Shown here: in pieces, positions 1 to 64,000 of the stretch | Position numbering within the stretch: the stretch's first letter is position 1 | How the letters are laid out: each line of letters opens with the position of its first letter | NCBI GenBank assembly: GCA_036504895.1 | Contig: DASXUJ010000001.1 | Location: forward strand, 1 to 64,000 | Direction of reading: 5' to 3' | Origin: Syntrophorhabdaceae bacterium | GTDB taxonomy: Bacteria > Desulfobacterota > Syntrophorhabdia > Syntrophorhabdales > Syntrophorhabdaceae | Length of the DNA stretch: 64,000 nucleotides | Notes under the pieces: generated by a model | The model's input: only the letters and a program-made list of their open reading frames with translations | Database searches by the model: none | What the model was told of the DNA's origin: nothing | Made by a program: the position numbers and the translations under genes

Positions 1-538
1 ACTGCAGGGGAAGAGTGTTTCATTGTCCACGTAAACCCTCTCAAGTGACTGTATTTACAGGCTTATTGTACCACATGGCGTGAAGAGGGTCCAGGGAAAA
101 GAGGGGAATGGAGGGATTATTTCACACGTTCTACGGCTCCGCCCTCAAATGCTCGCCAGACACCGAATCTGAGCCATCCCCTCCGATTCGCCGGCCAGCG
201 CAGCCGGCAACTATTGTTTTTATTCAATGGATTGCCGGCGGGAACTTTGATCTCTTCGGCATTACGCACGGGCGTAGAGGTTGCGATGCGTCGAAGGGGG
301 TTTAATGATGTGGCCTCTTTCCGATTCACAAGGGGACGATAATATTTGGAGGAAACTCCAGATGTGGTGCGCTACGAACGTCGCACCCGGAGGCGTACAT
401 CTGTACGTTGAGGGAGCGAGCGCAGGAGAGTGCCGTAGATCGAATTTCCTCCCCATATGTCCAACCGCATACCTATATGACTTTCGTTTTTTGATTCTTC
501 GATTGACGAAGTGATTGGATCTGGTCTTCTTTTTACAT
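1..538. other. Intergenic region, no gene supported
   Basis: I see no credible gene in this stretch. It holds copy A of a dispersed repeat (217-316, annotated separately). It also holds a short segment at 183-215 that resembles one at 13553-13587. Short open frames across it are mostly translations of the repeat and lack ribosome binding sites. The neighbouring amidotransferase gene ends at 539 on the minus strand. Confidence 0.6.
217..316 (+). repeat. Dispersed repeat, copy A
   Basis: This 100-bp segment matches 8501-8600 in the same orientation at 97 of 100 positions. Weaker, gapped similarity continues to about 370 here and to about 8644 in the other copy. The pair flanks the amidotransferase and two hybrid kinase genes. 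No transposase or terminal inverted repeat is visible, so the element type is unknown; it may be a small non-autonomous repeat. Confidence 0.9.
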
Positions 539-1252
539 TCACCGTCCGGCAAATTCAATAAACCGTTTCAATAGCGATGCGGCATGAGGGGTCGGTTCGA
601 CTGTCTTTATCAGTGCGTCCGGCTCCTTTCCTTCTTCTCGCAGCATGTCGCGGTGTCGTTTTATATACTCCCTTACTGTGGCCTCATCGAATTCAGGGTG
701 GAACTGGACTCCCCAGGTGGAGCTGCCTATCCTGAATGCCTGGTGGGGGTCGAGGGGGCTCGATGCGAGGAGCGTTGCGCCCGGGGGGAGGGTGAGGACG
801 GACTGGGTGTGGCATGCGTGGGCTTTTATGAGGGACGGCAGGCCGGCGAAGAGCGGGTCCGTGGCGGCGGATTCGCGGAGGGTCAGCTCCACTGTGCCGA
901 ATTCCCGGCCCATGGGATTGTGGCCGGCTTTACCGCCGAATGCATGGGCGAGGAGTTGATGGCCGTAGCAGATGCCGAGGGCGGGCATGCCTGATGAGGC
1001 TATTTCCCGAAGCCATGAACCGGTCTTCTCGCCCCAGTCGGAGCAGTCCGTAATCATGGAATGAGATCCTGTGATAATGACTCCTGAAAAGTCGGTGACT
1101 GAAGGCAGGGGTTCGGCCCGGGTCACATCGATTACGGTAAAACTATGCCTCTCCTGGCCGGTGCCGGCAATGATCCAGTTTTCGAAATCCCCGGCGTGAG
1201 AGGCGATGTCGGGGAAGGTCGAGCCGGTTTTGATAATCACTCTATTTTTCAT
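539..1252 (-). CDS. Class I glutamine amidotransferase (GMP synthase-like domain protein)
   Basis: A 237-residue stand-alone class I glutamine amidotransferase. The nucleophile-elbow motif GICYGHQ (Cys near residue 95) and the GVQFHPEF motif with the catalytic His and Glu near 180-185 are both present, so the triad looks intact. The protein has no synthetase domain. It resembles the GMP synthase-like amidotransferases that strip ammonia from glutamine or gamma-glutamyl compounds, and its acceptor or true substrate cannot be told from sequence. The start codon follows directly after the stop codon of the upstream hybrid kinase (TAG then ATG), so the two are probably translationally coupled. 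Family assignment is firm and the substrate is unknown. Confidence 0.85.
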   Translation of the reverse strand: MKNRVIIKTGSTFPDIASHAGDFENWIIAGTGQERHSFTVIDVTRAEPLPSVTDFSGVIITGSHSMITDCSDWGEKTGSWLREIASSGMPALGICYGHQLLAHAFGGKAGHNPMGREFGTVELTLRESAATDPLFAGLPSLIKAHACHTQSVLTLPPGATLLASSPLDPHQAFRIGSSTWGVQFHPEFDEATVREYIKRHRDMLREEGKEPDALIKTVEPTPHAASLLKRFIEFAGR

Positions 1253-4200
1253 CTACTCCCGCTCATCCGGCCCCTGTTCGTCGAGCATCTCCCTCACCTT
1301 TTGCAGGAGGGTGCCCGGTGAGATGGGTTTTGGGACGAATTCGAACTTCTTGTCTTCCACGCCTTTATCGAGGATCACGTCCCTCGTATAACCGCTGGTA
1401 AAGAGCACCTTCACACCGGGTTTCATGCGGCGTATCTCGTCATAGGCTTCCCGTCCGCTCTTTTTCGGCATTACGGAATCGAAGACGAGGAGATCTATCT
1501 TCCTCATCTTTCCGAACTGCTCCACCGCCTCCTCCCCATCGCCTGCCTCGATCGTCGTGTAACCGTATTCGCCCAATATCCTGCAGATCAGGGATCGCAC
1601 GGATTCATTATCTTCCGCGACCAGAATGGTCTCATTTCCACCCCGGACAGGGGCGGGCTCTTTCCTTTCTTCTTCAACGGCTTTGCTCACCATGGGAAGA
1701 TAAATATGAAAGCTCGTACCTAAATTCGGCTCGCTATACACGGTGATATAGCCATTGTGCTGGCGCACGATCCCATAGACCGTCGACAGCCCGAGGCCTG
1801 TTCCTTTTCCCGTCTCCTTGGTAGTGAAAAAAGGATCGAAGATTCTTTCCCGTGTCGCCTCATCCATGCCCACGCCTGTATCCGAAAGAGAGAGGAGGAT
1901 ATACCTGCCTGGTTCGCCATAGCCGTGAAAGCGCCGGAATTGATCGTCCAGCTCCACGATCTTTGTCTCCATGGTCAGCACACCGCCCTTCGGCATCGCA
2001 TCCCGGGCGTTAGTGGCCATATTCAAAATTATCTGGTCGATCTGGACGGGATCAGCCATGATGGTGATTTCTTCGGCAGTCAAAACCGTCTTGATCGCGA
2101 TATTTTCGGTCAGAAGCCGCATCAGCAGTTTTTCCGCAGAACGGAGGCATTCGTTTAAATTGAGGTGGCTGAGACGGATAGGTTGCTGCCTGCTGAAGGA
2201 CAAAAGGCTGCGGGTGAGGTGGGCCGCCTTCTCCGCTGAAGAGAGTATAGAGTCCACATAAGTTCTTAAGGGGTCATTCTGTGCCAGATCCATTTTCAGC
2301 ATGGCGCCGTAACCCGTGATCACGGTGAGAATATTATTGAAATCATGGGCAACGCCTCCCGCTAGGGTGCCGATAGCCTCCATCTTCTGAGCCTGTTGGA
2401 GCTGTGTTTCCAGGCGCGCCTGCTCTTTTTCCGATTCCTTTCTATGAGTTACGTCCTCGACGGTGATAAGGGAATACATGAACCGGCCGTCGCTGTCCCG
2501 CATGAGAGTGACCGTTGAGGACCCCCATACAATGCCCCCGTCCTTTCTGATATATCGTTTTTCCGTCCGATAAAGAGCAGACTTTCCCGTGATTAGCTCC
2601 TTCACGTGGGAGGCATCATCGGCCAGGTGTTCAGGATGGGTAATATCTTTGAAGGTGAGTGATGCCAACTCCTGTTCCGTGTACCCCAGCATTTTGCAAA
2701 AGGCTGCATTTGCCCGAATGAGCCGGAGGTCGATACCGGCGGTGACCATACCGAGAGGACTTCTTTCGAATATTTTCCTGAACTGCTCCCCGCTCTCCCG
2801 GACCGCTTTTTCCATATCCTTATATTCCGTGACATCCTGGTTCGCGCCATATCTCTTCACGATGCGGCCCAGATCATCCATGACGATCCTCGATCGTGCC
2901 ATGATGTGGCGCACCTGCCCGTCGCGACGGATTATACGGTGGGCGATAATCACCGATGCGGGGTCCGGTCTCAGGGTATTTTCCTCCACGAAACGGGTGT
3001 AACGTGGAATGTCGTCAGGATGCACGAACCGCCGGGCGTACTCTTCCGTGGTCATCCGGTATCCCCCTTCCTGCCCGGAGGTGGTGCCGTAAAAGGCGTA
3101 GAAGGGATCGTTGAAGATGAATGTCTGTGCCGCACTGTCGAATTCCCAATACACGATGTGGGCGAGGTCCATCGCCTCCGACAACTGAACGCGACTGGCA
3201 AGCAGGGCCTCCTCCGATTTCTTGCGCCCGGTGATATCGCGGAATGTCCAAATCCGCCCATAGTCTGTCCCGTCTTTACCGATAATGGGACTCCCGAACC
3301 TGTCGAGTACTGTCCCGTCCTTAAACTCGAGCTCATCCCTGAGCGTTTCGTTGGGATGGGCTTCGATATAGTCGATTTTCTCCATAAACTTGTCGGGGTT
3401 TTTGAGGAGCCCCTTTTCCCACTCTATCTGCGCATTGCGGTCATCACTCTCGGCGATATCAGGCGGAATTCTGAAGAGGTCCTCCATCTGCCGATTTTGG
3501 AGGATCTTTCTTCCCTTGTGGGTGACAAGAATTCCATCCAGAGACGCGTTCACCTGCGCTTCAAGTAAGGCGGTCTTCTGCCGCACCTGTTCCTCCGCCT
3601 CTTCATGCTCCGTGATATCGTATGCGGTTCCGGAGACGGCGGGGCGGCCCCCGTACATCATGGGTCTCCCGAGGACGCTCACCACAATGGCTGCCCCGTC
3701 TTTCCTGACAGCCCTCTGGATGAGGCTGATATTTTCCGTTTCTCCTTCCAGGAATTTTGCGATACATTCCCTGATAATCAGTTTTGTCGCAGGTTCCAGG
3801 ATATCGAGGGAATCCAGTGTATCGGCCAGTTCTTCGCATGTGTAGCCGAGGATTTCACAGAACCTGTTATTGACGAAGCGAAACCGGTCATCCTGAAAGA
3901 TGTAGACACCTGCGAGTGAATTCTCGATGAGGGTACGGTACTTGGCCTCCGATTCGGAGAGGGCATCCTCGGTCCGCTTATATTCCGTAATATCCCGGAT
4001 CACTCCGAAAGCCACGTTTCTCTCGCGGTCATATTCCGCCACGGAATGGATATAGACGATCTCCCCCGTGTCAGGCCGCTTTATTTTAAATTTCACGTTG
4101 TAGGGGCGGTTTTCGCTGATGAGTCTCCGGAGTGCCTCATTGAGCATTTCCCGGTATTCGGGAAGGGGTATCTTCTGCACTTCGTGAATCGTCCAATCCC

Positions 4201-4795
4201 GACCGGTGATTCCGTAGATGTTGCGAGCCCCCTCCGATGCAAAAATCAGGTTTAATTCGAAATTAAATTCCCAATTTCCACAGCGGGAAATGATCTCGGC
4301 TCTCGACAGACGATTCGTGCTGATGAGAAGCTCTTCCTCCAACCCCGTGCGCTCGGTAATATCAGTCCAGACACAATGATAGACGGTACGGCCGGAGACC
4401 TCCGACTTTTGAGCAGTGACATGGACCTTTCTGATTTCGCCCTGCCGGGTACGGTGAAGGGTTTGAAAATCATCCCGGCCCCGGTACATGACATTCTCGA
4501 TATGTCTGCGTGTTTGCTCCGGGCTTTCGATAATTTCAACGTCATGAACGGTCAACCCGGCGAACTCCGCTCGCGAGTAGCCGAGCTGGCGGTGTGCCGC
4601 TTCGTTAAACTCCACGATGGCCGCGGTAAGGGGATCGATAACCACGCACCCATAGGGTGAGTCTTCAAAAAGCACGCGATAGAGGTTCTCGCGGGCCTTC
4701 AGTTCTGCCTCCGACTGCTCGAGTTCCTGAATCCGCTGCTTCAGGGCATCCATCTCGCTCATAAGCCCCGGGTATGTGGTTGAAGGGTCATCCAT
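1253..4795 (-). CDS. Six-PAS hybrid histidine kinase with C-terminal receiver
   Basis: About 1180 residues, predicted cytoplasmic because no membrane segment or signal peptide is visible. Six PAS-type sensor domains lie at roughly residues 34-150, 160-275, 280-400, 405-525, 530-660 and 665-790. The HisKA dimerisation domain carries the phospho-accepting His in AHDFNN near 817. An HATPase domain follows (910-1035) with N-box [10 protein letters not shown] and G-boxes DTGVGM and [10 protein letters not shown]-terminal receiver has its Asp in VFDSVMP near 1106. I chose the start at 4795 because AAGGGGA lies just upstream. A longer frame to 4888 lacks such a site. No cognate output gene is adjacent, and the gene divergently faces another hybrid kinase. 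The ligand is unknown. Confidence 0.9.
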
Positions 4796-5107
4796 CACGT
4801 CCCCTTTTGCATTGGAATTGAGATAACGCGCATTAAGGCGGAAATGACAATCTCCCGGATGCGAAAAGGCAAATGGCGCCATGGCCACCTATTGCCTCCG
4901 CCCCTTGATAGAGCCAGGTTACTCATCGGGCGTGCGCTACACCTATCTATTATCGCATAATTGATCTGATATGTTTAGGTGCCTCTCCGATAAAGTCAGT
5001 ATTCACCTGATTAACTGAAATATCTGTTTCCCGGAAGAACTCCGCGACCGGTGGCACGGCTTTTGCTTAATATATCACCATGACAATCCCTTTGAGAGGA
5101 GGTATAA
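4796..5107. other. Divergent intergenic region between two hybrid kinases
   Basis: This 312-bp gap separates the divergent starts at 4795 (minus) and 5108 (plus). It holds a strong sigma-54 promoter for the plus-strand gene (annotated separately) and the ribosome binding sites of both genes. I could not identify an enhancer-type dyad or a matching sigma-54 promoter for the minus-strand gene. Confidence 0.6.
5052..5067 (+). promoter_or_regulatory. Sigma-54 (RpoN) promoter
   Basis: The 16-bp sequence TGGCACGGCTTTTGCT fits the -24/-12 consensus TGGCACR-N4-TTGCW at every defined base. The GG and GC elements lie ten bases apart as required. It sits 41 bp upstream of the TTG start at 5108, a sensible leader length. 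Transcription would need an AAA+ enhancer-binding activator, and none is encoded in this window. Confidence 0.8.
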
Positions 5108-8100
5108 TTGGGGCTTCCGTCTTTTAAATCGATTAAGACCCAACTCCTTATTATCGTCCTTATCTCCATTTTACCCGCCCTGGGCATAATCCTCTATTCG
5201 GGTATGGTAATCCAGCGGGAGGCAATCCGGGAGGCCGAACACGAAGTCCTGGCAGTGCTCAATGGACTGGCGGCGGAGCATCAGCTCGTGGAAGAGAGTA
5301 CGCGACAGCTCCTCATCACGGTCTCTCAATTACCCGAGGTACAGCACGCAAATTTGGCTGCCTGCAATAAAATCCTTCAAAAACTGCTCATCCAGAACCC
5401 GGTGTACGGCAATCTCTTTATTACCGATCCCGAAGGTAATATGATAGCCGCGGGTCTACCCTTTACATCTCACAATGTACGGCACAGGAAATATTTTCAG
5501 GATCTTCTCACCACAAAGGATTTTTCTGTAGGGGAATATGTCATAGGAATGACATTCAGAAAGCCGGAGCTTCATTTTGCATACCCCACCCTCGACGGGA
5601 AAGGAAGAATCAAGGCGGTCGTGGTTGCGGGTATCGACCTTACCGGTTACGGCAGGCTTTTCACAAAAGCGAAGATGCCGGAGGGCTCCGATCTTATTGT
5701 GACGGACCATAAGGGGATAAAGTTACTCACCTATCCTGACTCCCCCGGCCTGACGGGAACGGCCGATAGCGCCGAGAGAATTGCACGGATGACCCAGGGG
5801 CCCGAGGAGGGAACCTTTGCCCGCTTCACCGGCTCGGGTAAGCGCCTGGTCGCGTACAGGCGGTTCAGCCTGAGAGAAGATACCATACCCTATCTTTTTA
5901 TCAGTGTGGCAATCTCTGAAAAACAGGCATTGGCCGGGGCAAGAGGGCTTCTCTACCATAACCTTGCCTTTCTCGCAATGGCTTTTCTTATGGCCGTGGC
6001 CATCGCGTTGATCGTGGGCAAAGCGGCCATTGCAAAAAGACTCGACGCCCTCGTGGCCGCCTCGGTGAGGCTGGGCCGGGGAGATCTCACCGCCAGAACC
6101 GGGCTTCCACCCGGCAAAGACGAGTTAGGACGCCTCGCGGAGGCATTTGATGAAATGGCCGATCAACTGGAGCATAAAGAATGGGCGCGCCGTCAGGCGG
6201 ACGAAGCATTTCTCAGCTCACAGGCAAATCTATCGGCCATTACGGAAAGCACCGACGACTGGATCTGGTCGGTGGACCCGGACCGTTTCGGTTTCCTCAC
6301 ATTTAACACTTCCATAAAGGAATATTTTCTCGGTACCCGCGGCATCGAAATCCACACCGGGACGGCGCTTGAAGAGGTCTGTCCCGCTGAAAGACTGGAG
6401 ACGTGGCGGGGATTTTACCGGCGGGCACTCGCGGAGGGAAGGTTCCAGACGGAATACAGGGCAAAGGGAAACCCAAAGATATTCCTTCTTTCCCTGAATG
6501 CGGTCCACCGCGCCGGCGAGATAATTGCCATATCGGTGCTGGGAAAGGACATCACCGAAAGCCACACGGCGGCCGAGAAGCTCAGGGAAAGCGAAGAAAA
6601 GTACCGCAGCATCTTCGAAAACGCCGTCGAGGGCATATTCCAGACCACGCCCGAGGGGCGGTATTTGAATATGAACCCGGCCCTTGCCCGCATGTACGGG
6701 TATAGTTCGCCCGAGGAGATGATCGGGGCCGTCACCGACATCGAAAAACAGCAGTACGTGAACCCGGAGGATAGGAACCGCCTGAAGGTCCTTTTCGGCA
6801 CGCAGGGATTTGTGGAACGATTCGAGACCCAGATCTACAGGAAAGGCGGCGATAAGCTCCTGATATCGATGAATGCCCGGGCCGTGAAGAGCGCAACGGG
6901 AGAGGTGGCCTATTATGAAGGCACCGTGGAGGATATCACTGCCAGAAAGGAAGGCGAAGAAACGCTGAGGGAGAGCGAAGAGACGTTGCGGGCGCTGATC
7001 AATGCAACCCGCGAGACTTTATTGATGATCGATACTTCGGGCACGGTACTCGTGGCGAACGAGGTTGTGGCCCACAGGCTGGGTAAAACCGTTCGCACCC
7101 TTATCGGCACCCGGATATACGACCACTTCGCTGCCGATGTGGTAGAGTCAAGAAAAGATCATTATGAAAAAGCGGCCGCCACGGGTGAGCCGGTTCGTTT
7201 TACCGATTCGATGAACGGAAAGATTTTCGACCACTTCGTTTACCCTGTGTTTAACACGGACAGGGCAGTCGTCAGGATCGCCATTTTTGCCAACGACATT
7301 ACCCAGAGCACACGGGCATGGGAGGAAAAAGGGCGCCTCGAATCGCAGCTTCGCCAGGCCCAGAAGATGGAAGCCATCGGTACCCTTGCAGGCGGAGTGG
7401 CCCACGATTTCAACAATATCCTCACCGCGATCATCGGTTACGGCAGTCTTCTGCGGATGGGGATGGACGGGGATCCGAAAAAATCCTATGTGGACCAGAT
7501 CCTCTCCTCTTCCCACAAGGCGGCCGTTCTCACCCAAAGCCTTCTCGCCTTCAGCAGGAAGCAGGTAATAGAGCCAAAACCAAGAAAGATAAATGAAATC
7601 ATCTGGGAAGCGGAAAAACTGCTGAAGAGGCTCCTCACCGAAGATATAGAATTTACCGTGGTATGTGCCGATTCCGACATGACCGTCAGGGCCGATGTAA
7701 CACAGATAGACCAGGTGCTCATAAACCTCGCGACCAATGCGCGGGACGCCATGCCGGGCGGGGGAAAACTCGTGATTGAAACGAAATCGATTGAGCTCGA
7801 TGACAGCTTCGTGCAGCTCCACGGGTTCGGACAACCGGGAGGGTATGCCCGCGTCTCCGTATCCGACACGGGAATAGGTATGGACCAGCAGACGCGGGAA
7901 AAGATCTTCGAACCTTTCTTTACCACGAAAGAAGTGGGAAAGGGCACGGGTCTCGGACTCTCCCTGGTCTACGGCATCATTTCCCAGCACAACGGCTATA
8001 TTACGGTGACGAGCGAGCCGGACAAGGGAACCAGGTTCGATATTTACCTCCCCATAATAAAGACCCGGGCCATGCAGGCTGAGCAGCCCCCCGAGGAGGT

Positions 8101-8476
8101 AAAAGGCGGCCACGAGACGATACTGGTGGCTGAAGATAACGACCAGGTAAGGATACTGGCAAAGGAAGTGCTCACGAGCAAGGGCTACACAGTGATAGAG
8201 GCAACGGACGGAGAGGATGCAGTAAGGCAGTTTCGGGAGCATAAGGACGAAATCGTCCTTCTCCTCCTGGATGTAGTGATGCCAAGGAAAAACGGCCGGG
8301 AAGTCTATGAAGAGATAGCCAAGGCAAGACCCGATGTAAAAGTCCTTTTCACCAGCGGCTACACGGGCGACGTGGTCCTGATCAAAGGCATCCACGACGA
8401 AGCCCTGAACTATATCTCCAAGCCCCTGGCGCCGAACGAGCTATTGAAGAAGGTGAGGGAAGTCTTAGATAGGTAG
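5108..8476 (+). CDS. Membrane hybrid histidine kinase (Cache-HAMP-PAS-HisKA-HATPase-REC)
   Basis: About 1122 residues. A membrane segment at 12-31 and a second at 283-305 enclose a periplasmic double-Cache-like sensor of about 250 residues. A HAMP domain (305-357) and three PAS domains (about 365-485, 490-613, 618-735) follow. The HisKA phospho-accepting His is near 766 in AHDFNN. An HATPase with DTGIGM and GKGTGLGL boxes and a C-terminal receiver with Asp in LLLDVVMP complete it. The start is TTG with GAGAGGAGG seven bases upstream; no ATG alternative lies before the first membrane segment. Its kinase core closely resembles the divergent kinase at 1253-4795, suggesting duplication with different sensors. 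It is probably transcribed from the sigma-54 promoter upstream. The periplasmic ligand is unknown; Cache domains often bind small organic acids or amino acids. Confidence 0.92.
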
Positions 8477-8912
8477 AATTGGCAGGGTAAGGCGTATTAA
8501 TTTTATTCAATGGATCGCCGGCGGGAACTTTGCTCTCTTCGGCATTACGCACGGGCGTAGAGGTTGCGATGCGTCGAAGGGGGTTTAATGATGAGGCCTC
8601 GATTTACAAGTGGACGATATTTGGAGTAAGCTCCAGATAGGTGCACTGCGAGCGCAGTCAGGGTGCCGCAGATGGAGTTTTCACTTCTAACCCCCCATCC
8701 ATCTTCGGAAGTTTCCCCCCGTTCAATCCTGCTTTCTCAGGCTTAAATTATGAATCATGGATTTTGTGATGTAGCGACTTCACCTGCAAATCGTGTATCT
8801 GGGCTTCGATAGGCAGTTGTGAATAACGGAATGAAATGTGGCACCCCGCCTCTACTGCAACTTATATGGTTCGCGTCAGAACTGGCCAAATGCAGACTTT
8901 TCGGACGTCCCT
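8477..8912. other. Intergenic region with dispersed repeat copy B
   Basis: This 436-bp gap lies between two convergent kinase genes. It contains repeat copy B at 8501-8600 with degenerate similarity to about 8665. The remainder (8666-8912) shows no gene, clear terminator or structural RNA that I can support. Confidence 0.6.
8501..8600 (+). repeat. Dispersed repeat, copy B
   Basis: Direct-orientation partner of 217-316, with only three mismatches over 100 bp. Beyond it, gapped similarity to copy A continues for about 45 more bases. It lies 25 bp after the stop of the Cache-HAMP kinase gene, so the two copies bracket a block of about 8.2 kb. Confidence 0.9.
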
Positions 8913-10598
8913 TTACTCTCCCTTGTTTGGATTCAGCACCCGGCGTACTGTCTCTGCCAGCACACGTTTGGCGAGCGGTTTCATCAGGAATTCCTTGATC
9001 CCCACCATCTTCGCTTTCTCCGGCGATGCATTATCGTTGTGCCCCGTATAGAGAATAATCGGAATATCGGGCCGCACCTTCAAGAGTTCCTTTGCGAGGG
9101 CGAATCCCGTCATTACCGGCATGGTATAATCGGTAATGACCACATCAAAGCTGAGGGGATTATGGAGGAATAAGGACAGGGCTTCACGGCTCTCTGCGAC
9201 CCCGACTACTTCGTACCCGAGCCGCAGCAAGGTCTCCCGGCCCCACTCCACAAGGGCCTCGTCGTCATCGACGAAGAGGATGAGTCCCTTCCCGCGAGGG
9301 ATTTCGCCTTGGGCGAGTTCTTCCGATTCAACGAATGGTTCGGCTTGTGGAATGAATACGTTGAAGGTGGAGCCTTTTCCCGGTGTGCTCTCCACGGTGA
9401 TCTCCCCCTCAAGGCTTTTTATGATGCCGTACGCGACCGCAAGCCCCATACCTGTGCCTTGCCCCCGCTCCTTTGTGGTGAAGAAGGGCTCGAAGATTTT
9501 TTTTATTACATAGGGTTCCATGCCCGTGCCCGTGTCTTTTATGCTGAGAAGCGCACAGGGCCGGGGCTCTAGTCCGGCAGGCGGAGTGGAATGGGCATCG
9601 CTTAGGCTTATGGTGAGTCTTCCCCCCTTGTCCCGCATGGCGAAGCCGGCGTTGGTGCACAGGTTCATTACCACCTGCTGCATCTGGGACGGATCGGCAA
9701 GAACGGTATCCGATTTGCTTTTTATCTTTACATCAATCTTCACGGTGGCGGGGAGTGACGCCCTGAGGAATTTAACCGTATCCCTGATGAGGGGAGTTAA
9801 CCGCAAAGGGACGACCTCCGGATGGCTTTTCCGGCTGAACGCAAGGATCTGCTTCACAAGATCCCTCCCTCTGAATGCGGCTTTCAGAACATGCTTGAGG
9901 CTACGGTCCACGCCGGATTCGTGCGACCCGTTATCATCGATTGCCATCTCGGTAAAACCGATGATAACGGCAAGCATATTGTTAAAATCGTGCGCGATCC
10001 CCCCTGCGAGGGTGCCGATAGCTTCCATCTTCTGTACCTGCTGGACCTGCTGTTCGAGCGCGTGTTGCCCTGTCAGGTCGGTGGCAACAACACAGAAGCC
10101 CTCCACGTCCGGGAGCAGGAGACGGCGGGCAGAGATAAGGACCGGTATCTCCCGCTCTCCAAAGGCGGCGAGATGGTACTCACCCCGGCAGCCTTCCTTT
10201 CCACATGTACCAAGGGAAGCCTTGAACGCCCCCCACTCCTCAGATGGCAAAATTTCGTGAAAGGACGCTCCCGTAATCGTGTCGTGCGATGTGTTGAGCA
10301 TCTCTGTGAACTGATCGTTGCAGTAAAGGATCGTGCCGTCGATTCCCACTATAAGGGCACCCTCGGACATCGCCTCGACAAGGACGCGGTACGGGTGTTC
10401 GGCGCCCTGGAGTGTGAACACCTGTTGCCCCTCGGGTCCGTCAACGACGAGTGCGTCGATCTCATGATTCCTGATTGCCCGGAGGGTCTCCTCGGCCTCC
10501 CCAAGGCGTACCCGCAATGCCTCCACTTCGGCCTCAAACTGCCGGTTCGTCCTGCTCTTCCCAGGGGTTACTTTTTGTCCCTTCTCGCGCACTGTCAT
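8913..10598 (-). CDS. Kai-operon hybrid histidine kinase (PAS-HisKA-HATPase-REC)
   Basis: 561 residues, soluble. An N-terminal coiled coil (about 18-45) ends in an NHEIDALVV motif common in PAS kinases. One PAS domain (65-178), a HisKA domain with His203 in AHDFNN, an HATPase (about 300-425) with DTGTGM and GQGTGMGL boxes, and a C-terminal receiver with Asp in VITDYTMP follow. Its start overlaps the stop of the upstream kaiB gene by four bases, so it is the last gene of a kaiC-kaiB-kaiB-kinase operon. In cyanobacteria the kinase SasA reads KaiC through a KaiB-like domain. This kinase has no such domain, so any coupling to the separate KaiB proteins is inference from operon structure. Confidence 0.9.
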   Translation of the reverse strand: MTVREKGQKVTPGKSRTNRQFEAEVEALRVRLGEAEETLRAIRNHEIDALVVDGPEGQQVFTLQGAEHPYRVLVEAMSEGALIVGIDGTILYCNDQFTEMLNTSHDTITGASFHEILPSEEWGAFKASLGTCGKEGCRGEYHLAAFGEREIPVLISARRLLLPDVEGFCVVATDLTGQHALEQQVQQVQKMEAIGTLAGGIAHDFNNMLAVIIGFTEMAIDDNGSHESGVDRSLKHVLKAAFRGRDLVKQILAFSRKSHPEVVPLRLTPLIRDTVKFLRASLPATVKIDVKIKSKSDTVLADPSQMQQVVMNLCTNAGFAMRDKGGRLTISLSDAHSTPPAGLEPRPCALLSIKDTGTGMEPYVIKKIFEPFFTTKERGQGTGMGLAVAYGIIKSLEGEITVESTPGKGSTFNVFIPQAEPFVESEELAQGEIPRGKGLILFVDDDEALVEWGRETLLRLGYEVVGVAESREALSLFLHNPLSFDVVITDYTMPVMTGFALAKELLKVRPDIPIILYTGHNDNASPEKAKMVGIKEFLMKPLAKRVLAETVRRVLNPNKGE

Positions 10599-10963
10599 GA
10601 CTTCCCTTGAGATTTCGGCGTAAGGTCATTTTTGGGTTTGAGATCGAGGCCCACAAGAATTCGGTCCATGTCATGCATGCTGCCGATAAACTTGCGGAGC
10701 GGCGGCGGCAGCTTCCTGACCAGCGTGGGGACTGCGACGATTTGCTCGCCCTTGGCAAGGACCGGCTGCTGGTAAATATCGATCACCTGGAGTTCATAGC
10801 GGTCCCTAAGGTGTTCTTCACAGACCTTCTTGATATTGAGGATGGCCTCCGTCGACTTGGACGTGGCGCCGGCCACATAGAGGCGGAGCACGTACTTCTT
10901 CTCGCCAGAGTTCCTGAGGGCTTCCTCAAAAACCTCTATCTGGTCCCGAACCTTTCTTGTCAT
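10595..10963 (-). CDS. KaiB-like protein, second copy
   Basis: 122 residues with the thioredoxin-like KaiB fold. The diagnostic strand [12 protein letters not shown], the VIDIYQQP segment, the VPTLVRKLP turn and the ILVGLDL end all align with cyanobacterial KaiB (about 102 residues). The extra length is an N-terminal extension of about 20 charged residues and a short C-terminal tail. KaiB binds the KaiC CI ring after switching fold. Whether this copy does so cannot be read from sequence. It overlaps its neighbours by four bases on each side (ATGA junctions), so it is co-translated with the first KaiB and with the kinase. Confidence 0.93.
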
Positions 10964-11295
10964 GCCTTCCTCCTTTCTTCCCCTGGAACGGGCCGAAGGT
11001 CAAGACCGACCAAAACCCTCTCGGCATTGGAGAGGTCCCCGATGATCTTCCTTACCGGCTCGGGAAGTTTCCTCACGAGAGTGGGGATAGCGAGGATCTG
11101 ATCACCCGCCGCCAGCGTTGGATTTTCAATAAGATCGATTATCTCTATCCGGTACTTGCCTGAAAGGTGCTCGTCACAGATCTTTTTGAGGTTAGCAAAG
11201 GCAGCAAGCGACTTCGGAGTCTGTCCCGCAACATAGAGTCTAAGCTGCCAGAAATCCCTGCTTTCTTCAGCTTCTTTCGGTTTTGAGTTTTTCAT
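10960..11295 (-). CDS. KaiB-like protein, first copy
   Basis: 111 residues, KaiB family. [31 protein letters not shown] and [12 protein letters not shown] match cyanobacterial KaiB more closely than the following paralogue does, including the IIGDLS segment. It begins four bases before the kaiC stop codon and ends overlapping the second kaiB. The two KaiB proteins differ clearly in sequence, so this is not a recent duplication. They may bind different KaiC states or different partners, which is inference. Confidence 0.94.
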
Positions 11296-13007
11296 CCTAT
11301 TGTCGCCTCGTCTGCCTTCCGTGAATCGGCCGCCTGGATACGCTGCCCGGCTGCCGCCTGGGTCCGGGCTGCTACCTCGGCTATGTGCTTCCTTATCTCT
11401 TCTTCGGCCTCCTCAAATTCCGAGCGGTATACCGTCAACTGCGACTCAAGGACCGCGCGTTTTCGCTCGATCTGACGGTTGAGCCGTTCGATCTCCTCGG
11501 TGCGGGCAAGTCCCATGACTTGTTCTTCTGCGACCTGGGCCTGACGGGCTGCCCCGGTCAGGGCGCCCGAAGCTCCGAGATAGACATCTTCCAGCATGAG
11601 GCCGTGAGCGGTAAGCTTAAATTCCCTGAACTGATTCGAGTGTGCCATTCCCCTTGACTTGATGATAGTGAGCCCGCGGTTGCGTTCTCCCTGGCCCTCG
11701 ATGTCCTTGAGTACTATCCAGGTATCCATGAGGGAGGAGACGCTGACGTCGCTCTGTTCGAGGCTGGTTCCGGGAGAGGTGAGGCTCGTAAATAAGGACG
11801 TGACCTGCTTCGCCTTCAGAAAATCTACAAAGCGGGTGAGCATTGATTTCACGTCTGTCTGGGCCGCGACGGAGATGAGGTTCGTGATCGGGTCCATGAC
11901 TACGATATGGGGCTTAAACTCATCGACCAGTTTCGTCATCTGGAGGAGGTGCATCTCAAGCCCTAGTAGTGTAGGCCTCTCGGAGCGAATGATGAGGTTC
12001 TTGCTGTCTATGCATGGTTTGAGATCTATCCCGGCGGAGCGCATATTCCTTACGATCTGGTTCGGCGATTCTTCAAAGGCCAGATAAAGGGCCCGTTCTT
12101 TTCTCTTGCATGTCCCTTCCGCGAACTGGGCTGCCATGGTTGATTTTCCTGTCCCTGCCCTGCCGGAGATGAGGACGCTTGAGCCCCTGTAGTAGCCCTT
12201 GCCCTCGAACATGGCATCGAGGCGGGGGATGCCGGTAGAAACTCTTTTCAATGGCGCCTCCGAGTTGAGGCCTAAAGAGGTGATGGGGAGAATGGAGATG
12301 CCGTCTTTGTCGATGAGAAACGGGTACTCGTTGGTGCCATGGCATGATCCACGATATTTAACCACCCTCAAGCGGCGCGTCGATACCTGTTCGGTGACCC
12401 GGTGATCGAGAAGGATCACGCAGTCCGCCACGTATTCTTCGAGACCGTAGCGGGTGAAGGTGTTCAGGCCCCGCTCCCCCGTAACGATGGCGGTGACGCC
12501 TTTTTTCTTGAGCCAGCGGAAGAGGCGCCGAAGCTCCGCCCTCAAGATACCTTCGTTCGGAAGGGAGGAGAAGAGGACCTCAAGGGTATCGAGGACCACC
12601 CGTTTTGCGTTGATGGAATCGATGGCATGGCTCAATCGAATGAAAAGGCCTTCCAGGTCGTACTCCCCCGTTTCTTCGATCTCCGACCTTTCTATGTAGA
12701 CGTAGTCGAGGGCGAGCTTCTTCTCCTTTGTCAGTGCGTCGAGATTGAAGCCCAGAGAGGAAACGTTTGCGGTAAGCTCCTCCCCTGTCTCCTCGAAAGC
12801 CATGAAGACGCCCGGTTCGTCATATAAGGTTGCACCCTTGACGAGAAACTCAAGGGCAATGAGGGTCTTGCCGGAGCCTGCGCCCCCTGTAACAAGGGTA
12901 GGACGGCCCTTCGGGATTCCGCCCAGGGTAATCTCGTCGAGGCCCTGGATTCCTGTGGGACATTTCTTCAGCGTGAAGTCGTCTGGTGCTGGTTTTCTAC
13001 GTGGCAT
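11292..13007 (-). CDS. KaiC family double-RecA ATPase/autokinase
   Basis: 571 residues with two RecA-like domains as in cyanobacterial KaiC. CI has Walker A GGAGSGKT (41-48) and the Glu pair E72-E73 in AFEET. CII has Walker A GRAGTGKS (282-289) and E312-E313 in AFEES. The position of the KaiC phosphosites S431/T432 aligns with adjacent serines S424 and S425 before LMDTW, so autophosphorylation is plausible. After CII there is an 85-residue charged, coiled-coil-like tail (about 485-571) unlike the short cyanobacterial A-loop tail. No KaiA is nearby. It is the first gene of the operon with two kaiB genes and a hybrid kinase. Ribosome binding site GAGGGGG lies just before the ATG. Possible role: timing or stress signalling. 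Confidence 0.95.
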
Positions 13008-13738
13008 GGTTTAGCCCCCTCGTGTTAGCTTGAAAAATCCATAAAATGGAACGGAAAAGAAAATCATCCAAAAACGGATTTCTATGACATCGGTCAGGAA
13101 AAGACTTATGAGGTCGATTGGAAGAGGACAGGCCTTTCCTGGCTTGAATGAATATCTATGGTGATTGTCTCTCTCAACCGAACAAAGGAGATCGCCTTTA
13201 TTAAGTACAACGAAACATGTTCTCCTCTCTGTAGCAGAACAGACAATTATTTTGTAACGCTTTTGTACGCGACCAGTGTCATCGTTTTTACTACACGGAT
13301 TAAGATCGGAAACATTTTGTCACTTCACGGACTAATTCTCGACGATTGACGGAAGAGCCTTTACCGTTCCTTCGGGACGTTTGCTAAGGCGCAATGAATG
13401 GATTTGTAGTTACTGGTTCCAATCTGAAGCATGGCATAATGGCCACGAGGCCTAGAAACGGAACTACAGGAAGAACAGCAGGACCTGTTGCCATTGGTCG
13501 TTGCGCAGCTTTTCACGATTAAAGATTCGGCCCCGGGCCACTCCCTGTTGGGCCGATTCACCGGCCGGGGGCAGCCGTGCAACTATTTAGTAATTATCAA
13601 GGATGCCCGGAAAGGCTTCTCGGGAACGGCGGGAATGTCGCGTGTTCGGGGAAAAGCAGATCATATGGGAGGGAAGGGGGCATTTCACTGCCCCAATCTT
13701 TGCCTTTGCAAAAAAGAGCCTTGGATAGGCGAGTCAGC
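13008..13738. other. Intergenic region upstream of kaiC
   Basis: About 730 bp without a supportable gene. It contains a candidate promoter for the kai operon (annotated) and a fragment at 13553-13587 resembling 183-215. Several short open frames exist but lack ribosome binding sites or recognisable products. The region around 13160-13340 is more AT-rich than its surroundings. Confidence 0.5.
13149..13177 (-). promoter_or_regulatory. Candidate sigma-70 promoter for the kai operon
   Basis: Read on the minus strand, TTGAGA (13177-13172) and TATTCA (13154-13149) are separated by 17 bp. This arrangement lies about 140 bp upstream of the kaiC start. Each hexamer differs from consensus at two positions, so it is a plausible but unproven promoter. 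Confidence 0.35.
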
Positions 13739-13984
13739 TTATGCGGCTCCTGTGGCTTTTTCGTTTTGGATAGTAATCTTGGGGTTCGTATTTGCAGGCG
13801 GCACCGGTGACCCTTGTTCCATCAAAATGTTTACGTGTTCGGCCATTCCCCATTGTGCTTTATAAATACAATCTTCGACAGAATGACCTATCCCCGAAAA
13901 GCCTTCAAGCGCCGAAGAAAAAAAGCCGAAATAATCCGGCTCTTCTGTTGCTTCGATAATCAATGAATGTGGCAATTCAATCAT
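13739..13984 (-). CDS. HicB-family antitoxin-like protein
   Basis: 81 residues beginning MIELPHSLIIEAT. The PDYFGFFSSALEGFSGIGHS stretch and the following helix correspond to the degraded-RNase fold of HicB antitoxins, which neutralise HicA mRNA interferases. No C-terminal DNA-binding domain is visible, so it is the short form. A longer in-frame extension to 14218 runs through the remains of hicA and is not likely to be translated. The partner toxin gene just upstream is frameshifted, so this looks like an orphan antitoxin or a decaying locus. Confidence 0.6.
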   Translation of the reverse strand: MIELPHSLIIEATEEPDYFGFFSSALEGFSGIGHSVEDCIYKAQWGMAEHVNILMEQGSPVPPANTNPKITIQNEKATGAA

Positions 13985-13998
13985 CTCAGTCGCCTCCG

Positions 13999-14090
13999 CT
14001 ATGGTCGGACCTTGAGACCGGCAGCCTTGAGAATGGCGTTGCGGTGCCCTTCGGCACTTCTTTCGAGCTGTGGAAATCGATCCGAAGAGT
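13999..14090 (-). pseudogene. hicA toxin remnant, frameshifted
   Basis: On the minus strand one frame reads RIDFHSSKEVPKGT, and after a single-base shift the next frame reads RNAILKAAGLKVRP followed by a stop at 13999-14001. Joined, these match the C-terminal half of HicA double-stranded-RNA-binding toxins, including the catalytic-region HSSKEVPKGT motif and the ILKAAGL end. The order hicA-hicB is the usual one. The N-terminal half is not recognisable. The toxin is therefore inactive. Confidence 0.6.
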
Positions 14091-14256
14091 GTCTCCCAAT
14101 CCATGTATTGGCGAAAACACTTCTTCTGGGGGCGCATAATCTGCTCTACGAAGCCCTGAAAGATCGAGGCTAAGGAACAATACTTCGCGCCCTTCTGAAA
14201 CCATGTCCTCTTATGCAAAAGGCAAGAGGGGTACCCGACCCCCTTTAACAGTTGGC

Positions 14257-14451
14257 TCAGCTATGCCCTGGAGTCGAGTGTGCGCCGGATGCTCCTCCTT
14301 TCGGACTGCCCGAGCAGAAGACAGAGAGGACCCGCTCCGGTTTCTCCGTATTGCACTTGGGGCAGGAGAGCCCTTCATTGTCCTCGCCCGATTTCTGAAT
14401 CACCTCGAATCTTTCACCGCAGACCCTGCATTCATATTCGTAAATAGGCAT
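14257..14451 (-). CDS. FmdB family zinc ribbon protein
   Basis: 64 residues starting MPIYEYECRVCG. Two CxxC knuckles (YECRVCG and SCPKCN) make a small zinc ribbon typical of the FmdB/CxxC regulatory protein family. A low-complexity Gly/Ser/His tail follows. The start is set by AGGAGG six bases before the ATG. The family was named after a putative regulator of formamidase, but most members have no known function. It stands alone between the hicB locus and a TPR gene. Confidence 0.85.
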   Translation of the reverse strand: MPIYEYECRVCGERFEVIQKSGEDNEGLSCPKCNTEKPERVLSVFCSGSPKGGASGAHSTPGHS

Positions 14452-14783
14452 GAGCAACCTCCTGTGTTCGCTCTATTTTGCATTAATAGTGTACCAGAAA
14501 ATAAGGTGCTTGGTAATGATGCCGCGCGGAACGAGGAAGAGCGGGCATTCACGAAAGGTGACAAAGAAGGTTCCAAGGGGACCCCTGAAATCCTGAGACA
14601 GAGAAGCGGTGTTGACACGACAATATCGTTGAAGCGGATTAGGTCCGCGCTTCGGGAAGGAGTCATCCTTTTCTAAACTTACCTATCCCGATAATATTCA
14701 TGCCACCTCTCGCGTTCCCTTCCTCCCCAAAATGCAGTGGCCGTCCAAGTGCGCGACCAGCCTCAAATCCACCCGTCTTCTGT
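14452..14783. other. Intergenic region
   Basis: A 332-bp gap between two minus-strand genes. I see no gene, repeat or terminator that I can support. Confidence 0.5.
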
Positions 14784-15566
14784 TTACTTCCTCTCCGATG
14801 CCTCTAAACGCTTTAGCTCAGTGCCGACCGAATCCCTGCATATGTCGGACTGGCAGGTTTCCAGGGCTAACCTGTAGACTTCTTCGGCTTCATGCTTTTT
14901 GCCGGCCCCACAAAGCTGCTTTGCCACGTCTCCCAGAATGAGAAAATTGAGGCGGCTGCGGTCGGGGCACTGTCGGTCGAGGACCCTCTTTATGTCTGTT
15001 CTGCCCGCGTCAATGTCGCCTTTGGCGTAATGGATATAGGCGCGGTCGATATAGGTCTGGCAGTCGTTCTTGTCCATATCCACGGCTTTGGCGATCAGGC
15101 GCTCCGCTTCTTTGAAATCCTTTTTATCGGCGGCTCTGAGGGCGCCTACCGCATATTCCATCATGATCTCCCTGCTTATTACCTTCCGGTATTCGTGGCT
15201 GCACGTCTCCTTTTTGATCACCGGCGCGTTGCCGCCTTTGGGGGTGAACCTGTCGCCGGGTGCGAGAAAGCCGTGTACCGTGATAGTCTTTCCTTCATGA
15301 CGGGAGAGGTCCACGGAGGCAGGCATCTGCATGCGATACGCCCTCACCGGCATCCGGCCTTCTTCCGCAGGAGAGACACTGTAGAATATTCTGTTGATCA
15401 CACAGCCTGTGAGGGTCCGCTCTATCGGTCTCGATGCAGTCGCCCGGCAGGGGAGGAGGAGAGTCAATAATAAGAGACAAAGAAAGACCGTGCCCGTTGC
15501 CGAAGCCCTATTTTGGGCCCCCGTGCGATCTGCCGAAACGAGTCTTATAATTTTGATATTCATCAT
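14784..15566 (-). CDS. Secreted TPR-repeat protein
   Basis: 260 residues. An N-terminal hydrophobic stretch (about 27-42, rich in Leu and ending before ATASRP) looks like a signal sequence or anchor. A small domain with paired cysteines (55-120) follows, then tetratricopeptide-like helices from about 130 to 255 (for example EAERLIAKAVDMDKNDCQ and EAEEVYRLALETCQSD). TPR proteins act as protein-binding scaffolds, often in the periplasm or envelope. No partner is evident. It is divergent from the TetR-controlled efflux operon and shares its 120-bp intergenic region, so the same operator could affect it. The product is otherwise unrecognised. Confidence 0.65.
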   Translation of the reverse strand: MMNIKIIRLVSADRTGAQNRASATGTVFLCLLLLTLLLPCRATASRPIERTLTGCVINRIFYSVSPAEEGRMPVRAYRMQMPASVDLSRHEGKTITVHGFLAPGDRFTPKGGNAPVIKKETCSHEYRKVISREIMMEYAVGALRAADKKDFKEAERLIAKAVDMDKNDCQTYIDRAYIHYAKGDIDAGRTDIKRVLDRQCPDRSRLNFLILGDVAKQLCGAGKKHEAEEVYRLALETCQSDICRDSVGTELKRLEASERK

Positions 15567-15618
15567 TCTATTCAGTACGATAAATTGCGGTGTTTTTCAA
15601 CCGGAATTGCGTACGCCC

Positions 15619-15659
15619 TTGACATGGTAAAACATATGTTTTAAATAATAGTTTAAAAC
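15619..15659 (+). promoter_or_regulatory. Efflux operon promoter with TetR-type operator dyad
   Basis: TTGACA (15619-15624) and TAAATA (15642-15647) are 17 bp apart, a good sigma-70 promoter. Overlapping the -10 element is a perfect inverted repeat GTTTTAAA-TAATAG-TTTAAAAC (15638-15659). A 14-bp palindrome AAAACATATGTTTT (15629-15642) lies in the spacer. The dyads fit the footprint expected of a TetR-family dimer. The regulator gene begins 28 bp downstream, so autorepression is likely. The link to this regulator is inferred from position. Confidence 0.65.
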
Positions 15660-15686
15660 GTAATATTTTGATAACCGCGAGATGGG

Positions 15687-16349
15687 ATGACTATGAAAAA
15701 CAGATCTACTGCCTCATCGGACACCAAAACACGCATTCTTGAAGCAGCCGGGAAAGTGTTTTCCGGTCGCCGGTTTCAGGACGCCACGGTGCGGGAGATC
15801 TGCACGGATGCGGGGGCCAACGTGGCTGCGGTCAATTACCACTTCGGGGACAAGAAGCGTCTCTACCTGGCAACGCTCAAGTATTGGCAGCGCTTTGCCT
15901 TCGAGAAATATCCCATGGACCGTGCGGCAGACCTGTCGCTCTCCCCGGAAGAGCGGCTTAAGGTCTTTATACTCCAGTTCCTCCGGCGGGTCTTCGATGA
16001 GGGGGAGGCCTCCTGGTTCGGCAGGCTCATGGTACGGGAGCTGGTGGAGCCCACGGAAGGGCTTGACATGGTGGTGGAGGAGGCGGCGCGGCCCACCTTC
16101 GAGATCCTCGCTGCTATTATCCGGGAGCTTCTCGGAAAGGGGGCCTCGGAGACGACAATCCGCCTCTGCGGGGCCAGTGTGATCGGCCAGTCCGTATTCT
16201 TCTTCGTTCAGCAGCCCCTCATCAAAAGGCTCTTCTCCGACGAGACATGGGACCGGAGCAAGACGGATGTGATCGCGGAGCACATTGCCCGCTTCTCCCT
16301 GACCGCAATGAAAGCATTCGCCTCAGGCAAGAAAAAAGGAGACAGGTGA
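15687..16349 (+). CDS. TetR family repressor, CecR (YbiH)-like
   Basis: 220 residues. The N-terminal helix-turn-helix (about 14-60) contains ILEAAGKVFSGRRFQDATVR and NVAAVNYHFGDKKRLY, as in TetR regulators. The C-terminal ligand domain (about 85-215) with its WFGRLMVRELVEPTEGLD stretch matches the CecR/YbiH group, which controls the ybh ABC efflux genes in E. coli. The same gene order follows here, supporting the call. Its stop codon overlaps the start of the tolC-like gene. A palindromic operator candidate lies upstream. An ATG six bases downstream of the chosen start is also possible. Confidence 0.88.
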   Translation: MTMKNRSTASSDTKTRILEAAGKVFSGRRFQDATVREICTDAGANVAAVNYHFGDKKRLYLATLKYWQRFAFEKYPMDRAADLSLSPEERLKVFILQFLRRVFDEGEASWFGRLMVRELVEPTEGLDMVVEEAARPTFEILAAIIRELLGKGASETTIRLCGASVIGQSVFFFVQQPLIKRLFSDETWDRSKTDVIAEHIARFSLTAMKAFASGKKKGDR

Positions 16350-17782
16350 TGAACGCAGGCGGCTTAAAGGCGCGCGGTACACGGATAGGGGCCTTGGTCC
16401 TGGTGATCCTCTTTTTCCCCGTCTTTTCCGGTATGGCTCGCGGCCAGGGCATGAGGCCGGCAGGAATGGGCCCGGACCGGAATATGATTGGCACCGCACC
16501 GCATTCAGTGGAAGGAAGAAACCCCTATACCCTCGATTCCATTATCCGCTACGCCCTTAAAAACAATCCCAGGATCAGGATCGCGGGAAAGAATGTGGAA
16601 GGGGAAGGCTATGGGCTCGATGCAGCCCAGGCGGAACGGATGCCACGCATCGATTTCGGGGGCGGGGTCACGAGGTACCGCTGGGACACGCCCCTCACCC
16701 CCATTGTGATCAGCATTCCTCTCAGCACGAATACGGAGATACCCGAATTTAGAAGGACCATATGGGATACGGGCCTCTCCTTCAGGCTCCCTTTGTTCAG
16801 AGGGGGCAGGCTCATGAGGAATGTCCGGGTAGCGGAGATGAGACAGGGAGTGGCCGTGGACACTCTTAAGAGCACCACCCAGGACCTTGTCTATAACCTT
16901 TCGAGTGTCTTTTATAAAATCGCCCAACTTGAAAAGCTCTATCTCGCCAACGACGGGTCCGTACGGCAACTGGAGGCTCACAAGAAGAACGTGGAGACCC
17001 AGCTTGCAGCAGGTACCGTACCGCGCCTCGATCTTCTCAAGACCGATGTGGAGCTTTCCCACGCGATCGAAAACCGCCTCGTGGTGAAGAATAATCTCCT
17101 GAGCGCCTATGAGCTTCTCAAGAGCCTTATGGGTATGGACGAGATGGCGACTACCATCTCCATTGCGGAAGAGCAAAAGGAAGACGAATCATATCCTCCG
17201 GTCGAAGAGAGCCTGAGCCGCGCCCTTGCGCAGCGACCTGATTTCAAAGCAGCGGCGAAGAGACTCAAGGTAAGTGAAGAGCGTATCAAGATCGCATGGG
17301 GGAAGCGGCTCCCCGATATTTATGCCCAGGGAAGGTATTGGGGGCAGGCGGGTAATGAGTTTGCCTTCAAGGAAAATTACTATTTCGGATTGAATCTGTC
17401 GATCCCCATTTTTGACGGAGGGCTCATAAGGTCCGAAATAAACAGGGAGCGGGTGGAACTGGAAAAGGCAAAGGAGGAGGAGCGTTCTCTCAGGCTCGCC
17501 ATTACGCGAGAGGTGCGGGACGGCCATCTCACCATTGCAAATGCCCTGGAGAGGATTGGGGTCACCGGCAAGGCCCTCGAAAGCGCGCGCGAGAACCTGC
17601 GGGTAGAGATGCTCAAATACGAGACCGGCGAGGGCACGAGCACCGATGTTATAGACGCGCGAACGGCCCTTCTCAGGGCGGAGTCGGACTCCTATCAGGC
17701 GCTTTTTGACAGGCAGACGGCGCTCGCCTCCCTCAGGCGGGCAGTCGGCGATGAATGGTATGGGGAGGAGGCGGGGAAATGA
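16349..17782 (+). CDS. TolC family outer-membrane efflux protein
   Basis: 477 residues from the ATG that overlaps the repressor stop (TGATG). A signal peptide (about 1-33) ends near ARGQG. Two outer-membrane-efflux repeats follow, each with long coiled helices (for example around 145-240 and 345-455). A beta-strand region such as IDFGGGVTRYRWD precedes the first. Length is normal for TolC homologues. It would form the outer-membrane channel for the ABC exporter encoded downstream. E. coli ybh lacks its own tolC, so the presence of one here makes the operon self-sufficient. Its stop overlaps the next start (ATGA). Confidence 0.88.
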   Translation: MNAGGLKARGTRIGALVLVILFFPVFSGMARGQGMRPAGMGPDRNMIGTAPHSVEGRNPYTLDSIIRYALKNNPRIRIAGKNVEGEGYGLDAAQAERMPRIDFGGGVTRYRWDTPLTPIVISIPLSTNTEIPEFRRTIWDTGLSFRLPLFRGGRLMRNVRVAEMRQGVAVDTLKSTTQDLVYNLSSVFYKIAQLEKLYLANDGSVRQLEAHKKNVETQLAAGTVPRLDLLKTDVELSHAIENRLVVKNNLLSAYELLKSLMGMDEMATTISIAEEQKEDESYPPVEESLSRALAQRPDFKAAAKRLKVSEERIKIAWGKRLPDIYAQGRYWGQAGNEFAFKENYYFGLNLSIPIFDGGLIRSEINRERVELEKAKEEERSLRLAITREVRDGHLTIANALERIGVTGKALESARENLRVEMLKYETGEGTSTDVIDARTALLRAESDSYQALFDRQTALASLRRAVGDEWYGEEAGK

Positions 17783-18792
17783 AGAAGAGAATAATCATAA
17801 TCGTGGTGATCCTCGCGGTGATAGGAGGAGCTTTTCTGATAACCGGCCGCCTCCGGGACCGGAAGGCTGACGGGACCATGCTCCTTTCGGGAAACGTGGA
17901 GGTAACGGAAGTGAACGTGGGCTTCAAACTGCCGGGAAGGGTAGTCGAGCGCCTCGTCGATGAAGGGGACCAGGTGAAAGCCGGTGATTTAATTGCACGA
18001 CTCGACAACAAGGAGCTTGCGAGCGTGGTGAACCAGGGAAAAGCATCCCTCGGAGAGGCAGCCGCCAGGCTCGAAGAGCTCCACGCGGGCTCCCGTTCCC
18101 AGGAGATAGAGCAGGCCGAGGCGGGCGTGAAGACACAGAGGGCGGAGCTCGAAAAGGTAAAGAATGACTTTGCCCGGGCCGAGGTCCTCTTTCGAAACGG
18201 CGCCATCGCGGCATCACGCTACGATGCGGCAAAGAGCGCCTATGAGGCGAGGGCAGCCCTCTACAGAAACAGCATGGAAACCTTGAGCCTCACAAGAGAG
18301 GGCCCGAGAAAAGAGGAGATAAGGATCGGGACCCACAGGGTCGAACAGGCGCGGGCAAGCCTTGCCGCGGCACAGGAGAGGTTTAAGGACACAGTGATCT
18401 TCGCCCCCACGGACGGGATCGTCCTCAGGAAGAACGTGGAGCCCGGTGAAACCGTGGCCCAGGGTATCCCCATAGTCACCATCGGCGATTTGGAAAAACC
18501 ATGGGTGAAGGTCTATGTGAAGGAAGATAAAATAGCCCTCATAAGGCCGGGCCAGAAGGCATCCGTCACGGTGGATACTTATAAAAATAAAGCATATGAA
18601 GGGGTGGTGAGCTACATATCGTCGGAAGCGGAGTTCACCCCCAAAACCGTGCAGACCCCGGAAGAAAGGGTGAAACTGGTTTTCGGGGTCAAGGTGAGGG
18701 TAAAGAACGACCATAACGAGCTGAAGCCGGGAATGCCGGCCGACGTGAGGATTCTTCTCGATCCCCAGTCGGAAAGGACGTCAAAAAAATAG
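17779..18792 (+). CDS. HlyD/YbhG-type periplasmic adaptor
   Basis: 337 residues. A single N-terminal membrane anchor (about 4-21) is followed by a biotinyl-lipoyl-like domain (FKLPGRVVERLVDEGDQVKAG) split by a long coiled-coil hairpin (about 80-200). A beta-barrel region with a second lipoyl half (VIFAPTDGIVLRKNVEPGET) comes next. This is the membrane fusion protein architecture that bridges an ABC-2 exporter and TolC. The start at 17779 overlaps the tolC stop by four bases. An upstream in-frame start at 17755 would add eight Gly-rich residues and is less likely. Confidence 0.9.
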   Translation: MKKRIIIIVVILAVIGGAFLITGRLRDRKADGTMLLSGNVEVTEVNVGFKLPGRVVERLVDEGDQVKAGDLIARLDNKELASVVNQGKASLGEAAARLEELHAGSRSQEIEQAEAGVKTQRAELEKVKNDFARAEVLFRNGAIAASRYDAAKSAYEARAALYRNSMETLSLTREGPRKEEIRIGTHRVEQARASLAAAQERFKDTVIFAPTDGIVLRKNVEPGETVAQGIPIVTIGDLEKPWVKVYVKEDKIALIRPGQKASVTVDTYKNKAYEGVVSYISSEAEFTPKTVQTPEERVKLVFGVKVRVKNDHNELKPGMPADVRILLDPQSERTSKK

Positions 18793-18801
18793 AGGCTTCA
18801 G

Positions 18802-19749
18802 GTGGATGAGACGGTCATAGATATCAGGAATCTGAGGAAGGTCTTCGGCGACCGGGCGGCCGTCAACGACCTGAGCCTTACCATCGGACGGGGCGAGCTT
18901 TTCGGACTCGTGGGACCCGACGGCGCGGGTAAGACGACCATCATGCGACTTCTCGCCGCAATCCTGAAACCGACCTCCGGCGATGCTCTTGTTGCGGGCC
19001 ACTCGATTCTCAAAGAAGGGGAGCTCATCAAGGAGAAGATCGGTTACATGTCCCAGAGGTTCGGCCTCTATGAGGACCTGACAGTGATGGAGAATATCGG
19101 CTTTTACGCGGACCTCTACGACGTGCCGCAACGGGAGAGGCCGGCCCGTACGGAAAGACTCCTCGGGTTCAGCAACCTCACGCCCTTCAAAGACCGCCTC
19201 GCAGGCAACCTCTCGGGCGGCATGAAACAGAAGCTCGGCCTTGCTTGTGCCCTCATCCATACCCCGGAAATACTCTTTCTGGACGAGCCCACGAGCGGGG
19301 TCGACCCCGTGTCGCGCAGGGATTTCTGGCGCATCCTCTACGATCTCCTCAAAGAGCGGATCACCGTGGTCATCTCCACGGCATACCTCGATGAAGCGGA
19401 GCGGTGCACGCGCATCGGACTCATCCACAATGGGGATATACTCGTCGCCGACGAACCGTCGAATATCAAACAGTCCTTCGGCATGCCCATGATCGAGATA
19501 TCGACCCGGAAGGCGCGGGCGGGGCGGGACTTCCTCAGTACGCTCCCCGGGGTGCGATCGGTGAGCATGTACGGGGAGCGCCTCCATGTGGCGATCGACC
19601 ATGAGGACGTGGCGAGCAGGGTCGGAGATGCGCTCAGGGAGCAAGGAATCCCCGTGGAGTCACAAAGAAGGATCGTGCCTTCACTGGAGGATGTTTTTAT
19701 CTCAATGGTGGGGGAGAGGGAAAGGGGAGGAGAGAAAAAGGCAGGTTGA
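18802..19749 (+). CDS. ABC transporter ATPase (YbhF N-terminal half equivalent)
   Basis: 315 residues, one ABC domain (about 5-235). Walker A is GPDGAGKTT, with Asp where most have Asn. The signature is LSGGMKQ and Walker B is ILFLDEPTSGVDP. The C-terminal 80 residues (STRKARAGRDFL onward) form the accessory domain common in drug-type ATPases. It starts at GTG with a weak site (AGG) nine bases after the adaptor gene stop. In E. coli YbhF two such ATPases are fused; here the second is a separate gene. The 158-bp gap after this gene is unusual in an otherwise overlapping operon. Confidence 0.9.
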   Translation: MDETVIDIRNLRKVFGDRAAVNDLSLTIGRGELFGLVGPDGAGKTTIMRLLAAILKPTSGDALVAGHSILKEGELIKEKIGYMSQRFGLYEDLTVMENIGFYADLYDVPQRERPARTERLLGFSNLTPFKDRLAGNLSGGMKQKLGLACALIHTPEILFLDEPTSGVDPVSRRDFWRILYDLLKERITVVISTAYLDEAERCTRIGLIHNGDILVADEPSNIKQSFGMPMIEISTRKARAGRDFLSTLPGVRSVSMYGERLHVAIDHEDVASRVGDALREQGIPVESQRRIVPSLEDVFISMVGERERGGEKKAG

Positions 19750-19907
19750 GGTAAAGGTTGAGGAAAAGAGATGAGAACCGTTATTTATGGTAACTGATGG
19801 TAACTGATGGTAACTGATAGTTATTCATTATGAGCGATGTTTTGGGCAATGAGTTACTATTTAATTACAATAATAACTATAAGTTACGTTATTCCATAAG
19901 GAAATAG
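19750..19907 (+). repeat. AT-rich spacer with 10-bp tandem repeat between the two ATPase genes
   Basis: Three perfect tandem copies of GGTAACTGAT occupy 19789-19818. The following 85 bp are far more AT-rich than the operon and contain several GTTA/TAAC-type motifs. A translated linker is not present because stops occur in all plus frames. The spacer could hold an internal promoter for the second ATPase and permeases, but I see no convincing -35/-10 pair. Confidence 0.7.
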
Positions 19908-20840
19908 ATGACCGACAATGTAAATGATATTGCCGTATCGCTTCAGGGCCTTCGCCGGACCTTCGGGGATTTTGTTGCCGTCGATTCACTCGACCTGGAA
20001 GTCCGGAAGGGAGAGGTCTTCGGCTTTCTCGGGCCTAACGGGGCGGGAAAATCTACCACCATCCGGATGCTCTGCGGCCTTCTTATGCCTACAGGCGGAA
20101 AAGGCTCGGTGGGAGGGTTCGACATCATAAAAGAACCAGAATCCATCAAGTCCATCGTCGGTTATATGTCCCAGAAGTTCTCCCTCTATGACGATCTCAC
20201 GGTGGAGGAGAACATCGATTTTTTCGGCGGGATCTACAACGTTCCAAAGGAGAGGAAGAAGGAGCGGAAGGAATGGGTGCTGCGCATGGCCGGTCTCGAA
20301 GAGAGGACCGGGAGCCTCGCAAGGACTCTCGCAGGGGGCTTCAAGCAGCGCCTCGCCCTGGGGTGCGCCATCCTCCACGAGCCGCCCATCATCTTCCTCG
20401 ATGAGCCCACATCGGGAGTAGACCCGGTATCGCGCAGGAACTTCTGGCATCTCATCGACGAGCTCTCCCAAGGGGGCGCTACGGTCTTCGTTACCACCCA
20501 TTACATGGATGAGGCGGATTACTGCGACCGCCTTGCCCTGATCTACAGGGGTAAGATCATTGCCGAAGGGACCCCCGCGGAGCTGAGGCACGAGCACATG
20601 ACACATCACGTCCTGGAGGTGGAAACGGACCGTGTGGTGGATGCCCTGGGCGTGCTCGCGAAGGCGGGAATTGATGCGGCCATCTTCGGCGCGGCCCTCC
20701 ACGTAACCGTAGAGCGTGCGGACGAAGACGGGCAACGCCTCGTTGCGCTCCTGCAGGGTTCAGGGATCAGGGTCGCACGGTGCGAACGGATCGCCCCCTC
20801 CCTGGAGGATGTTTTTGTCGCTTTGATAGAGGTCGCCTGA
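19908..20840 (+). CDS. ABC transporter ATPase (YbhF C-terminal half equivalent)
   Basis: 310 residues. Walker A is GPNGAGKST, the signature is degenerate (LAGGFKQ), and Walker B is IIFLDEPTSGVDP. The D-loop and H-loop regions (VFVTTHYMDEADYC) are intact. It pairs with the ATPase encoded at 18802-19749, which it matches along its length, to energise the two permeases downstream. Its stop overlaps the start of the first permease (TGATG). Family and partner assignments are secure from order. The exported substrate is unknown; E. coli homologues have been linked to drug and cation export. Confidence 0.9.
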   Translation: MTDNVNDIAVSLQGLRRTFGDFVAVDSLDLEVRKGEVFGFLGPNGAGKSTTIRMLCGLLMPTGGKGSVGGFDIIKEPESIKSIVGYMSQKFSLYDDLTVEENIDFFGGIYNVPKERKKERKEWVLRMAGLEERTGSLARTLAGGFKQRLALGCAILHEPPIIFLDEPTSGVDPVSRRNFWHLIDELSQGGATVFVTTHYMDEADYCDRLALIYRGKIIAEGTPAELRHEHMTHHVLEVETDRVVDALGVLAKAGIDAAIFGAALHVTVERADEDGQRLVALLQGSGIRVARCERIAPSLEDVFVALIEVA

Positions 20841-21949
20841 TGAAGCTCGTGCGGATCAAGGCCGTTGCGCGAAAGGAGATCATCCAGATACGCCGCGACC
20901 GCCTGAGTCTTGCCATGGGTTTTCTCATGCCCATTATCCTCCTCTTCATTTACGGCTTCGCAGTAAGTTTCGACGTGGAGAAGATCGACACCGTAGTCTA
21001 TGACATGGACAAGGGGAGCTTGAGCAGAGAATTGGTGAATGAGTTTTCCCAATCCGGATATTTTACCGTATTGGCCTATGTGGACCGGTACGAGGAGCTG
21101 GATTACTGGCTCGATCGTGGAAAGGCTAAGGTCGCCATCGCTATACCTGTCGATTTTTCGAAGCGTGTACGGGCGGGAAAGGATGCCGCCATCGAGGTGA
21201 TCCTCGACGGGAGCAATTCGAACACCGCCTCCATCGCGCAGGGATATATCCTTTCCATCTCCGAGGCCTTTCCGCGAAGGCTCGGGGGAGGGAAAATTAC
21301 CCCCTTCGTCGATTCGAGGAGCAGAGTCTGGTACAATACGGAGCTTAAGTCGCGGAATTTTATCATTCCCGGGCTTATCGCCGTGATCATGGCGGTGATC
21401 GTGGCTCTCCTTACCTCCCTCACCGTGGCCAGGGAATGGGACCGGGGCACCATGGAGCAGCTCATATCCACTCCCGTCAAGCCAGCCGAGCTGGTCATAG
21501 GCAAGCTCATCCCTTATTTCATAATAGGGTTAATCGATACGGTCCTCACGATTCTCATGAGTACCCTCCTTTTTCACGTCCCCTTACGGGGCAGTCTTCC
21601 CCTTCTGCTCACCCTCTCCTCCATCTTCCTCTTCGGCGGCTTAAGCACGGGAATCCTCATCTCCATTGTCGCGAAGAGCCAGGTGATCGCAAGCCAAATG
21701 GCCATGCTCAACTCTTTCCTGCCCGCCTTCCTCTTATCGGGTTTCATCTTCAGCATTTCGAATATGCCGGCTCCCCTCCAGGTCGTGACCTACATCATCC
21801 CCGCGCGGTACTTCGTCACCATCCTGAAAGGGATTTTTCTGAAAGGCGTGCCTTTCAATTTCCTCCTCTGGGAGACTACGCTCCTCGCGGGTTACGGCCT
21901 CGCCGTCTTTATCCTCGCCATAAAGAAGCTCAAAAAGAGGATCGACTGA
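20840..21949 (+). CDS. ABC-2 type permease, YbhS-like
   Basis: 369 residues from the ATG that overlaps the ATPase stop. A membrane segment near 28-45 is followed by a large periplasmic domain (about 50-175). Five more membrane segments fill the C-terminal half (about 177-360), including the ABC-2 motif region VAREWDRGTMEQLISTPVK. This is the usual half-permease layout with one plus five segments. It would heterodimerise with the next gene product. A longer frame starting at 20780 is internal to the ATPase gene and was rejected. Confidence 0.9.
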   Translation: MKLVRIKAVARKEIIQIRRDRLSLAMGFLMPIILLFIYGFAVSFDVEKIDTVVYDMDKGSLSRELVNEFSQSGYFTVLAYVDRYEELDYWLDRGKAKVAIAIPVDFSKRVRAGKDAAIEVILDGSNSNTASIAQGYILSISEAFPRRLGGGKITPFVDSRSRVWYNTELKSRNFIIPGLIAVIMAVIVALLTSLTVAREWDRGTMEQLISTPVKPAELVIGKLIPYFIIGLIDTVLTILMSTLLFHVPLRGSLPLLLTLSSIFLFGGLSTGILISIVAKSQVIASQMAMLNSFLPAFLLSGFIFSISNMPAPLQVVTYIIPARYFVTILKGIFLKGVPFNFLLWETTLLAGYGLAVFILAIKKLKKRID

Positions 21950-21950
21950 T

Positions 21951-23066
21951 ATGGGAGAGAGGACAATACAGCTCATCATAAAGGAATTCATACAGACCTT
22001 CCGGGATAAGCGGATGATCTTCTTTCTCTTTGTAACCCCCGTCATCCAGCTCGTCCTCTTCGGCTACGTGGCGACCTTCGACGTCAACTCCATCCGTACC
22101 GCCTTCTACGATCTCGATAAATCCCCCCAGAGCAGGGAGCTGGAGGGTCGGCTCAGGGAATCGGGTTATTTCCGCATCGACTACCGACCCGGCTCCCCCG
22201 AGGAGCTGCGGGAGCTCGTGGACAGGGGTAAGGTCCTCTGCGCGGTCCAGGTGAATACCAATTTCGCCAAGGACCTGAAACGGGGAATCCCCACCCGGGT
22301 ACAGGTGATCGTGGACGGCACGGACTCGAACACCGCCATGATCGCCATGGGTTATATCAATACGGTAATCGCGAAGTACAGCAAGGAAATGGCGCCCCAG
22401 GGGAGTATCGTGCCTCACCTCTCAAAAATAGAGTTCCGTACGAGGGTCTGGTACAACCCCGATTTACGGAGCAGGAACTATATGGTGCCGGGGGTAATCG
22501 CCCTGATCATCATGCTTACCTGCCTCCTCCTCACTTCCATGGCCGTGGTGAGGGAAAGGGAGGTGGGCACCATGGAACAGCTCATGGTGACGCCCATAAA
22601 GCCCCTCGAGCTGATTCTCGGAAAGACCGTGCCCTTTGCCGCCATCGGCTTCTTCGACATGGCCCTCGTCACGGCCGTCGGCGTCTTCTGGTTCGGCATA
22701 CCCATAAAAGGCGCCTTCCTCTTCCTTTTCCTCTGCACCGCTGTCTACCTCCTGCCTGTACTCGGGATAGGCCTTTACATATCTACCATATCGAAGACCC
22801 AGCAGCAGGCGATGATGGCCACTTTTTTCTTCTTCCAGCCCGCCATTCTCCTCTCCGGCTTCGCTACCCCAATAGAGAACATGCCCATGGTCTTCCAATA
22901 CATTACATATCTGAACCCCTTGCGCTATTTTCTCGTCATCGTACGGGGCATTTTCCTGAAAGGCGTGGGGATTACCGTACTCTGGCCCGAAGTGACGGCC
23001 CTCCTTGCTCTGGGTACGGTGATCCTGACCTTAGGCGCCCTCAGGTTTAAGAAGAGGCTGGCCTGA
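21951..23066 (+). CDS. ABC-2 type permease, YbhR-like
   Basis: 371 residues, starting one base after the previous stop. It has the same one-plus-five membrane layout as its partner. The first segment is near 20-40, there is a periplasmic domain with NPDLRSRNYMVPG at its end, and the motif VVREREVGTMEQLMVTPIK marks the second segment. It completes the efflux operon repressor-tolC-adaptor-ATPase-ATPase-permease-permease. The gene ends ten bases before the convergent stop of a small secreted protein gene. Confidence 0.9.
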   Translation: MGERTIQLIIKEFIQTFRDKRMIFFLFVTPVIQLVLFGYVATFDVNSIRTAFYDLDKSPQSRELEGRLRESGYFRIDYRPGSPEELRELVDRGKVLCAVQVNTNFAKDLKRGIPTRVQVIVDGTDSNTAMIAMGYINTVIAKYSKEMAPQGSIVPHLSKIEFRTRVWYNPDLRSRNYMVPGVIALIIMLTCLLLTSMAVVREREVGTMEQLMVTPIKPLELILGKTVPFAAIGFFDMALVTAVGVFWFGIPIKGAFLFLFLCTAVYLLPVLGIGLYISTISKTQQQAMMATFFFFQPAILLSGFATPIENMPMVFQYITYLNPLRYFLVIVRGIFLKGVGITVLWPEVTALLALGTVILTLGALRFKKRLA

Positions 23067-23076
23067 ACAATCTCGC

Positions 23077-23358
23077 CTATTCCTTACCGGCATCTTTCGC
23101 AGGCGCGCCTTTGCCCTGCTTCATTCCTTGCCGCTCTTTGAGATTTTCAAGGCCTTCGCGGCATGAGGGGCTCAACTGGTCGGCATGGTCGCGAAGACAC
23201 TTTATGATGCGGCCTTCGCCATGGGACACACCCTGGCAGAAGGCAGCGATATCGTCTTTGCAGGCATCCCTCGGCTTTGTAGCTGCGTTTCCATAACCCA
23301 CAAAGAGGATCGAGGCCGAGAATACCATCAGAACCAAATAACAGGTCTTACTTTTCAT
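23077..23358 (-). CDS. Small secreted cysteine-rich protein
   Basis: 93 residues with a signal peptide (about 1-23, ending GYGNAA). The mature part has CKDDIAAFCQGVSHGEGRII, then KCLRDHADQLSPSC. This four-Cys spacing resembles the cysteine-rich GLG1 repeat also found in small bacterial periplasmic proteins. A Lys/Gly-rich tail follows. The start at 23358 is set by GGAGGGAG just upstream; a longer frame to 23466 has no signal peptide. It is convergent with the efflux operon. Function is unknown. Confidence 0.7.
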   Translation of the reverse strand: MKSKTCYLVLMVFSASILFVGYGNAATKPRDACKDDIAAFCQGVSHGEGRIIKCLRDHADQLSPSCREGLENLKERQGMKQGKGAPAKDAGKE

Positions 23359-23576
23359 ACTCCCTCCTTTCGGATATAATCGATATTTGAAACATATGAC
23401 TTCCCGGCCTCTCCTGCATCTATGATGCATAAAACGGAAGAGAAGCATGAGGCACGGGAATCTCAAAAAGGAAGTGCCATTCTCGTCGAGGGATTTAAGG
23501 CGTAAGCCAACAGGTCCCGGTTAATCGGCAAGCGGACATCCCGATGCCGGTCATAAGGGATCGGTCCAGCGTGATG

Positions 23577-23653
23577 TAGCTCGCACAGCGAGCGAGAGGG
23601 GGAGGCTTGGCCGGCTTTGCCGGGCGAGGGGGCGACGTGAGCCCCTACAACAG
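23577..23653 (+). repeat. 77-bp structured repeat, copy 1
   Basis: This unit is identical to 23719-23795 over 77 bp. It contains three potential hairpins in a row: GCTCGC-ACA-GCGAGC, CCGGC-TTT-GCCGG and GGGGC-GACGTGA-GCCCC. Such compact multi-hairpin units resemble REP/BIME-type elements. No transposase is nearby. Confidence 0.92.
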
Positions 23654-23718
23654 TGCGTGCAAAGTGTTTATGCGTTGATGCGGAAGAACCGGAAGAAGTA
23701 CACCCCGCCGCGTCAGCC

Positions 23719-23795
23719 TAGCTCGCACAGCGAGCGAGAGGGGGAGGCTTGGCCGGCTTTGCCGGGCGAGGGGGCGACGTGAGCCCCTACAACAG
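23719..23795 (+). repeat. 77-bp structured repeat, copy 2
   Basis: Perfect direct copy of 23577-23653, starting 142 bp after it. The 65 bp between the copies are unrelated to the unit. It carries the same three hairpins. Confidence 0.92.
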
Positions 23796-23900
23796 AAGGG
23801 CAACCCTTGAATCGAGGCCCGTTCTCTGGTATTCTCTGTCTACCTGACGCACAAGAAAGGCGCGTACCATAATGAACCCCATCACGCGAGGAGAGATTGA

Positions 23901-25376
23901 ATGGCAACCCTTACTGTAGTTGCCGCCTGTGAGCCCGGACCCGTTTTCGTGGAGACCCTCCGGGATTTTGCTGCATCGGGACTCGTGGAGGCGGCTGTCC
24001 TGGTCAATGCGGGTGCTTCGGTCCCGACCGATCTGTCTGTGCCCTGCATCCATCTTGCCGGCTCGGTCTTCTCAGGAGACATACTCAGCGCGATCCTCGA
24101 AGCGATCCATACGGAATCCGTTCTTTTTATGATAGGAGGGATGAGTATCTCCATAAGCCCCGAGGCTTTGGAGCGGATGGAAAGGGCCCTCAGGGCCTCC
24201 CGGGCGGGCCTTCTTTATTCCGATTTTTATGACGAGAGGGAAGGGGTCAAGACCCTTCATCCCCTCATCGATTACCAAAAGGGTAGTCTGCGCGATGATT
24301 TCTCATTCGGGCCTCTCATGCTCTTCTCCATGCCCGCGGTTCGGGCAGTCCTCGCGAAGCACGGCCCCATTCCCGAAGTCGATTATGCGGCCCTTTACGA
24401 CCTGCGCCTGAGGGTATCCGTCGATTATCCCCTATTCCATCTCAGCGAGCCTCTCTATTCGATATCAGGCTCGGAGGGACCTTCGGCGGGCGAGGCGATC
24501 TTTGCATATGTGGATCCGCGAAACCGGGCGGTCCAGGAGGAGATGGAGACGGTGTGTACGGCGCACCTCAAGAATACAGGCGCCTTCATTCCCCCGGAGA
24601 GACTTAAGAAGGCAGGGCACCAGACGGGCGCCTTCCCTGTGGAGGCCTCAATAATCATTCCCGTGAAGAACAGGAGCGCCACCATCGCCGAGGCAGTGGA
24701 AAGCGCCCTCTCCCAGGAGACCGCATTCCCCTTCAATGTGATAGTAGTAGACAACCACTCGACGGACGGGACCACGGAGACCCTCTCCGGTCTTGCCCGG
24801 CGCGATTCCCGCCTTTGCCACATTATTCCTGCGAGGACCGACCTCGGCATAGGCGGATGCTGGAACGAAGCCCTTTTATCGGAATCCTGCGGCCGTTACG
24901 CCGTGCAGCTCGATTCCGACGATCTTTACTCCACGCGCTCTTCATTGCAGCGCATAGTCGATACCCTGAATGAGGGAGATTACGCCATGGTGGTGGGCTC
25001 CTATACGATCACGGATTTCAACTTAAAGCCAGTCGCCCCGGGGCTCATCGACCACAGGGAATGGACGGAAGCCAACGGCCACAACAACGCCCTGAGGATA
25101 AACGGCCTGGGCGCGCCGAGGGCCTTCAACGCGAGCATCATGAGGGCGATCGGGTTCCTCAACGTGAGCTACGGAGAAGACTATGCGGCCGCCTTAAGGA
25201 TCAGCCGGGAATACAGGATAGGCCGCATTTACGAGAGCCTTTACCTCTGCAGGAGGTGGTCCGGAAATACGGATGCCGACCTTTCCCTTGAAGAAACAAA
25301 TCGGAATAATCTCTTCAAAGACCGGGTAAGGACGGAAGAGTTGCGCGCCCGGATAAGGCGCAACAAGAGGCGATGA
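23901..25376 (+). CDS. Glycosyltransferase with GT2 domain and degenerate N-terminal GT-A-like half
   Basis: 491 residues. The C-terminal half (about 250-480) is a family 2 glycosyltransferase: [32 protein letters not shown] and the metal-binding LDSDD motif are all present. The N-terminal half (1-240) also looks like a GT-A fold with LLYSDFYDE in the DxD position but lacks the opening motif, so it may be a non-catalytic duplicate. No membrane segment is visible. The stop codon directly abuts the start of a DUF4922 gene, implying coupled expression. The acceptor and donor are unknown. Confidence 0.8.
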
Positions 25377-26399
25377 ATGGATTTCATCGATAACCCCCTG
25401 CCCGGAATGCTCTCTCCCGTGGTATGTGCTGATTTCGATGGAGAAGGCCCCCTTTCTTTGGACCGTCTCTGCCGGGACCTCGTGGAGGCACAAAAGGCGA
25501 GCTGGCCCGACTATCGGCAGGGCTGCGACTCTTTAGACGGGGTGAAGGTCCGCCCGATCCCCTGCACCGGATTTTCCGTGCGGGTGCAGTACAATCCCCG
25601 AAGGATAAAGAGTGCCCTGGCAAAGGTGGGAACGAAGGATGTGGGCGCGAGGCCCTGTTTTCTTTGCCCCGCCAATCTGCCCGAGGCGCAAAGGGGAATT
25701 CTCTACCGTAAGGATTACCTCATCCTCTGCAACCCCATGCCCGTCTTCCCCTGCCATTTCACGGTAAGTAATATTAAACACCGGTCCCAGACAGTAGAGG
25801 AGCATATCGGCTCTTTCCTCGCCCTAACCGCCGACCTCGGCAACCGATGGACGGTACTCTACAACGGCCCGAGATGTGGCGCCTCCGCCCCCGACCATCT
25901 CCATTTCCAGATCATTCCTTCCGGTAATTTGCCGGTGGAAGAGGAGATCGGCGAGGAGGGAAGGCTGACGTCAGTCGCCGCAAAAGACGGCATCCAGGTG
26001 AAAATGGCCAAAAATATGGGGCGGGAGGTCATAATACTGGAAGGAAAAGAACCTCATGCTTTGGGTGACGCCTTCAATGCCATTGTGGAGGCCCTGAAAG
26101 CGGCCATCGGCGAGAGTCAGGAGCCCATGATGAGCCTCGTGAGCTGGTATGGAGAAGGCGTATTTCGCCTCATACTCTTCCCGAGGGCAAAACACCGTCC
26201 CGCAAGCTTCTTTGCCGAAGGAGACGCCAGGATAGCGGTGAGCCCCGCAGTGATAGAGATGGGCGGCGTTCTGGTCACCCCCATGGAAGCGGATTTCCAC
26301 CGCCTTGACAGACAGAGCGTTGAAAATATCTATAACGAAGTATCATTGGACGGGGGCACCACAAAGGCGGTTTTCAGGAATCTGGTACTCCCAAGTTAA
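25377..26399 (+). CDS. DUF4922 protein, HIT/GalT-like nucleotide phosphorylase or transferase
   Basis: 340 residues. The motif H174-L-H176-F-Q178 in APDHLHFQII is the HxHxQ active-site signature of the GalT/Ap4A phosphorylase/GDP-galactose phosphorylase branch of the HIT superfamily. Two cysteines (C94, C97 in RPCFLCPAN) could form half of a structural zinc site. The sequence matches the DUF4922 type known from anaerobes. The predicted chemistry is nucleotidyl or phosphoryl transfer on a nucleotide or sugar nucleotide with a His-nucleotidyl intermediate. It starts immediately after the glycosyltransferase stop with no spacer, so the two probably act in one pathway. The specific substrate is unknown. 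Confidence 0.75.
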   Translation: MDFIDNPLPGMLSPVVCADFDGEGPLSLDRLCRDLVEAQKASWPDYRQGCDSLDGVKVRPIPCTGFSVRVQYNPRRIKSALAKVGTKDVGARPCFLCPANLPEAQRGILYRKDYLILCNPMPVFPCHFTVSNIKHRSQTVEEHIGSFLALTADLGNRWTVLYNGPRCGASAPDHLHFQIIPSGNLPVEEEIGEEGRLTSVAAKDGIQVKMAKNMGREVIILEGKEPHALGDAFNAIVEALKAAIGESQEPMMSLVSWYGEGVFRLILFPRAKHRPASFFAEGDARIAVSPAVIEMGGVLVTPMEADFHRLDRQSVENIYNEVSLDGGTTKAVFRNLVLPS

Positions 26400-26430
26400 A
26401 CGCAGGTAAGGGTATCCCGTCGGCGAGGCT

Positions 26431-26961
26431 TCATCCGTTTATGTAGGCGAGCACCTCCGGATCATTGATTATCTCGATGACAGCGAGGGCAACCGCACCG
26501 CTGCATGTCCTGTCAAACCCGCCGGGACTACCATTCCGCACCCTGTATGTCTTTGTCTTTCCATTTCCAAATGCCACCTTGAATTCCACTGCGGCCAAAA
26601 GCATCATAAAATCGTGATCGATATCAATACTGTCAACGGTAATTTGAAGGGACTTCCCCGCCGTATCCGTGATCTTGACCCGCCTGCTCCGCAATTCCTT
26701 GGTGAGTTGGTCTGCTATGCCGTCAGCAAATTGCTGTTCGCTTGCATAATATTGAGTGCCGCTGTGATTGAGGAGCAAAATCTTTGAATCCTTCGACTTC
26801 CCCTTGGTAACATTAATTTCCCTGCCTCCGGTAAAATTCTCCCACGACGCCACCCGTCCCGGATCAATCGGATACTCGGTCCATACATACTCATGGGCGC
26901 AACCGGTGAGAATCAAGAACAGCGCCGAAATCAAAAGACCCGCTTTACATATCCGTTTCAT
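26431..26961 (-). CDS. Outer-membrane or periplasmic lipoprotein of unknown function
   Basis: 176 residues. A lipoprotein signal peptide ends in the lipobox LTGC with Cys near residue 21. The mature part (VWTEYPIDPGRV onward) has an alternating beta/alpha pattern but matches no family I recognise. The start was placed at 26961, where GAGAGG lies six bases upstream, rather than at 26976. It is convergent with the DUF4922 gene, ending 31 bp away. Confidence 0.7.
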   Translation of the reverse strand: MKRICKAGLLISALFLILTGCAHEYVWTEYPIDPGRVASWENFTGGREINVTKGKSKDSKILLLNHSGTQYYASEQQFADGIADQLTKELRSRRVKITDTAGKSLQITVDSIDIDHDFMMLLAAVEFKVAFGNGKTKTYRVRNGSPGGFDRTCSGAVALAVIEIINDPEVLAYING

Positions 26962-27273
26962 TACATTCCTCTCCATTTACATGACGGATGATAATAATAT
27001 CGTGATCAATTGCCACGCTTCGCCTGCAGTTCCGCAGTCTTAGCAGACCCGTCCTTCCTTCCGATAAAAGAGCGTCACAAGAAGTATGAGGGAGACCGCA
27101 AGTTTCCCGCTCGCAATGTGTGCTTCATATGGGTCCCCGAATACAACGACTGTTTTCACTTTATTTCCTTGGAAACTATTATCTTCCATGCTCATCGGAA
27201 TTTCAATCATTAGTTGGCGAACAAATATCAGACCCCTATTCACTGGCCGCCAGGTGTACGCTTTAGAGCGTTA
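26962..27273. other. Intergenic region with gene remnants
   Basis: This gap of about 310 bp is AT-richer than the flanks. It holds a short fragment that resembles the start of a DUF2007-type protein (27040-27159, annotated). Nothing else supportable was found. Confidence 0.5.
27040..27159 (-). pseudogene. Possible DUF2007-like gene fragment
   Basis: A 39-codon frame from a GTG with AAGGA upstream reads MKTVVVFGDPYEAHIASGKL and then diverges into unrelated residues to a stop. The first 20 residues fit the conserved opening of DUF2007 putative signal-transducing proteins (normally 70-150 residues). The remainder is missing, so it is probably a truncated remnant. Confidence 0.3.
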
Positions 27274-27478
27274 TTACGCTCTCTCAAAGCTAATGGTGAA
27301 CTCTGTCCCTCCGCTCCCGTTCAGGCTTACCGTGCCATCCAGTTGCTCTACCAGGGTCACTATCAGCTGCATGCCGAGTGAATGGGTCCTGGTAAAATCG
27401 AGGACTTCGGGAAGGCCTCTGCCGTTGTCGCCTACGGTGAGGGCGATGGGCGCCCGGTAACCCGCGCCTGCTCCTTTA
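27274..27478 (-). pseudogene. C-terminal fragment of a histidine kinase ATPase domain
   Basis: On the minus strand the frame ending at the TAA at 27274 reads APIALTVGDNGRGLPEVLDF, then SLGMQLIVTLVEQLDGTVSL, and ends after FTISFERA. This is the last 60 residues of an HATPase domain of the HisKA_2/HWE type (G1 box DNGRGLP, then the QLDG strand). An in-frame stop lies just upstream and no kinase core is present, so it is a truncated remnant. A small unrelated frame begins upstream of it. Confidence 0.65.
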
Positions 27479-27676
27479 GTGACTCGACGGCCCCGGTGTC
27501 ATGATATGGCAGGAGCCGTCATCGTCTTCAATGACCACCATTTTAAGGATGCGGAACTTGGTGGTGACGAAATCCTGTGTCGCGCATAGAGGTTTGTTCT
27601 GTGCTCCCAGGAACCAATCCCCCATCTTTGGCCGGCGTATCTCTCCTGTGGGAAGAAATCGTATTTCCTTTATCAT
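27476..27676 (-). CDS. Small hypothetical protein
   Basis: 66 residues, MIKEIRFLPTGEIRRPKMGD at the start. GAGGAGG lies about ten bases upstream of the ATG. The pattern of a short GEIRRPK(M)GDWFLG segment followed by an ILKMVVIEDDD stretch looks like a genuine small soluble protein, but I cannot name a family. It lies between the kinase remnant and the CDF exporter gene on the same strand. It may have been left intact when the neighbouring kinase gene was lost. Confidence 0.45.
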   Translation of the reverse strand: MIKEIRFLPTGEIRRPKMGDWFLGAQNKPLCATQDFVTTKFRILKMVVIEDDDGSCHIMTPGPSSH

Positions 27677-27845
27677 TTCAGGTATCCTCCTCGTTGCTCA
27701 TGGGTTCGAGTGTGCGCGAAGAAGGCGGTGCCTTTCCCATTGTACTTAATACATACTGTATGATTTGCAGTGGAGTAAATGACATGAATCACATTGAATA
27801 ATAAGGAATTACAGGAAAGACCGAGAACCTGTCGAGGCCCCCGTG

Positions 27846-28751
27846 CTAATGATGGTGGTGGTGCTCTTCCCCCGCTCCGGGTATCTGGCAAAAAAGGTCA
27901 TCGGTCGCGCATTCCGCGCACTCCATCTGGAGCACGGTATGCCTGATCCCGAGCTCTAAGAGACGCGTCTCGACCTGCCTGCGTATGGCGTCGGTCTCGC
28001 TTACTTTACGATCGCCGATGAGCACATGGGCGGAAAAAGCGGGAATGCCGTGGCCGATGGACCATACGTGAACGTCATGGACGCCCATGATGTTCTCCAT
28101 GCTGCAAAGCATCTTCGATATCTCGCCTGCATGGAGTCCCAGGGGGCTCAGCTCGAGAAAAACCCACAAAGTCTCCTTAATTACCCGTATGCCGCCCACG
28201 ATAATTATCACACCCACGACAGCGCTCACGATCGGGTCCGCGAGCCACCAGCCCGTGAAGCGGATTATGAGGGCGGCGATAATAACGCCCCCTGACGAGA
28301 GAGTGTCGCCGATTACGTGAAGCCACGCGGTTTTCATATTGAGGTCGGCATGACTTTTTCCGAGGATCCAGGCCATGATGAGGTTTCCCACGAGACCTGC
28401 CACCGCGACAATGAGCATAAGCTCCGAATTGATCTCGGGCGGAGAGAAAAGACGTCGGTAGGTTTCGAGGAAGATAAAGATGGAGATGGCCACGAGGCTG
28501 CATCCGTTTATGAAGGCGGCGAGAAGGCCAATCCTCTGGTAGCCGTAGGTGGCCCTGAAATCAGAGGGCAGCCTCATGATGAGTGCGGCGATGAGGCTTA
28601 AGGCGAGGGCAAAAATATCCGTAAACACGTGGCCCGCGTCGCTCAACAGGGCGAGGCTGTTGCTCACGAGACCGCCCACGACCTCTCCCCCGCATACGAT
28701 AAGGGTTACCACGATACTCCAGGTGAGACGTTTTTCCCGGCTGCCCTGCAT
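27846..28751 (-). CDS. Cation diffusion facilitator (CDF) metal exporter with His-rich tail
   Basis: 301 residues with six membrane segments (first near 10-30, last near 165-190). The metal sites SDAGHVFTD (segment 2) and HVIGDTLSS (segment 5) show the HxxxD pair of the Zn/Cd/Co CDF group (CzcD/ZitB-like). A cytoplasmic ferredoxin-like domain (about 205-280) follows, with CAECATDDLFC near its end. The last residues are GEEHHHHH, a His run that could bind Ni, Zn or Co. The gene starts 35 bp after the acsE stop on the same strand, so it may belong to the CODH/ACS operon. The transported metal is not determined. Confidence 0.9.
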   Translation of the reverse strand: MQGSREKRLTWSIVVTLIVCGGEVVGGLVSNSLALLSDAGHVFTDIFALALSLIAALIMRLPSDFRATYGYQRIGLLAAFINGCSLVAISIFIFLETYRRLFSPPEINSELMLIVAVAGLVGNLIMAWILGKSHADLNMKTAWLHVIGDTLSSGGVIIAALIIRFTGWWLADPIVSAVVGVIIIVGGIRVIKETLWVFLELSPLGLHAGEISKMLCSMENIMGVHDVHVWSIGHGIPAFSAHVLIGDRKVSETDAIRRQVETRLLELGIRHTVLQMECAECATDDLFCQIPGAGEEHHHHH

Positions 28752-28786
28752 AACCTTATCCTAAAGAAAGAATCATGGCAGCCCTC

Positions 28787-29665
28787 TCAATATTCAAGCC
28801 ATGAATCGGAATAAACCGTCTGGCCGAGAAGGATTCTCGCAGTCTTTACATATCCCTTTTCTTCATCCGAGACGGTTGCCGTGTCGATAGCCTCACCGTC
28901 CATAACCCTATATACGAGGGCCTCCAGGTCGGGCCTTTCCCCCCGCGCAATAGCCTGCAATTGTCCGTCGAAGGCGTTGACTATGGCGGCATGAAGGCCG
29001 TATCTGCGCAGCATCAGGAGGTAGGTCCGGTCGAGGATTCCCCTTAAGCGCATGGGCGCCCCGTGGGAGATGTTCGAAAGGCCCGCCATCGATCTGCACT
29101 GGGGAAAAAGTTCGGGCGCCATTATGATGAAGTCGGTGCAGCCCCCTACGCGGAGCTGCTGGGTATTGACGGGAAGGACGAGGGGGTCGAGCCATATGTC
29201 CTCTTCCGGTATCCCGTATTCAGCCGCCTTGGCAACGATCATGGCCGCGAGCAAGCCTCTTTCGTTTCCGTCCCTCGGAAGCCCCTCCGTGCCGATGGTC
29301 ATGCCGATAAAACGCGCGCCGTAGCGTTTCGCGAGGGGCATGAGGGCCTCCATCCTCTCGGGCCTCGCGGAGATCGAGTTGATGAGGGCCTTGCCCTTGC
29401 AGACACGAAGTCCGGCTTCTATGGCTTCCACACTCGTGGTGTCGAGGGACAGGGGCAGGTCCGTTACTTCCTGGACGTTTTTGACCACCCATTCCATGAG
29501 CCGCGGCCCCTCTTTCCTCAGGGGGCCGAGGTTGATATCGAGCATGTCCATCCCTGCCTCCGCCTCGGCGACGGCCCTTGCCCGTATGGGCGCGGGATCG
29601 AGGTCGGCGAGGGCCTTGCCGATCCTTGTGGACATGATATTCAGGTTTTCGCCGATGAGGATCAT
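28787..29665 (-). CDS. acsE: Methyltetrahydrofolate:corrinoid/iron-sulfur protein methyltransferase
   Basis: 292 residues, pterin-binding TIM barrel. It moves the methyl group from methyl-tetrahydrofolate to the cobalt of the corrinoid/iron-sulfur protein in the Wood-Ljungdahl pathway. The opening ILIGENLNIMSTRIGKAL, the DMLDINLGP and LSLDTTSVEAIEAGL segments and the NGxSxG-equivalent GLSNISHGAP loop match AcsE (MeTr) of acetogens and sulfate reducers. Length is normal (about 260-300). The start follows AAGGGAAGAG. It is the last pathway gene of the operon, nine bases after acsC. Confidence 0.92.
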   Translation of the reverse strand: MILIGENLNIMSTRIGKALADLDPAPIRARAVAEAEAGMDMLDINLGPLRKEGPRLMEWVVKNVQEVTDLPLSLDTTSVEAIEAGLRVCKGKALINSISARPERMEALMPLAKRYGARFIGMTIGTEGLPRDGNERGLLAAMIVAKAAEYGIPEEDIWLDPLVLPVNTQQLRVGGCTDFIIMAPELFPQCRSMAGLSNISHGAPMRLRGILDRTYLLMLRRYGLHAAIVNAFDGQLQAIARGERPDLEALVYRVMDGEAIDTATVSDEEKGYVKTARILLGQTVYSDSWLEY

Positions 29666-29674
29666 TCTCTTCCC

Positions 29675-31018
29675 TTATTCCCCCTTCCACAGCTTAAGGT
29701 AGGCGGGGATATGGGCGGCTTCCCTGGGCCCCACCAGGATTTCCCAGCCCGGAAGCTCTTCTTCGAGGTCGCCCAGGATCACGGCCGCGTAGCCGGGGAT
29801 GATCAATTTCCTGTGGTTCACTTTTTCGGCGACGCCACTTTTCTTGATAAAGCCTCCTATGAGGTCGCCCACGAACTTTCCCGCGGCCCAGGCCGTCATG
29901 ACGGAGAGCCCCTCCGTGTCCATGACCGCAAGCCAGGCGGGCACTCTGGAATTTTCTATCTCACCGCTTACGATGAAATAGGTGAGGGAGAAATTGCAGG
30001 TAAGGAGGATGGGGGACGATTCGTCCGGATTATTTATGGGATAGATGCCTTCCTGAGTGGTCATGGGGCGCTGGGGATCGGTATAGATGTTAAGCCGCTG
30101 AAGGAGGAGAGGGAAGATCGACTCACCCTGAAAATCGCCCATTACGATGAGGCCCGCATACTTCGCCACGAAAGAGGAGGCGATAAGGGTCTGCCTCATC
30201 AGGTCGTCCGCCATCTCGCATGGAAAGGTGATGGTGGGGAAGCCCAGGGGCTTCACCTTCGAGATGAGCGCCGCGCGACGTATCATGACCTGTTCTTCAA
30301 ATGCCTTCTTTACCGTACGGGTCGAAGTGTCGATCACGAGGTCCTTGAGTCCCATGGCAGTGAGCTTTTCCGTGAGTTCCATGACCTCATCGATACCATC
30401 CCCCTTTACCGCCAGCGGGCACCCTGTTTCTTTTGCCAAAGAGGCATAGGCATCGAGATTACCCTTCGTCGCCGCGTAAATGAGGGGCCTTTTCGCCTTT
30501 GAGCGGGCAAGGGCTTCCGCCATGATGGAAGGGTCTGAGGTCATAATAATCATACTATATGGTTCGGCACATGCCTTGTCCACCAGGCTTGAGAACCGCT
30601 CCCTGTTGCCTGTCTCCTTCAGCGCCAGGAGTTCGGGCCTGAGAATGGTGCCGACCCGCTCATACTGATAGAGGGAGAGGGAAGAGATGCGCCTCCCGAC
30701 CTCAACGTCGTCCATGGCGTCTGTAATGAGCACCCCAAGGCCAGGCTTATTGAAAAAGGTCTTTTCGTGGCGAAAGAGCACTGTCTCGCCGCCGACCTTC
30801 ACCTCATATTCACCCGTCCCGATACTCAGGGACCGTATGGGAGGAGCGCTCGCCTCTGAAAGCTGCTCCCTCGCCTCATCGCTGACCGTCGGGCATAAGC
30901 TCAGCTCACTTTTCCCCGCCGCAAGGGCCATGGCAAAGGCAAGGCAAGTAGGGAACTTGCACTGTCCGCAGTTCGTCTTAGGCAGAAGTTTGAAAATCTG
31001 TATACCGGTTAGCGCCAT
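29675..31018 (-). CDS. acsC: Corrinoid/iron-sulfur protein large subunit
   Basis: 447 residues. The N-terminal domain has the 4Fe-4S motif TNCGQCKFPTCLAFA plus a further Cys in LCP near 42, which reductively activates the cobalt. A TIM-barrel domain (about 95-320) and a C-terminal B12-binding domain follow. The protein carries the methyl group between AcsE and acetyl-CoA synthase. Length matches bacterial AcsC (about 445). AAGGAGAG precedes the start. A 26-bp run of GACTAAA-type repeats (31058-31083) lies in the 68-bp gap upstream. Confidence 0.94.
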   Translation of the reverse strand: MALTGIQIFKLLPKTNCGQCKFPTCLAFAMALAAGKSELSLCPTVSDEAREQLSEASAPPIRSLSIGTGEYEVKVGGETVLFRHEKTFFNKPGLGVLITDAMDDVEVGRRISSLSLYQYERVGTILRPELLALKETGNRERFSSLVDKACAEPYSMIIMTSDPSIMAEALARSKAKRPLIYAATKGNLDAYASLAKETGCPLAVKGDGIDEVMELTEKLTAMGLKDLVIDTSTRTVKKAFEEQVMIRRAALISKVKPLGFPTITFPCEMADDLMRQTLIASSFVAKYAGLIVMGDFQGESIFPLLLQRLNIYTDPQRPMTTQEGIYPINNPDESSPILLTCNFSLTYFIVSGEIENSRVPAWLAVMDTEGLSVMTAWAAGKFVGDLIGGFIKKSGVAEKVNHRKLIIPGYAAVILGDLEEELPGWEILVGPREAAHIPAYLKLWKGE

Positions 31019-31086
31019 CTTTCTCTCCTTCTTTTCGCCTGCTTCAAGAATCCTCTCGACTAACGACTAAAGACTAAAGACTGTTT

Positions 31087-33327
31087 TTAAAACAGATCTT
31101 CCATCCCCAAACAAGGATGTCCTTTCTCCGTGATATATTCAAGGACCTGCTCTTCCGTGGTGGCTACTGTTTCGTCGGCTATCATTTCGGGGAGGTTGGG
31201 GCAGCCGAGTTCTTCTCCCCGTTTCTTGATCCGCTCGTACATCTCGTCTTTGAGCCGCTTGGGCATCCAGGCGATTCTCAGGAGTCCGCCGTCGCCTTTC
31301 AGGAACTTTCTCTGGGCGATGTTGTATTTGCTGTGGCCCAGGAAACCGGGGGTCTGTGCCCCTCCGCCCACCGAGCCTGCGAGGCTCGTGAATTTCATGC
31401 CGCAGGGGGTCATGTCGGTGAAATCCCGGTCCACGGTCATGATAGCGTTGCACATGGGGAGTACGGCGGCGATGCATTCGCAGCAGCCGCAGGTGGTCAT
31501 GGGGTCGACCATAAGGCTGTAGAGGCTTACGCTCTGGACGTTCTGCCTCGATGCCTTCCGTATATAGTCGTTGCAGCCTTCGAACTGGCCGTAGCGCTCG
31601 TCCGTGCATTCCCCCTTCTTCACCGGCTGGTTCGGGCCGTCGGGGTTGATCTCGTTTGAGGCGCGGCAGTCGAGCCAGTTATAGGCCCCGCACAGCCCCG
31701 TTCTTTCCGGGCTCACGATGCAGACGTGGTTGGGGGCGAAACTTTGGCAGAGGATGCAGGAGTAGAAGGTATCCACGTCCTCGTCCGTCATGCCCTCGAT
31801 CCTCGCGTCCCTGTGCTCGTAAGAGGCCCGGGCGAGGCCGAGCACCTGCCTTACATCAGCCTCTTCCGTGTAGATCTTGATCTGCACCTTGTCGAAGATG
31901 GCGCCGAAATCCTGGTGGTATTTGGCGTGGATTATCTTTCCGATATGGGTAAGGGTGAAGCCCTTCTCTACCGCTGCCTTCGATATCCTTATCCACGCGA
32001 TGTCCCTCTGGCCGATGTGCATGATGCCCTGAGCCTGGTTGATGAGGTGGTGGTTCTGCCTCTCCAGGATGGGCTCGAAATCCTCCTGGAAGTTCCTGCC
32101 CGCCACTTCCGCGACCATGGCAAAATGGAGGCGCGTGCCCGGGGCGACGTCGGCGACGTCGGGTCCGATTACCTCGACCCGGCCGTCTTCGATCTCTTCC
32201 ATCCTCTTCGATGTGGTCCACTCAACGGCCACGGTCCTGCCGCCGCCCATTTCGAGAAAGATGTCCTCTCCCCGCACCCGCTCCCCTTCGAAGGCAGGGC
32301 CGTAGGAGACGGGGATCGGTACCTTGGCCACCTGGACCTTGAGCCCTCTCGTCTCGATGGCCTTCTGGACGATTTGATTATGGGGCACGTTGGAGACCAC
32401 GTGCTCGTAGGTACATATGCCTGTGGGCAGGACCTCCGGAATCGGGGTATCCGCGATAGTGGGGAAGCCCCAGTTGATCGCGCCCGCCGCATTCGCATAC
32501 CACTCGTCTGTCACATCCCCCAGGGCGAGGACAAAAGCGTAGGTCCGATCTTTGTTATAGATGAGGTTACGCCTGAAGTCGCCCGGTTTGATGCCGCCGA
32601 AGGCCATGGCTACCCGGCATGCGAAGCCTATGGCGAAGACCGCCTGAGAGATGTCGGGTCCGAAGGGCACGAGCCTTGTGGGCCAGCCTATCTGGACGCC
32701 TGCCTCGACGAGCTGCTCGGAGAACCTTTTCCCTCCGTTCTCTCCGCACATGAAGACATAGAGGTTCTTTTCCTGGAGCTCGAGGGCGATCTTCTGCGCC
32801 GTCTCAGAATCAGGCGCGGCCCCCACGATGGCGGCGAAGCCCGGAGCGGTGCCGTCCACGAACTCGACGCCCCGCTTCCTGAAGATCACGTCGTTCGCGG
32901 CCCCGAGCCAGAGCCCTGCTTTCGTGCCGTTCATCGACGCGCCATAGGCCGCGAGGTCCACATCTTCACTGTTGGCGAGGTAGGTGCAGGAATTGTCGAG
33001 GTACCTGATGGCCTCGATCATCTCTTCCGCGAAAAAAGTGGCCATGCCCGCGTCGAGGGCAGGGGCGAGGTACGGCAGGGCGACCTTTTCACGGACTGGC
33101 GGCGGAATCATCTTTGCGCAGAGGTCGAGGACCTTCCTCATCTCCCCCAGCTTCGAGATCGCGATGCCCGTGATTGCATAAATGATAGGCAGGTAATAGG
33201 CCGTATTGGGGAAGCCCACCTCCTGGTCCGGGCCGAACCGCTCTATTGCCTCTTTATACGATTCTTCCGCTCTACGAAAAATTTTATGGGCGCCTCTTAT
33301 GGCAGCCGATGCGATGATTTTCGACAT
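31087..33327 (-). CDS. acsB: Acetyl-CoA synthase (CODH/ACS alpha subunit)
   Basis: 746 residues, similar to bacterial ACS (about 730). It assembles acetyl-CoA from CO, the methyl group on the corrinoid protein, and CoA at the nickel-containing A-cluster. The cluster ligands are clear: C524, C527, C536 and C546 bind the 4Fe-4S cluster, and the C613-G614-C615 motif binds the distal nickel. The N-terminal tunnel domain that docks to CODH is present, as in acetogens and unlike the short archaeal CdhC. AAAGGAG precedes the start. It lies 27 bp after cooS in the operon. Confidence 0.96.
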   Translation of the reverse strand: MSKIIASAAIRGAHKIFRRAEESYKEAIERFGPDQEVGFPNTAYYLPIIYAITGIAISKLGEMRKVLDLCAKMIPPPVREKVALPYLAPALDAGMATFFAEEMIEAIRYLDNSCTYLANSEDVDLAAYGASMNGTKAGLWLGAANDVIFRKRGVEFVDGTAPGFAAIVGAAPDSETAQKIALELQEKNLYVFMCGENGGKRFSEQLVEAGVQIGWPTRLVPFGPDISQAVFAIGFACRVAMAFGGIKPGDFRRNLIYNKDRTYAFVLALGDVTDEWYANAAGAINWGFPTIADTPIPEVLPTGICTYEHVVSNVPHNQIVQKAIETRGLKVQVAKVPIPVSYGPAFEGERVRGEDIFLEMGGGRTVAVEWTTSKRMEEIEDGRVEVIGPDVADVAPGTRLHFAMVAEVAGRNFQEDFEPILERQNHHLINQAQGIMHIGQRDIAWIRISKAAVEKGFTLTHIGKIIHAKYHQDFGAIFDKVQIKIYTEEADVRQVLGLARASYEHRDARIEGMTDEDVDTFYSCILCQSFAPNHVCIVSPERTGLCGAYNWLDCRASNEINPDGPNQPVKKGECTDERYGQFEGCNDYIRKASRQNVQSVSLYSLMVDPMTTCGCCECIAAVLPMCNAIMTVDRDFTDMTPCGMKFTSLAGSVGGGAQTPGFLGHSKYNIAQRKFLKGDGGLLRIAWMPKRLKDEMYERIKKRGEELGCPNLPEMIADETVATTEEQVLEYITEKGHPCLGMEDLF

Positions 33328-33354
33328 TCAGTCACTCCTTTTGCTCTTCCCGCC

Positions 33355-35301
33355 TTAGGTGAGGTTCCGGCGCATGGCCATATCGAAGAGCACCCGCTCC
33401 CGGGCTTTTTCGAGTCCCAGGGCCTTTCTCTTCGTGTCTATATGGGCGATCATACGCTGCGCCGCCTTTACGGGGTCTGCCTCGAAAGCCCACGTGCCCT
33501 TGTAGATCTCCTCGTATTCCTCGAAGAGGTGTCGCGTCACCTTGTCACTTCCCAGAGTGGGCCAGGGAGAACCGAATACGGTGAAGATGCCCGATGCCAC
33601 GAAATACTGGCCGATGGCAAGGGCCTTCTCGCTCATCCACTCGGGGGCGGCGCCCGCAACGGGCAGGTCGGAGAGGTCGTCTCCCAGGCCGCCTTCCTTT
33701 ACCATGGCAGAGGCCGCGACCAGGATCCGTGAATTATCGACGCATGCCCCCATGTGGAGGACGGGAGGGATGCCCACCGCCTCGCAGACTTCGGCAAGTC
33801 CTTCCCCTGCAAAGGCCCTCGCCGCCTCCGGCGTGAGGAGCCCTGCCTTGCCGCATGCCATGGCCGCGCACCCTGTGGTGAGGACGAGGACGTCGTTTTT
33901 GATAAGCTCCTTTATCATGGCGATATGGGCGGAATCATGGACCGTGCGCACGTTGTTGCAGCCCACCACTCCGGCGACTCCCCGTATCCTGCCGTTCACG
34001 ATATTGTCGTTGAGGGGCCGGTAGCTCGCCCTGAAGAGGCCGCCCAGGAGGTAGTTTATCGTCTCGTGGCTGAAGCCGGCCACGATGTCTTCCTTGTGGT
34101 CCGGGATCTGGACGGGGCCGCGCCGATTGGGGAAATTCTCTATGGCGAGCCTGAGGATCTTTTTTGCCGTGTCGAGGCCCGTATCAGGGTGAAATTCCAT
34201 GTGGGTCGCCCCCTGAATTTTCGCCCTGTCGGAGGTGGAGACGAGCTTCGTGTGAAAACAGGCCGCCACATCCTGGAGGCCCTGCATCTGGCACTGGACG
34301 TCGACGGTCATGAGCTCGACCGCGCCCGTGACGAGGGCAAGCTCCTGCTGGAGGAAATTGCCCGCGCAGGGGATGCCGTGCCTCATGAGCACCTCGTTCG
34401 CGCTGCAGCACATGCCGGCGAGGTTGATGCCTTTCGCCCCTGCCTTCTCGGCGAGCTTCTTTATCTCAGGATCGCGGCTCGCCGTCACGAGAAGCTCGGG
34501 CAGGAGGGGCTCGTGGCCGTGGACCACGATATTCACTTCGTCTTCTTTTAAAACTCCGAGGTTGATCGTGCCCACTACCGGGACAGGGGTGCCGAACATG
34601 ATGTCCTGGAGGTCCGTCGAGATCATGGAGCCGCCCCAGCCGTCCGCGAGGGCGCACCGGGTGGCCTGCTCGAGGATGTGGACATAATCCTGGTCCACGC
34701 CCATGTGGGTCCTGTGCATGATCTCCACTACTTCCCGGTCTATACCCCGGGGGATCACGCCCTGTTTCTTCCATATCTCCTGCCTCTTTAAGGGGGCCTT
34801 ACGGATATAGGTCAGCTCGCCGTGCTGTTTCCCGAATTCTTCGAGCGCTTTTTGACCGAGCTCGATTGCGATATCGGTCACGCTCCTGTCTTCGATCTCA
34901 ATTCCGAAGTCGAGGGCCACCTCGAAGAGCTTTATCTCATCCTTTATGGTGAAGCCTTGGGCCTGCCCTTGGGCCGCCTTGAGAAAGGTCTCCGTCACTT
35001 CCCTTGCATGGTCCGAATGGGAGGCGCTTCCCGCCGCGATCTTCCGTGCGAAATTGCGGGCCACTACGGTTTCCACCGTCGCGCCGCACACGCCCATGCG
35101 GGCCTTCTCTTCGCCCTTCTTCGACCGGGGCATCCTGCATGGCCCCATGGCGCAGATCTTACAGCAGCTCTCCTCCACCCCGATGGGGCAGGGTTTTATT
35201 TGATCCGCCCGGGAAAAGACCGTGCTTACCTGCTCCTTCTCCGCCTTTTCGAGCATCTCCAAGGTTGCCTTATCGATACTTCTTATCAATTCATCTGCCA
35301 T
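33355..35301 (-). CDS. cooS: Carbon monoxide dehydrogenase catalytic subunit (CODH/ACS beta)
   Basis: 648 residues. It interconverts CO2 and CO at a Ni-Fe-S C-cluster and passes CO to ACS. N-terminal C38 and C46 fit the D-cluster, and C47, C50, C55 and C72 fit the B-cluster. The C-cluster ligand regions include HMGACVDNSRI, GCNNVRT and the CCSANE region. Clustering with acsB, acsC, acsD and acsE identifies it as the ACS-linked form (AcsA) rather than a respiratory CooS. No cooC or acsF nickel-insertion gene is adjacent. AAGGGGA precedes the start. Confidence 0.96.
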   Translation of the reverse strand: MADELIRSIDKATLEMLEKAEKEQVSTVFSRADQIKPCPIGVEESCCKICAMGPCRMPRSKKGEEKARMGVCGATVETVVARNFARKIAAGSASHSDHAREVTETFLKAAQGQAQGFTIKDEIKLFEVALDFGIEIEDRSVTDIAIELGQKALEEFGKQHGELTYIRKAPLKRQEIWKKQGVIPRGIDREVVEIMHRTHMGVDQDYVHILEQATRCALADGWGGSMISTDLQDIMFGTPVPVVGTINLGVLKEDEVNIVVHGHEPLLPELLVTASRDPEIKKLAEKAGAKGINLAGMCCSANEVLMRHGIPCAGNFLQQELALVTGAVELMTVDVQCQMQGLQDVAACFHTKLVSTSDRAKIQGATHMEFHPDTGLDTAKKILRLAIENFPNRRGPVQIPDHKEDIVAGFSHETINYLLGGLFRASYRPLNDNIVNGRIRGVAGVVGCNNVRTVHDSAHIAMIKELIKNDVLVLTTGCAAMACGKAGLLTPEAARAFAGEGLAEVCEAVGIPPVLHMGACVDNSRILVAASAMVKEGGLGDDLSDLPVAGAAPEWMSEKALAIGQYFVASGIFTVFGSPWPTLGSDKVTRHLFEEYEEIYKGTWAFEADPVKAAQRMIAHIDTKRKALGLEKARERVLFDMAMRRNLT

Positions 35302-35312
35302 AGAATTCCCCT

Positions 35313-36257
35313 TCAGCCCATCAAATCCCGGACCATCTCCTCGACCAAGGCGATGGCGTCGGGGTGCCTCATGACCACGATATCAGCGCCGGCGATAAGA
35401 AGGGAGAGGGCACTCACCCCTTCGAGCAGGACGGCCCTCTTTTTTTCGTCCCCGAGCTTCGGGTCGTCCTGCCTCCTAAGCCTTGCCTCCCTCGTCTTCC
35501 ATACCTCCTGGGCGAGATTGCAGACCACCGGGAACTGGAGTTTCACGTCTTCCTGGGTGAGGGCCGCCATCCTGTCCCGCTCCATCACGGAGTAGGTATA
35601 TTCGAGGCCATAGCCGAGACCACCGGTCGTGGGGTCGATAATGATCTTCTCGTCAGGGACCCCGAGATTTCCGAGAAGGATGTTAAGCTGCTTCGCGAGG
35701 TTCACATCTATGGGTGAAGAGGCGGCCACCACCTGGCCGTAGCCGATGGCCATAGCGCCCACCTGCTTGTAATTCTTCTCCGCCACGGGCCCTACGACCA
35801 CGTTTTTACCTTCACATAGCTCCGCCACTTTCCTCAGGAGGATGGCGTCTTTTTCCTCATTTGCCGTTCCCCATACGATAACCGGCACGTCCACCGCGTC
35901 AACGACCGCCTTCGCCGTCTTCGCCGCCTCTTCCGCGTCTTTATCCAGGCCGTTCGGGTCGGCGCTTTTGAGCATGAGGGCAATAATCCCGGCGCCGTAG
36001 ACATCGATTGATTTCCGCGCCCATGCCACGGGATCGGCGAGGACGTCGCTGAAGGGCGCTTTTGCCCATTCCGGCCAGTCTTCGGGGGCGTAATCCCACA
36101 CTTCGTGGGCAACTCTCGGCGGGTTGGGCATCTCTCCTTCGAAGAGATAGAAGGGGTAACATGTTTCTCCTCCTATTTTCACGGCCTTCGGGCCTGAGCC
36201 GATCACCACTTCCTTCATCCTGCCCGTATAATTTATCCTGGGGATCTGAAATGACAT
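35313..36257 (-). CDS. acsD: Corrinoid/iron-sulfur protein small subunit
   Basis: 314 residues, TIM-barrel partner of AcsC in the methyl-carrying corrinoid protein. Recognisable segments include VVIGSGPKAVKIGGET, SIDVYGAGIIALMLKSADPN and IIDPTTGGLGYGLEYTYSVM. Length is normal (about 310-325). GGAGGA lies close to the ATG. It precedes cooS by 11 bp and follows a small unknown protein gene by 16 bp, so all six genes likely share one transcript. Confidence 0.94.
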   Translation of the reverse strand: MSFQIPRINYTGRMKEVVIGSGPKAVKIGGETCYPFYLFEGEMPNPPRVAHEVWDYAPEDWPEWAKAPFSDVLADPVAWARKSIDVYGAGIIALMLKSADPNGLDKDAEEAAKTAKAVVDAVDVPVIVWGTANEEKDAILLRKVAELCEGKNVVVGPVAEKNYKQVGAMAIGYGQVVAASSPIDVNLAKQLNILLGNLGVPDEKIIIDPTTGGLGYGLEYTYSVMERDRMAALTQEDVKLQFPVVCNLAQEVWKTREARLRRQDDPKLGDEKKRAVLLEGVSALSLLIAGADIVVMRHPDAIALVEEMVRDLMG

Positions 36258-36273
36258 CGTGTTCCTCCTTCGC

Positions 36274-36489
36274 TTATGCTTCCTTTTTCCTCTTCTCGCT
36301 CCCGAATCCTTCAGCCCCGTACCAGTAACGCAGAGCGGTCCTCAGGTAATCGAGCGCCTTTTCACGGGTGTCGAGGCCGGACTTCCAATCATGGCCGCCT
36401 TCGGGCTTCCCCTCTTCGTACGTGGGTCCCAGCACCTTGATCGTCACGCCGTCAAAGCGCTCTTTTTCATCGTATGTATAATCGCTCAC
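36274..36489 (-). CDS. Small protein of unknown function at the head of the CODH/ACS operon
   Basis: 71 residues from a GTG start with GAGGAGGG three bases upstream. The sequence is acidic and aromatic: YTYDEKERFDGVTIKVLGPT at the start, then a GGHDWKSGLDTREKALDYLR helix and a Lys/Arg-rich tail. It has no signal peptide, membrane segment or cysteine, so it cannot bind an Fe-S cluster by itself. It lies 16 bp before acsD, on the same strand and with a strong ribosome binding site. I do not recognise the family. An accessory or regulatory role in CODH/ACS assembly is a guess from position. Confidence 0.65.
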   Translation of the reverse strand: MSDYTYDEKERFDGVTIKVLGPTYEEGKPEGGHDWKSGLDTREKALDYLRTALRYWYGAEGFGSEKRKKEA

Positions 36490-37052
36490 GAGCCCTCCTC
36501 ATGGATGGAACACTTGCTGCCACCGCGGAGATTGTCACAAAAAAGCCCCTTCCCTTTTTCCGGTGATCTTATCTTCGGGCACTGCTTTCCGAAGCGAGAA
36601 CCTCTCAAATTGCCCTCGAACAGACGAAAGATGGTGGCGGGGCGTGCTCCGACGTTGTCCGATTGCGCTATTATATCAATTTATTCCCAAGATGGGAAGA
36701 AACTTGGGACCCCGGGGAGTGTTGCCGAGGTCCCACGCGACACGTGGCCCACGCTGGACACACAGGGTTTCCCCTGCCCCTGCCTTCCCGGACAAATACG
36801 GCGGTGGGGGCCTAGACTTCAAATACCCCGTAATCATCGACCAGTGCGGGTGATTCCGCGACCACGGGCACAGGCAATCACCGGAATACCGCGGTACCGT
36901 TCTCAAGAAAAATGAAATTTAGACTTGAATTTGAAAGGGAATAAAAAGAAGATTTAGAGAAGCCGGCACGTACACGGCGACGGCACGCCTTAGATTTTTG
37001 GAAGGATCCCGTCATGGAGATTATACCGGGCATCAACAATGGGAGGCAGAAT
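36490..37052. other. Divergent intergenic region between the CODH/ACS operon and a secreted protein
   Basis: About 560 bp without a supportable gene. It must contain promoters for the CODH/ACS operon (minus) and the beta-helix protein (plus). I found no consensus sigma-54 site or clear sigma-70 pair. No cobalamin or other riboswitch fold was recognised. Confidence 0.5.
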
Positions 37053-39494
37053 ATGAAAACAAGGGCTTTCATCGTAGGTCTCGGCGCAATACTGGTTGCA
37101 GCCCTGTCATGTCCGCCTGCATGGACCCAGGATACACGGGAAGGCCGGACAGGCACGAAAGGGAATGGAATCGACGCGTACACGTCCGTCTCCGACGCCT
37201 TCGGCATGACTATTACCGGGCCCGGCGTCTACGCCTTGTCCGGCGACAAGACCATTACCGTGGATTACGAGGGCGTGTGCGGGGTTGTTTTCGACCCCAA
37301 CGGCCACAAGCTGCGCTTCTCGAAATCTTTCATTGCGCCAAGGTGCCGGCAGTTCACCTCCGCCGTGGAGGGGCTCACTTCGGCCTATCCCGAATGGTTC
37401 TATTCCGGCAGCGGCTACTGGCAGACGGCAATAAACGAGGCCGCCAGGTCCCTGCCCACACCGCTTGAAACCCTCACCCTGGATCGCGCGCCCGCGCCCG
37501 CGCCGTGGGCGGCCGGTGCGATACTCACAGGGGCGACCAGTAAGGCAACGTGCGAGGTGGTGGCGAAGCTGACGGAGACCACCTATTCGGTGAGGTTCAG
37601 GGATAATGCCTTTGCCCCCGGAGAGGTCATCAGCGACGGCACGAACCGCGTAGCCACCGGCAGGGCTTATCCCGAACTTACCCCCGGATGGACCGGCGTC
37701 TCAGGTGGGGAAGCGACCGCGTACGGCGGAACGATACTGCTTGATTCAAGTAAAATTTACCTCACTGCAGGAAAAATATTAATGAGACCCTACGTCTCGC
37801 TCGTCTCCGACGGATACAGGGGCGCGATAATCAGAATGACCTCGTCATCGGCCGAACCGGTGATCTTCGCTCCCGACGCACGATGGGCAAGGTTCGAAGG
37901 GGTCACCATCGAGACGACGAACCCCGGCCTGCCCGGGCAGCACGGCATCCATTTCAGGAGATCGACCACTCTCGGCAACAAATTCATCATTGATCGCGTG
38001 AGCTTCAACCATACCTATAACGCCATCGAGATAGACGGGGACGCCACGGGCATACGCATCACCGACGTCTATTCAAGAAACGCGACGAAGGACGTGATCC
38101 ACGCCACCGCGGCGGGCTCCCTGTCCACCCCTTATATCAAGGGCATCTATGCCTCCAACATGGGGGGGTATGCCCTTCATGTGGAGGGGGGCATCGGGAA
38201 CGGAGAAGTCTCTTTGATCGCCGAGGGAAACCGGGGGGTCCGGCTGAACAATGCGAGCAGGGTCATCTTTCCCTCCCTCTATCTTGGAGACCAAATTCAG
38301 GAGTATCCCCTCGTCCTCATTAATTCCTTCGGGAACGAATTCGGGACCGTGTTTATCGATGGGAAAGGCACCAACAGCACCTCCGCCGTATTACTCGACG
38401 GCTCCTACGGAAACAGCATCAGGAAACTCATCACCATGGGAGGTATCGGCAGGTATCTCGTCGAGTGGGCGAATACTGCGTCCGTCCCCTCAAAATACCT
38501 GAGGACCAATTCCATAGGGATGACCTTCACCACGGGCGGGCCTATCCTCGGCAAGACGAACGACCCGACCTATATCTCCTTTGACGGAATCCAGAGCGTC
38601 TTTCAGGACCTGGACCACGCCTCCGCGGGCTCTCCCGTCTATCAGCACGAGATAAAGGGGGAGACCGTGAGCATTGCTACCCCCGATGCTCCGGCCTCCG
38701 TAATTGACAAAACAGATCAGATGCCCCAGACGGGGGCCAGGGCAACCCTGGCATCGCACTTCCCCGGGGCCCCGAACTACAGCCTTCTCTTCCATAGCGA
38801 GACCTCCTTTGCCGGCGTCCTGCCTTCCCCGGAAAAGTTGGGTCCGAGCCTCGTCACGGGGGAGAGCAGCACCTTCACCACGACAAAAGGTGATTGGAAA
38901 GGCGTGGGAGCCTTTTTGAGCGTCCCGTCCGGGCAGATGAAGATTGTCAATTCCGGCAAGGCCGCCGGATATGCCAAATTGCGCATAACCGGGCTCCAAA
39001 CAGGAGGTCTCTATAAGATAAAGGTTGACGGCACCTTTGTCAGCTCCATGGGATACATGACGATATACGGGAACAATGAATCGACTGTCCTCAAGGCTGC
39101 CCAGCCCCTTTCGCAACGGGATAAGAAGGGCACCTACACCGTCTACTGGGAAGCCGTCGATGAAACGGCATGGATCTATCTCTCAAACGTATCTACCGCG
39201 GCAGGGGCTTACCAGCTCGTCGATAATATTGCCGTGCAAAGGGTATTGTCCGCCGGTTCGATGACCTTAAGCGGGGGCAGGACCTTCGGGAACAGCCCCG
39301 GCGGGGGAGGCAATATCTCCATGTATGGTGTGGACCACGCCACTCGCGCCGGTAAAATATATCTGGGCGGCACTGCGGGCGCGTCTGAAACGCCTATGGT
39401 CCTTCAGGAAAAGGGCTCATGGAAACCCGTGACCATAGGGCCTCCAAATAGCGGAGGGCCCGGTTTCAGGTGCCTGAGGGTTCCCAATCAATGA
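37053..39494 (+). CDS. Large secreted beta-helix (pectin-lyase-like) protein
   Basis: 813 residues with a signal peptide (about 1-27, ending PPAWTQ). From about 170 to 480 the sequence shows repeated short beta strands with G/N-rich turns (for example FEGVTIETTNPGLPGQHGIH and IRITDVYSRNATKDVIHATA), as in right-handed parallel beta-helices of lyases and phage tailspikes. A probable beta-sandwich (about 600-735) with LRITGLQTGGLYKIKVDGTF resembles carbohydrate-binding modules. The C-terminus is Gly-rich. GGGAGG precedes the start. No catalytic motif could be assigned. It may bind or cleave extracellular polysaccharide. No phage genes are near. Confidence 0.7.
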   Translation: MKTRAFIVGLGAILVAALSCPPAWTQDTREGRTGTKGNGIDAYTSVSDAFGMTITGPGVYALSGDKTITVDYEGVCGVVFDPNGHKLRFSKSFIAPRCRQFTSAVEGLTSAYPEWFYSGSGYWQTAINEAARSLPTPLETLTLDRAPAPAPWAAGAILTGATSKATCEVVAKLTETTYSVRFRDNAFAPGEVISDGTNRVATGRAYPELTPGWTGVSGGEATAYGGTILLDSSKIYLTAGKILMRPYVSLVSDGYRGAIIRMTSSSAEPVIFAPDARWARFEGVTIETTNPGLPGQHGIHFRRSTTLGNKFIIDRVSFNHTYNAIEIDGDATGIRITDVYSRNATKDVIHATAAGSLSTPYIKGIYASNMGGYALHVEGGIGNGEVSLIAEGNRGVRLNNASRVIFPSLYLGDQIQEYPLVLINSFGNEFGTVFIDGKGTNSTSAVLLDGSYGNSIRKLITMGGIGRYLVEWANTASVPSKYLRTNSIGMTFTTGGPILGKTNDPTYISFDGIQSVFQDLDHASAGSPVYQHEIKGETVSIATPDAPASVIDKTDQMPQTGARATLASHFPGAPNYSLLFHSETSFAGVLPSPEKLGPSLVTGESSTFTTTKGDWKGVGAFLSVPSGQMKIVNSGKAAGYAKLRITGLQTGGLYKIKVDGTFVSSMGYMTIYGNNESTVLKAAQPLSQRDKKGTYTVYWEAVDETAWIYLSNVSTAAGAYQLVDNIAVQRVLSAGSMTLSGGRTFGNSPGGGGNISMYGVDHATRAGKIYLGGTAGASETPMVLQEKGSWKPVTIGPPNSGGPGFRCLRVPNQ

Positions 39495-39548
39495 GGGGAG
39501 TCCAGGTCAGCGACCCGCCGGTACATCTGTCCTGAGACACCCCATTCC

Positions 39549-42095
39549 TCACTTCTGCCACAGGATCTGAGCAGCTTCGAGAGGGACCGCCGCCCCCGGA
39601 TGATTCGGTATGACCCTTACGGTGAAGTCCGTCGCCGGGCGCGTGGCAGGCCCTGCGGCAACATAGATGAAATGTCCTGCTTCGGCGGGACGGTCGGAGC
39701 GTCTCGCTTCCAGTCGCAGGGCTTCCCCGCCATTTACCCCTTCGGCGTATAGCTCCACGCGGACGTGATCCGGGTCGATCTCGCCCAGGCAAATGGGGGC
39801 CTCAAATATGTGCTGCCCGTCATGTGTTTCGACTTCCACGGAGCCGAATCCGAGACCGGGCCAGCTCCTCTCCAGGCCATGCTTCCATTTTACGATATGA
39901 GCGCCCCCTTCCCCGTTATCGGAGGCCCGTTCCTTAAACGCGGCTGCGGCAGGCAGGTAATAGTCTTCTGTGTACTCACGCATTGCGCGGTTTGCGGAAA
40001 AGGCCGGGGTGAGCCGGGACATACTCTCCCGCATCCGCGCTACCCAGCCAGGGGGGATGCCCAGCTCATCACGGGTATAGAACTCGGGGATTATCTCCTG
40101 CTCCAGAAGAGTGTAAAGCGCGTCGGCGTCCCTGGCGTCCCAGGCCGGGTCGTTGCCATGCTCCTGACCGTCGCCTATTGCCCATCCACTCTTGGGGGTG
40201 TAGGCTTCCGCCCACCATCCGTCCAGCTCCGACAAGTTGATGCCGCCGTTGACAAGTACCTTCATGCCGCTCGTCCCGCACGCCTCCCAGGGCCGCCGTG
40301 GAGTATTGATCCAGACGTCCACGCCCTGGACGAGGCTTCTCGTCAGGAGCATGTCGTAATCGCCGAGGAACATTACGTGCCCCATGGCTTCGTGCCGTTG
40401 GATGAAACGGATCCATTCCGTGATCATCTCCTGGCCTGCCCTGTCCTCGGGATGGGCCTTACCGGCAATGATCAGCTGCACCGGGCGATCCGGGTTGGTA
40501 AGGATGCCAATCAGCCGGTCGGGGTCGTGAAGGAGCAGGTTCGGGCGTTTGTAGGTCGCAAACCGGCGCGCGAACCCCAGAGTGAGCACGTCCGTAGAGA
40601 ACGTCAGCTTCGCCGCTTCGATTTCCTCTGCCGATGCCCCTGAAACCGCCAGTTGGCGGGAAAGGCGTTCCCGAACGAATTCGACGAGGGTCTGACGAAG
40701 TGACGCGCGGCACTCCCAGAGTGTGGAATCGGGGACCGCGCGCATACTCTGTTCCATATTTTTGAGCGTGCCGAGCCAGCCGTCTTCCCCGCACGTCGCG
40801 GTCCACAGCGCATCGGCTTCCTCAGCGCTCCACGTGGGCATGTGAACCCCGTTGGTAACGTGTCCCACGGGTATTTCCTCCTCGGGCCACCGAGGGAACA
40901 GGGGCTGGAAGATCCGGCGGCTCACCTCGCCGTGGAGGCGGCTCACGCCGTTCACCGCGCCGCTGCCGCGCATGGCAAGATAGGCCATGTTGAAAGGCTC
41001 GGAAGCATCGTTCGGGTCACCGCGGCCGAGGGCCAGCAGATCGGGCAGAGAGATACCCAGCATGTCCCGGGCATAGGCGCCGAAGTACTGTTCCATCAGC
41101 GCCGGGGAAAAGCTATCGAAACCCGCGGCCACGGGCGTATGGGTGGTAAAAAGGTTGCCCGCCCTGGTCACGGCAAGGGCGACCTCGAATGGCCGGCCTG
41201 TCTCCGCCATCCAACACCTGGCCCGCTCCAATACGGCAAACGCCGCATGGCCTTCGTTCAGGTGACATACTTCGGGTTTGATGGCGAGTGCCTCAAGAAG
41301 CCGCCAGCCGGCGAGGCCGAGGAGTATCTCCTGTTTCAGGCGCACCTCCTGTCCGCCCCCATAGAGCTCGCTCGTGATCCCCCTGTGGACCGGCACATTG
41401 GCAGGGTCGTTACTGTCCATAAGGTAAAGCGTAACCCTGCCCACCTGGACCTGCCAGACACGGACCCATACCGGGTAGCCCGGTAAGGGGACCTCGAGAC
41501 GGAGCCACTCGCCGTTTTGGTCATGGACGGCCGTAATGGGGAGCTGCCCCGGATCATTATAGGGGAAGAGGGCCTGCTGCCTCCCATCTCTGTCGATTAC
41601 CTGCCGGAAATAGCCCTGCTGGTAGAGGAGGCCCACCCCGATGACCGGGATGCCGAGGTCGCTCGCAGCTTTCAGCTGATCGCCCGCCACATTGCCCAAG
41701 CCCCCCGAGTAAATGGGAAGGGCTTCGCTCACCATGAATTCCATGCTGAAATAGGCGATGCCCGTCAGGGGAGATCCGGTATGGTTCTCCTGGAACCAGC
41801 CCTGCTCCGCGGCTCCACGGCGTTTCGCCTGGACGAGGTCGTCAAGCTTCCGGCGTATTGCCGGGTCGGCGAGGGTGGTCCGGATCCGATCTTTCGAGAC
41901 GGTCTCAAGGAGGACAAGGGGATTATACGTGAGATCCCATAGGGCGGGATCGAGCTGCCTCCATATTTCATCGGCAGCGTGGTTCCACGACCAGCGCATA
42001 TCGAGGGCAAGCTCCAAAAGAGCGTCTGCCCCTTCAATATCGCCGGGAACAAATGAACACAGGGGAGAGGCGAGTCGTTTCTGCTCTTCATCCAT
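39549..42095 (-). CDS. glgP: Alpha-glucan (glycogen) phosphorylase, short GT35 form
   Basis: 848 residues. It releases glucose-1-phosphate from alpha-1,4-glucans using PLP. The PLP-lysine region reads EACGTSGMKVLVNGGINLSE, and the SMEFMVSEALPIYSGGLGNV region forms part of the active site. The opening (MRWSWNHAADEIW) and the extra C-terminal beta-rich extension (about 700-848) are typical of the Thermotoga/archaeal-type phosphorylases rather than E. coli GlgP. The start at 42095 has AAGGAG six bases upstream; a frame to 42185 overlaps the HAD gene end and was rejected. It is the last gene of a string beginning with ftsH. Confidence 0.92.
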   Translation of the reverse strand: MDEEQKRLASPLCSFVPGDIEGADALLELALDMRWSWNHAADEIWRQLDPALWDLTYNPLVLLETVSKDRIRTTLADPAIRRKLDDLVQAKRRGAAEQGWFQENHTGSPLTGIAYFSMEFMVSEALPIYSGGLGNVAGDQLKAASDLGIPVIGVGLLYQQGYFRQVIDRDGRQQALFPYNDPGQLPITAVHDQNGEWLRLEVPLPGYPVWVRVWQVQVGRVTLYLMDSNDPANVPVHRGITSELYGGGQEVRLKQEILLGLAGWRLLEALAIKPEVCHLNEGHAAFAVLERARCWMAETGRPFEVALAVTRAGNLFTTHTPVAAGFDSFSPALMEQYFGAYARDMLGISLPDLLALGRGDPNDASEPFNMAYLAMRGSGAVNGVSRLHGEVSRRIFQPLFPRWPEEEIPVGHVTNGVHMPTWSAEEADALWTATCGEDGWLGTLKNMEQSMRAVPDSTLWECRASLRQTLVEFVRERLSRQLAVSGASAEEIEAAKLTFSTDVLTLGFARRFATYKRPNLLLHDPDRLIGILTNPDRPVQLIIAGKAHPEDRAGQEMITEWIRFIQRHEAMGHVMFLGDYDMLLTRSLVQGVDVWINTPRRPWEACGTSGMKVLVNGGINLSELDGWWAEAYTPKSGWAIGDGQEHGNDPAWDARDADALYTLLEQEIIPEFYTRDELGIPPGWVARMRESMSRLTPAFSANRAMREYTEDYYLPAAAAFKERASDNGEGGAHIVKWKHGLERSWPGLGFGSVEVETHDGQHIFEAPICLGEIDPDHVRVELYAEGVNGGEALRLEARRSDRPAEAGHFIYVAAGPATRPATDFTVRVIPNHPGAAVPLEAAQILWQK

Positions 42096-42184
42096 ACCAT
42101 ACTCCTTGTGGGTTCGATGGCTCCACTTCATCATCCGCGAGGTCGGGTCAGGGTCTTTTCCAGGGGCTCCGTGGCCCGTGAACA

Positions 42185-42865
42185 TTACCGGTGTTTCCGG
42201 CCTGCTTTGACGAGAGCGGCAACGTCGTGATCAACCAGGTTACCGATCCGCTCGATCGTGATGTCTGCCGGTGGATGGCGCGACGTCATTTCGGGATCGA
42301 GGGCATAGCGTCCCTGGCGCACAAAAACCGTGGTGAGCCGGTTCGCCCAGATATGCTTCATCGCCGCGAGGATGCGAAGCTTATCATCGAGCATCACGTA
42401 ATGCCGGGCGGGATAAAGCCGCTCGACCGTGTCCAGCATCTCTTCCTTGTGAATGAAGATCAGCACCCGCCCCTCCACTGCTTCCCACAGTCCCGACCGT
42501 TGTACTTTTCGCGGTTGGAATACGACATCGCCATCACTCAGGATGACCGCCTGACCGAAGGGGTTCACGTGCTCGATGGCATCGAAAGAGCCAGGGTACA
42601 GACGGTTCGCAAAAGGATAATCCACGAGGTAGCAGGAAAATATGAGAAGCCGCGGATCATCCCGGTCTTCCAGGCGGTAGCGCTGCAAGGCCCCCAGATA
42701 ATCTGCATATCCCCCTTTCGCGCGTATCTCTTCGAGGATCGCAAAATATCTGTCACGGGCCCTGGCGCCAAACTCATTCTCAATATGATCGCGAATATCC
42801 GTTTCTATCCTGTCGTTGTCAAGAAGCGTATTATCCACGTCGAAGAGAAATACGACTTGTGTCAT
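42185..42865 (-). CDS. HAD superfamily hydrolase
   Basis: 226 residues. Motif I is FDVDNTLLD with both aspartates, motif II is LSDG, a Lys follows near 130, and motif IV is MLDDK, so a phosphatase active site is complete. The helical cap (about 20-75) classes it with the C1 HAD phosphatases. The substrate is unknown; the location between the Mg-ATPase and glycogen phosphorylase genes allows a sugar-phosphate substrate, but this is inference. About 90 bp separate it from each neighbour. Confidence 0.8.
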   Translation of the reverse strand: MTQVVFLFDVDNTLLDNDRIETDIRDHIENEFGARARDRYFAILEEIRAKGGYADYLGALQRYRLEDRDDPRLLIFSCYLVDYPFANRLYPGSFDAIEHVNPFGQAVILSDGDVVFQPRKVQRSGLWEAVEGRVLIFIHKEEMLDTVERLYPARHYVMLDDKLRILAAMKHIWANRLTTVFVRQGRYALDPEMTSRHPPADITIERIGNLVDHDVAALVKAGRKHR

Positions 42866-42961
42866 AGACCCTTTTCACCCCATGGCCATGCAATTGACGA
42901 CCTGACACAGTAGCAATATAAGTATGGGCTATGCGAGCCGCAAATGGCGAAACCGGGTCGG

Positions 42962-45565
42962 TTAAGGCCGGGAGCCGTCCCTGCTTCCCGCAAAATGTTT
43001 GTAGAATAGCTGTTTGACTCCCTCCACCGCAAACAGATAAGCCAGGACCATGACGGTAAGGAGAAGAAAGAAGAGAGGGGGAGGCGCCACAAAGCCGAGG
43101 TAAGCCGCAGCCGGGGTCAGCGGTATCAGGACGGCAGTTCCCAGTACAACGAAGCAACCGATTGCGAGCCATTGGTTGGGGCGGCTTTTCAGGGGGTTCC
43201 TCCTGGTTCTGATTATGAAGATCACCAGCACCTGCGTGGCCATTGATTCGATAAACCAGCCGGTATGAAAAAGCGCTTCACCCGCGTGGAAGATCTTGAG
43301 CATGATGTAAAAGGTGAGAAAATCGAAAACAGAGCTGACAGGGCCTACGATGAGCATGAAGTTGCGGATGAGCTTCATATCCCACTGGCGCGGTCGAACC
43401 AGATACTCTTCGTCGACGGTGTCGAGGGGGATAGGGATCTCGGAGACGTCGTAGAGGAGGTTATTGAGGAGTATCTGCACCGGAAGCATGGGAAGGAAAG
43501 GAAGGAAAATGGATGCCCCGGCCATGCTGAACATGTTGCCAAAATTTGAGCTGGTTCCCATCATAATGTATTTCATGATGTTGCCGAACGTCCGGCGCCC
43601 CTCGAGCACCCCTTCGGCGATCACGTTCAGATCACGCTCCAACATGATCATGTCGGCGGCGTCCTTTGCCACATCCACGGCGGTGTCAACGGAAAAGCCG
43701 ATATCCGCGGAATGAAGGGAGGGCGCGTCGTTTATGCCGTCCCCGAGGTAGCCCACCACCCGGCCGCGTTGTTTCAGCGCGAGGATAACCCTGTTCTTCT
43801 GGACCGGGCTCACCCGGCAGAAGAGGTTCACATCGTCAACCCGCGCCGCCAGGGCGTGATCGTCCATCTGATGAATCTCGTCGCCCGTGAGCACCTTCGC
43901 CTCCGGGAGACCGAGTTGTCCCACGAGATGGCGCGTGACGAGATCATTGTCGCCGGTGACGATCTTCACTGCAATCCCGCTTGATATAAGCCGTGCAAGG
44001 GCTTCTTTGGCGCTCGCCTTCGGCGGGTCAAGGAAGGCGGCGAAGCCGGTAAAGATCAACGCCGTCTCGTCACTCACCACCGCGTGAGGGTGGTCGACAG
44101 GCATAGGGTGCCACGCGATGCCGAGGACCCGAAAACCATCCCGCCCCAGGCCCTCATAGAGACCCTTTATGGCCGTTCTTTGTCGGTCATCCAAGGGCAA
44201 AAGGTCATTCTCCGTCTCTCCCTCATACCGGGTAGAGAGGCGAAGGATGTCCTCCGGCGCCCCTTTGACCAGGAGCACCCTGGCGCCGTCCTTTTCAAGC
44301 AGGACCGAGATGCGCCGTCTCTCGAAGTCGAAGGGCACCTCGTCGATCTTCTGCCAGCCTCCCGTATCAACCTCCCGGTGTTCGAGGATTGCGTCATCCA
44401 GGGGGCTTTTTATCCCTGTCTCAAAAAAACTGTTCAGGTAGGCCAGTTTCAGGACGCGATCGCTTCCCATTCCGAGACCGTTCACATGCCGTTCGAGGTG
44501 AATGCGGGCCTCGGTGAGAGTGCCGGTCTTGTCCGTGCAGAGGACGTCCATGCTTCCGAGGTTCTGAATTGCGGAGAGCCGCTTGACGATCACCTTTTTT
44601 TTCGCCATGCGCAAAGCGCCTTTTGAAAGGGTTACGGACACCACCATGGGTAGCAATTCAGGGGTGAGGCCGACGGCGAGGGCCACGGCAAAAAGGAAAG
44701 ACTCCAGCCAGGGCCGATGAAAAACAGTGTTGATGAGCAGGACAAACAGGACAAGGAGGATTGTGAGGCGCATGATCAGCATCCCGAAGCGGTGGGTGCC
44801 TTCTTCAAAGGCCCCGGCGGGGGGCTTTGCCGCGAGTGTATCGGCAATCTCACCGAATGCCGTATTAGAGCCTGTTCGGCACGTGAGGACCCTGGCCGAG
44901 CCGCTGATCACGGAGGTGCCCATGAGTACGGCATTGCCCGCAGAGAGGAGGTTTTCTTCCCCGGGTAGGTCGGCCGGCCCCTTTTCCACGGGATAGGCTT
45001 CCCCTGTAAGAAGGGCCTGATTCAGGAAAAAGTCGTCTGCTTCAAGAATCCGACCGTCGCACGGCACCAGGTCGCCCGCAGCCAGTATTACCACGTCGCC
45101 GGGCACAAGGTCTTCAAGGGAGATCTCGAGAGCCTCTCCGTCCCTGAGAGCGTGGACCTTCACTGCTACCGATTTCTTCAGCCTTTCGGCAGCTTCCCCG
45201 GCCCGGTGCTCCTGAACGAAATCCAGGGTTACGCTGATGAGGACTATGACACTGATGATCGCGAAGCCGACGAAATCGCCCGTGAGGGCCAAAACAGCGC
45301 TCGCGATGAGGAGAATGATCACGAGGGGGTTACGGAACCGGGTCAGATACTGGAGAAAGAGCCCGGCCTTCTTTTCGGCGTGAACTTTGTTCGGCCCGAA
45401 CCGGGCGAGGCGTAAAGCCGCTTCCCCTGAGGTCAGGCCGGAAGGGCTGGAACCGGTCTCGCCAAGGAGGGTCGCAATCGGGAGCCGCCAGAACGCAGTC
45501 TGCTCGTCAGATGGAGAGACCATCGTATAGGGATTAGCGCGGCCCGACCATTGCGCGGGACGCAC
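42962..45565 (-). CDS. mgtA: Magnesium-translocating P-type ATPase
   Basis: 867 residues, P3B-type ATPase. The phosphorylation motif LCTDKTGTLTE, the ATP-binding KGAPEDIL and the hinge GDGINDAPSL are all present, with about ten membrane segments. The C-terminal membrane block with DVSEIPIPLDTVDEEYL and QWDMKLIRNFML matches MgtA/MgtB, which import Mg2+. No MgtA-type leader riboswitch was seen. The start is uncertain: GTG at 45565 or ATG at 45523, neither with a strong ribosome binding site. It follows the slipin gene by 60 bp. Confidence 0.9.
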   Translation of the reverse strand: MRPAQWSGRANPYTMVSPSDEQTAFWRLPIATLLGETGSSPSGLTSGEAALRLARFGPNKVHAEKKAGLFLQYLTRFRNPLVIILLIASAVLALTGDFVGFAIISVIVLISVTLDFVQEHRAGEAAERLKKSVAVKVHALRDGEALEISLEDLVPGDVVILAAGDLVPCDGRILEADDFFLNQALLTGEAYPVEKGPADLPGEENLLSAGNAVLMGTSVISGSARVLTCRTGSNTAFGEIADTLAAKPPAGAFEEGTHRFGMLIMRLTILLVLFVLLINTVFHRPWLESFLFAVALAVGLTPELLPMVVSVTLSKGALRMAKKKVIVKRLSAIQNLGSMDVLCTDKTGTLTEARIHLERHVNGLGMGSDRVLKLAYLNSFFETGIKSPLDDAILEHREVDTGGWQKIDEVPFDFERRRISVLLEKDGARVLLVKGAPEDILRLSTRYEGETENDLLPLDDRQRTAIKGLYEGLGRDGFRVLGIAWHPMPVDHPHAVVSDETALIFTGFAAFLDPPKASAKEALARLISSGIAVKIVTGDNDLVTRHLVGQLGLPEAKVLTGDEIHQMDDHALAARVDDVNLFCRVSPVQKNRVILALKQRGRVVGYLGDGINDAPSLHSADIGFSVDTAVDVAKDAADMIMLERDLNVIAEGVLEGRRTFGNIMKYIMMGTSSNFGNMFSMAGASIFLPFLPMLPVQILLNNLLYDVSEIPIPLDTVDEEYLVRPRQWDMKLIRNFMLIVGPVSSVFDFLTFYIMLKIFHAGEALFHTGWFIESMATQVLVIFIIRTRRNPLKSRPNQWLAIGCFVVLGTAVLIPLTPAAAYLGFVAPPPLFFLLLTVMVLAYLFAVEGVKQLFYKHFAGSRDGSRP

Positions 45566-45625
45566 TGCGGTTCAGGGCAAGGATAAGGATTTCGATCAGC
45601 CGATAGGCGGCCCGGGAAGAGGACC

Positions 45626-46378
45626 TCACGGTTTCAGCTTGTCCATGAAGAACTTTATAAGGTCGATGGGAAGAGGGAACACGATGGTGGAATTCTTCTC
45701 CGTCGATATTTCGATGAGTGTCTGCAGATAGCGGAGCTGAAGGGCCATGGGGTTCTTCGAAAGTATATCGGAGGCCTCGGAAAGCTTCGTGGATGCCTGG
45801 AATTCACCTTCGGCGGCGATGACCTTCGCCCTTCTCTCCCGTTCGGCCTCGGCCTGCCGCGAGATCGCCCGCTGCATCTCCTGGGGCAGGTCGACGTTCT
45901 TTACCTCCACGTTCGAGACCTTTATCCCCCATGCTTCGGTGTGGGTGTCCAGTATCTCCTGGAGCCTCTCGTTTATCTTCTCCCGTCGGGAGAGGAGCTC
46001 GTCCAGCTCGGCCTGACCGAGCACGCTCCTCAAGGTGGTCTGGGCGAGCTGGGTCGCCGCGTAAAGGTAGTTTTCCACGTCGATGATCGCTTTCAGAGAG
46101 TCTATAACCCTGAAAAAGACGACGGCATTCACCTTGATCGTCACATTGTCCCGGGTAATGACATCCTGGGGAGGGATATCGAGCACCACGGTCCGGAGGC
46201 TCACCTTGACCATCCTGTCGACTATGGGGATAAGAATAATGAGCCCCGGCCCCTTCGGGACCCCGAGCACCCGTCCTAATCTGAAGATGACGCCGCGCTC
46301 GTACTCTTTCAGGATCTTTATTGCACTGGCGAAAAAAAATACGATTACCACTACTACAAAAAGATATACGGGTATCAT
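45626..46378 (-). CDS. Slipin (stomatin-like SPFH/Band 7 protein)
   Basis: 250 residues. One N-terminal membrane segment (2-20) is followed by [20 protein letters not shown] and an SPFH domain. A helical region with [18 protein letters not shown] comes next, ending in a short hydrophobic tail. This is the prokaryotic slipin/stomatin group. SPFH proteins form membrane cages and often regulate FtsH or other membrane proteases. Here the gene starts 13 bp after ftsH, so functional pairing is likely. AAAGGGGGG precedes the ATG. Confidence 0.92.
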
Positions 46379-46391
46379 TTGCGACCCCCCT

Positions 46392-48317
46392 TTATCCTAA
46401 CGGGAATGCCTTCTCTCCCGGCTGCAATTGAGTGAACTGGGACAGCATCTTTCGCAGCTCATCCCCCTGGACGACTTCGTTTTGCGAAAGGAGAGCGGCC
46501 AGTTCATGGAGGATCTTTTCGCGCTCCTTCAGTATCTTCTGCACCCTTAAGTGGGCTTCATCGACTACCCGGGAGATCTCCTGATCGATCTCGGTCGCCC
46601 TTGTTTCGCTATAGGTCTTTCCCGCGTTATAGCCTGCCGGAGGGAACATGGCCTGGCGGGCAGGCTCGTAGGTGACGAGGCCAAGGCGGTCGCTCATGCC
46701 GTATTCCACCACCATGGACCTCGCGATCTCCGTGGCGCGCTGAAGGTCGTTCTGGGCACCGGTGGATATCTCGCCGAAGATCACCTCTTCCGCCACCCTC
46801 CCGCCCAGGAGCACGGCCAGACGGTCGAGAAGCTCCGCGCGGGTCAGCAGGTAACGGTCCTCCGTGGGCTGTTGCTGGGTATAGCCGAGGGCTGCAATAC
46901 CCCGGGGAATAATCGATATCTTATGCACAGGGTCGGCATGTTCCACCGATTCCGCGACGATCGCATGGCCGGATTCGTGAAAGGCCACAATCTCCTTCTC
47001 CTTGGGGTTCATGACCCGGTTTTTCTTCTCCAGCCCTCCCATGAGCCGGTCCACGGCCTCATCGAACTCTTTGAGTCCTACTGCGTCCTTATTTTTCCGG
47101 GCGGCCAGCAGGGCTGCTTCGTTGACGAGGTTGGCCAGGTCGGCCCCCACAAAACCGGGGGTGAGGGCGGCGATCCTCCTGAGATCCACTTCCGGGCCCA
47201 TGGTGACGCCCCGCGAATGGATGCGCAGGATCGCTTCCCGGCCGTTTATGTCGGGGCGGTCAACCAGGACCTGCCGGTCGAATCTCCCGGGTCTCAGGAG
47301 CGCCGGATCGAGGATCTCGGGCCTGTTGGTGGCGGCCATGATAATGACCCCTTTGTTCGATTCAAAACCGTCCATCTCCACCAGGAGCTGGTTGAGCGTC
47401 TGCTCCCGCTCGTCGTTTCCGCCGAAGACATTCACTCCCCGGGCCTTACCCAGGGCGTCGAGCTCGTCGATGAAAATAATGCAGGGCGCCTGGCCGGTCG
47501 CCTGAGAGAAAAGATCGCGGACCCGGCTTGCCCCCACGCCCACGAACATCTCCACAAACTCCGAGCCGCTTATGCTGAAGAAAGGCACCTTTGCCTCCCC
47601 TGCAACCGCCTTTGCGAGAAGGGTCTTTCCCGTACCCGGCGGGCCGACCAGGAGTACCCCTTTAGGGATCCTCCCTCCCAGTTTCTGGAACTTTTCCGGA
47701 CTTTGTAAAAACTCCACCACTTCCTGAAGCTCTTCTTTGGCCTCGTCGATTCCCGCCACATCAGTGAAGGTGACCTTGGTCTCGCTCTCGGCGAAGAGCT
47801 TGGCCTTGCTCTTGCCGAAAGACATCACTCCCATCCCTGGTCCCATCTTTTTCATCGCATATCGCCAGATGAGGAGCATGATGGCAATGGGGAGAATCCA
47901 GGAGAGGATGCCGCTCAGCAATTTGCTGTCATACCGCCCCTGGTACCCGATCTTACGCTCGTCAAGCTCCTTCACGAGGCCGGGGTCGTCGACCCTGACC
48001 GTGCTGAATGTCTTGGACGCCTTCTGGTCCTTCCCTTTTATGGTGCCCGTGATCTGTTCGGGGCCGATGGTCAGTCCGCTTACCGTGCCCTCGGCCAGAC
48101 CCTGCTTGAATTGACCGTAGGGGATCGTCTCCACCTTCGGGGCAAAGAGATATTGCTGCAAATAGGTAATAAGGAACATGGCAATGAGAAAATACCAGAT
48201 GCTGAAATGGGTCTTGCGGGGCATCCCTTTTTTGTTTTGAGGGTCCCCGGAGCTGAAGACGGAGCGCAGCTTAGCCTTCAATTCGTCCGTTTTACTCTGT
48301 TTCTCATCAGACGGCAT
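46392..48317 (-). CDS. ftsH: ATP-dependent zinc metalloprotease FtsH
   Basis: 641 residues. Two N-terminal membrane segments (about 37-55 and 125-145) enclose a small periplasmic domain. The AAA domain has Walker A GPPGTGKT, Walker [12 protein letters not shown] and the second region of homology. The protease domain has the HESGHAIV zinc motif. It degrades misfolded membrane and some soluble proteins. The start at 48317 has GGGAGGGG just upstream. It heads a minus-strand series ftsH-slipin-mgtA-HAD-glgP. Length is typical (about 640). Confidence 0.96.
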
Positions 48318-48714
48318 ATCCCCTCCCGCGGCTATCCCGGCACAGCACAAAGCCCTTCGACCGTCATGGCTCCACGTTTTTGGACCGGGTTCGAAGTAGC
48401 TTCCATTCGTATTTCCCTTTCACCTTTGGCGGTTGGAATCCGAGGTCTGCGCATGATCCCGCCGATTACCGGGTGACCGACAAGCTCTCTCCGGACCATC
48501 GACCGTCCGCAAAGCCGTCTTCCCGGCATCGGCGCATAAGGGATGCCTTAGCATAATAATAAGCCTCGTAACCCCGGAAGTAAAGGTGGCGCACGCATAA
48601 ACAGGGTAAAGGGGATGGCCCTGAATTCAAGGTTACCTTTGATCGGGGGATGAGATCGACTGACTGCTTGGGTGGAGGCGAGGGAGAGGGGTCTGCCCCT
48701 CCTCCTGATTCTTT
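48318..48714. other. Intergenic region
   Basis: About 400 bp between two minus-strand genes, no supportable gene. A GC-rich imperfect inverted repeat near 48683-48702 could be a stem after the HD-GYP gene, but it has no T-tract. Confidence 0.45.
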
Positions 48715-49617
48715 CTATATACTTTTGCTCTCCACCCAGACGTAAACCCCCGTCCTGGGAGGATCGAGCCGGTAGTGCCTCCGCAGGGAATCAATCTTCC
48801 GGGGGTTCAGGACTATCCCTTTACTGATGAGCAGAAGGCCGGTCCCACTTTTTACATCCCTGGATGTTATCATCTCCGGCATGAGGTCCTCGGGATGAAA
48901 TTCCGATTCCATTGCCCGATCTTTGAATGTGTCCGCCCGGGTGATCTCTCTTGCGCTTTCCCGAAAGAAAGACAGGATCTCCGGGTCGAAATGGGTTCCG
49001 GAAAAAGACCGCATCTCCTCAAGTGCCTTCCCGGGTGTGCGAGTGAGGAGTAGTCTGTCATATCTGTCGGCGATGGCAATGATCCGGGAGCCGAGTGGTA
49101 TGGCATCCCCTTTCAGGCCGTCGGGAAACCCTCTCCCATCAAACGCCTCATGATGGTGTCGGATCAGGAAGCCGGATTCTCTTAAAATCTCATTGGAGGT
49201 GAGCGCCGTCTGTCCCCGTACGGGATGGGTTTTATATTCTTCCCACTCATAAGGGGCCATCTCTTCCACATCCTTGAAGAGCACCGAGTCCGAGATGCCG
49301 ATCTTGCCGATATCGTGAAGTTGGGCAGACACCGCCACCGTTTCCGTGTCCCCGTCGTCGAGCCCCATTTTCCGTGCCAAACCATGGGAGAACATGGCGA
49401 CGTCATTCGAGTGGCTGGCCATCGATTTATCCCTGAGCTCAATAAGATTGGATATGGTAATGGTGAAATCTTTGAAGCCGCTCTTCATTTTCTTATAGAG
49501 CAACTCGTACTCCTGGTTCTGCCGGGTCAGCTCGATCGTCTGCTGCTGGACATACATCTCAAGCTCTTCATTCCACGCCTTCAGGTCATGTTTTTCCATA
49601 AATATGCGCCCCACCAT
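48715..49617 (-). CDS. HD-GYP domain protein (putative cyclic-di-GMP phosphodiesterase)
   Basis: 300 residues. An N-terminal coiled coil (about 8-55) leads to an HD-GYP domain (about 60-215) with HDIGK and HHHEAFDGRGFPDGL. The last motif reads GFP where the family name has GYP. The metal-binding HD and HH residues are intact, so hydrolysis of cyclic-di-GMP is plausible. Most relatives carry an N-terminal receiver; none is present here, and the start seems genuine. The C-terminal 85 residues (PEDLMPEMITSRDVKSGTGL onward) may be a regulatory module. A second ATG 18 bases downstream is also possible. Confidence 0.82.
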   Translation of the reverse strand: MVGRIFMEKHDLKAWNEELEMYVQQQTIELTRQNQEYELLYKKMKSGFKDFTITISNLIELRDKSMASHSNDVAMFSHGLARKMGLDDGDTETVAVSAQLHDIGKIGISDSVLFKDVEEMAPYEWEEYKTHPVRGQTALTSNEILRESGFLIRHHHEAFDGRGFPDGLKGDAIPLGSRIIAIADRYDRLLLTRTPGKALEEMRSFSGTHFDPEILSFFRESAREITRADTFKDRAMESEFHPEDLMPEMITSRDVKSGTGLLLISKGIVLNPRKIDSLRRHYRLDPPRTGVYVWVESKSI

Positions 49618-50036
49618 TCCTTAATTGACGTCTTCCACGAAATGAATGCCTGTATATACCCTGTTTCTTCCCCAGCGAAATGATCTTATCTCCACACCGC
49701 GCGACACTGCAACGATCCCCGCGCCGTGGCCGTGTGCCCTCCCCCTCCGGGAGTGTCTTCCAGGACGACCTCACCTTCATAATTTCCCCATGACATTATC
49801 GGCAGAAAATGGATTTGTATAAAGACAACCCGGGCTTATCCTAAGGGAAATAGGCGGTAGAGCAATTGTCCCGTGTACAGGGCTAACCCCCGTGCTTTTT
49901 TCGACGTAATCGAAATTCACCGTAACTTTAAAATAGGTATTTTCATTATTGATACTTTCTTCTTTCTGCGTTATTCATATCCATATACCCTGAAACGATT
50001 CCGATCAGCTTTCCAATACGGTCCAAGGAGGGAAAA
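49618..50036. other. Divergent intergenic region
   Basis: About 420 bp between the HD-GYP gene (minus) and the aldolase-like gene (plus). The right half is AT-rich. A possible promoter for the aldolase-like gene is TTGATA (49949-49954) with TATTCA (49972-49977) at 17-bp spacing. A short minus-strand frame near 49586-49780 is not convincing. Confidence 0.45.
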
Positions 50037-51563
50037 ATGGCGGCGAGAAGTGGCATGAAAATGGTCCATCACACATCAGCAATAAAGGTATATGCAAGCA
50101 GAACCGATCTGATAAGGGACGGCTTGAAGGGCGCAACCGTTAGTAAAGGCAGCCTTCAGATCGATAATGTGGATGCCTTCAGGGACGCCTTGCCCACGCT
50201 GGCAGCCAATGCGGCCGATTTCGGCGGCAGAAGCGCTCCGCCGGACGTGCAGTCATTATCGAGATGGATAATAGTCGAGGCAGCGCAGCAGCTGAACGTG
50301 AAGCTGGCTTCACCACAGGAAGCGTACGTGGCGATTGCCGAAGGCCGGCTAGACAGAGAAATGTCCTTTCCCGCTGTTAATATTCGCGCAGGGTCATTAG
50401 ATACGGCGAGGGCCCTACTCGGGGCTGCCAGGGATAATAAAGTCGGAGCAGTCATCGCCGAGATCGCCCGTTCGGAAATGGGCTACACGAACCAAAGCCC
50501 CGCGGAATATGCGGCAGTCCTTCAAGCCGCGGCAATGCTCGAAGGTTTTGAAGGCCCCCTGTTCCTCCAGGGCGACCACGTGCAGTTAAAGGCCGGTCCG
50601 GTAAGAGAAGGCGGAGCACCGGCAACCAAGGAAATAAATGCCCATAGAAGCCTTATTCACGATTTACTGGCCGCAGGTTTCGGGTCTATCGATCTCGACA
50701 TGTCGCCCTTCGAGCGAAGGACCGAAGAACACCTCTCTTTTGAAGAGCAGCAGGCGGAAAATGCGAGATTAACCGCCGAAAAGATCGCCGACGTGAGAGC
50801 GCTTGAAAAAGAGTTGGGAATCCCCTGGACCGTGTTGCTGGGTGGGGAGACCGGTGAAGTCGGGAAGATGAATACGAGGAAGGAAGACCTCGAAGCCTAC
50901 GGGGAAGGCATTATCGCGAACATGAAACGCCTTGGAATCGACCCCTCCTTGGGTATCCGCAAGATAGCCGTAAATGATGGCACCGCCCACGGAGGCACGC
51001 CGTTGCCGGACGGATCGGTGGCAGACGTTTCCATAGCCTTCGAAATACTGAAGATGGCAACCGAATTCGGCAGGAAATATGGGTGGGCCGGCTCGGTTCA
51101 GCACGGGGCATCGACATTACCGAATAATGCCTTCAGTCTCTTTCCCAAGAACAAAGCCGTGGAGGTACACCTCGCCACCGGCTTTCAGAATATCTGCTTC
51201 GATAACGGACTCTACAAGGTAAAGGGCGTCCAGTGCGAGATAGAGCAGTTTCTGGCCGACAAGTTCAGAGGAGACTGGAAAGCGGGAAAGACCTTCGCCC
51301 AATTCGCCTACAGCACGCGCAAACAGGCAGTAGGGCCTTTCAAATGGCTGACATGGACCATGCCGGAAGAGGTGAGGGCAAAAGTGGCAGAGGACCTCTA
51401 CGACCAGTTCGCCTTTCTTTTCCATCAGTTAGGGGTAATAGACACAAAAGACCTGATCGCGAAGCATACGACAATGCGCGAATTCCATCACCCCTTTCCG
51501 GAAGAGACAGGCGCCGCCTCTACTGCAGCGGCTCAGGAAGATACGAGCGGTATGGCAGACTAG
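50037..51563 (+). CDS. Class II aldolase-like protein
   Basis: 508 residues, longer than common class II fructose-bisphosphate aldolases (about 300-360). Metal-site motifs are visible: FLQGDHVQLKAG near 180, the LLGGETGEVG region near 265, and SVQHGASTLP near 355 carrying the HG(A/G)S phosphate/metal loop. The extra length is an N-terminal region (about 1-100) and a C-terminal tail rich in Ala/Thr/Glu. It probably cleaves or forms a ketose bisphosphate, but the exact substrate (fructose or tagatose bisphosphate, or another) is open. AAGGAGG lies close to the ATG. It stands alone as a monocistron. Confidence 0.72.
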   Translation: MAARSGMKMVHHTSAIKVYASRTDLIRDGLKGATVSKGSLQIDNVDAFRDALPTLAANAADFGGRSAPPDVQSLSRWIIVEAAQQLNVKLASPQEAYVAIAEGRLDREMSFPAVNIRAGSLDTARALLGAARDNKVGAVIAEIARSEMGYTNQSPAEYAAVLQAAAMLEGFEGPLFLQGDHVQLKAGPVREGGAPATKEINAHRSLIHDLLAAGFGSIDLDMSPFERRTEEHLSFEEQQAENARLTAEKIADVRALEKELGIPWTVLLGGETGEVGKMNTRKEDLEAYGEGIIANMKRLGIDPSLGIRKIAVNDGTAHGGTPLPDGSVADVSIAFEILKMATEFGRKYGWAGSVQHGASTLPNNAFSLFPKNKAVEVHLATGFQNICFDNGLYKVKGVQCEIEQFLADKFRGDWKAGKTFAQFAYSTRKQAVGPFKWLTWTMPEEVRAKVAEDLYDQFAFLFHQLGVIDTKDLIAKHTTMREFHHPFPEETGAASTAAAQEDTSGMAD

Positions 51564-51603
51564 GGTTTTCTGACTTCCCGCCCGGCGCTTAAGTGCTTCC
51601 CGG

Positions 51604-51652
51604 GAAAAAATACCGGCTTCGGGGTCCCCGGATCGCGGGGGCCGAAGCCGGC
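51604..51652 (-). terminator. Hairpin terminator between convergent genes
   Basis: CCGGCTTCGG (51613-51622) pairs with CCGAAGCCGG (51643-51652), and the loop can pair further through GTCCCC/GGGG. Read on the minus strand the stem is followed by TATTTTTTCCCG, a T-tract, so it is a rho-independent terminator for the receiver gene. In the plus direction it lacks a T-run but may still act on the aldolase-like gene. Confidence 0.75.
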
Positions 51653-51673
51653 TGGTAATCTTGTGGTGCCATT

Positions 51674-52177
51674 TTATGCCATGGCAGCCCGATGCGGCGA
51701 TTCGAGCCAGGTAACGCCCGCCTTCTTCTCCCAGTCGGTCTCGAATTTATCCGCAAAAAACCAGTGGAGTTTCTCGAAAAGCCTCTTCCAACCCGACTGA
51801 TAATCGAGTCTTAACAGGTCTTCGAGAAAGGGTACTATCTCCTCAAGTTTTTCTTTCGGGAGATACGCCCTGGCTTTCAATTCTATTGAACGTTTCAATG
51901 ATTCAGGCGATAAGGCATGCGCGGTAAGCATGGCAACCTTAAAATCCCGTTTTACCGCAATCTCAAGAAGATCGAATCCTCTCACGCCCATGATGTCAAG
52001 CACGACTACGTCATATTTATTGGATTCAAGCAATATGCGTGCATCCTCGAAATTAGTCGCTTTGTCCATCTTTACATCCCGGCAGGTATCCATGATCAGG
52101 TCTTCCAGAGTACTCAAGATATCCGGTTCATCATCTACGGCCAGGATTGTTTTGCCGTTTAAAATGGAATTATCCAA
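51674..52177 (-). CDS. Stand-alone receiver domain response regulator
   Basis: 167 residues. The receiver (about 10-125) has the acidic pair in VDDEPD, the phospho-accepting Asp in VVVLDIMG, Thr in MLTAHA and Lys in YLPKEKL. The C-terminal 40 residues (GWKRLFEKLHWFFADKFETD) are a helical, aromatic-rich segment, not a DNA-binding domain. So it probably works by protein contact. The gene follows a secreted Cache-domain gene by 92 bp on the same strand. A terminator lies after it. Confidence 0.88.
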   Translation of the reverse strand: MDNSILNGKTILAVDDEPDILSTLEDLIMDTCRDVKMDKATNFEDARILLESNKYDVVVLDIMGVRGFDLLEIAVKRDFKVAMLTAHALSPESLKRSIELKARAYLPKEKLEEIVPFLEDLLRLDYQSGWKRLFEKLHWFFADKFETDWEKKAGVTWLESPHRAAMA

Positions 52178-52269
52178 TTTGTCCCTCCCTATGGTTAAAC
52201 TTTACTATTTTGTTTTCAGCCTCTGAGCGCGATATTCGGTTAAGCCGAGTGTCCCGTAATAGAGAGCAG

Positions 52270-52731
52270 CTATTTGTACACGCCGCAGCCGACAAAGTAA
52301 TCAGCGCCTTCGACTTTTTGTACCCAGGTAGCCTTGGCTCCTATCTTTTTGGTCGTAGGATTGGTCCAGGAATAGACGACCCAACCGCTCCCTTTTGTTT
52401 TTGCAACTTCGATAAATTCTTTCATGAACGCTTTGCCGGTCGAATCCTTAAGTCCCAGGTGATTCTGTCCGACGAGCTTCGGATTTCCTCCCTGTGCCAG
52501 GCAGTCACCGTTCCAGTTGTTGGCGAATATGTATAATTCGCCTTTGGTAAACTGGCCGCTGGGATTGTTAAATTCCGCAAGCGCCTTATCTTTGCCCTGA
52601 GTCTTCGCGAATATGGCCGCTTTCTCCGCCAAAGCCTTCGCCTCTTCCTGCGATGCAGCCGCCCCCATTGAAACCACACAAAACATCGCCATCAGTACCA
52701 GTACGCACGTCCGCAAACTAATTGTTCTCAT
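52270..52731 (-). CDS. Secreted single-Cache domain protein
   Basis: 153 residues. A signal peptide (about 1-26, ending GAAASQ) is followed by a helix (EEAKALAEKAAIFAKTQGKD). A compact Cache fold includes GELYIFANNWNGDCLAQGGN, GSGWVVYSW and a VGCGVYK end. Cache domains bind small ligands in the periplasm, usually as part of chemoreceptors or kinases. Here no transduction domain is attached. The nearest partner is the receiver gene downstream. It may be a periplasmic ligand-binding accessory for one of the kinases. Confidence 0.85.
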   Translation of the reverse strand: MRTISLRTCVLVLMAMFCVVSMGAAASQEEAKALAEKAAIFAKTQGKDKALAEFNNPSGQFTKGELYIFANNWNGDCLAQGGNPKLVGQNHLGLKDSTGKAFMKEFIEVAKTKGSGWVVYSWTNPTTKKIGAKATWVQKVEGADYFVGCGVYK

Positions 52732-53158
52732 GTTCCCCCCTGATTAGTTTTTTTTGGTGATTTAAATGGATGATCCGGTCTTAAAGTTCTTATCGGAAAA
52801 AAAAGTTTCCCTTAAGACAAAATTTTATTTAATTTCTAATTATTGCATTTGCGAGATTGACGAGTCGCCGCCGCATAAGGCGGGAGAATTATTTCTAAGA
52901 AACAAATGTTATCGAATGTGAATTCCCTATCTTTGATAGATTATTTTCGCGATGAGTTTAACCAGAGGGATGGACCTCGAACCCCTAAATAAAGCACATA
53001 ATTCAAAATTCAAGGTCCGACCCTTAGTATTCTTCGTTCCCTCAATTCAAAACGTGAATTGCCTCCTTCAACCTCTTTGATTCGACATCTCGATTATGGA
53101 CGCCCTAATCTACCCTTCTGCAAAGCTTCAGTGCTCCGGAACGAAAAGGGGAATACAT

Positions 53159-53204
53159 AAGAATCAGGCCTTGAATATTGAAAAAAAGTAAAGGTCTGAT
53201 TCTT
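53159..53204. repeat. Inverted repeat, possible REP-type remnant
   Basis: Arms AAGAATCAGGCCTT (53159-53172) and AAGGTCTGATTCTT (53191-53204) pair with one mismatch around an 18-base AT-rich loop. The TCAG...TTGAATATTG arrangement resembles sequences found next to REP-associated Y1 transposase genes. No transposase is encoded here, so this would be a solo relic. Confidence 0.6.
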
Positions 53205-53243
53205 TAGGTTTTTCCCCTTCCGAATTAACCCCTCCGATACGCG

Positions 53244-53261
53244 CTAGGACCAAAGTCCTAG
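53244..53261. promoter_or_regulatory. Palindromic operator candidate
   Basis: CTAGGACCAAAGTCCTAG is an 18-bp near-perfect palindrome in the leader of the DUF3300-DUF2950 genes, about 330 bp before the start. A closely similar box lies at 55893-55908 before glgX. The GGAC...GTCC core resembles boxes bound by NarL/DosR-type response regulators. The binding protein is unknown and no such regulator is in the window. Confidence 0.45.
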
Positions 53262-53589
53262 TGATAATCCTGCAATGGCTGCTCATATTACGGGATAAGA
53301 GTTGCAGACGTGATCCCTAAGGATAGAAGGAAGCATTGCAAGTTGTCTTACATCTCCGGCATACACGCAACCCATCAAAAGGAGTAACGTGGACGATTTT
53401 GTGCATGAAGAAGAACTGGAACGCGACTTTTTGCATGGAAAAAATGGGGAAAGACGAGGAACCAGTGATGGCGGACAGAGCTGTTTTTGCAAATTTTTGT
53501 CCATTACGCCGGGAGAAGGAGATTACCGCCAACGATTTCGGCAAGTCATCTGATTTTTATAAGTCAGTCAAGCGGGGAAAGGAGCAACC

Positions 53590-54822
53590 ATGAAAAAGAA
53601 TAAAAGTTACTTGATTCTGTTGGTATTTGCCTGTATCACGACCCTGGTTGTGCCCCCCTGTTCGTACTCCCAGGAGACTCAGCCGTCAAAAGTATTCAAG
53701 GCCGAAGAGCTTGAACAGATCCTGGCCCCCATTGCCCTTTACCCGGATTCCCTTCTTACCCAGGTACTGATGGCGTCCACATATCCACTTGAGATCGTCC
53801 AGGCTGATCGGTGGGCAAAGCAGAATAAAAGTGTGAAAGGCGACTCTTTGGCAAAAGGCCTTGAAGCTCAGCCCTGGGATCCGAGTGTCAAGTCCCTGGT
53901 GAACTTTCCCGAAGTCCTGTCTATGATGAGCGACAAAATCGACTGGACGCAGAAATTGGGCGATGCATTCCTCGCGCAGGAGAAGGATGTTATGGGAACC
54001 GTCCAGACACTTCGGGCAAAGGCGCAGTCGGCGGGCAATCTGAAAACGACCAAAGAGCACGTCGTCAAAGTGGAGCAAGAGACCATCATTATAGAACCTG
54101 CAAGCCCACAGGTTATCTATGTACCCACCTATAACCCGACCGTGGTGTATGGCGCATGGCCATACCCGGCCTATCCGCCGGCTCCTGTCTATCCCCCGGG
54201 ATATGTGGCCACCACGGCCGCCTTTTCCTTTATGGCCGGCGCTGCCGTAGGCGCGGCATGGGGTTACGCGTGGGGTAACGCCAACTGGCACGGAGGCGAT
54301 GTTAATGTCAATGTCAATCAAAATAGCAGTCTCAACAACAACATTAACCGCAGCAAGTATGCGAGCCAATACCAGGGGAAAGGCCAGGCCGGCCAGGGAC
54401 AATGGAAGCATGATGCCGGCCACCGGAAAGGCGTTGCCTATCGCGACCAGGCCACGGCAGGAAAATACAACCGGGCCGGGTCGGCGCAAGGCATACAGAG
54501 CCGGGAAGCCTATCGAGGGAAGACCGGCCGCGGCGCAGGAGGCACATCCCCACAGCCGGCCGGTGCCGGCGCCCGACCGGGAACCATGGACCGTGGGGGA
54601 CAGGCTTCGGGCCGTGGCGGAAGCCCGGGTCCTTCGACGATGCAGAGTGGAGGAAGGCAGAGCGCCTTCGGTGGCATGGATAGGGGCAGCACCACAAGAA
54701 TGGACAGCAGTCGCGGGCAGGCAAGCCGTCAAAGCAGGTCTTCCCCACAAACCATGCAGCGAGGCGGTGCCGGCGGTGGGGCACGTGGCGGCGGCGGCGG
54801 TGGCGGCGGCCGAAGAAGATAA
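53590..54822 (+). CDS. DUF3300 envelope protein with low-complexity tail
   Basis: 410 residues with a signal peptide (about 1-28). The DUF3300 domain (about 38-215) contains LEQILAPIALYPDSLLTQVL and VIYVPTYNPTVVYG, the hallmark of this uncharacterised family. A short hydrophobic Gly/Ala segment (FSFMAGAAVGAAWGYAWG) follows. The last 150 residues are rich in Gly, Arg, Ser and Gln, ending in a poly-Gly run and RRR; such tails are often disordered. GGAGCAACC precedes the start. It is followed after 12 bp by a DUF2950 gene, a pairing seen in many proteobacteria. Function unknown. Confidence 0.88.
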   Translation: MKKNKSYLILLVFACITTLVVPPCSYSQETQPSKVFKAEELEQILAPIALYPDSLLTQVLMASTYPLEIVQADRWAKQNKSVKGDSLAKGLEAQPWDPSVKSLVNFPEVLSMMSDKIDWTQKLGDAFLAQEKDVMGTVQTLRAKAQSAGNLKTTKEHVVKVEQETIIIEPASPQVIYVPTYNPTVVYGAWPYPAYPPAPVYPPGYVATTAAFSFMAGAAVGAAWGYAWGNANWHGGDVNVNVNQNSSLNNNINRSKYASQYQGKGQAGQGQWKHDAGHRKGVAYRDQATAGKYNRAGSAQGIQSREAYRGKTGRGAGGTSPQPAGAGARPGTMDRGGQASGRGGSPGPSTMQSGGRQSAFGGMDRGSTTRMDSSRGQASRQSRSSPQTMQRGGAGGGARGGGGGGGGRRR

Positions 54823-54834
54823 GGAGGGAAGACT

Positions 54835-55800
54835 ATGAACTCACCTATGCATAGAGAAAAGTGGATACCGGCCTTTGCGTGCCGCATTGTTGTTGCCCTA
54901 TCGATTGCACTGTTGGCTCTACCCTTGCAGGGTCACGCAGCACAAGCCGGACAAAAGACTTTTGCTTCCCCCGAAGAAGCGGTGAAGGCTTTGATCGGTG
55001 CAGTCAAGGCGGACAATCTCAAAGGGCTGAACGCTATTTTTGGCCCCGCGGGGAAAGAAGTCCTCGGTTCCGGCGACGCGGTGCAGGACAAGGCAGCGAT
55101 GGAGCGGTTCCTTAACGCATACGAGGTGAAGAATGCCCTGGTGAGAGATGGCGACGCGAAAACTGTCCTTCAGGTAGGCGTCGAAGAGTGGCCCTTTCCC
55201 ATTCCAATCGTGAAAAAAGGCAAGAGGTGGTTCTTTGACACGAAGAAAGGCAAGGAAGAACTCATCAACCGTCGCGTGGGAAGGAACGAACTTGACACCA
55301 TCCAGACCTGTCTGGCATATGTTGACGCACAAAGAGAATACGCGGTTAAAGGCCGTGAGAACGATGGCCTCCTGGAATACGCACAGAAAATTGTAAGCAC
55401 GTCCGGCACGAAGGACGGCCTTTACTGGGAGGCGAAACCAGGCCAGGAGGAAAGCCCCCTTGGTGATTTTGTAGCCAGGGCAACCCGGGAAGGTTATAAG
55501 AAAACAAACAATAAACCCATCCCGTACCATGGGTATTATTTCAAAATCCTGAAGGGCCAGGGGAAAAATGCTCCGGGTGGAGCATACGACTACGTACTTA
55601 ATGGAAAGATGATCGGGGGCTTCGGCTTGATCGCATACCCGGCACAATACGATGTTTCCGGCGTCATGACCTTTATCGTCAACCACGATGGTATTGTCTA
55701 TCAAAAAGATTTGGGAAAAGAGACAGCAAAAATTGCCGGCGCCATCGGGCTCTTTGACCCGGACCCGGGATGGAAGAAGGTGGAAGGTGAAGATCGGTGA
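54835..55800 (+). CDS. DUF2950 family secreted protein
   Basis: 321 residues with a signal peptide (about 1-36, ending GHAAQA). The DUF2950 family features are visible across the length: FASPEEAVKALIGAVKADNL, WFFDTKKGKEELINRRVGRN, YHGYYFKILKGQGKNAPGGA and the FIVNHDGIVYQKDLG end. No catalytic motif is known. It is the second gene of the DUF3300 pair, 12 bp downstream, with AAGGAGG before the ATG, so the two products probably work together in the periplasm or envelope. Confidence 0.88.
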   Translation: MNSPMHREKWIPAFACRIVVALSIALLALPLQGHAAQAGQKTFASPEEAVKALIGAVKADNLKGLNAIFGPAGKEVLGSGDAVQDKAAMERFLNAYEVKNALVRDGDAKTVLQVGVEEWPFPIPIVKKGKRWFFDTKKGKEELINRRVGRNELDTIQTCLAYVDAQREYAVKGRENDGLLEYAQKIVSTSGTKDGLYWEAKPGQEESPLGDFVARATREGYKKTNNKPIPYHGYYFKILKGQGKNAPGGAYDYVLNGKMIGGFGLIAYPAQYDVSGVMTFIVNHDGIVYQKDLGKETAKIAGAIGLFDPDPGWKKVEGEDR

Positions 55801-56233
55801 TCAGTGAAACGTTAACGGCAGGAGGAGGAACGCGCCGAGACAGAGAAAGAGAAGAAGGCCGTCTCTGGTCTCCTGACTGTCGCCCCGGCATATAGGACCA
55901 AAGCCCTATTGATACCTCCTCTCTGTCTGTTTATGTTAGGACCAATGGCCGTCAAAGAGTATTGTAATCTAAGCGATTAGAGATGGTGAGTCAATCCCGG
56001 AGTCTTTTCCGGGCTCTTCCGGTCAGCCGATCTCGCAGCAGACATCTTTTTTGCTCCGGAGGAGTTTTTCGCAGGAAGGAGGCAAAAGGAGGATGCCTGG
56101 CGTTAAAGAAATATCCGGTCAGCCGATCGCATAAGTTTCGACTTGAGAAGGAGCTGACGAGCCGTACCTCGGGATTGTGATAAGTATGGCTTTCTGCGTG
56201 CACGAACAGGACACATGAATAATCCGTGGAGAT
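55801..56233. other. Intergenic region upstream of glgX
   Basis: About 430 bp without a gene. It contains a palindrome-like box (55893-55908, annotated), a half-site TTAGGACCAA at 55937-55945, and a 14-bp direct repeat CCGGTCAGCCGATC at 56019-56032 and 56115-56128. A weak sigma-54-like match at 56187-56202 has the GG and GC elements only. Confidence 0.5.
55893..55908. promoter_or_regulatory. Second copy of the GGAC-type palindrome
   Basis: TAGGACCAAAGCCCTA differs from the core of the 53244-53261 box at one position. It lies about 325 bp before the glgX start, in a similar relation to its gene as the first box. A degenerate third site follows at about 55937. Shared control of the DUF3300 pair and glgX is inferred. 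Confidence 0.4.
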
Positions 56234-58336
56234 ATGAGAACGCATTCCCTGAATGACGCTTCGCCTTCGATCCGAGGTTTGAGTTTTCCTCTCGGCGCCA
56301 CTATATACCCTGAAGGCGTGAACTTCAGCGTGTTTTCGAAAGGGAGTGCCGCGGTTCACCTGCTTCTTTTCGATCACGTGGATGATGCGAAACCGTCCTG
56401 CGTGATCGAACTGGACCGCCACAGAAATCGGATTTACCATTACTGGCATGTGTTTGTGCCCGGAATCACCAGGGGTCAGCACTATGCCTACAAGGTGCAG
56501 GGTCCCTATGCTCCGGAACTTGGGCTCCGTTTCGACCCGAATAAGGTCTTGCTCGACCCCTACGGGAGATATGTTGCCAGCCCGGCGGGGTATAGCCGCG
56601 ATGCGGCTCGGAAACCGGGAGATAACACTGCATGGGCAATGAAGAGCGTGGTCGCCGACCTCAGCGCCTATGATTGGGAAGGAGATGTCCTATTACGCAG
56701 GCCCTTCACAAAAACGGTTCTTTACGAGGTGCACGTGGGCGGGTTCACGAGACACCCCAGCTCCGGGGTGGCGCCCGAGCTGCGTGGCACATATCGGGGA
56801 CTGATCGAAAAGATCCCATACCTGAAGGATCTGGGAGTGAACGCGGTCGAACTCCTGCCCATCTTCAGCTTTGACGCGCAGGACGCCACTCCCGGTCTGG
56901 AAAATTACTGGGGATACTCACCTGTTTCCTTCTTTTCGCCCCATGGGGGCTACGGTTCCCGCAAAGATCCGGTGGGCGTGCTCGATGAGTTCCGGGACAT
57001 GGTCAAGGCCCTGCACCGGGCAGGCATCGAAGTCTTGCTGGACGTGGTATACAACCATACCGCAGAGGGGGGACGTGACGGTCCGACGTTCTGCTTCAGA
57101 GGGTTTGCGAACGAAACCTACTACATCCTCGACAAAAATAAGGCTTCCTACGCCGACTACACCGGGTGCGGCAATTCTCTGAACGCAAATGAGTCCGTCT
57201 GCCGGAGGATGATCGTCGATAGCCTTCGCTATTGGGTTCAGCAGATGCACGTGGATGGCTTCCGGTTTGACCTGGCGTCGATCCTATCGCGCGACAGGGA
57301 CGGCCGCCCCATGGCGTCTCCCCCGGTCCTCTGGGATATCGAGTCCGATCCGGTGCTTGCCAACGCCAAGCTGATCGCGGAAGCGTGGGATGCTGCAGGC
57401 CTCTACCAGGTTGGCAGTTTCATCGGCGACAGTTGGAAGGAATGGAACGGCAAGTTCAGGGATGACATCCGAGCTTTTCTCAAAGGCGACAATGGAGCAG
57501 CGAGGACCGTAGCGTACCGGATCTCAGGGAGCCCGGATATTTACCGGCACGAGGAACGCGAACCGGAGCAGAGCGTCAATTTCGTCACGTGCCATGACGG
57601 TTTCACGCTTAACGACCTCGTCTCCTACAACGGTAAGCACAACGAAGCCAACAGGGAAAAGAACCGGGATGGAGCCGACCACAATCTCAGTTGGAATTGC
57701 GGCATCGAGGGCCCCACCGACAACCTGGAGATAGAGACGCTCCGAAACAGACAGGTGAAAAATTTTCTCGCCCTGACCCTCTTTTCCGTGGGAACCCCCA
57801 TGCTGCTCATGGGCGACGAGATGCGGCGCACTCAGGGAGGCAACAACAACGCATACTGCCAGGACAATGAGACCAGTTGGCTTGATTGGACGCTTCTCAC
57901 CAGGCATGGGGACATTCACCGCTTCTGTAAAAAGATGATCGCCCTTCGCCAGAGCCGCGAGCTCTCTGCGGAACGCCTCGTCATGACATTGAACGAACTG
58001 CTCAGCCGGCAGCCGATCCAGTGGCACGGTGTCACCCTCGATTCCCCGGATTGGAGCCCCGACTCTCACACATTAGCCGCCACAGCCGCCATCTCGGAAG
58101 GAAAGGTGCTACTCCATCTCATGGTAAACGCGTACTGGGGGCAGCTGTATTTCGAGATACCCCCCGCCGGAGTCGATTTCGGCCCCTGGCAAAAGCTTAT
58201 CGATACATACCTCAACCCGCCGGACGATGTATGCGGCTGGGCTGACGCCCCCGTGGTCCGGGGGATGACCTATCCCGTGCAGTCCCGCTCCGTGGTGCTT
58301 CTCTCGAGCATGCGTCGAAACGCCGGGACCCGTTGA
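56234..58336 (+). CDS. glgX: Glycogen debranching enzyme (isoamylase type)
   Basis: 700 residues. An N-terminal CBM48 domain (about 10-110) with PEGVNFSVFSKGSAAVHLLL precedes the GH13 barrel. Catalytic regions are DVVYNHT, GFRFDLAS (nucleophile Asp), LIAEAWDAAG (acid/base Glu) and VTCHDGFTLNDLVSY (transition-state Asp). The enzyme hydrolyses alpha-1,6 branches of glycogen limit dextrins. It complements the glycogen phosphorylase at 39.5-42.1 kb. GTGGAG precedes the ATG. A hairpin terminator lies just after the stop. Confidence 0.95.
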   Translation: MRTHSLNDASPSIRGLSFPLGATIYPEGVNFSVFSKGSAAVHLLLFDHVDDAKPSCVIELDRHRNRIYHYWHVFVPGITRGQHYAYKVQGPYAPELGLRFDPNKVLLDPYGRYVASPAGYSRDAARKPGDNTAWAMKSVVADLSAYDWEGDVLLRRPFTKTVLYEVHVGGFTRHPSSGVAPELRGTYRGLIEKIPYLKDLGVNAVELLPIFSFDAQDATPGLENYWGYSPVSFFSPHGGYGSRKDPVGVLDEFRDMVKALHRAGIEVLLDVVYNHTAEGGRDGPTFCFRGFANETYYILDKNKASYADYTGCGNSLNANESVCRRMIVDSLRYWVQQMHVDGFRFDLASILSRDRDGRPMASPPVLWDIESDPVLANAKLIAEAWDAAGLYQVGSFIGDSWKEWNGKFRDDIRAFLKGDNGAARTVAYRISGSPDIYRHEEREPEQSVNFVTCHDGFTLNDLVSYNGKHNEANREKNRDGADHNLSWNCGIEGPTDNLEIETLRNRQVKNFLALTLFSVGTPMLLMGDEMRRTQGGNNNAYCQDNETSWLDWTLLTRHGDIHRFCKKMIALRQSRELSAERLVMTLNELLSRQPIQWHGVTLDSPDWSPDSHTLAATAAISEGKVLLHLMVNAYWGQLYFEIPPAGVDFGPWQKLIDTYLNPPDDVCGWADAPVVRGMTYPVQSRSVVLLSSMRRNAGTR

Positions 58337-58356
58337 GCCGGAAACCCGGCCTTTTC
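58337..58356 (+). terminator. Hairpin terminator after glgX
   Basis: GCCGG (58337-58341) pairs with CCGGC (58346-58350) around AAAC, followed by CTTTTC. The stem begins immediately after the stop codon and the T-run is short, so termination may be partial. The convergent permease gene ends at 58413. Confidence 0.5.
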
Positions 58357-58412
58357 GGGGATCTTTTGAAAGTCCTGCCGGCACTGAGGATAGTAGTACG
58401 GATGGACCCTTT

Positions 58413-58805
58413 CTATTCCTTTAACCCCTTTTTTTCCCTGCGGGAGAACCGAAAGTACGCCGCAACGGTCAGGAAATTGATGCACACCGCGATCACGTTC
58501 CATACCACCACCGGTCGCGAAACAATCAGCAAACCATAGTAGATCCAGAAAATCTGAAAGACACACATGATTGCCGCCATTCTCGGTTTCACTCCCATAC
58601 TTGACCGACGTCTGAGCATCGCCACCAAGTCCGGTACAGCTGCAAAGGTAGTACCCAACCCCGCCAGAAAACCAAAGACCTCCGACCGGTAAAACCTGGG
58701 AACGAGCAAGCTCGCGGTATCGCGTGGAATCAGGCCCTCACAGCCATAGAGCACGACAACGCTCAGTACGATGCCGGCCAGCTTCATAATGTCCAATCGG
58801 CCCAT
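58413..58805 (-). CDS. SemiSWEET-like (MtN3/PQ-loop) sugar permease
   Basis: 130 residues. The core (about 45-125) holds three membrane segments in the SemiSWEET pattern: FLAGLGTTFAAVPDLVAMLR with a Pro in segment 1, a basic SSMGVKP loop, FQIFWIYYGLLI and VWNVIAVCINFLTVAAY. SemiSWEETs form dimers that carry sucrose or glucose. An additional hydrophobic N-terminal segment (about 7-22, with GCEG) is unusual for the family and might be a signal anchor or lipobox-like region. The start at 58805 has GAGGAGG five bases upstream. It sits between two glucan enzymes, which suits a sugar-transport role. Confidence 0.75.
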   Translation of the reverse strand: MGRLDIMKLAGIVLSVVVLYGCEGLIPRDTASLLVPRFYRSEVFGFLAGLGTTFAAVPDLVAMLRRRSSMGVKPRMAAIMCVFQIFWIYYGLLIVSRPVVVWNVIAVCINFLTVAAYFRFSRREKKGLKE

Positions 58806-59069
58806 ACGCGCCTCCTCACTAAGCGGCTCTTTTCGTGTATCCTGACTGACTCGATTGTCAGGCCGCGATCTTTCCGGCATGGGGCGCTACGGGCGCGGAG
58901 AGTTGGGTATTCCCGCTCCGAACCGTCTTCATGCCGGCAGCACGCCCGAGCACGGGCATGATGGCGGTGGGTTGAGAAATTTTCAGGTTTCTTCTCTCCC
59001 TGCGCTCCTTTATCCTCCGGCCGGACTCATATTTTATTTCATGGATAACAGGGTATTTCGGCCATGGAT

Positions 59070-61853
59070 TCATTTCTCCGCCTTGTCTGACGATTTTCCA
59101 CGAACGAATGCCGCACCCTTGCCGGCCTCGAGCAACTTTTGAGGATCGAGAACACCGAAAAGCTGGATAAACTTGGCCACGAGCCCGGTCCAGCCCGTCT
59201 GGTGGCTTGCGCCGAGCCCCGCTCCGTTGTCACCATGGAAATACTCGTAAAAAAGAATGTTGTCGCGCCAGTAGGGGTCGGTCTGGAACTTCTCCGTGTC
59301 ACCAAACACCGGTCGCCGGCCCTGCCCGTCCCGTAAGAAAATCCGGGCGAGCCTGTCTGCAATCTCCTTGCTCACCTCGAAAAGGTTCATCATATTGCCC
59401 GAGCCGGTCGGGCATTCTATCTTGAAGTTGTCCCCGTAGTACAAATAGAAATTGAGGAGTGCCCTGATGATCATGGCATTTACCGGCATCCAGATCGGTC
59501 CGCGCCAGTTGGAGTTGCCGCCGAACATACCCGTGTTGGACTCTGCCGGCAGGTAGTCCACCCGATACTCCCGGCCGTCTGCGTACAGGACGCAGGGGTG
59601 CTGCTCGTGGAACTTCGAGAGCGAGCGGATGCCGTAAGGGCTCAGGAACTCGCCCTCGTCGAGCATCTTCGTGAGGATCCGGCGCAAGCGTTCCGGGTTG
59701 ATCAGGGCCAGGATTCCCCGCTCGGCCACCCCGTAGTGACCCGGACCGGTGGGGTGAACGGTCTCGAAGAGTTCGGGTATGCGGCGCATCCTTTTCGCGA
59801 GGTCAATCATCGTCCCCGGGATGCTCTCCCGCTGCCACTTCTCGATCACTGTCGTGGCACAGATTGGCAGGAGCCCCACCATCGAGCGCACCTTGAGCCT
59901 TATCGCGCTGCCGTCGGGAAATCTTAAGAGGTCATAGTAGAACCCGTCTTCCTCGTCCCACATGCCGTCCTCCCCGGCCCGGTTCATAGCCCTGGCGATA
60001 TAGTGGAAGTGCTCGGTGAACTTCGCGACCATGTCCTCGTAGATGGGGTCGAGGGCGGCAAGCTCTATCGCGAGCTCAGCCATATTCTGGCTGAAGAGAG
60101 CCATCCACGCCGTGCCGTCTGCCTGCTCCAGGTGGCCGCCGGTGGGCAGTGGGGCACTGCGGTCGAAGACGCCGATGTTATCGAGGCCAAGGAAGCCCCC
60201 CTCGAATATGTTCTTGCCGAAACGGTCCTTGCGGTTTACCCACCAGGTGAAGTTCAAGAGCAGCTTGTTGAACGTCATCCTGAGGAAATCGAGATCCGTC
60301 TCGCCGCGCAGGGCCTGTTCGGTGCGGTGCAGGAAGAGTGTCGCAAAGGCGTGGACCGGGGGGTTCACGTCGCTGAAGTTCCACTCGTAGGCGGGCATCT
60401 GGCCGTTGGGGTGCAGGTATACGCCGTTAAGCATGAGGTTCATCTGCTCCTTGGCGAAGTCGGGATCGACGATCGAGAGGGGAAGGGTGTGGAAGGCCAG
60501 GTCCCATGCCGCGTACCAGGGATATTCCCACTTGTCGGGCATGGAGATGATGTCCTCGTTCAGCATGTGGAACCACTCCGAGTTCCGGGCGTCACGGTAT
60601 CCGGAATAGAGGGGGTTGGAGTGGTGCTCGTCCAGCCAGGTGTCACCGTCGAAGAAGAAGAACTGCTTAGTCCAGAGCATGCCGGCGATGGCCTGGCGCA
60701 TGACGCCGGCCGCGTCCGGAGAGACCGAGGGCGGGGTTACAGAGCGATAGAACTCGTCCGCTTCCTGCACCCTTGCCGCCACGGTCATGTCGAATTCCGG
60801 CCCGAAGGGCGCAGCAGCGCTTTTGGCAGTCTCGCCTTGCCCGGTATCTTCACGCGCGGTCAGACGGAGCCGCACCGCCGCAGATTGGCCGGATTCCACT
60901 ACCATACGATAGTGGGCCGCAACCTTGGTACCCCGTTTTTCCGGATTCACCGCGCCCTGATTACCCTCTACCACGCAGTTATTGATACCGTCCTTGAGGT
61001 AGGGGCTCACGTTCTTTTGGCCCGGGAAAAGCCGCTCGTGGTTCGTCTCGTTTTCGGTAAAGAGCAGCGGCACCTCGCCTTCGCAGGAAAGGATGATTTC
61101 CCCGAGCAAGGGATGGGATCCCGCGACCGCGCTCGTCCCCACAGCTCCCCCGATCTCCTTCAGGTTTGGTTTCTCCGGGGATCTGTTGGATTCGGCGATC
61201 CATGGGGACCAATCATTACGGAACCACAGGGTCGGCAGTAAGTGCAGTTCGGCCGCTTCCGGTCCGCGGTTGACGGCCGTGATCCTGACCAGGATATCTT
61301 CCGGAGCGGCTTTGGCATACTCCACGAATACGTCGAAGTAGCGGTTACCGTTGAAGACCCCCGTATCGAGGAGCTCGTATTCAGATTCCTCCCGGCTCCG
61401 TCGCCTGTTTGTCTCCACAAGATCGTCGTAGGGGTAGGCCGACTGGGGGTACTTGTAGAGGTATTTCATGTAAGAGTGGGTGGGGGTGCTGTCCAGGTAG
61501 AAGTAGTACTCTTTCACGTCCTCGCCGTGGTTCCCTTCGCTGTTCGTAAGTCCGAAGAGGCGCTCCTTGAGGATCGGGTCCTTGCCGTTCCATAATGCAA
61601 AGGCAAAGCAGAGCCTTTGTTTGTCGTCGGAAATCCCTCCCAACCCGTCTTCGCCCCAACGGTATGCCCTGGAACGGGCCTGGTCGTGGGTAAAGAAGTT
61701 CCAGGCATCCCCGTCTTCGCTATAGTCTTCACGCACCGTGCCCCACTGTCGTTCGCTCAGGTAAGGCCCCCATTTCTTCCACCGGGCCCGGCCCTCACGG
61801 TTTTCAGTGAGTCTTTCTTTCTCGGCGTTTTTGAATGTGATTGTATTGTTCAT
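59070..61853 (-). CDS. GH63/MGH1-like glycoside hydrolase
   Basis: 927 residues without a signal peptide. The N-terminal part (about 1-330) is beta-rich (WKKWGPYLSERQWGTVREDY at the start). The C-terminal part (about 400-900) is an (alpha/alpha)6-barrel with WAAWDLAFHTLPLSIVDPDF-type segments, including WEYPWYAAWD, VNRKDRFGKNIFEGG and NSNWRGPIWMPVN, as in GH63 glucosidases and mannosylglycerate hydrolases. Predicted role: cytoplasmic hydrolysis of alpha-glucosides or mannosylglycerate-type solutes. Position near glgX and a sugar permease supports alpha-glucan or compatible-solute turnover. The ribosome binding site is weak. Confidence 0.85.
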   Translation of the reverse strand: MNNTITFKNAEKERLTENREGRARWKKWGPYLSERQWGTVREDYSEDGDAWNFFTHDQARSRAYRWGEDGLGGISDDKQRLCFAFALWNGKDPILKERLFGLTNSEGNHGEDVKEYYFYLDSTPTHSYMKYLYKYPQSAYPYDDLVETNRRRSREESEYELLDTGVFNGNRYFDVFVEYAKAAPEDILVRITAVNRGPEAAELHLLPTLWFRNDWSPWIAESNRSPEKPNLKEIGGAVGTSAVAGSHPLLGEIILSCEGEVPLLFTENETNHERLFPGQKNVSPYLKDGINNCVVEGNQGAVNPEKRGTKVAAHYRMVVESGQSAAVRLRLTAREDTGQGETAKSAAAPFGPEFDMTVAARVQEADEFYRSVTPPSVSPDAAGVMRQAIAGMLWTKQFFFFDGDTWLDEHHSNPLYSGYRDARNSEWFHMLNEDIISMPDKWEYPWYAAWDLAFHTLPLSIVDPDFAKEQMNLMLNGVYLHPNGQMPAYEWNFSDVNPPVHAFATLFLHRTEQALRGETDLDFLRMTFNKLLLNFTWWVNRKDRFGKNIFEGGFLGLDNIGVFDRSAPLPTGGHLEQADGTAWMALFSQNMAELAIELAALDPIYEDMVAKFTEHFHYIARAMNRAGEDGMWDEEDGFYYDLLRFPDGSAIRLKVRSMVGLLPICATTVIEKWQRESIPGTMIDLAKRMRRIPELFETVHPTGPGHYGVAERGILALINPERLRRILTKMLDEGEFLSPYGIRSLSKFHEQHPCVLYADGREYRVDYLPAESNTGMFGGNSNWRGPIWMPVNAMIIRALLNFYLYYGDNFKIECPTGSGNMMNLFEVSKEIADRLARIFLRDGQGRRPVFGDTEKFQTDPYWRDNILFYEYFHGDNGAGLGASHQTGWTGLVAKFIQLFGVLDPQKLLEAGKGAAFVRGKSSDKAEK

Positions 61854-62258
61854 AATGTTCTTCTTCTGTCCCTTCGCAAATTACTTTGCGGTGGTCAGTT
61901 TCCTCTCTCTACCTGCCGTGCCTTCAACTCTATAATATTAGTTAGTCACTATATGGGCGCAATACAATAAACCGGGGGCGGCAATTGTTTTATCTTCTCT
62001 CTTCCGAGCGGTGGTACCCGATAATGCTCCTGGGATACCACGGGAGGGTTCATTTGAAGCGGAGGATAGACGACAGAATCTTATTGAAATACATTGATGA
62101 GAGAATACGAAGTGTCCTTGTGTCAGCATGACCCCTTGATTTTGACTTGCGAGAACCGAAGAGGCCAGGGGCCAAGCAAGAGATTCCAATCGTTCAAAAT
62201 TCAAGGGCCGACCCCTTGGGTTTTCCCTGACGACCGGCATCAGGAAAGAGAGCTTTTT
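61854..62258. other. Intergenic region with dispersed motif
   Basis: About 400 bp between two minus-strand genes. It holds GACCCCTTGATTTTGA (62130-62145) and an inverted, longer relative at 62193-62215. The latter matches 53002-53023 at 21 of 22 bases. A possible minus-strand promoter (TTGCGC, 16 bp, TAATAT near 61935-61965) precedes the GH63-like gene. Confidence 0.45.
62193..62214. repeat. Dispersed 22-bp motif, second copy
   Basis: This 22-bp motif (TTCAAAATTCAAGGGCCGAC plus CC) matches 53002-53023 with one mismatch. Both copies lie in intergenic DNA next to inverted partners, consistent with decayed REP-like elements. Confidence 0.6.
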
Positions 62259-63080
62259 TTATCTCCAGCTGTAGAGGACTCCCGCGCCCATTACCCACTG
62301 GTCCTTCGAACCTACGTTATCGACCACCGGGCTGTTGGCGGCATCTCCCAGAAGCCGCATGTAGCGGACACCGCCCGCGATGTGCCAGTTTTGGTTCAGA
62401 TGATAGACGATTGCAGGAGTGGCAGAAACATCTCTGAAACCAGCGCTCGCATTATGGCGTGGGAGCCCGGAGAGGAATGCGTCGGTCACGTCCACGCCGA
62501 AGTACCTGCTCGTGTACGCACTATCGCCATAAGTACTGCTGATGCCCAAACCGACATCCCAGTTTTTGGCCATAGCCCACCATCCCCTTACGAGCCCCGT
62601 GACGAGCCAGCCATTATAGGCACCGCTCATGTCGGCGGTCCATGTCAGAGTGGTGAGGAGGCGGCATCTCGGGTTGCCTGGGTCGATAAACTCGAATCCT
62701 AGATAAGCACCGCCTTCAATGGCCGAATCGATCTTCGTCATCCTGTCAACCTGGTCATTTTCCACGTTCGATCGCTCAGGACGATAATTGAGTACCGGTC
62801 CTAAGCGGAATACAGGATGATCGACGATATTGAGGGAAAGCTCGGTGCCACGCAACAAGAGGTACTGGTTAGACCCGGGCAGCGTATACTTAAGGAACGG
62901 CGCGGCAACGCCCTTGTAGTTCTTGGATCCCAAGTAGTCGGGCGCGGCTCCCACTAAAATCCCGACAATCGTCGGGGCATTGTCAACCTCGAAGGCAGCC
63001 TGTTGGGCGCGCAAAACACCGGGAGTCAGGGCCAGTATCGCGAATAAAGACAAAAGCACAATTTTCGCTACATACTTCAT
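62259..63080 (-). CDS. MipA/OmpV family outer-membrane protein
   Basis: 273 residues with a signal peptide (about 1-25, ending VLRAQQ). The mature part shows amphipathic beta strands with aromatic girdles (GILVGAAPDYLGSKNYKGVA, then APFLKYTLP) and ends in VLYSWR, typical of MipA/OmpV barrels. Relatives interact with peptidoglycan enzymes or allow entry of small molecules. The start at 63080 has GGAGGT nearby; the longer frame to 63275 has no signal peptide at its N-terminus. It stands alone. Confidence 0.85.
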   Translation of the reverse strand: MKYVAKIVLLSLFAILALTPGVLRAQQAAFEVDNAPTIVGILVGAAPDYLGSKNYKGVAAPFLKYTLPGSNQYLLLRGTELSLNIVDHPVFRLGPVLNYRPERSNVENDQVDRMTKIDSAIEGGAYLGFEFIDPGNPRCRLLTTLTWTADMSGAYNGWLVTGLVRGWWAMAKNWDVGLGISSTYGDSAYTSRYFGVDVTDAFLSGLPRHNASAGFRDVSATPAIVYHLNQNWHIAGGVRYMRLLGDAANSPVVDNVGSKDQWVMGAGVLYSWR

Positions 63081-64000
63081 AGAGTACCTCCAGTGAAATT
63101 TATTCATCTCGGGTATCCTGCCGCTGATGCCCACAACATATGTCGGTGTGGCCATCTTTTCAAGAGCCTGATCATGATTTTCTTCCTCATCACCAATTCG
63201 ATCGGGGAGGGAAGTGGGGTCACCCATCAGAGGGTTTCCTGTCAGGAGATAATTCTTCCCTTCCTGCAAAAACATGACGGTTTGCAGGAGTGTAACTGTC
63301 CAGTCCTACATCTGTATTTCAACCGATATCGGACAGTGGTCGCTCGCTTCAGTATGCTGATAACTGACTGCGGGAAACCTTGGTCATGTATGCTGTTTGC
63401 AATTGCTTGACGCCCCTTGCCGGCAGTTTTTTTGTTTTCCAAGAGATAATCGCTTGTGGGGGGGAACTAGGGGGGGCGTCTCAGGCCGAGCCGGCCCCCC
63501 CGATTCGGCCGTTGTCCGTCACCCTTACAAAGGAGAGAAAATACACGATTTAGCGACAATGATAAAATTAAAGTGAAGAAACAAAGGGCGCTTGGAAAGT
63601 TGCCCCAAATCCCTTTTGAATAAGGAAATGGAGCGAACTCTTCGATGCCTGGAACAGGAAATAAAGAAAGCTCAGAAACAATTAGGCATGGAAATACAAC
63701 GCGTCTGACCCTTTAGTCCTATCTTCTGAAGGGGTATTTGATTTCTTAAGATAATTAGTAAAACCCTCTGCTCTATTCTTCACAAACGCAGCCCGTAGAA
63801 AAATTGCTATCCGCTTTGAGCCATAAACTTTGAATTCTTAACGGAAATGTGAACAAATATCGGATAGCAATTCAGCCCCCGTGGGATATCCGTGGGGATG
63901 GCTCGCTCCAGCGCCTAAAACTATAACAGTCGGTATATCGATCATATTCCGATAATATCATTCCAAAAAACGATTTCAAGAGAACGAATAGGTTTTGCCA
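63081..64000. other. Terminal region without supported genes
   Basis: The last 920 bp hold no gene I can support. A perfect 12-bp inverted repeat AATTGCTATCCG / CGGATAGCAATT occupies 63802-63813 and 63861-63872 with a 47-bp loop. A short plus-strand stretch near 63630-63708 encodes EQEIKKAQKQLGMEIQRV, which looks helical but is too short to call. A coding gene may begin beyond the window. Confidence 0.5.

Follow-up and report, generated by a model that had tools for sequence, protein, structure and literature searches.

A conserved glycosyltransferase–DUF4922 gene pair from a Syntrophorhabdaceae bacterium with a proposed role in peptidoglycan-sugar salvage in place of NagZ and AnmK

The DNA analyzed here (the window) is a stretch of 64,000 nucleotides from a Syntrophorhabdaceae bacterium (contig DASXUJ010000001.1, positions 1 to 64,000). 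The two genes under study lie on its plus strand, with the following features.

23889–23896, plus strand: Shine-Dalgarno-like purine stretch before the glycosyltransferase start (read off the sequence).
23901–25376, plus strand: GT2-family glycosyltransferase (GT), 491 aa (ORF list, Pfam, model and profile comparison).
25377–26399, plus strand: DUF4922 protein, 340 aa, a predicted GalT/Ap4A-phosphorylase-like two-domain nucleotidyltransferase or phosphorylase (ORF, Pfam and model).
25656–25667, plus strand: C94xxC97 of the DUF4922 protein, invariant (family alignment).
25896–25910, plus strand: H174-x-H176-x-Q178 motif of the DUF4922 protein (family alignment).

The TGA stop codon of the GT gene is followed directly, with no gap, by the ATG start codon of the DUF4922 gene, an arrangement in keeping with translational coupling, and the window's genome was found to carry a single copy of each gene. 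Just upstream of the pair (19908–23066) lies an apparent ABC exporter made up of an ATPase and two permeases, whose genes are not kept beside the pair in relatives. Wood-Ljungdahl-type genes occupy the minus strand at 28787–31018, where a pterin-binding methyltransferase (28787–29665) and a CO dehydrogenase/acetyl-CoA synthase delta-type subunit with an Fe-S motif (29675–31018) are encoded.

The glycosyltransferase belongs to the GT2 family by its match to Glycos_transf_2 (PF00535) on residues 250–376 (E 4e-21; 76 bits against a Pfam gathering score of 23.3) and by a DxD motif lying within an invariant LDSDD. This metal-binding motif is located in the C-terminal half (about residues 245–470), an active-looking GT-A domain, and the N-terminal half (about residues 1–215) is a degenerate GT-A domain without DxD, in which FMIGG stands at the place of LDSDD. 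A confident AlphaFold model (mean pLDDT 90) gives the N-terminal half a Rossmann-type series of strands and helices, and profile-to-profile alignment matches the two halves to each other with an E-value of 3e-5. The top structural match of the model is the chondroitin polymerase K4CP; the likeness to K4CP and other double GT-A enzymes consists in the tandem pair of GT-A domains, whereas the first domain of the window's enzyme has no DxD and the enzyme has DUF4922 as a fixed partner in salvage operons. Structure comparison shows that the second domain resembles the UDP-GlcNAc enzymes TarP/TarS. Identity across phyla is 43–62%, which is unusually high and appears unlike the behavior of variable surface-polysaccharide glycosyltransferases.

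In the partner protein, residues 35–179 match DUF4922 (PF16269) with an E-value of 3e-50 (170 bits against a gathering score of 23.6), and HxHxQ (174–178) and CxxC (C94/C97), at least 97% invariant among 89 homologues, rank with the most conserved residues of the family. Its model (pLDDT 88) has the full two-domain fold of the Ap4A phosphorylase Apa2 (Foldseek E 1e-9), followed by matches to ADP-glucose phosphorylase and GalT, with 2h39 also among the matches; the two-domain fold and the HxHxQ nucleophile motif place it in the GalT/HIT superfamily. In the GalT/Ap4A-phosphorylase superfamily it is the central histidine of HxHxQ that accepts the NMP, and when the motif ends in Gln, transfer to phosphate or a sugar phosphate is favored over transfer to water. 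H176 is proposed as the candidate nucleophile carrying NMP. The CxxC pair is presumably the counterpart of that in GalT, and C94/C97 with a downstream His are proposed, by analogy with GalT, as a candidate structural metal site. The protein differs from Apa2, GalT and ADP-glucose phosphorylase, with which it shares fold and active-site motif, in having only about 11–15% identity to them, a Pfam family match to DUF4922 only and another gene context. It scores 12 bits against the Ap4A phosphorylase family PF19327 (gathering score 23.1), PDB sequence searches with the protein and its alignment returned chance matches only, mainly to designed proteins, and no Pfam match up to E 10 was found to the GDP-hexose phosphorylase (VTC2/GDPGP1) family. 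VTC2 and GDPGP1 are likewise HxHxQ phosphorylases, but they are eukaryotic and have no GT partner, whereas this DUF4922 protein is bacterial and has one. DUF4922 and the GDP-L-galactose/GDP-D-glucose phosphorylases (VTC2, GDPGP1) are placed in one CDD superfamily (PMC9871823), and two plant papers name DUF4922 solely as the superfamily to which relatives of GDP-L-galactose phosphorylase belong. The literature searched, with most subscription journals outside the search, gave no function for bacterial DUF4922 and no link between it and bacterial peptidoglycan recycling. These results agree with a preliminary description of the locus, which had noted that the two genes abut stop-to-start (the ORF coordinates are exact), that the GT has a second, degenerate GT-A half (now seen in the model, the half-to-half profile match and the FMIGG in place of DxD), and that the HxHxQ and CxxC motifs, here near-invariant, put the DUF4922 protein among nucleotide and sugar-nucleotide transferases and phosphorylases.

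About 85,000 species genomes were scanned and gave 354 relatives; 80 of these were fetched, 75 of them with enough upstream sequence. The GT gene adjoins DUF4922 on the same strand at 59 of the 75, most often with an overlap of a few bases, and at nine the two are fused in one ORF of 795–841 aa (Smithella and other Syntrophales-type genomes, with L161:8576–10978 as one of the Smithella type); one fusion run through hmmscan contains both Pfam domains. At the other seven loci the GT is neither adjacent nor fused; four genomes lacking a local GT were sampled, and three of them carry it elsewhere. The pair is spread over Deltaproteobacteria, Bacteroidota/Ignavibacteria and one planctomycete. These adjacency and fusion counts show that the coupling is real and old. 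The preliminary description had proposed functional coupling of the two genes and suggested a survey of their conservation; this survey has now been run, and DUF4922 is indeed kept beside the GT, by adjacency in dozens of genomes and by fusion in nine. When 60 related genomes were searched for DUF4922, full-length matches were obtained in most of the window's family, with the GT directly upstream in essentially all. In the f3 genomes (G038, G040, G042) and in G050 the GT is present together with SpoIID, MurU and AmgK homologues (see below) and DUF4922 was not found, so that some lineages can do without DUF4922 or have replaced it.

Upstream of the pair, many relatives encode first a SpoIID/LytB-domain protein, then a nucleotidyltransferase and then an aminoglycoside-phosphotransferase-like kinase; these genes run on the same strand into GT–DUF4922 or diverge from it (head-to-head). 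An AmpG-family muropeptide importer (TIGR00901, E 4e-52) lies between SpoIID and the nucleotidyltransferase in Syntrophales-type clusters, and some clusters also contain an AmiA-like (PF07313) protein and an M15 peptidase. The best PDB match of the nucleotidyltransferase is 4y7t, which we take to be P. putida MurU, and NCBIfam MurU is within its top two families; the best NCBIfam match of the kinase is AmgK (E 4e-21). Both score under the NCBIfam equivalog cut-offs and are called MurU-like and AmgK-like here, orthology being unproven by these scores. In the window's genome the SpoIID, MurU and AmgK homologues lie together, with AmpG (498 bits against a cut-off of 350), on contig C87, unlinked to the pair. 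The SpoIID proteins start directly at the conserved domain, nearly all members are without a hydrophobic N-terminus, and the glutamate of SxEM is invariant. Since no signal peptide or membrane segment was seen in them, the SpoIID proteins of the module are probably cytosolic, and the module apart from AmpG is likely to be so as well. They share the SpoIID/LytB domain and conserved glutamate with the SpoIID lytic transglycosylases of B. subtilis and Waddlia, but the Waddlia protein has a signal peptide (PMC6635528), whereas none was seen in those of the module, which are co-encoded with MurU/AmgK.

Two variants of this gene set were also observed. In G050, from another family, SpoIID, AmpG, MurU, AmgK and GT form one cluster (contig C17, L100); an apparent AmpG–MurU fusion there (L100:6797–8629) was rejected, since its translation shows that the ORF continues into an overlapping frame. 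In DUF4922-bearing genomes of Bacteroidota type, the AmgK family search gave, instead of a clear AmgK, an AmgK-like kinase fused to a RapZ C-terminal domain (L215:1333–2784, L217:1027–2448, L219:1027–2436; the domain was confirmed as PF22740 in L215 and L219). The fusion hints that a RapZ-type sensor controls an amino-sugar kinase.

This gene context bears on the function suggested in the preliminary description, namely that the two enzymes may produce or salvage an unusual sugar nucleotide for immediate use; a surface glycan would be one possible destination. A GT2 enzyme and a GalT-like fold would suit such a function, but the genes that regularly accompany the pair serve peptidoglycan salvage and are not polysaccharide genes, and the GT is conserved across phyla to an unusually high degree. 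The SpoIID/LytB, AmpG, MurU and AmgK context and the reciprocal pattern of NagZ described next point to ordinary peptidoglycan sugars, and the unusual sugar nucleotide has become highly improbable.

NagZ splits GlcNAc from anhMurNAc. In the Pseudomonas scheme AmgK and MurU act once AnmK has opened the anhydro sugar (PMC5371407). Among 60 related genomes, mostly MAGs, an intact GH3 (NagZ-type) gene was found in 0 of the 42 with GT and/or DUF4922 and in 16 of the 18 without, the glucosaminidase search covering the GH3 (NagZ-type) family; one genome counted in this comparison (G031) has a contig that ends upstream of DUF4922, the GT itself being unseen. AnmK was found in two of 44 relatives, G007 and G012, both of which are without DUF4922, MurU, SpoIID and GT; as AnmK is absent also from NagZ-bearing members of the phylum, its absence alone is weak evidence. 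AmpG occurs in most genomes of the family whether or not the module is present, and the distribution of NagA did not discriminate between module-bearing and other genomes.

The ampG locus itself differs between these genomes. In G007 and G012, which have no module, it consists of an HD gene, an intact nagZ and ampG; in six module-bearing relatives the HD gene is followed by ampG at a distance of 32–415 bases and nagZ is missing; and in the window's genome (G000) and its congeners G001 and G002 a NagZ-derived ORF beside ampG aligns with just the initial part of the GH3 profile, without the KHFPGHGDTxxDSH and LILTDA segments. This pattern is what replacement followed by decay looks like. In the window's genome the NagZ-derived ORF (L099:850–2196, contig C87) has 449 aa and adjoins ampG; since its reading frame is preserved in three genomes of the genus, a non-catalytic function is possible. 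The reciprocity of NagZ and the module could also reflect shared ancestry only, the two being sorted by lineage and not functional substitutes, and most module-bearing genomes do come from one family and most NagZ genomes from others. This explanation is nevertheless improbable: G007 and G012 lie inside the window's family, G012 shares its genus with the module-bearing G020 and has the opposite NagZ/module state, G050 shows the same switch in another family, and in module-bearing genomes the same locus has a decayed NagZ or none at all. Farther afield, 27 other Deltaproteobacteria-type genomes with the pair yielded no GH3 gene (0/27) and no AnmK above the cut-off (0/27). GH3 genes are frequent in Bacteroidota-type genomes and the planctomycete with the pair, and AnmK occurs in two of them, so the exclusion of NagZ is not universal.

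We propose that GT2–DUF4922 is part of a cytosolic peptidoglycan-sugar salvage module (SpoIID/LytB, AmpG, MurU, AmgK) that replaces the usual NagZ/AnmK entry, and give this reading as a whole, chemistry included, a probability of about 0.5. That the pair works in peptidoglycan salvage is in itself quite likely; its exact chemistry is tentative. From the conservation, the fusions, the operon partners, the fold and the loss of NagZ we infer the following reactions, directions and substrates. AmpG would import GlcNAc-(anhydro)MurNAc fragments, and the signal-less SpoIID would open or trim the anhydro-muramyl end, for which it is a candidate because the SpoIID domain can hydrolyse denuded glycan (PMC6635528). 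The GT2 enzyme would possibly work in the breakdown direction, in reverse (GlcNAc-MurNAc + NDP -> NDP-GlcNAc + MurNAc); since the GT occurs where the disaccharide-splitting NagZ is missing, this would be the simplest joint function. DUF4922, through an NMP-His176 intermediate, would turn NDP-GlcNAc + Pi into NDP + GlcNAc-1-P, pulling the GT reaction and returning NDP, or would alternatively exchange NDP-GlcNAc with a sugar-1-P. The common intermediate of a GT and such a phosphorylase would be a nucleotide sugar (and its nucleotide), and the two proteins jointly would amount to a disaccharide phosphorylase whose nucleotide is recycled. The MurNAc would be converted to UDP-MurNAc by AmgK and MurU. 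Reverse GT2 catalysis is uphill unless coupled, and sucrose synthase is a precedent for a glycosyltransferase used in reverse in cells. The f3 genomes and G050, with GT and without DUF4922, fit the model if NDP-GlcNAc is used directly there.

Two other assignments within salvage were weighed. The pair might run forward in the same recycling module, the GT assembling a short muro-saccharide or a glycosylated intermediate from NDP-GlcNAc (or UDP-MurNAc) while DUF4922 balances or regenerates the sugar nucleotide; the same gene context applies, the forward direction is the favorable one for NDP-sugar glycosyltransferases, and the likeness to TarP/TarS suits it. We consider it rather unlikely, because the loss of NagZ wherever the GT is present goes unexplained and the disaccharide would still need splitting. 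DUF4922 might alternatively be a housekeeping or repair phosphorylase that clears wrong or surplus nucleotide sugars or dinucleotides (e.g. Ap4A) arising from promiscuity of AmgK/MurU, a role like the one suggested for GDP-glucose phosphorylase in animals. Apa2 as its top structural match, a weak Pfam Ap4A_phos_N signal in 8 of 17 members and its lack in some lineages that keep the GT are consistent with this role, but fusion to the GT and constant adjacency imply intermediates shared with the GT more than with MurU/AmgK, and the repair role is unlikely.

With the pair read as part of the salvage module, comparison can be made with the anabolic recycling of Pseudomonas (NagZ, AnmK, MupP, AmgK, MurU; PMC5371407): AmpG import, an AmgK-like anomeric kinase and a MurU-like uridylyltransferase leading to UDP-MurNAc are shared, whereas NagZ and AnmK, which belong to the AmgK–MurU route, were not found; in their place stand a SpoIID/LytB protein that is probably cytosolic, the two-half GT2 and DUF4922. 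Recycling through AmgK/MurU is already known, and what differs here is its front end. A possible but doubtful outcome is that several phyla have a third type of peptidoglycan recycling, one free of NagZ and AnmK and built on a nucleotide-dependent two-enzyme disaccharide phosphorylase (a backward GT and a GalT-like phosphorylase regenerating the nucleotide). For bacteria with AmpG and no AnmK, such as Tannerella forsythia, the fate of GlcNAc-anhMurNAc/anhMurNAc has been stated as still to explore (PMC7670621), and the present work offers a short list of named candidate genes for AnmK-free use of GlcNAc-anhMurNAc. The chemical prediction is precise, and the fused GT–DUF4922 version, a single protein, would be easy to assay. 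In some Gram-negatives, fosfomycin tolerance and the induction of beta-lactamase are under the control of peptidoglycan recycling (PMC5371407). The pair probably belongs to a hitherto undescribed pathway through which many bacteria recover the sugars of their own cell walls.
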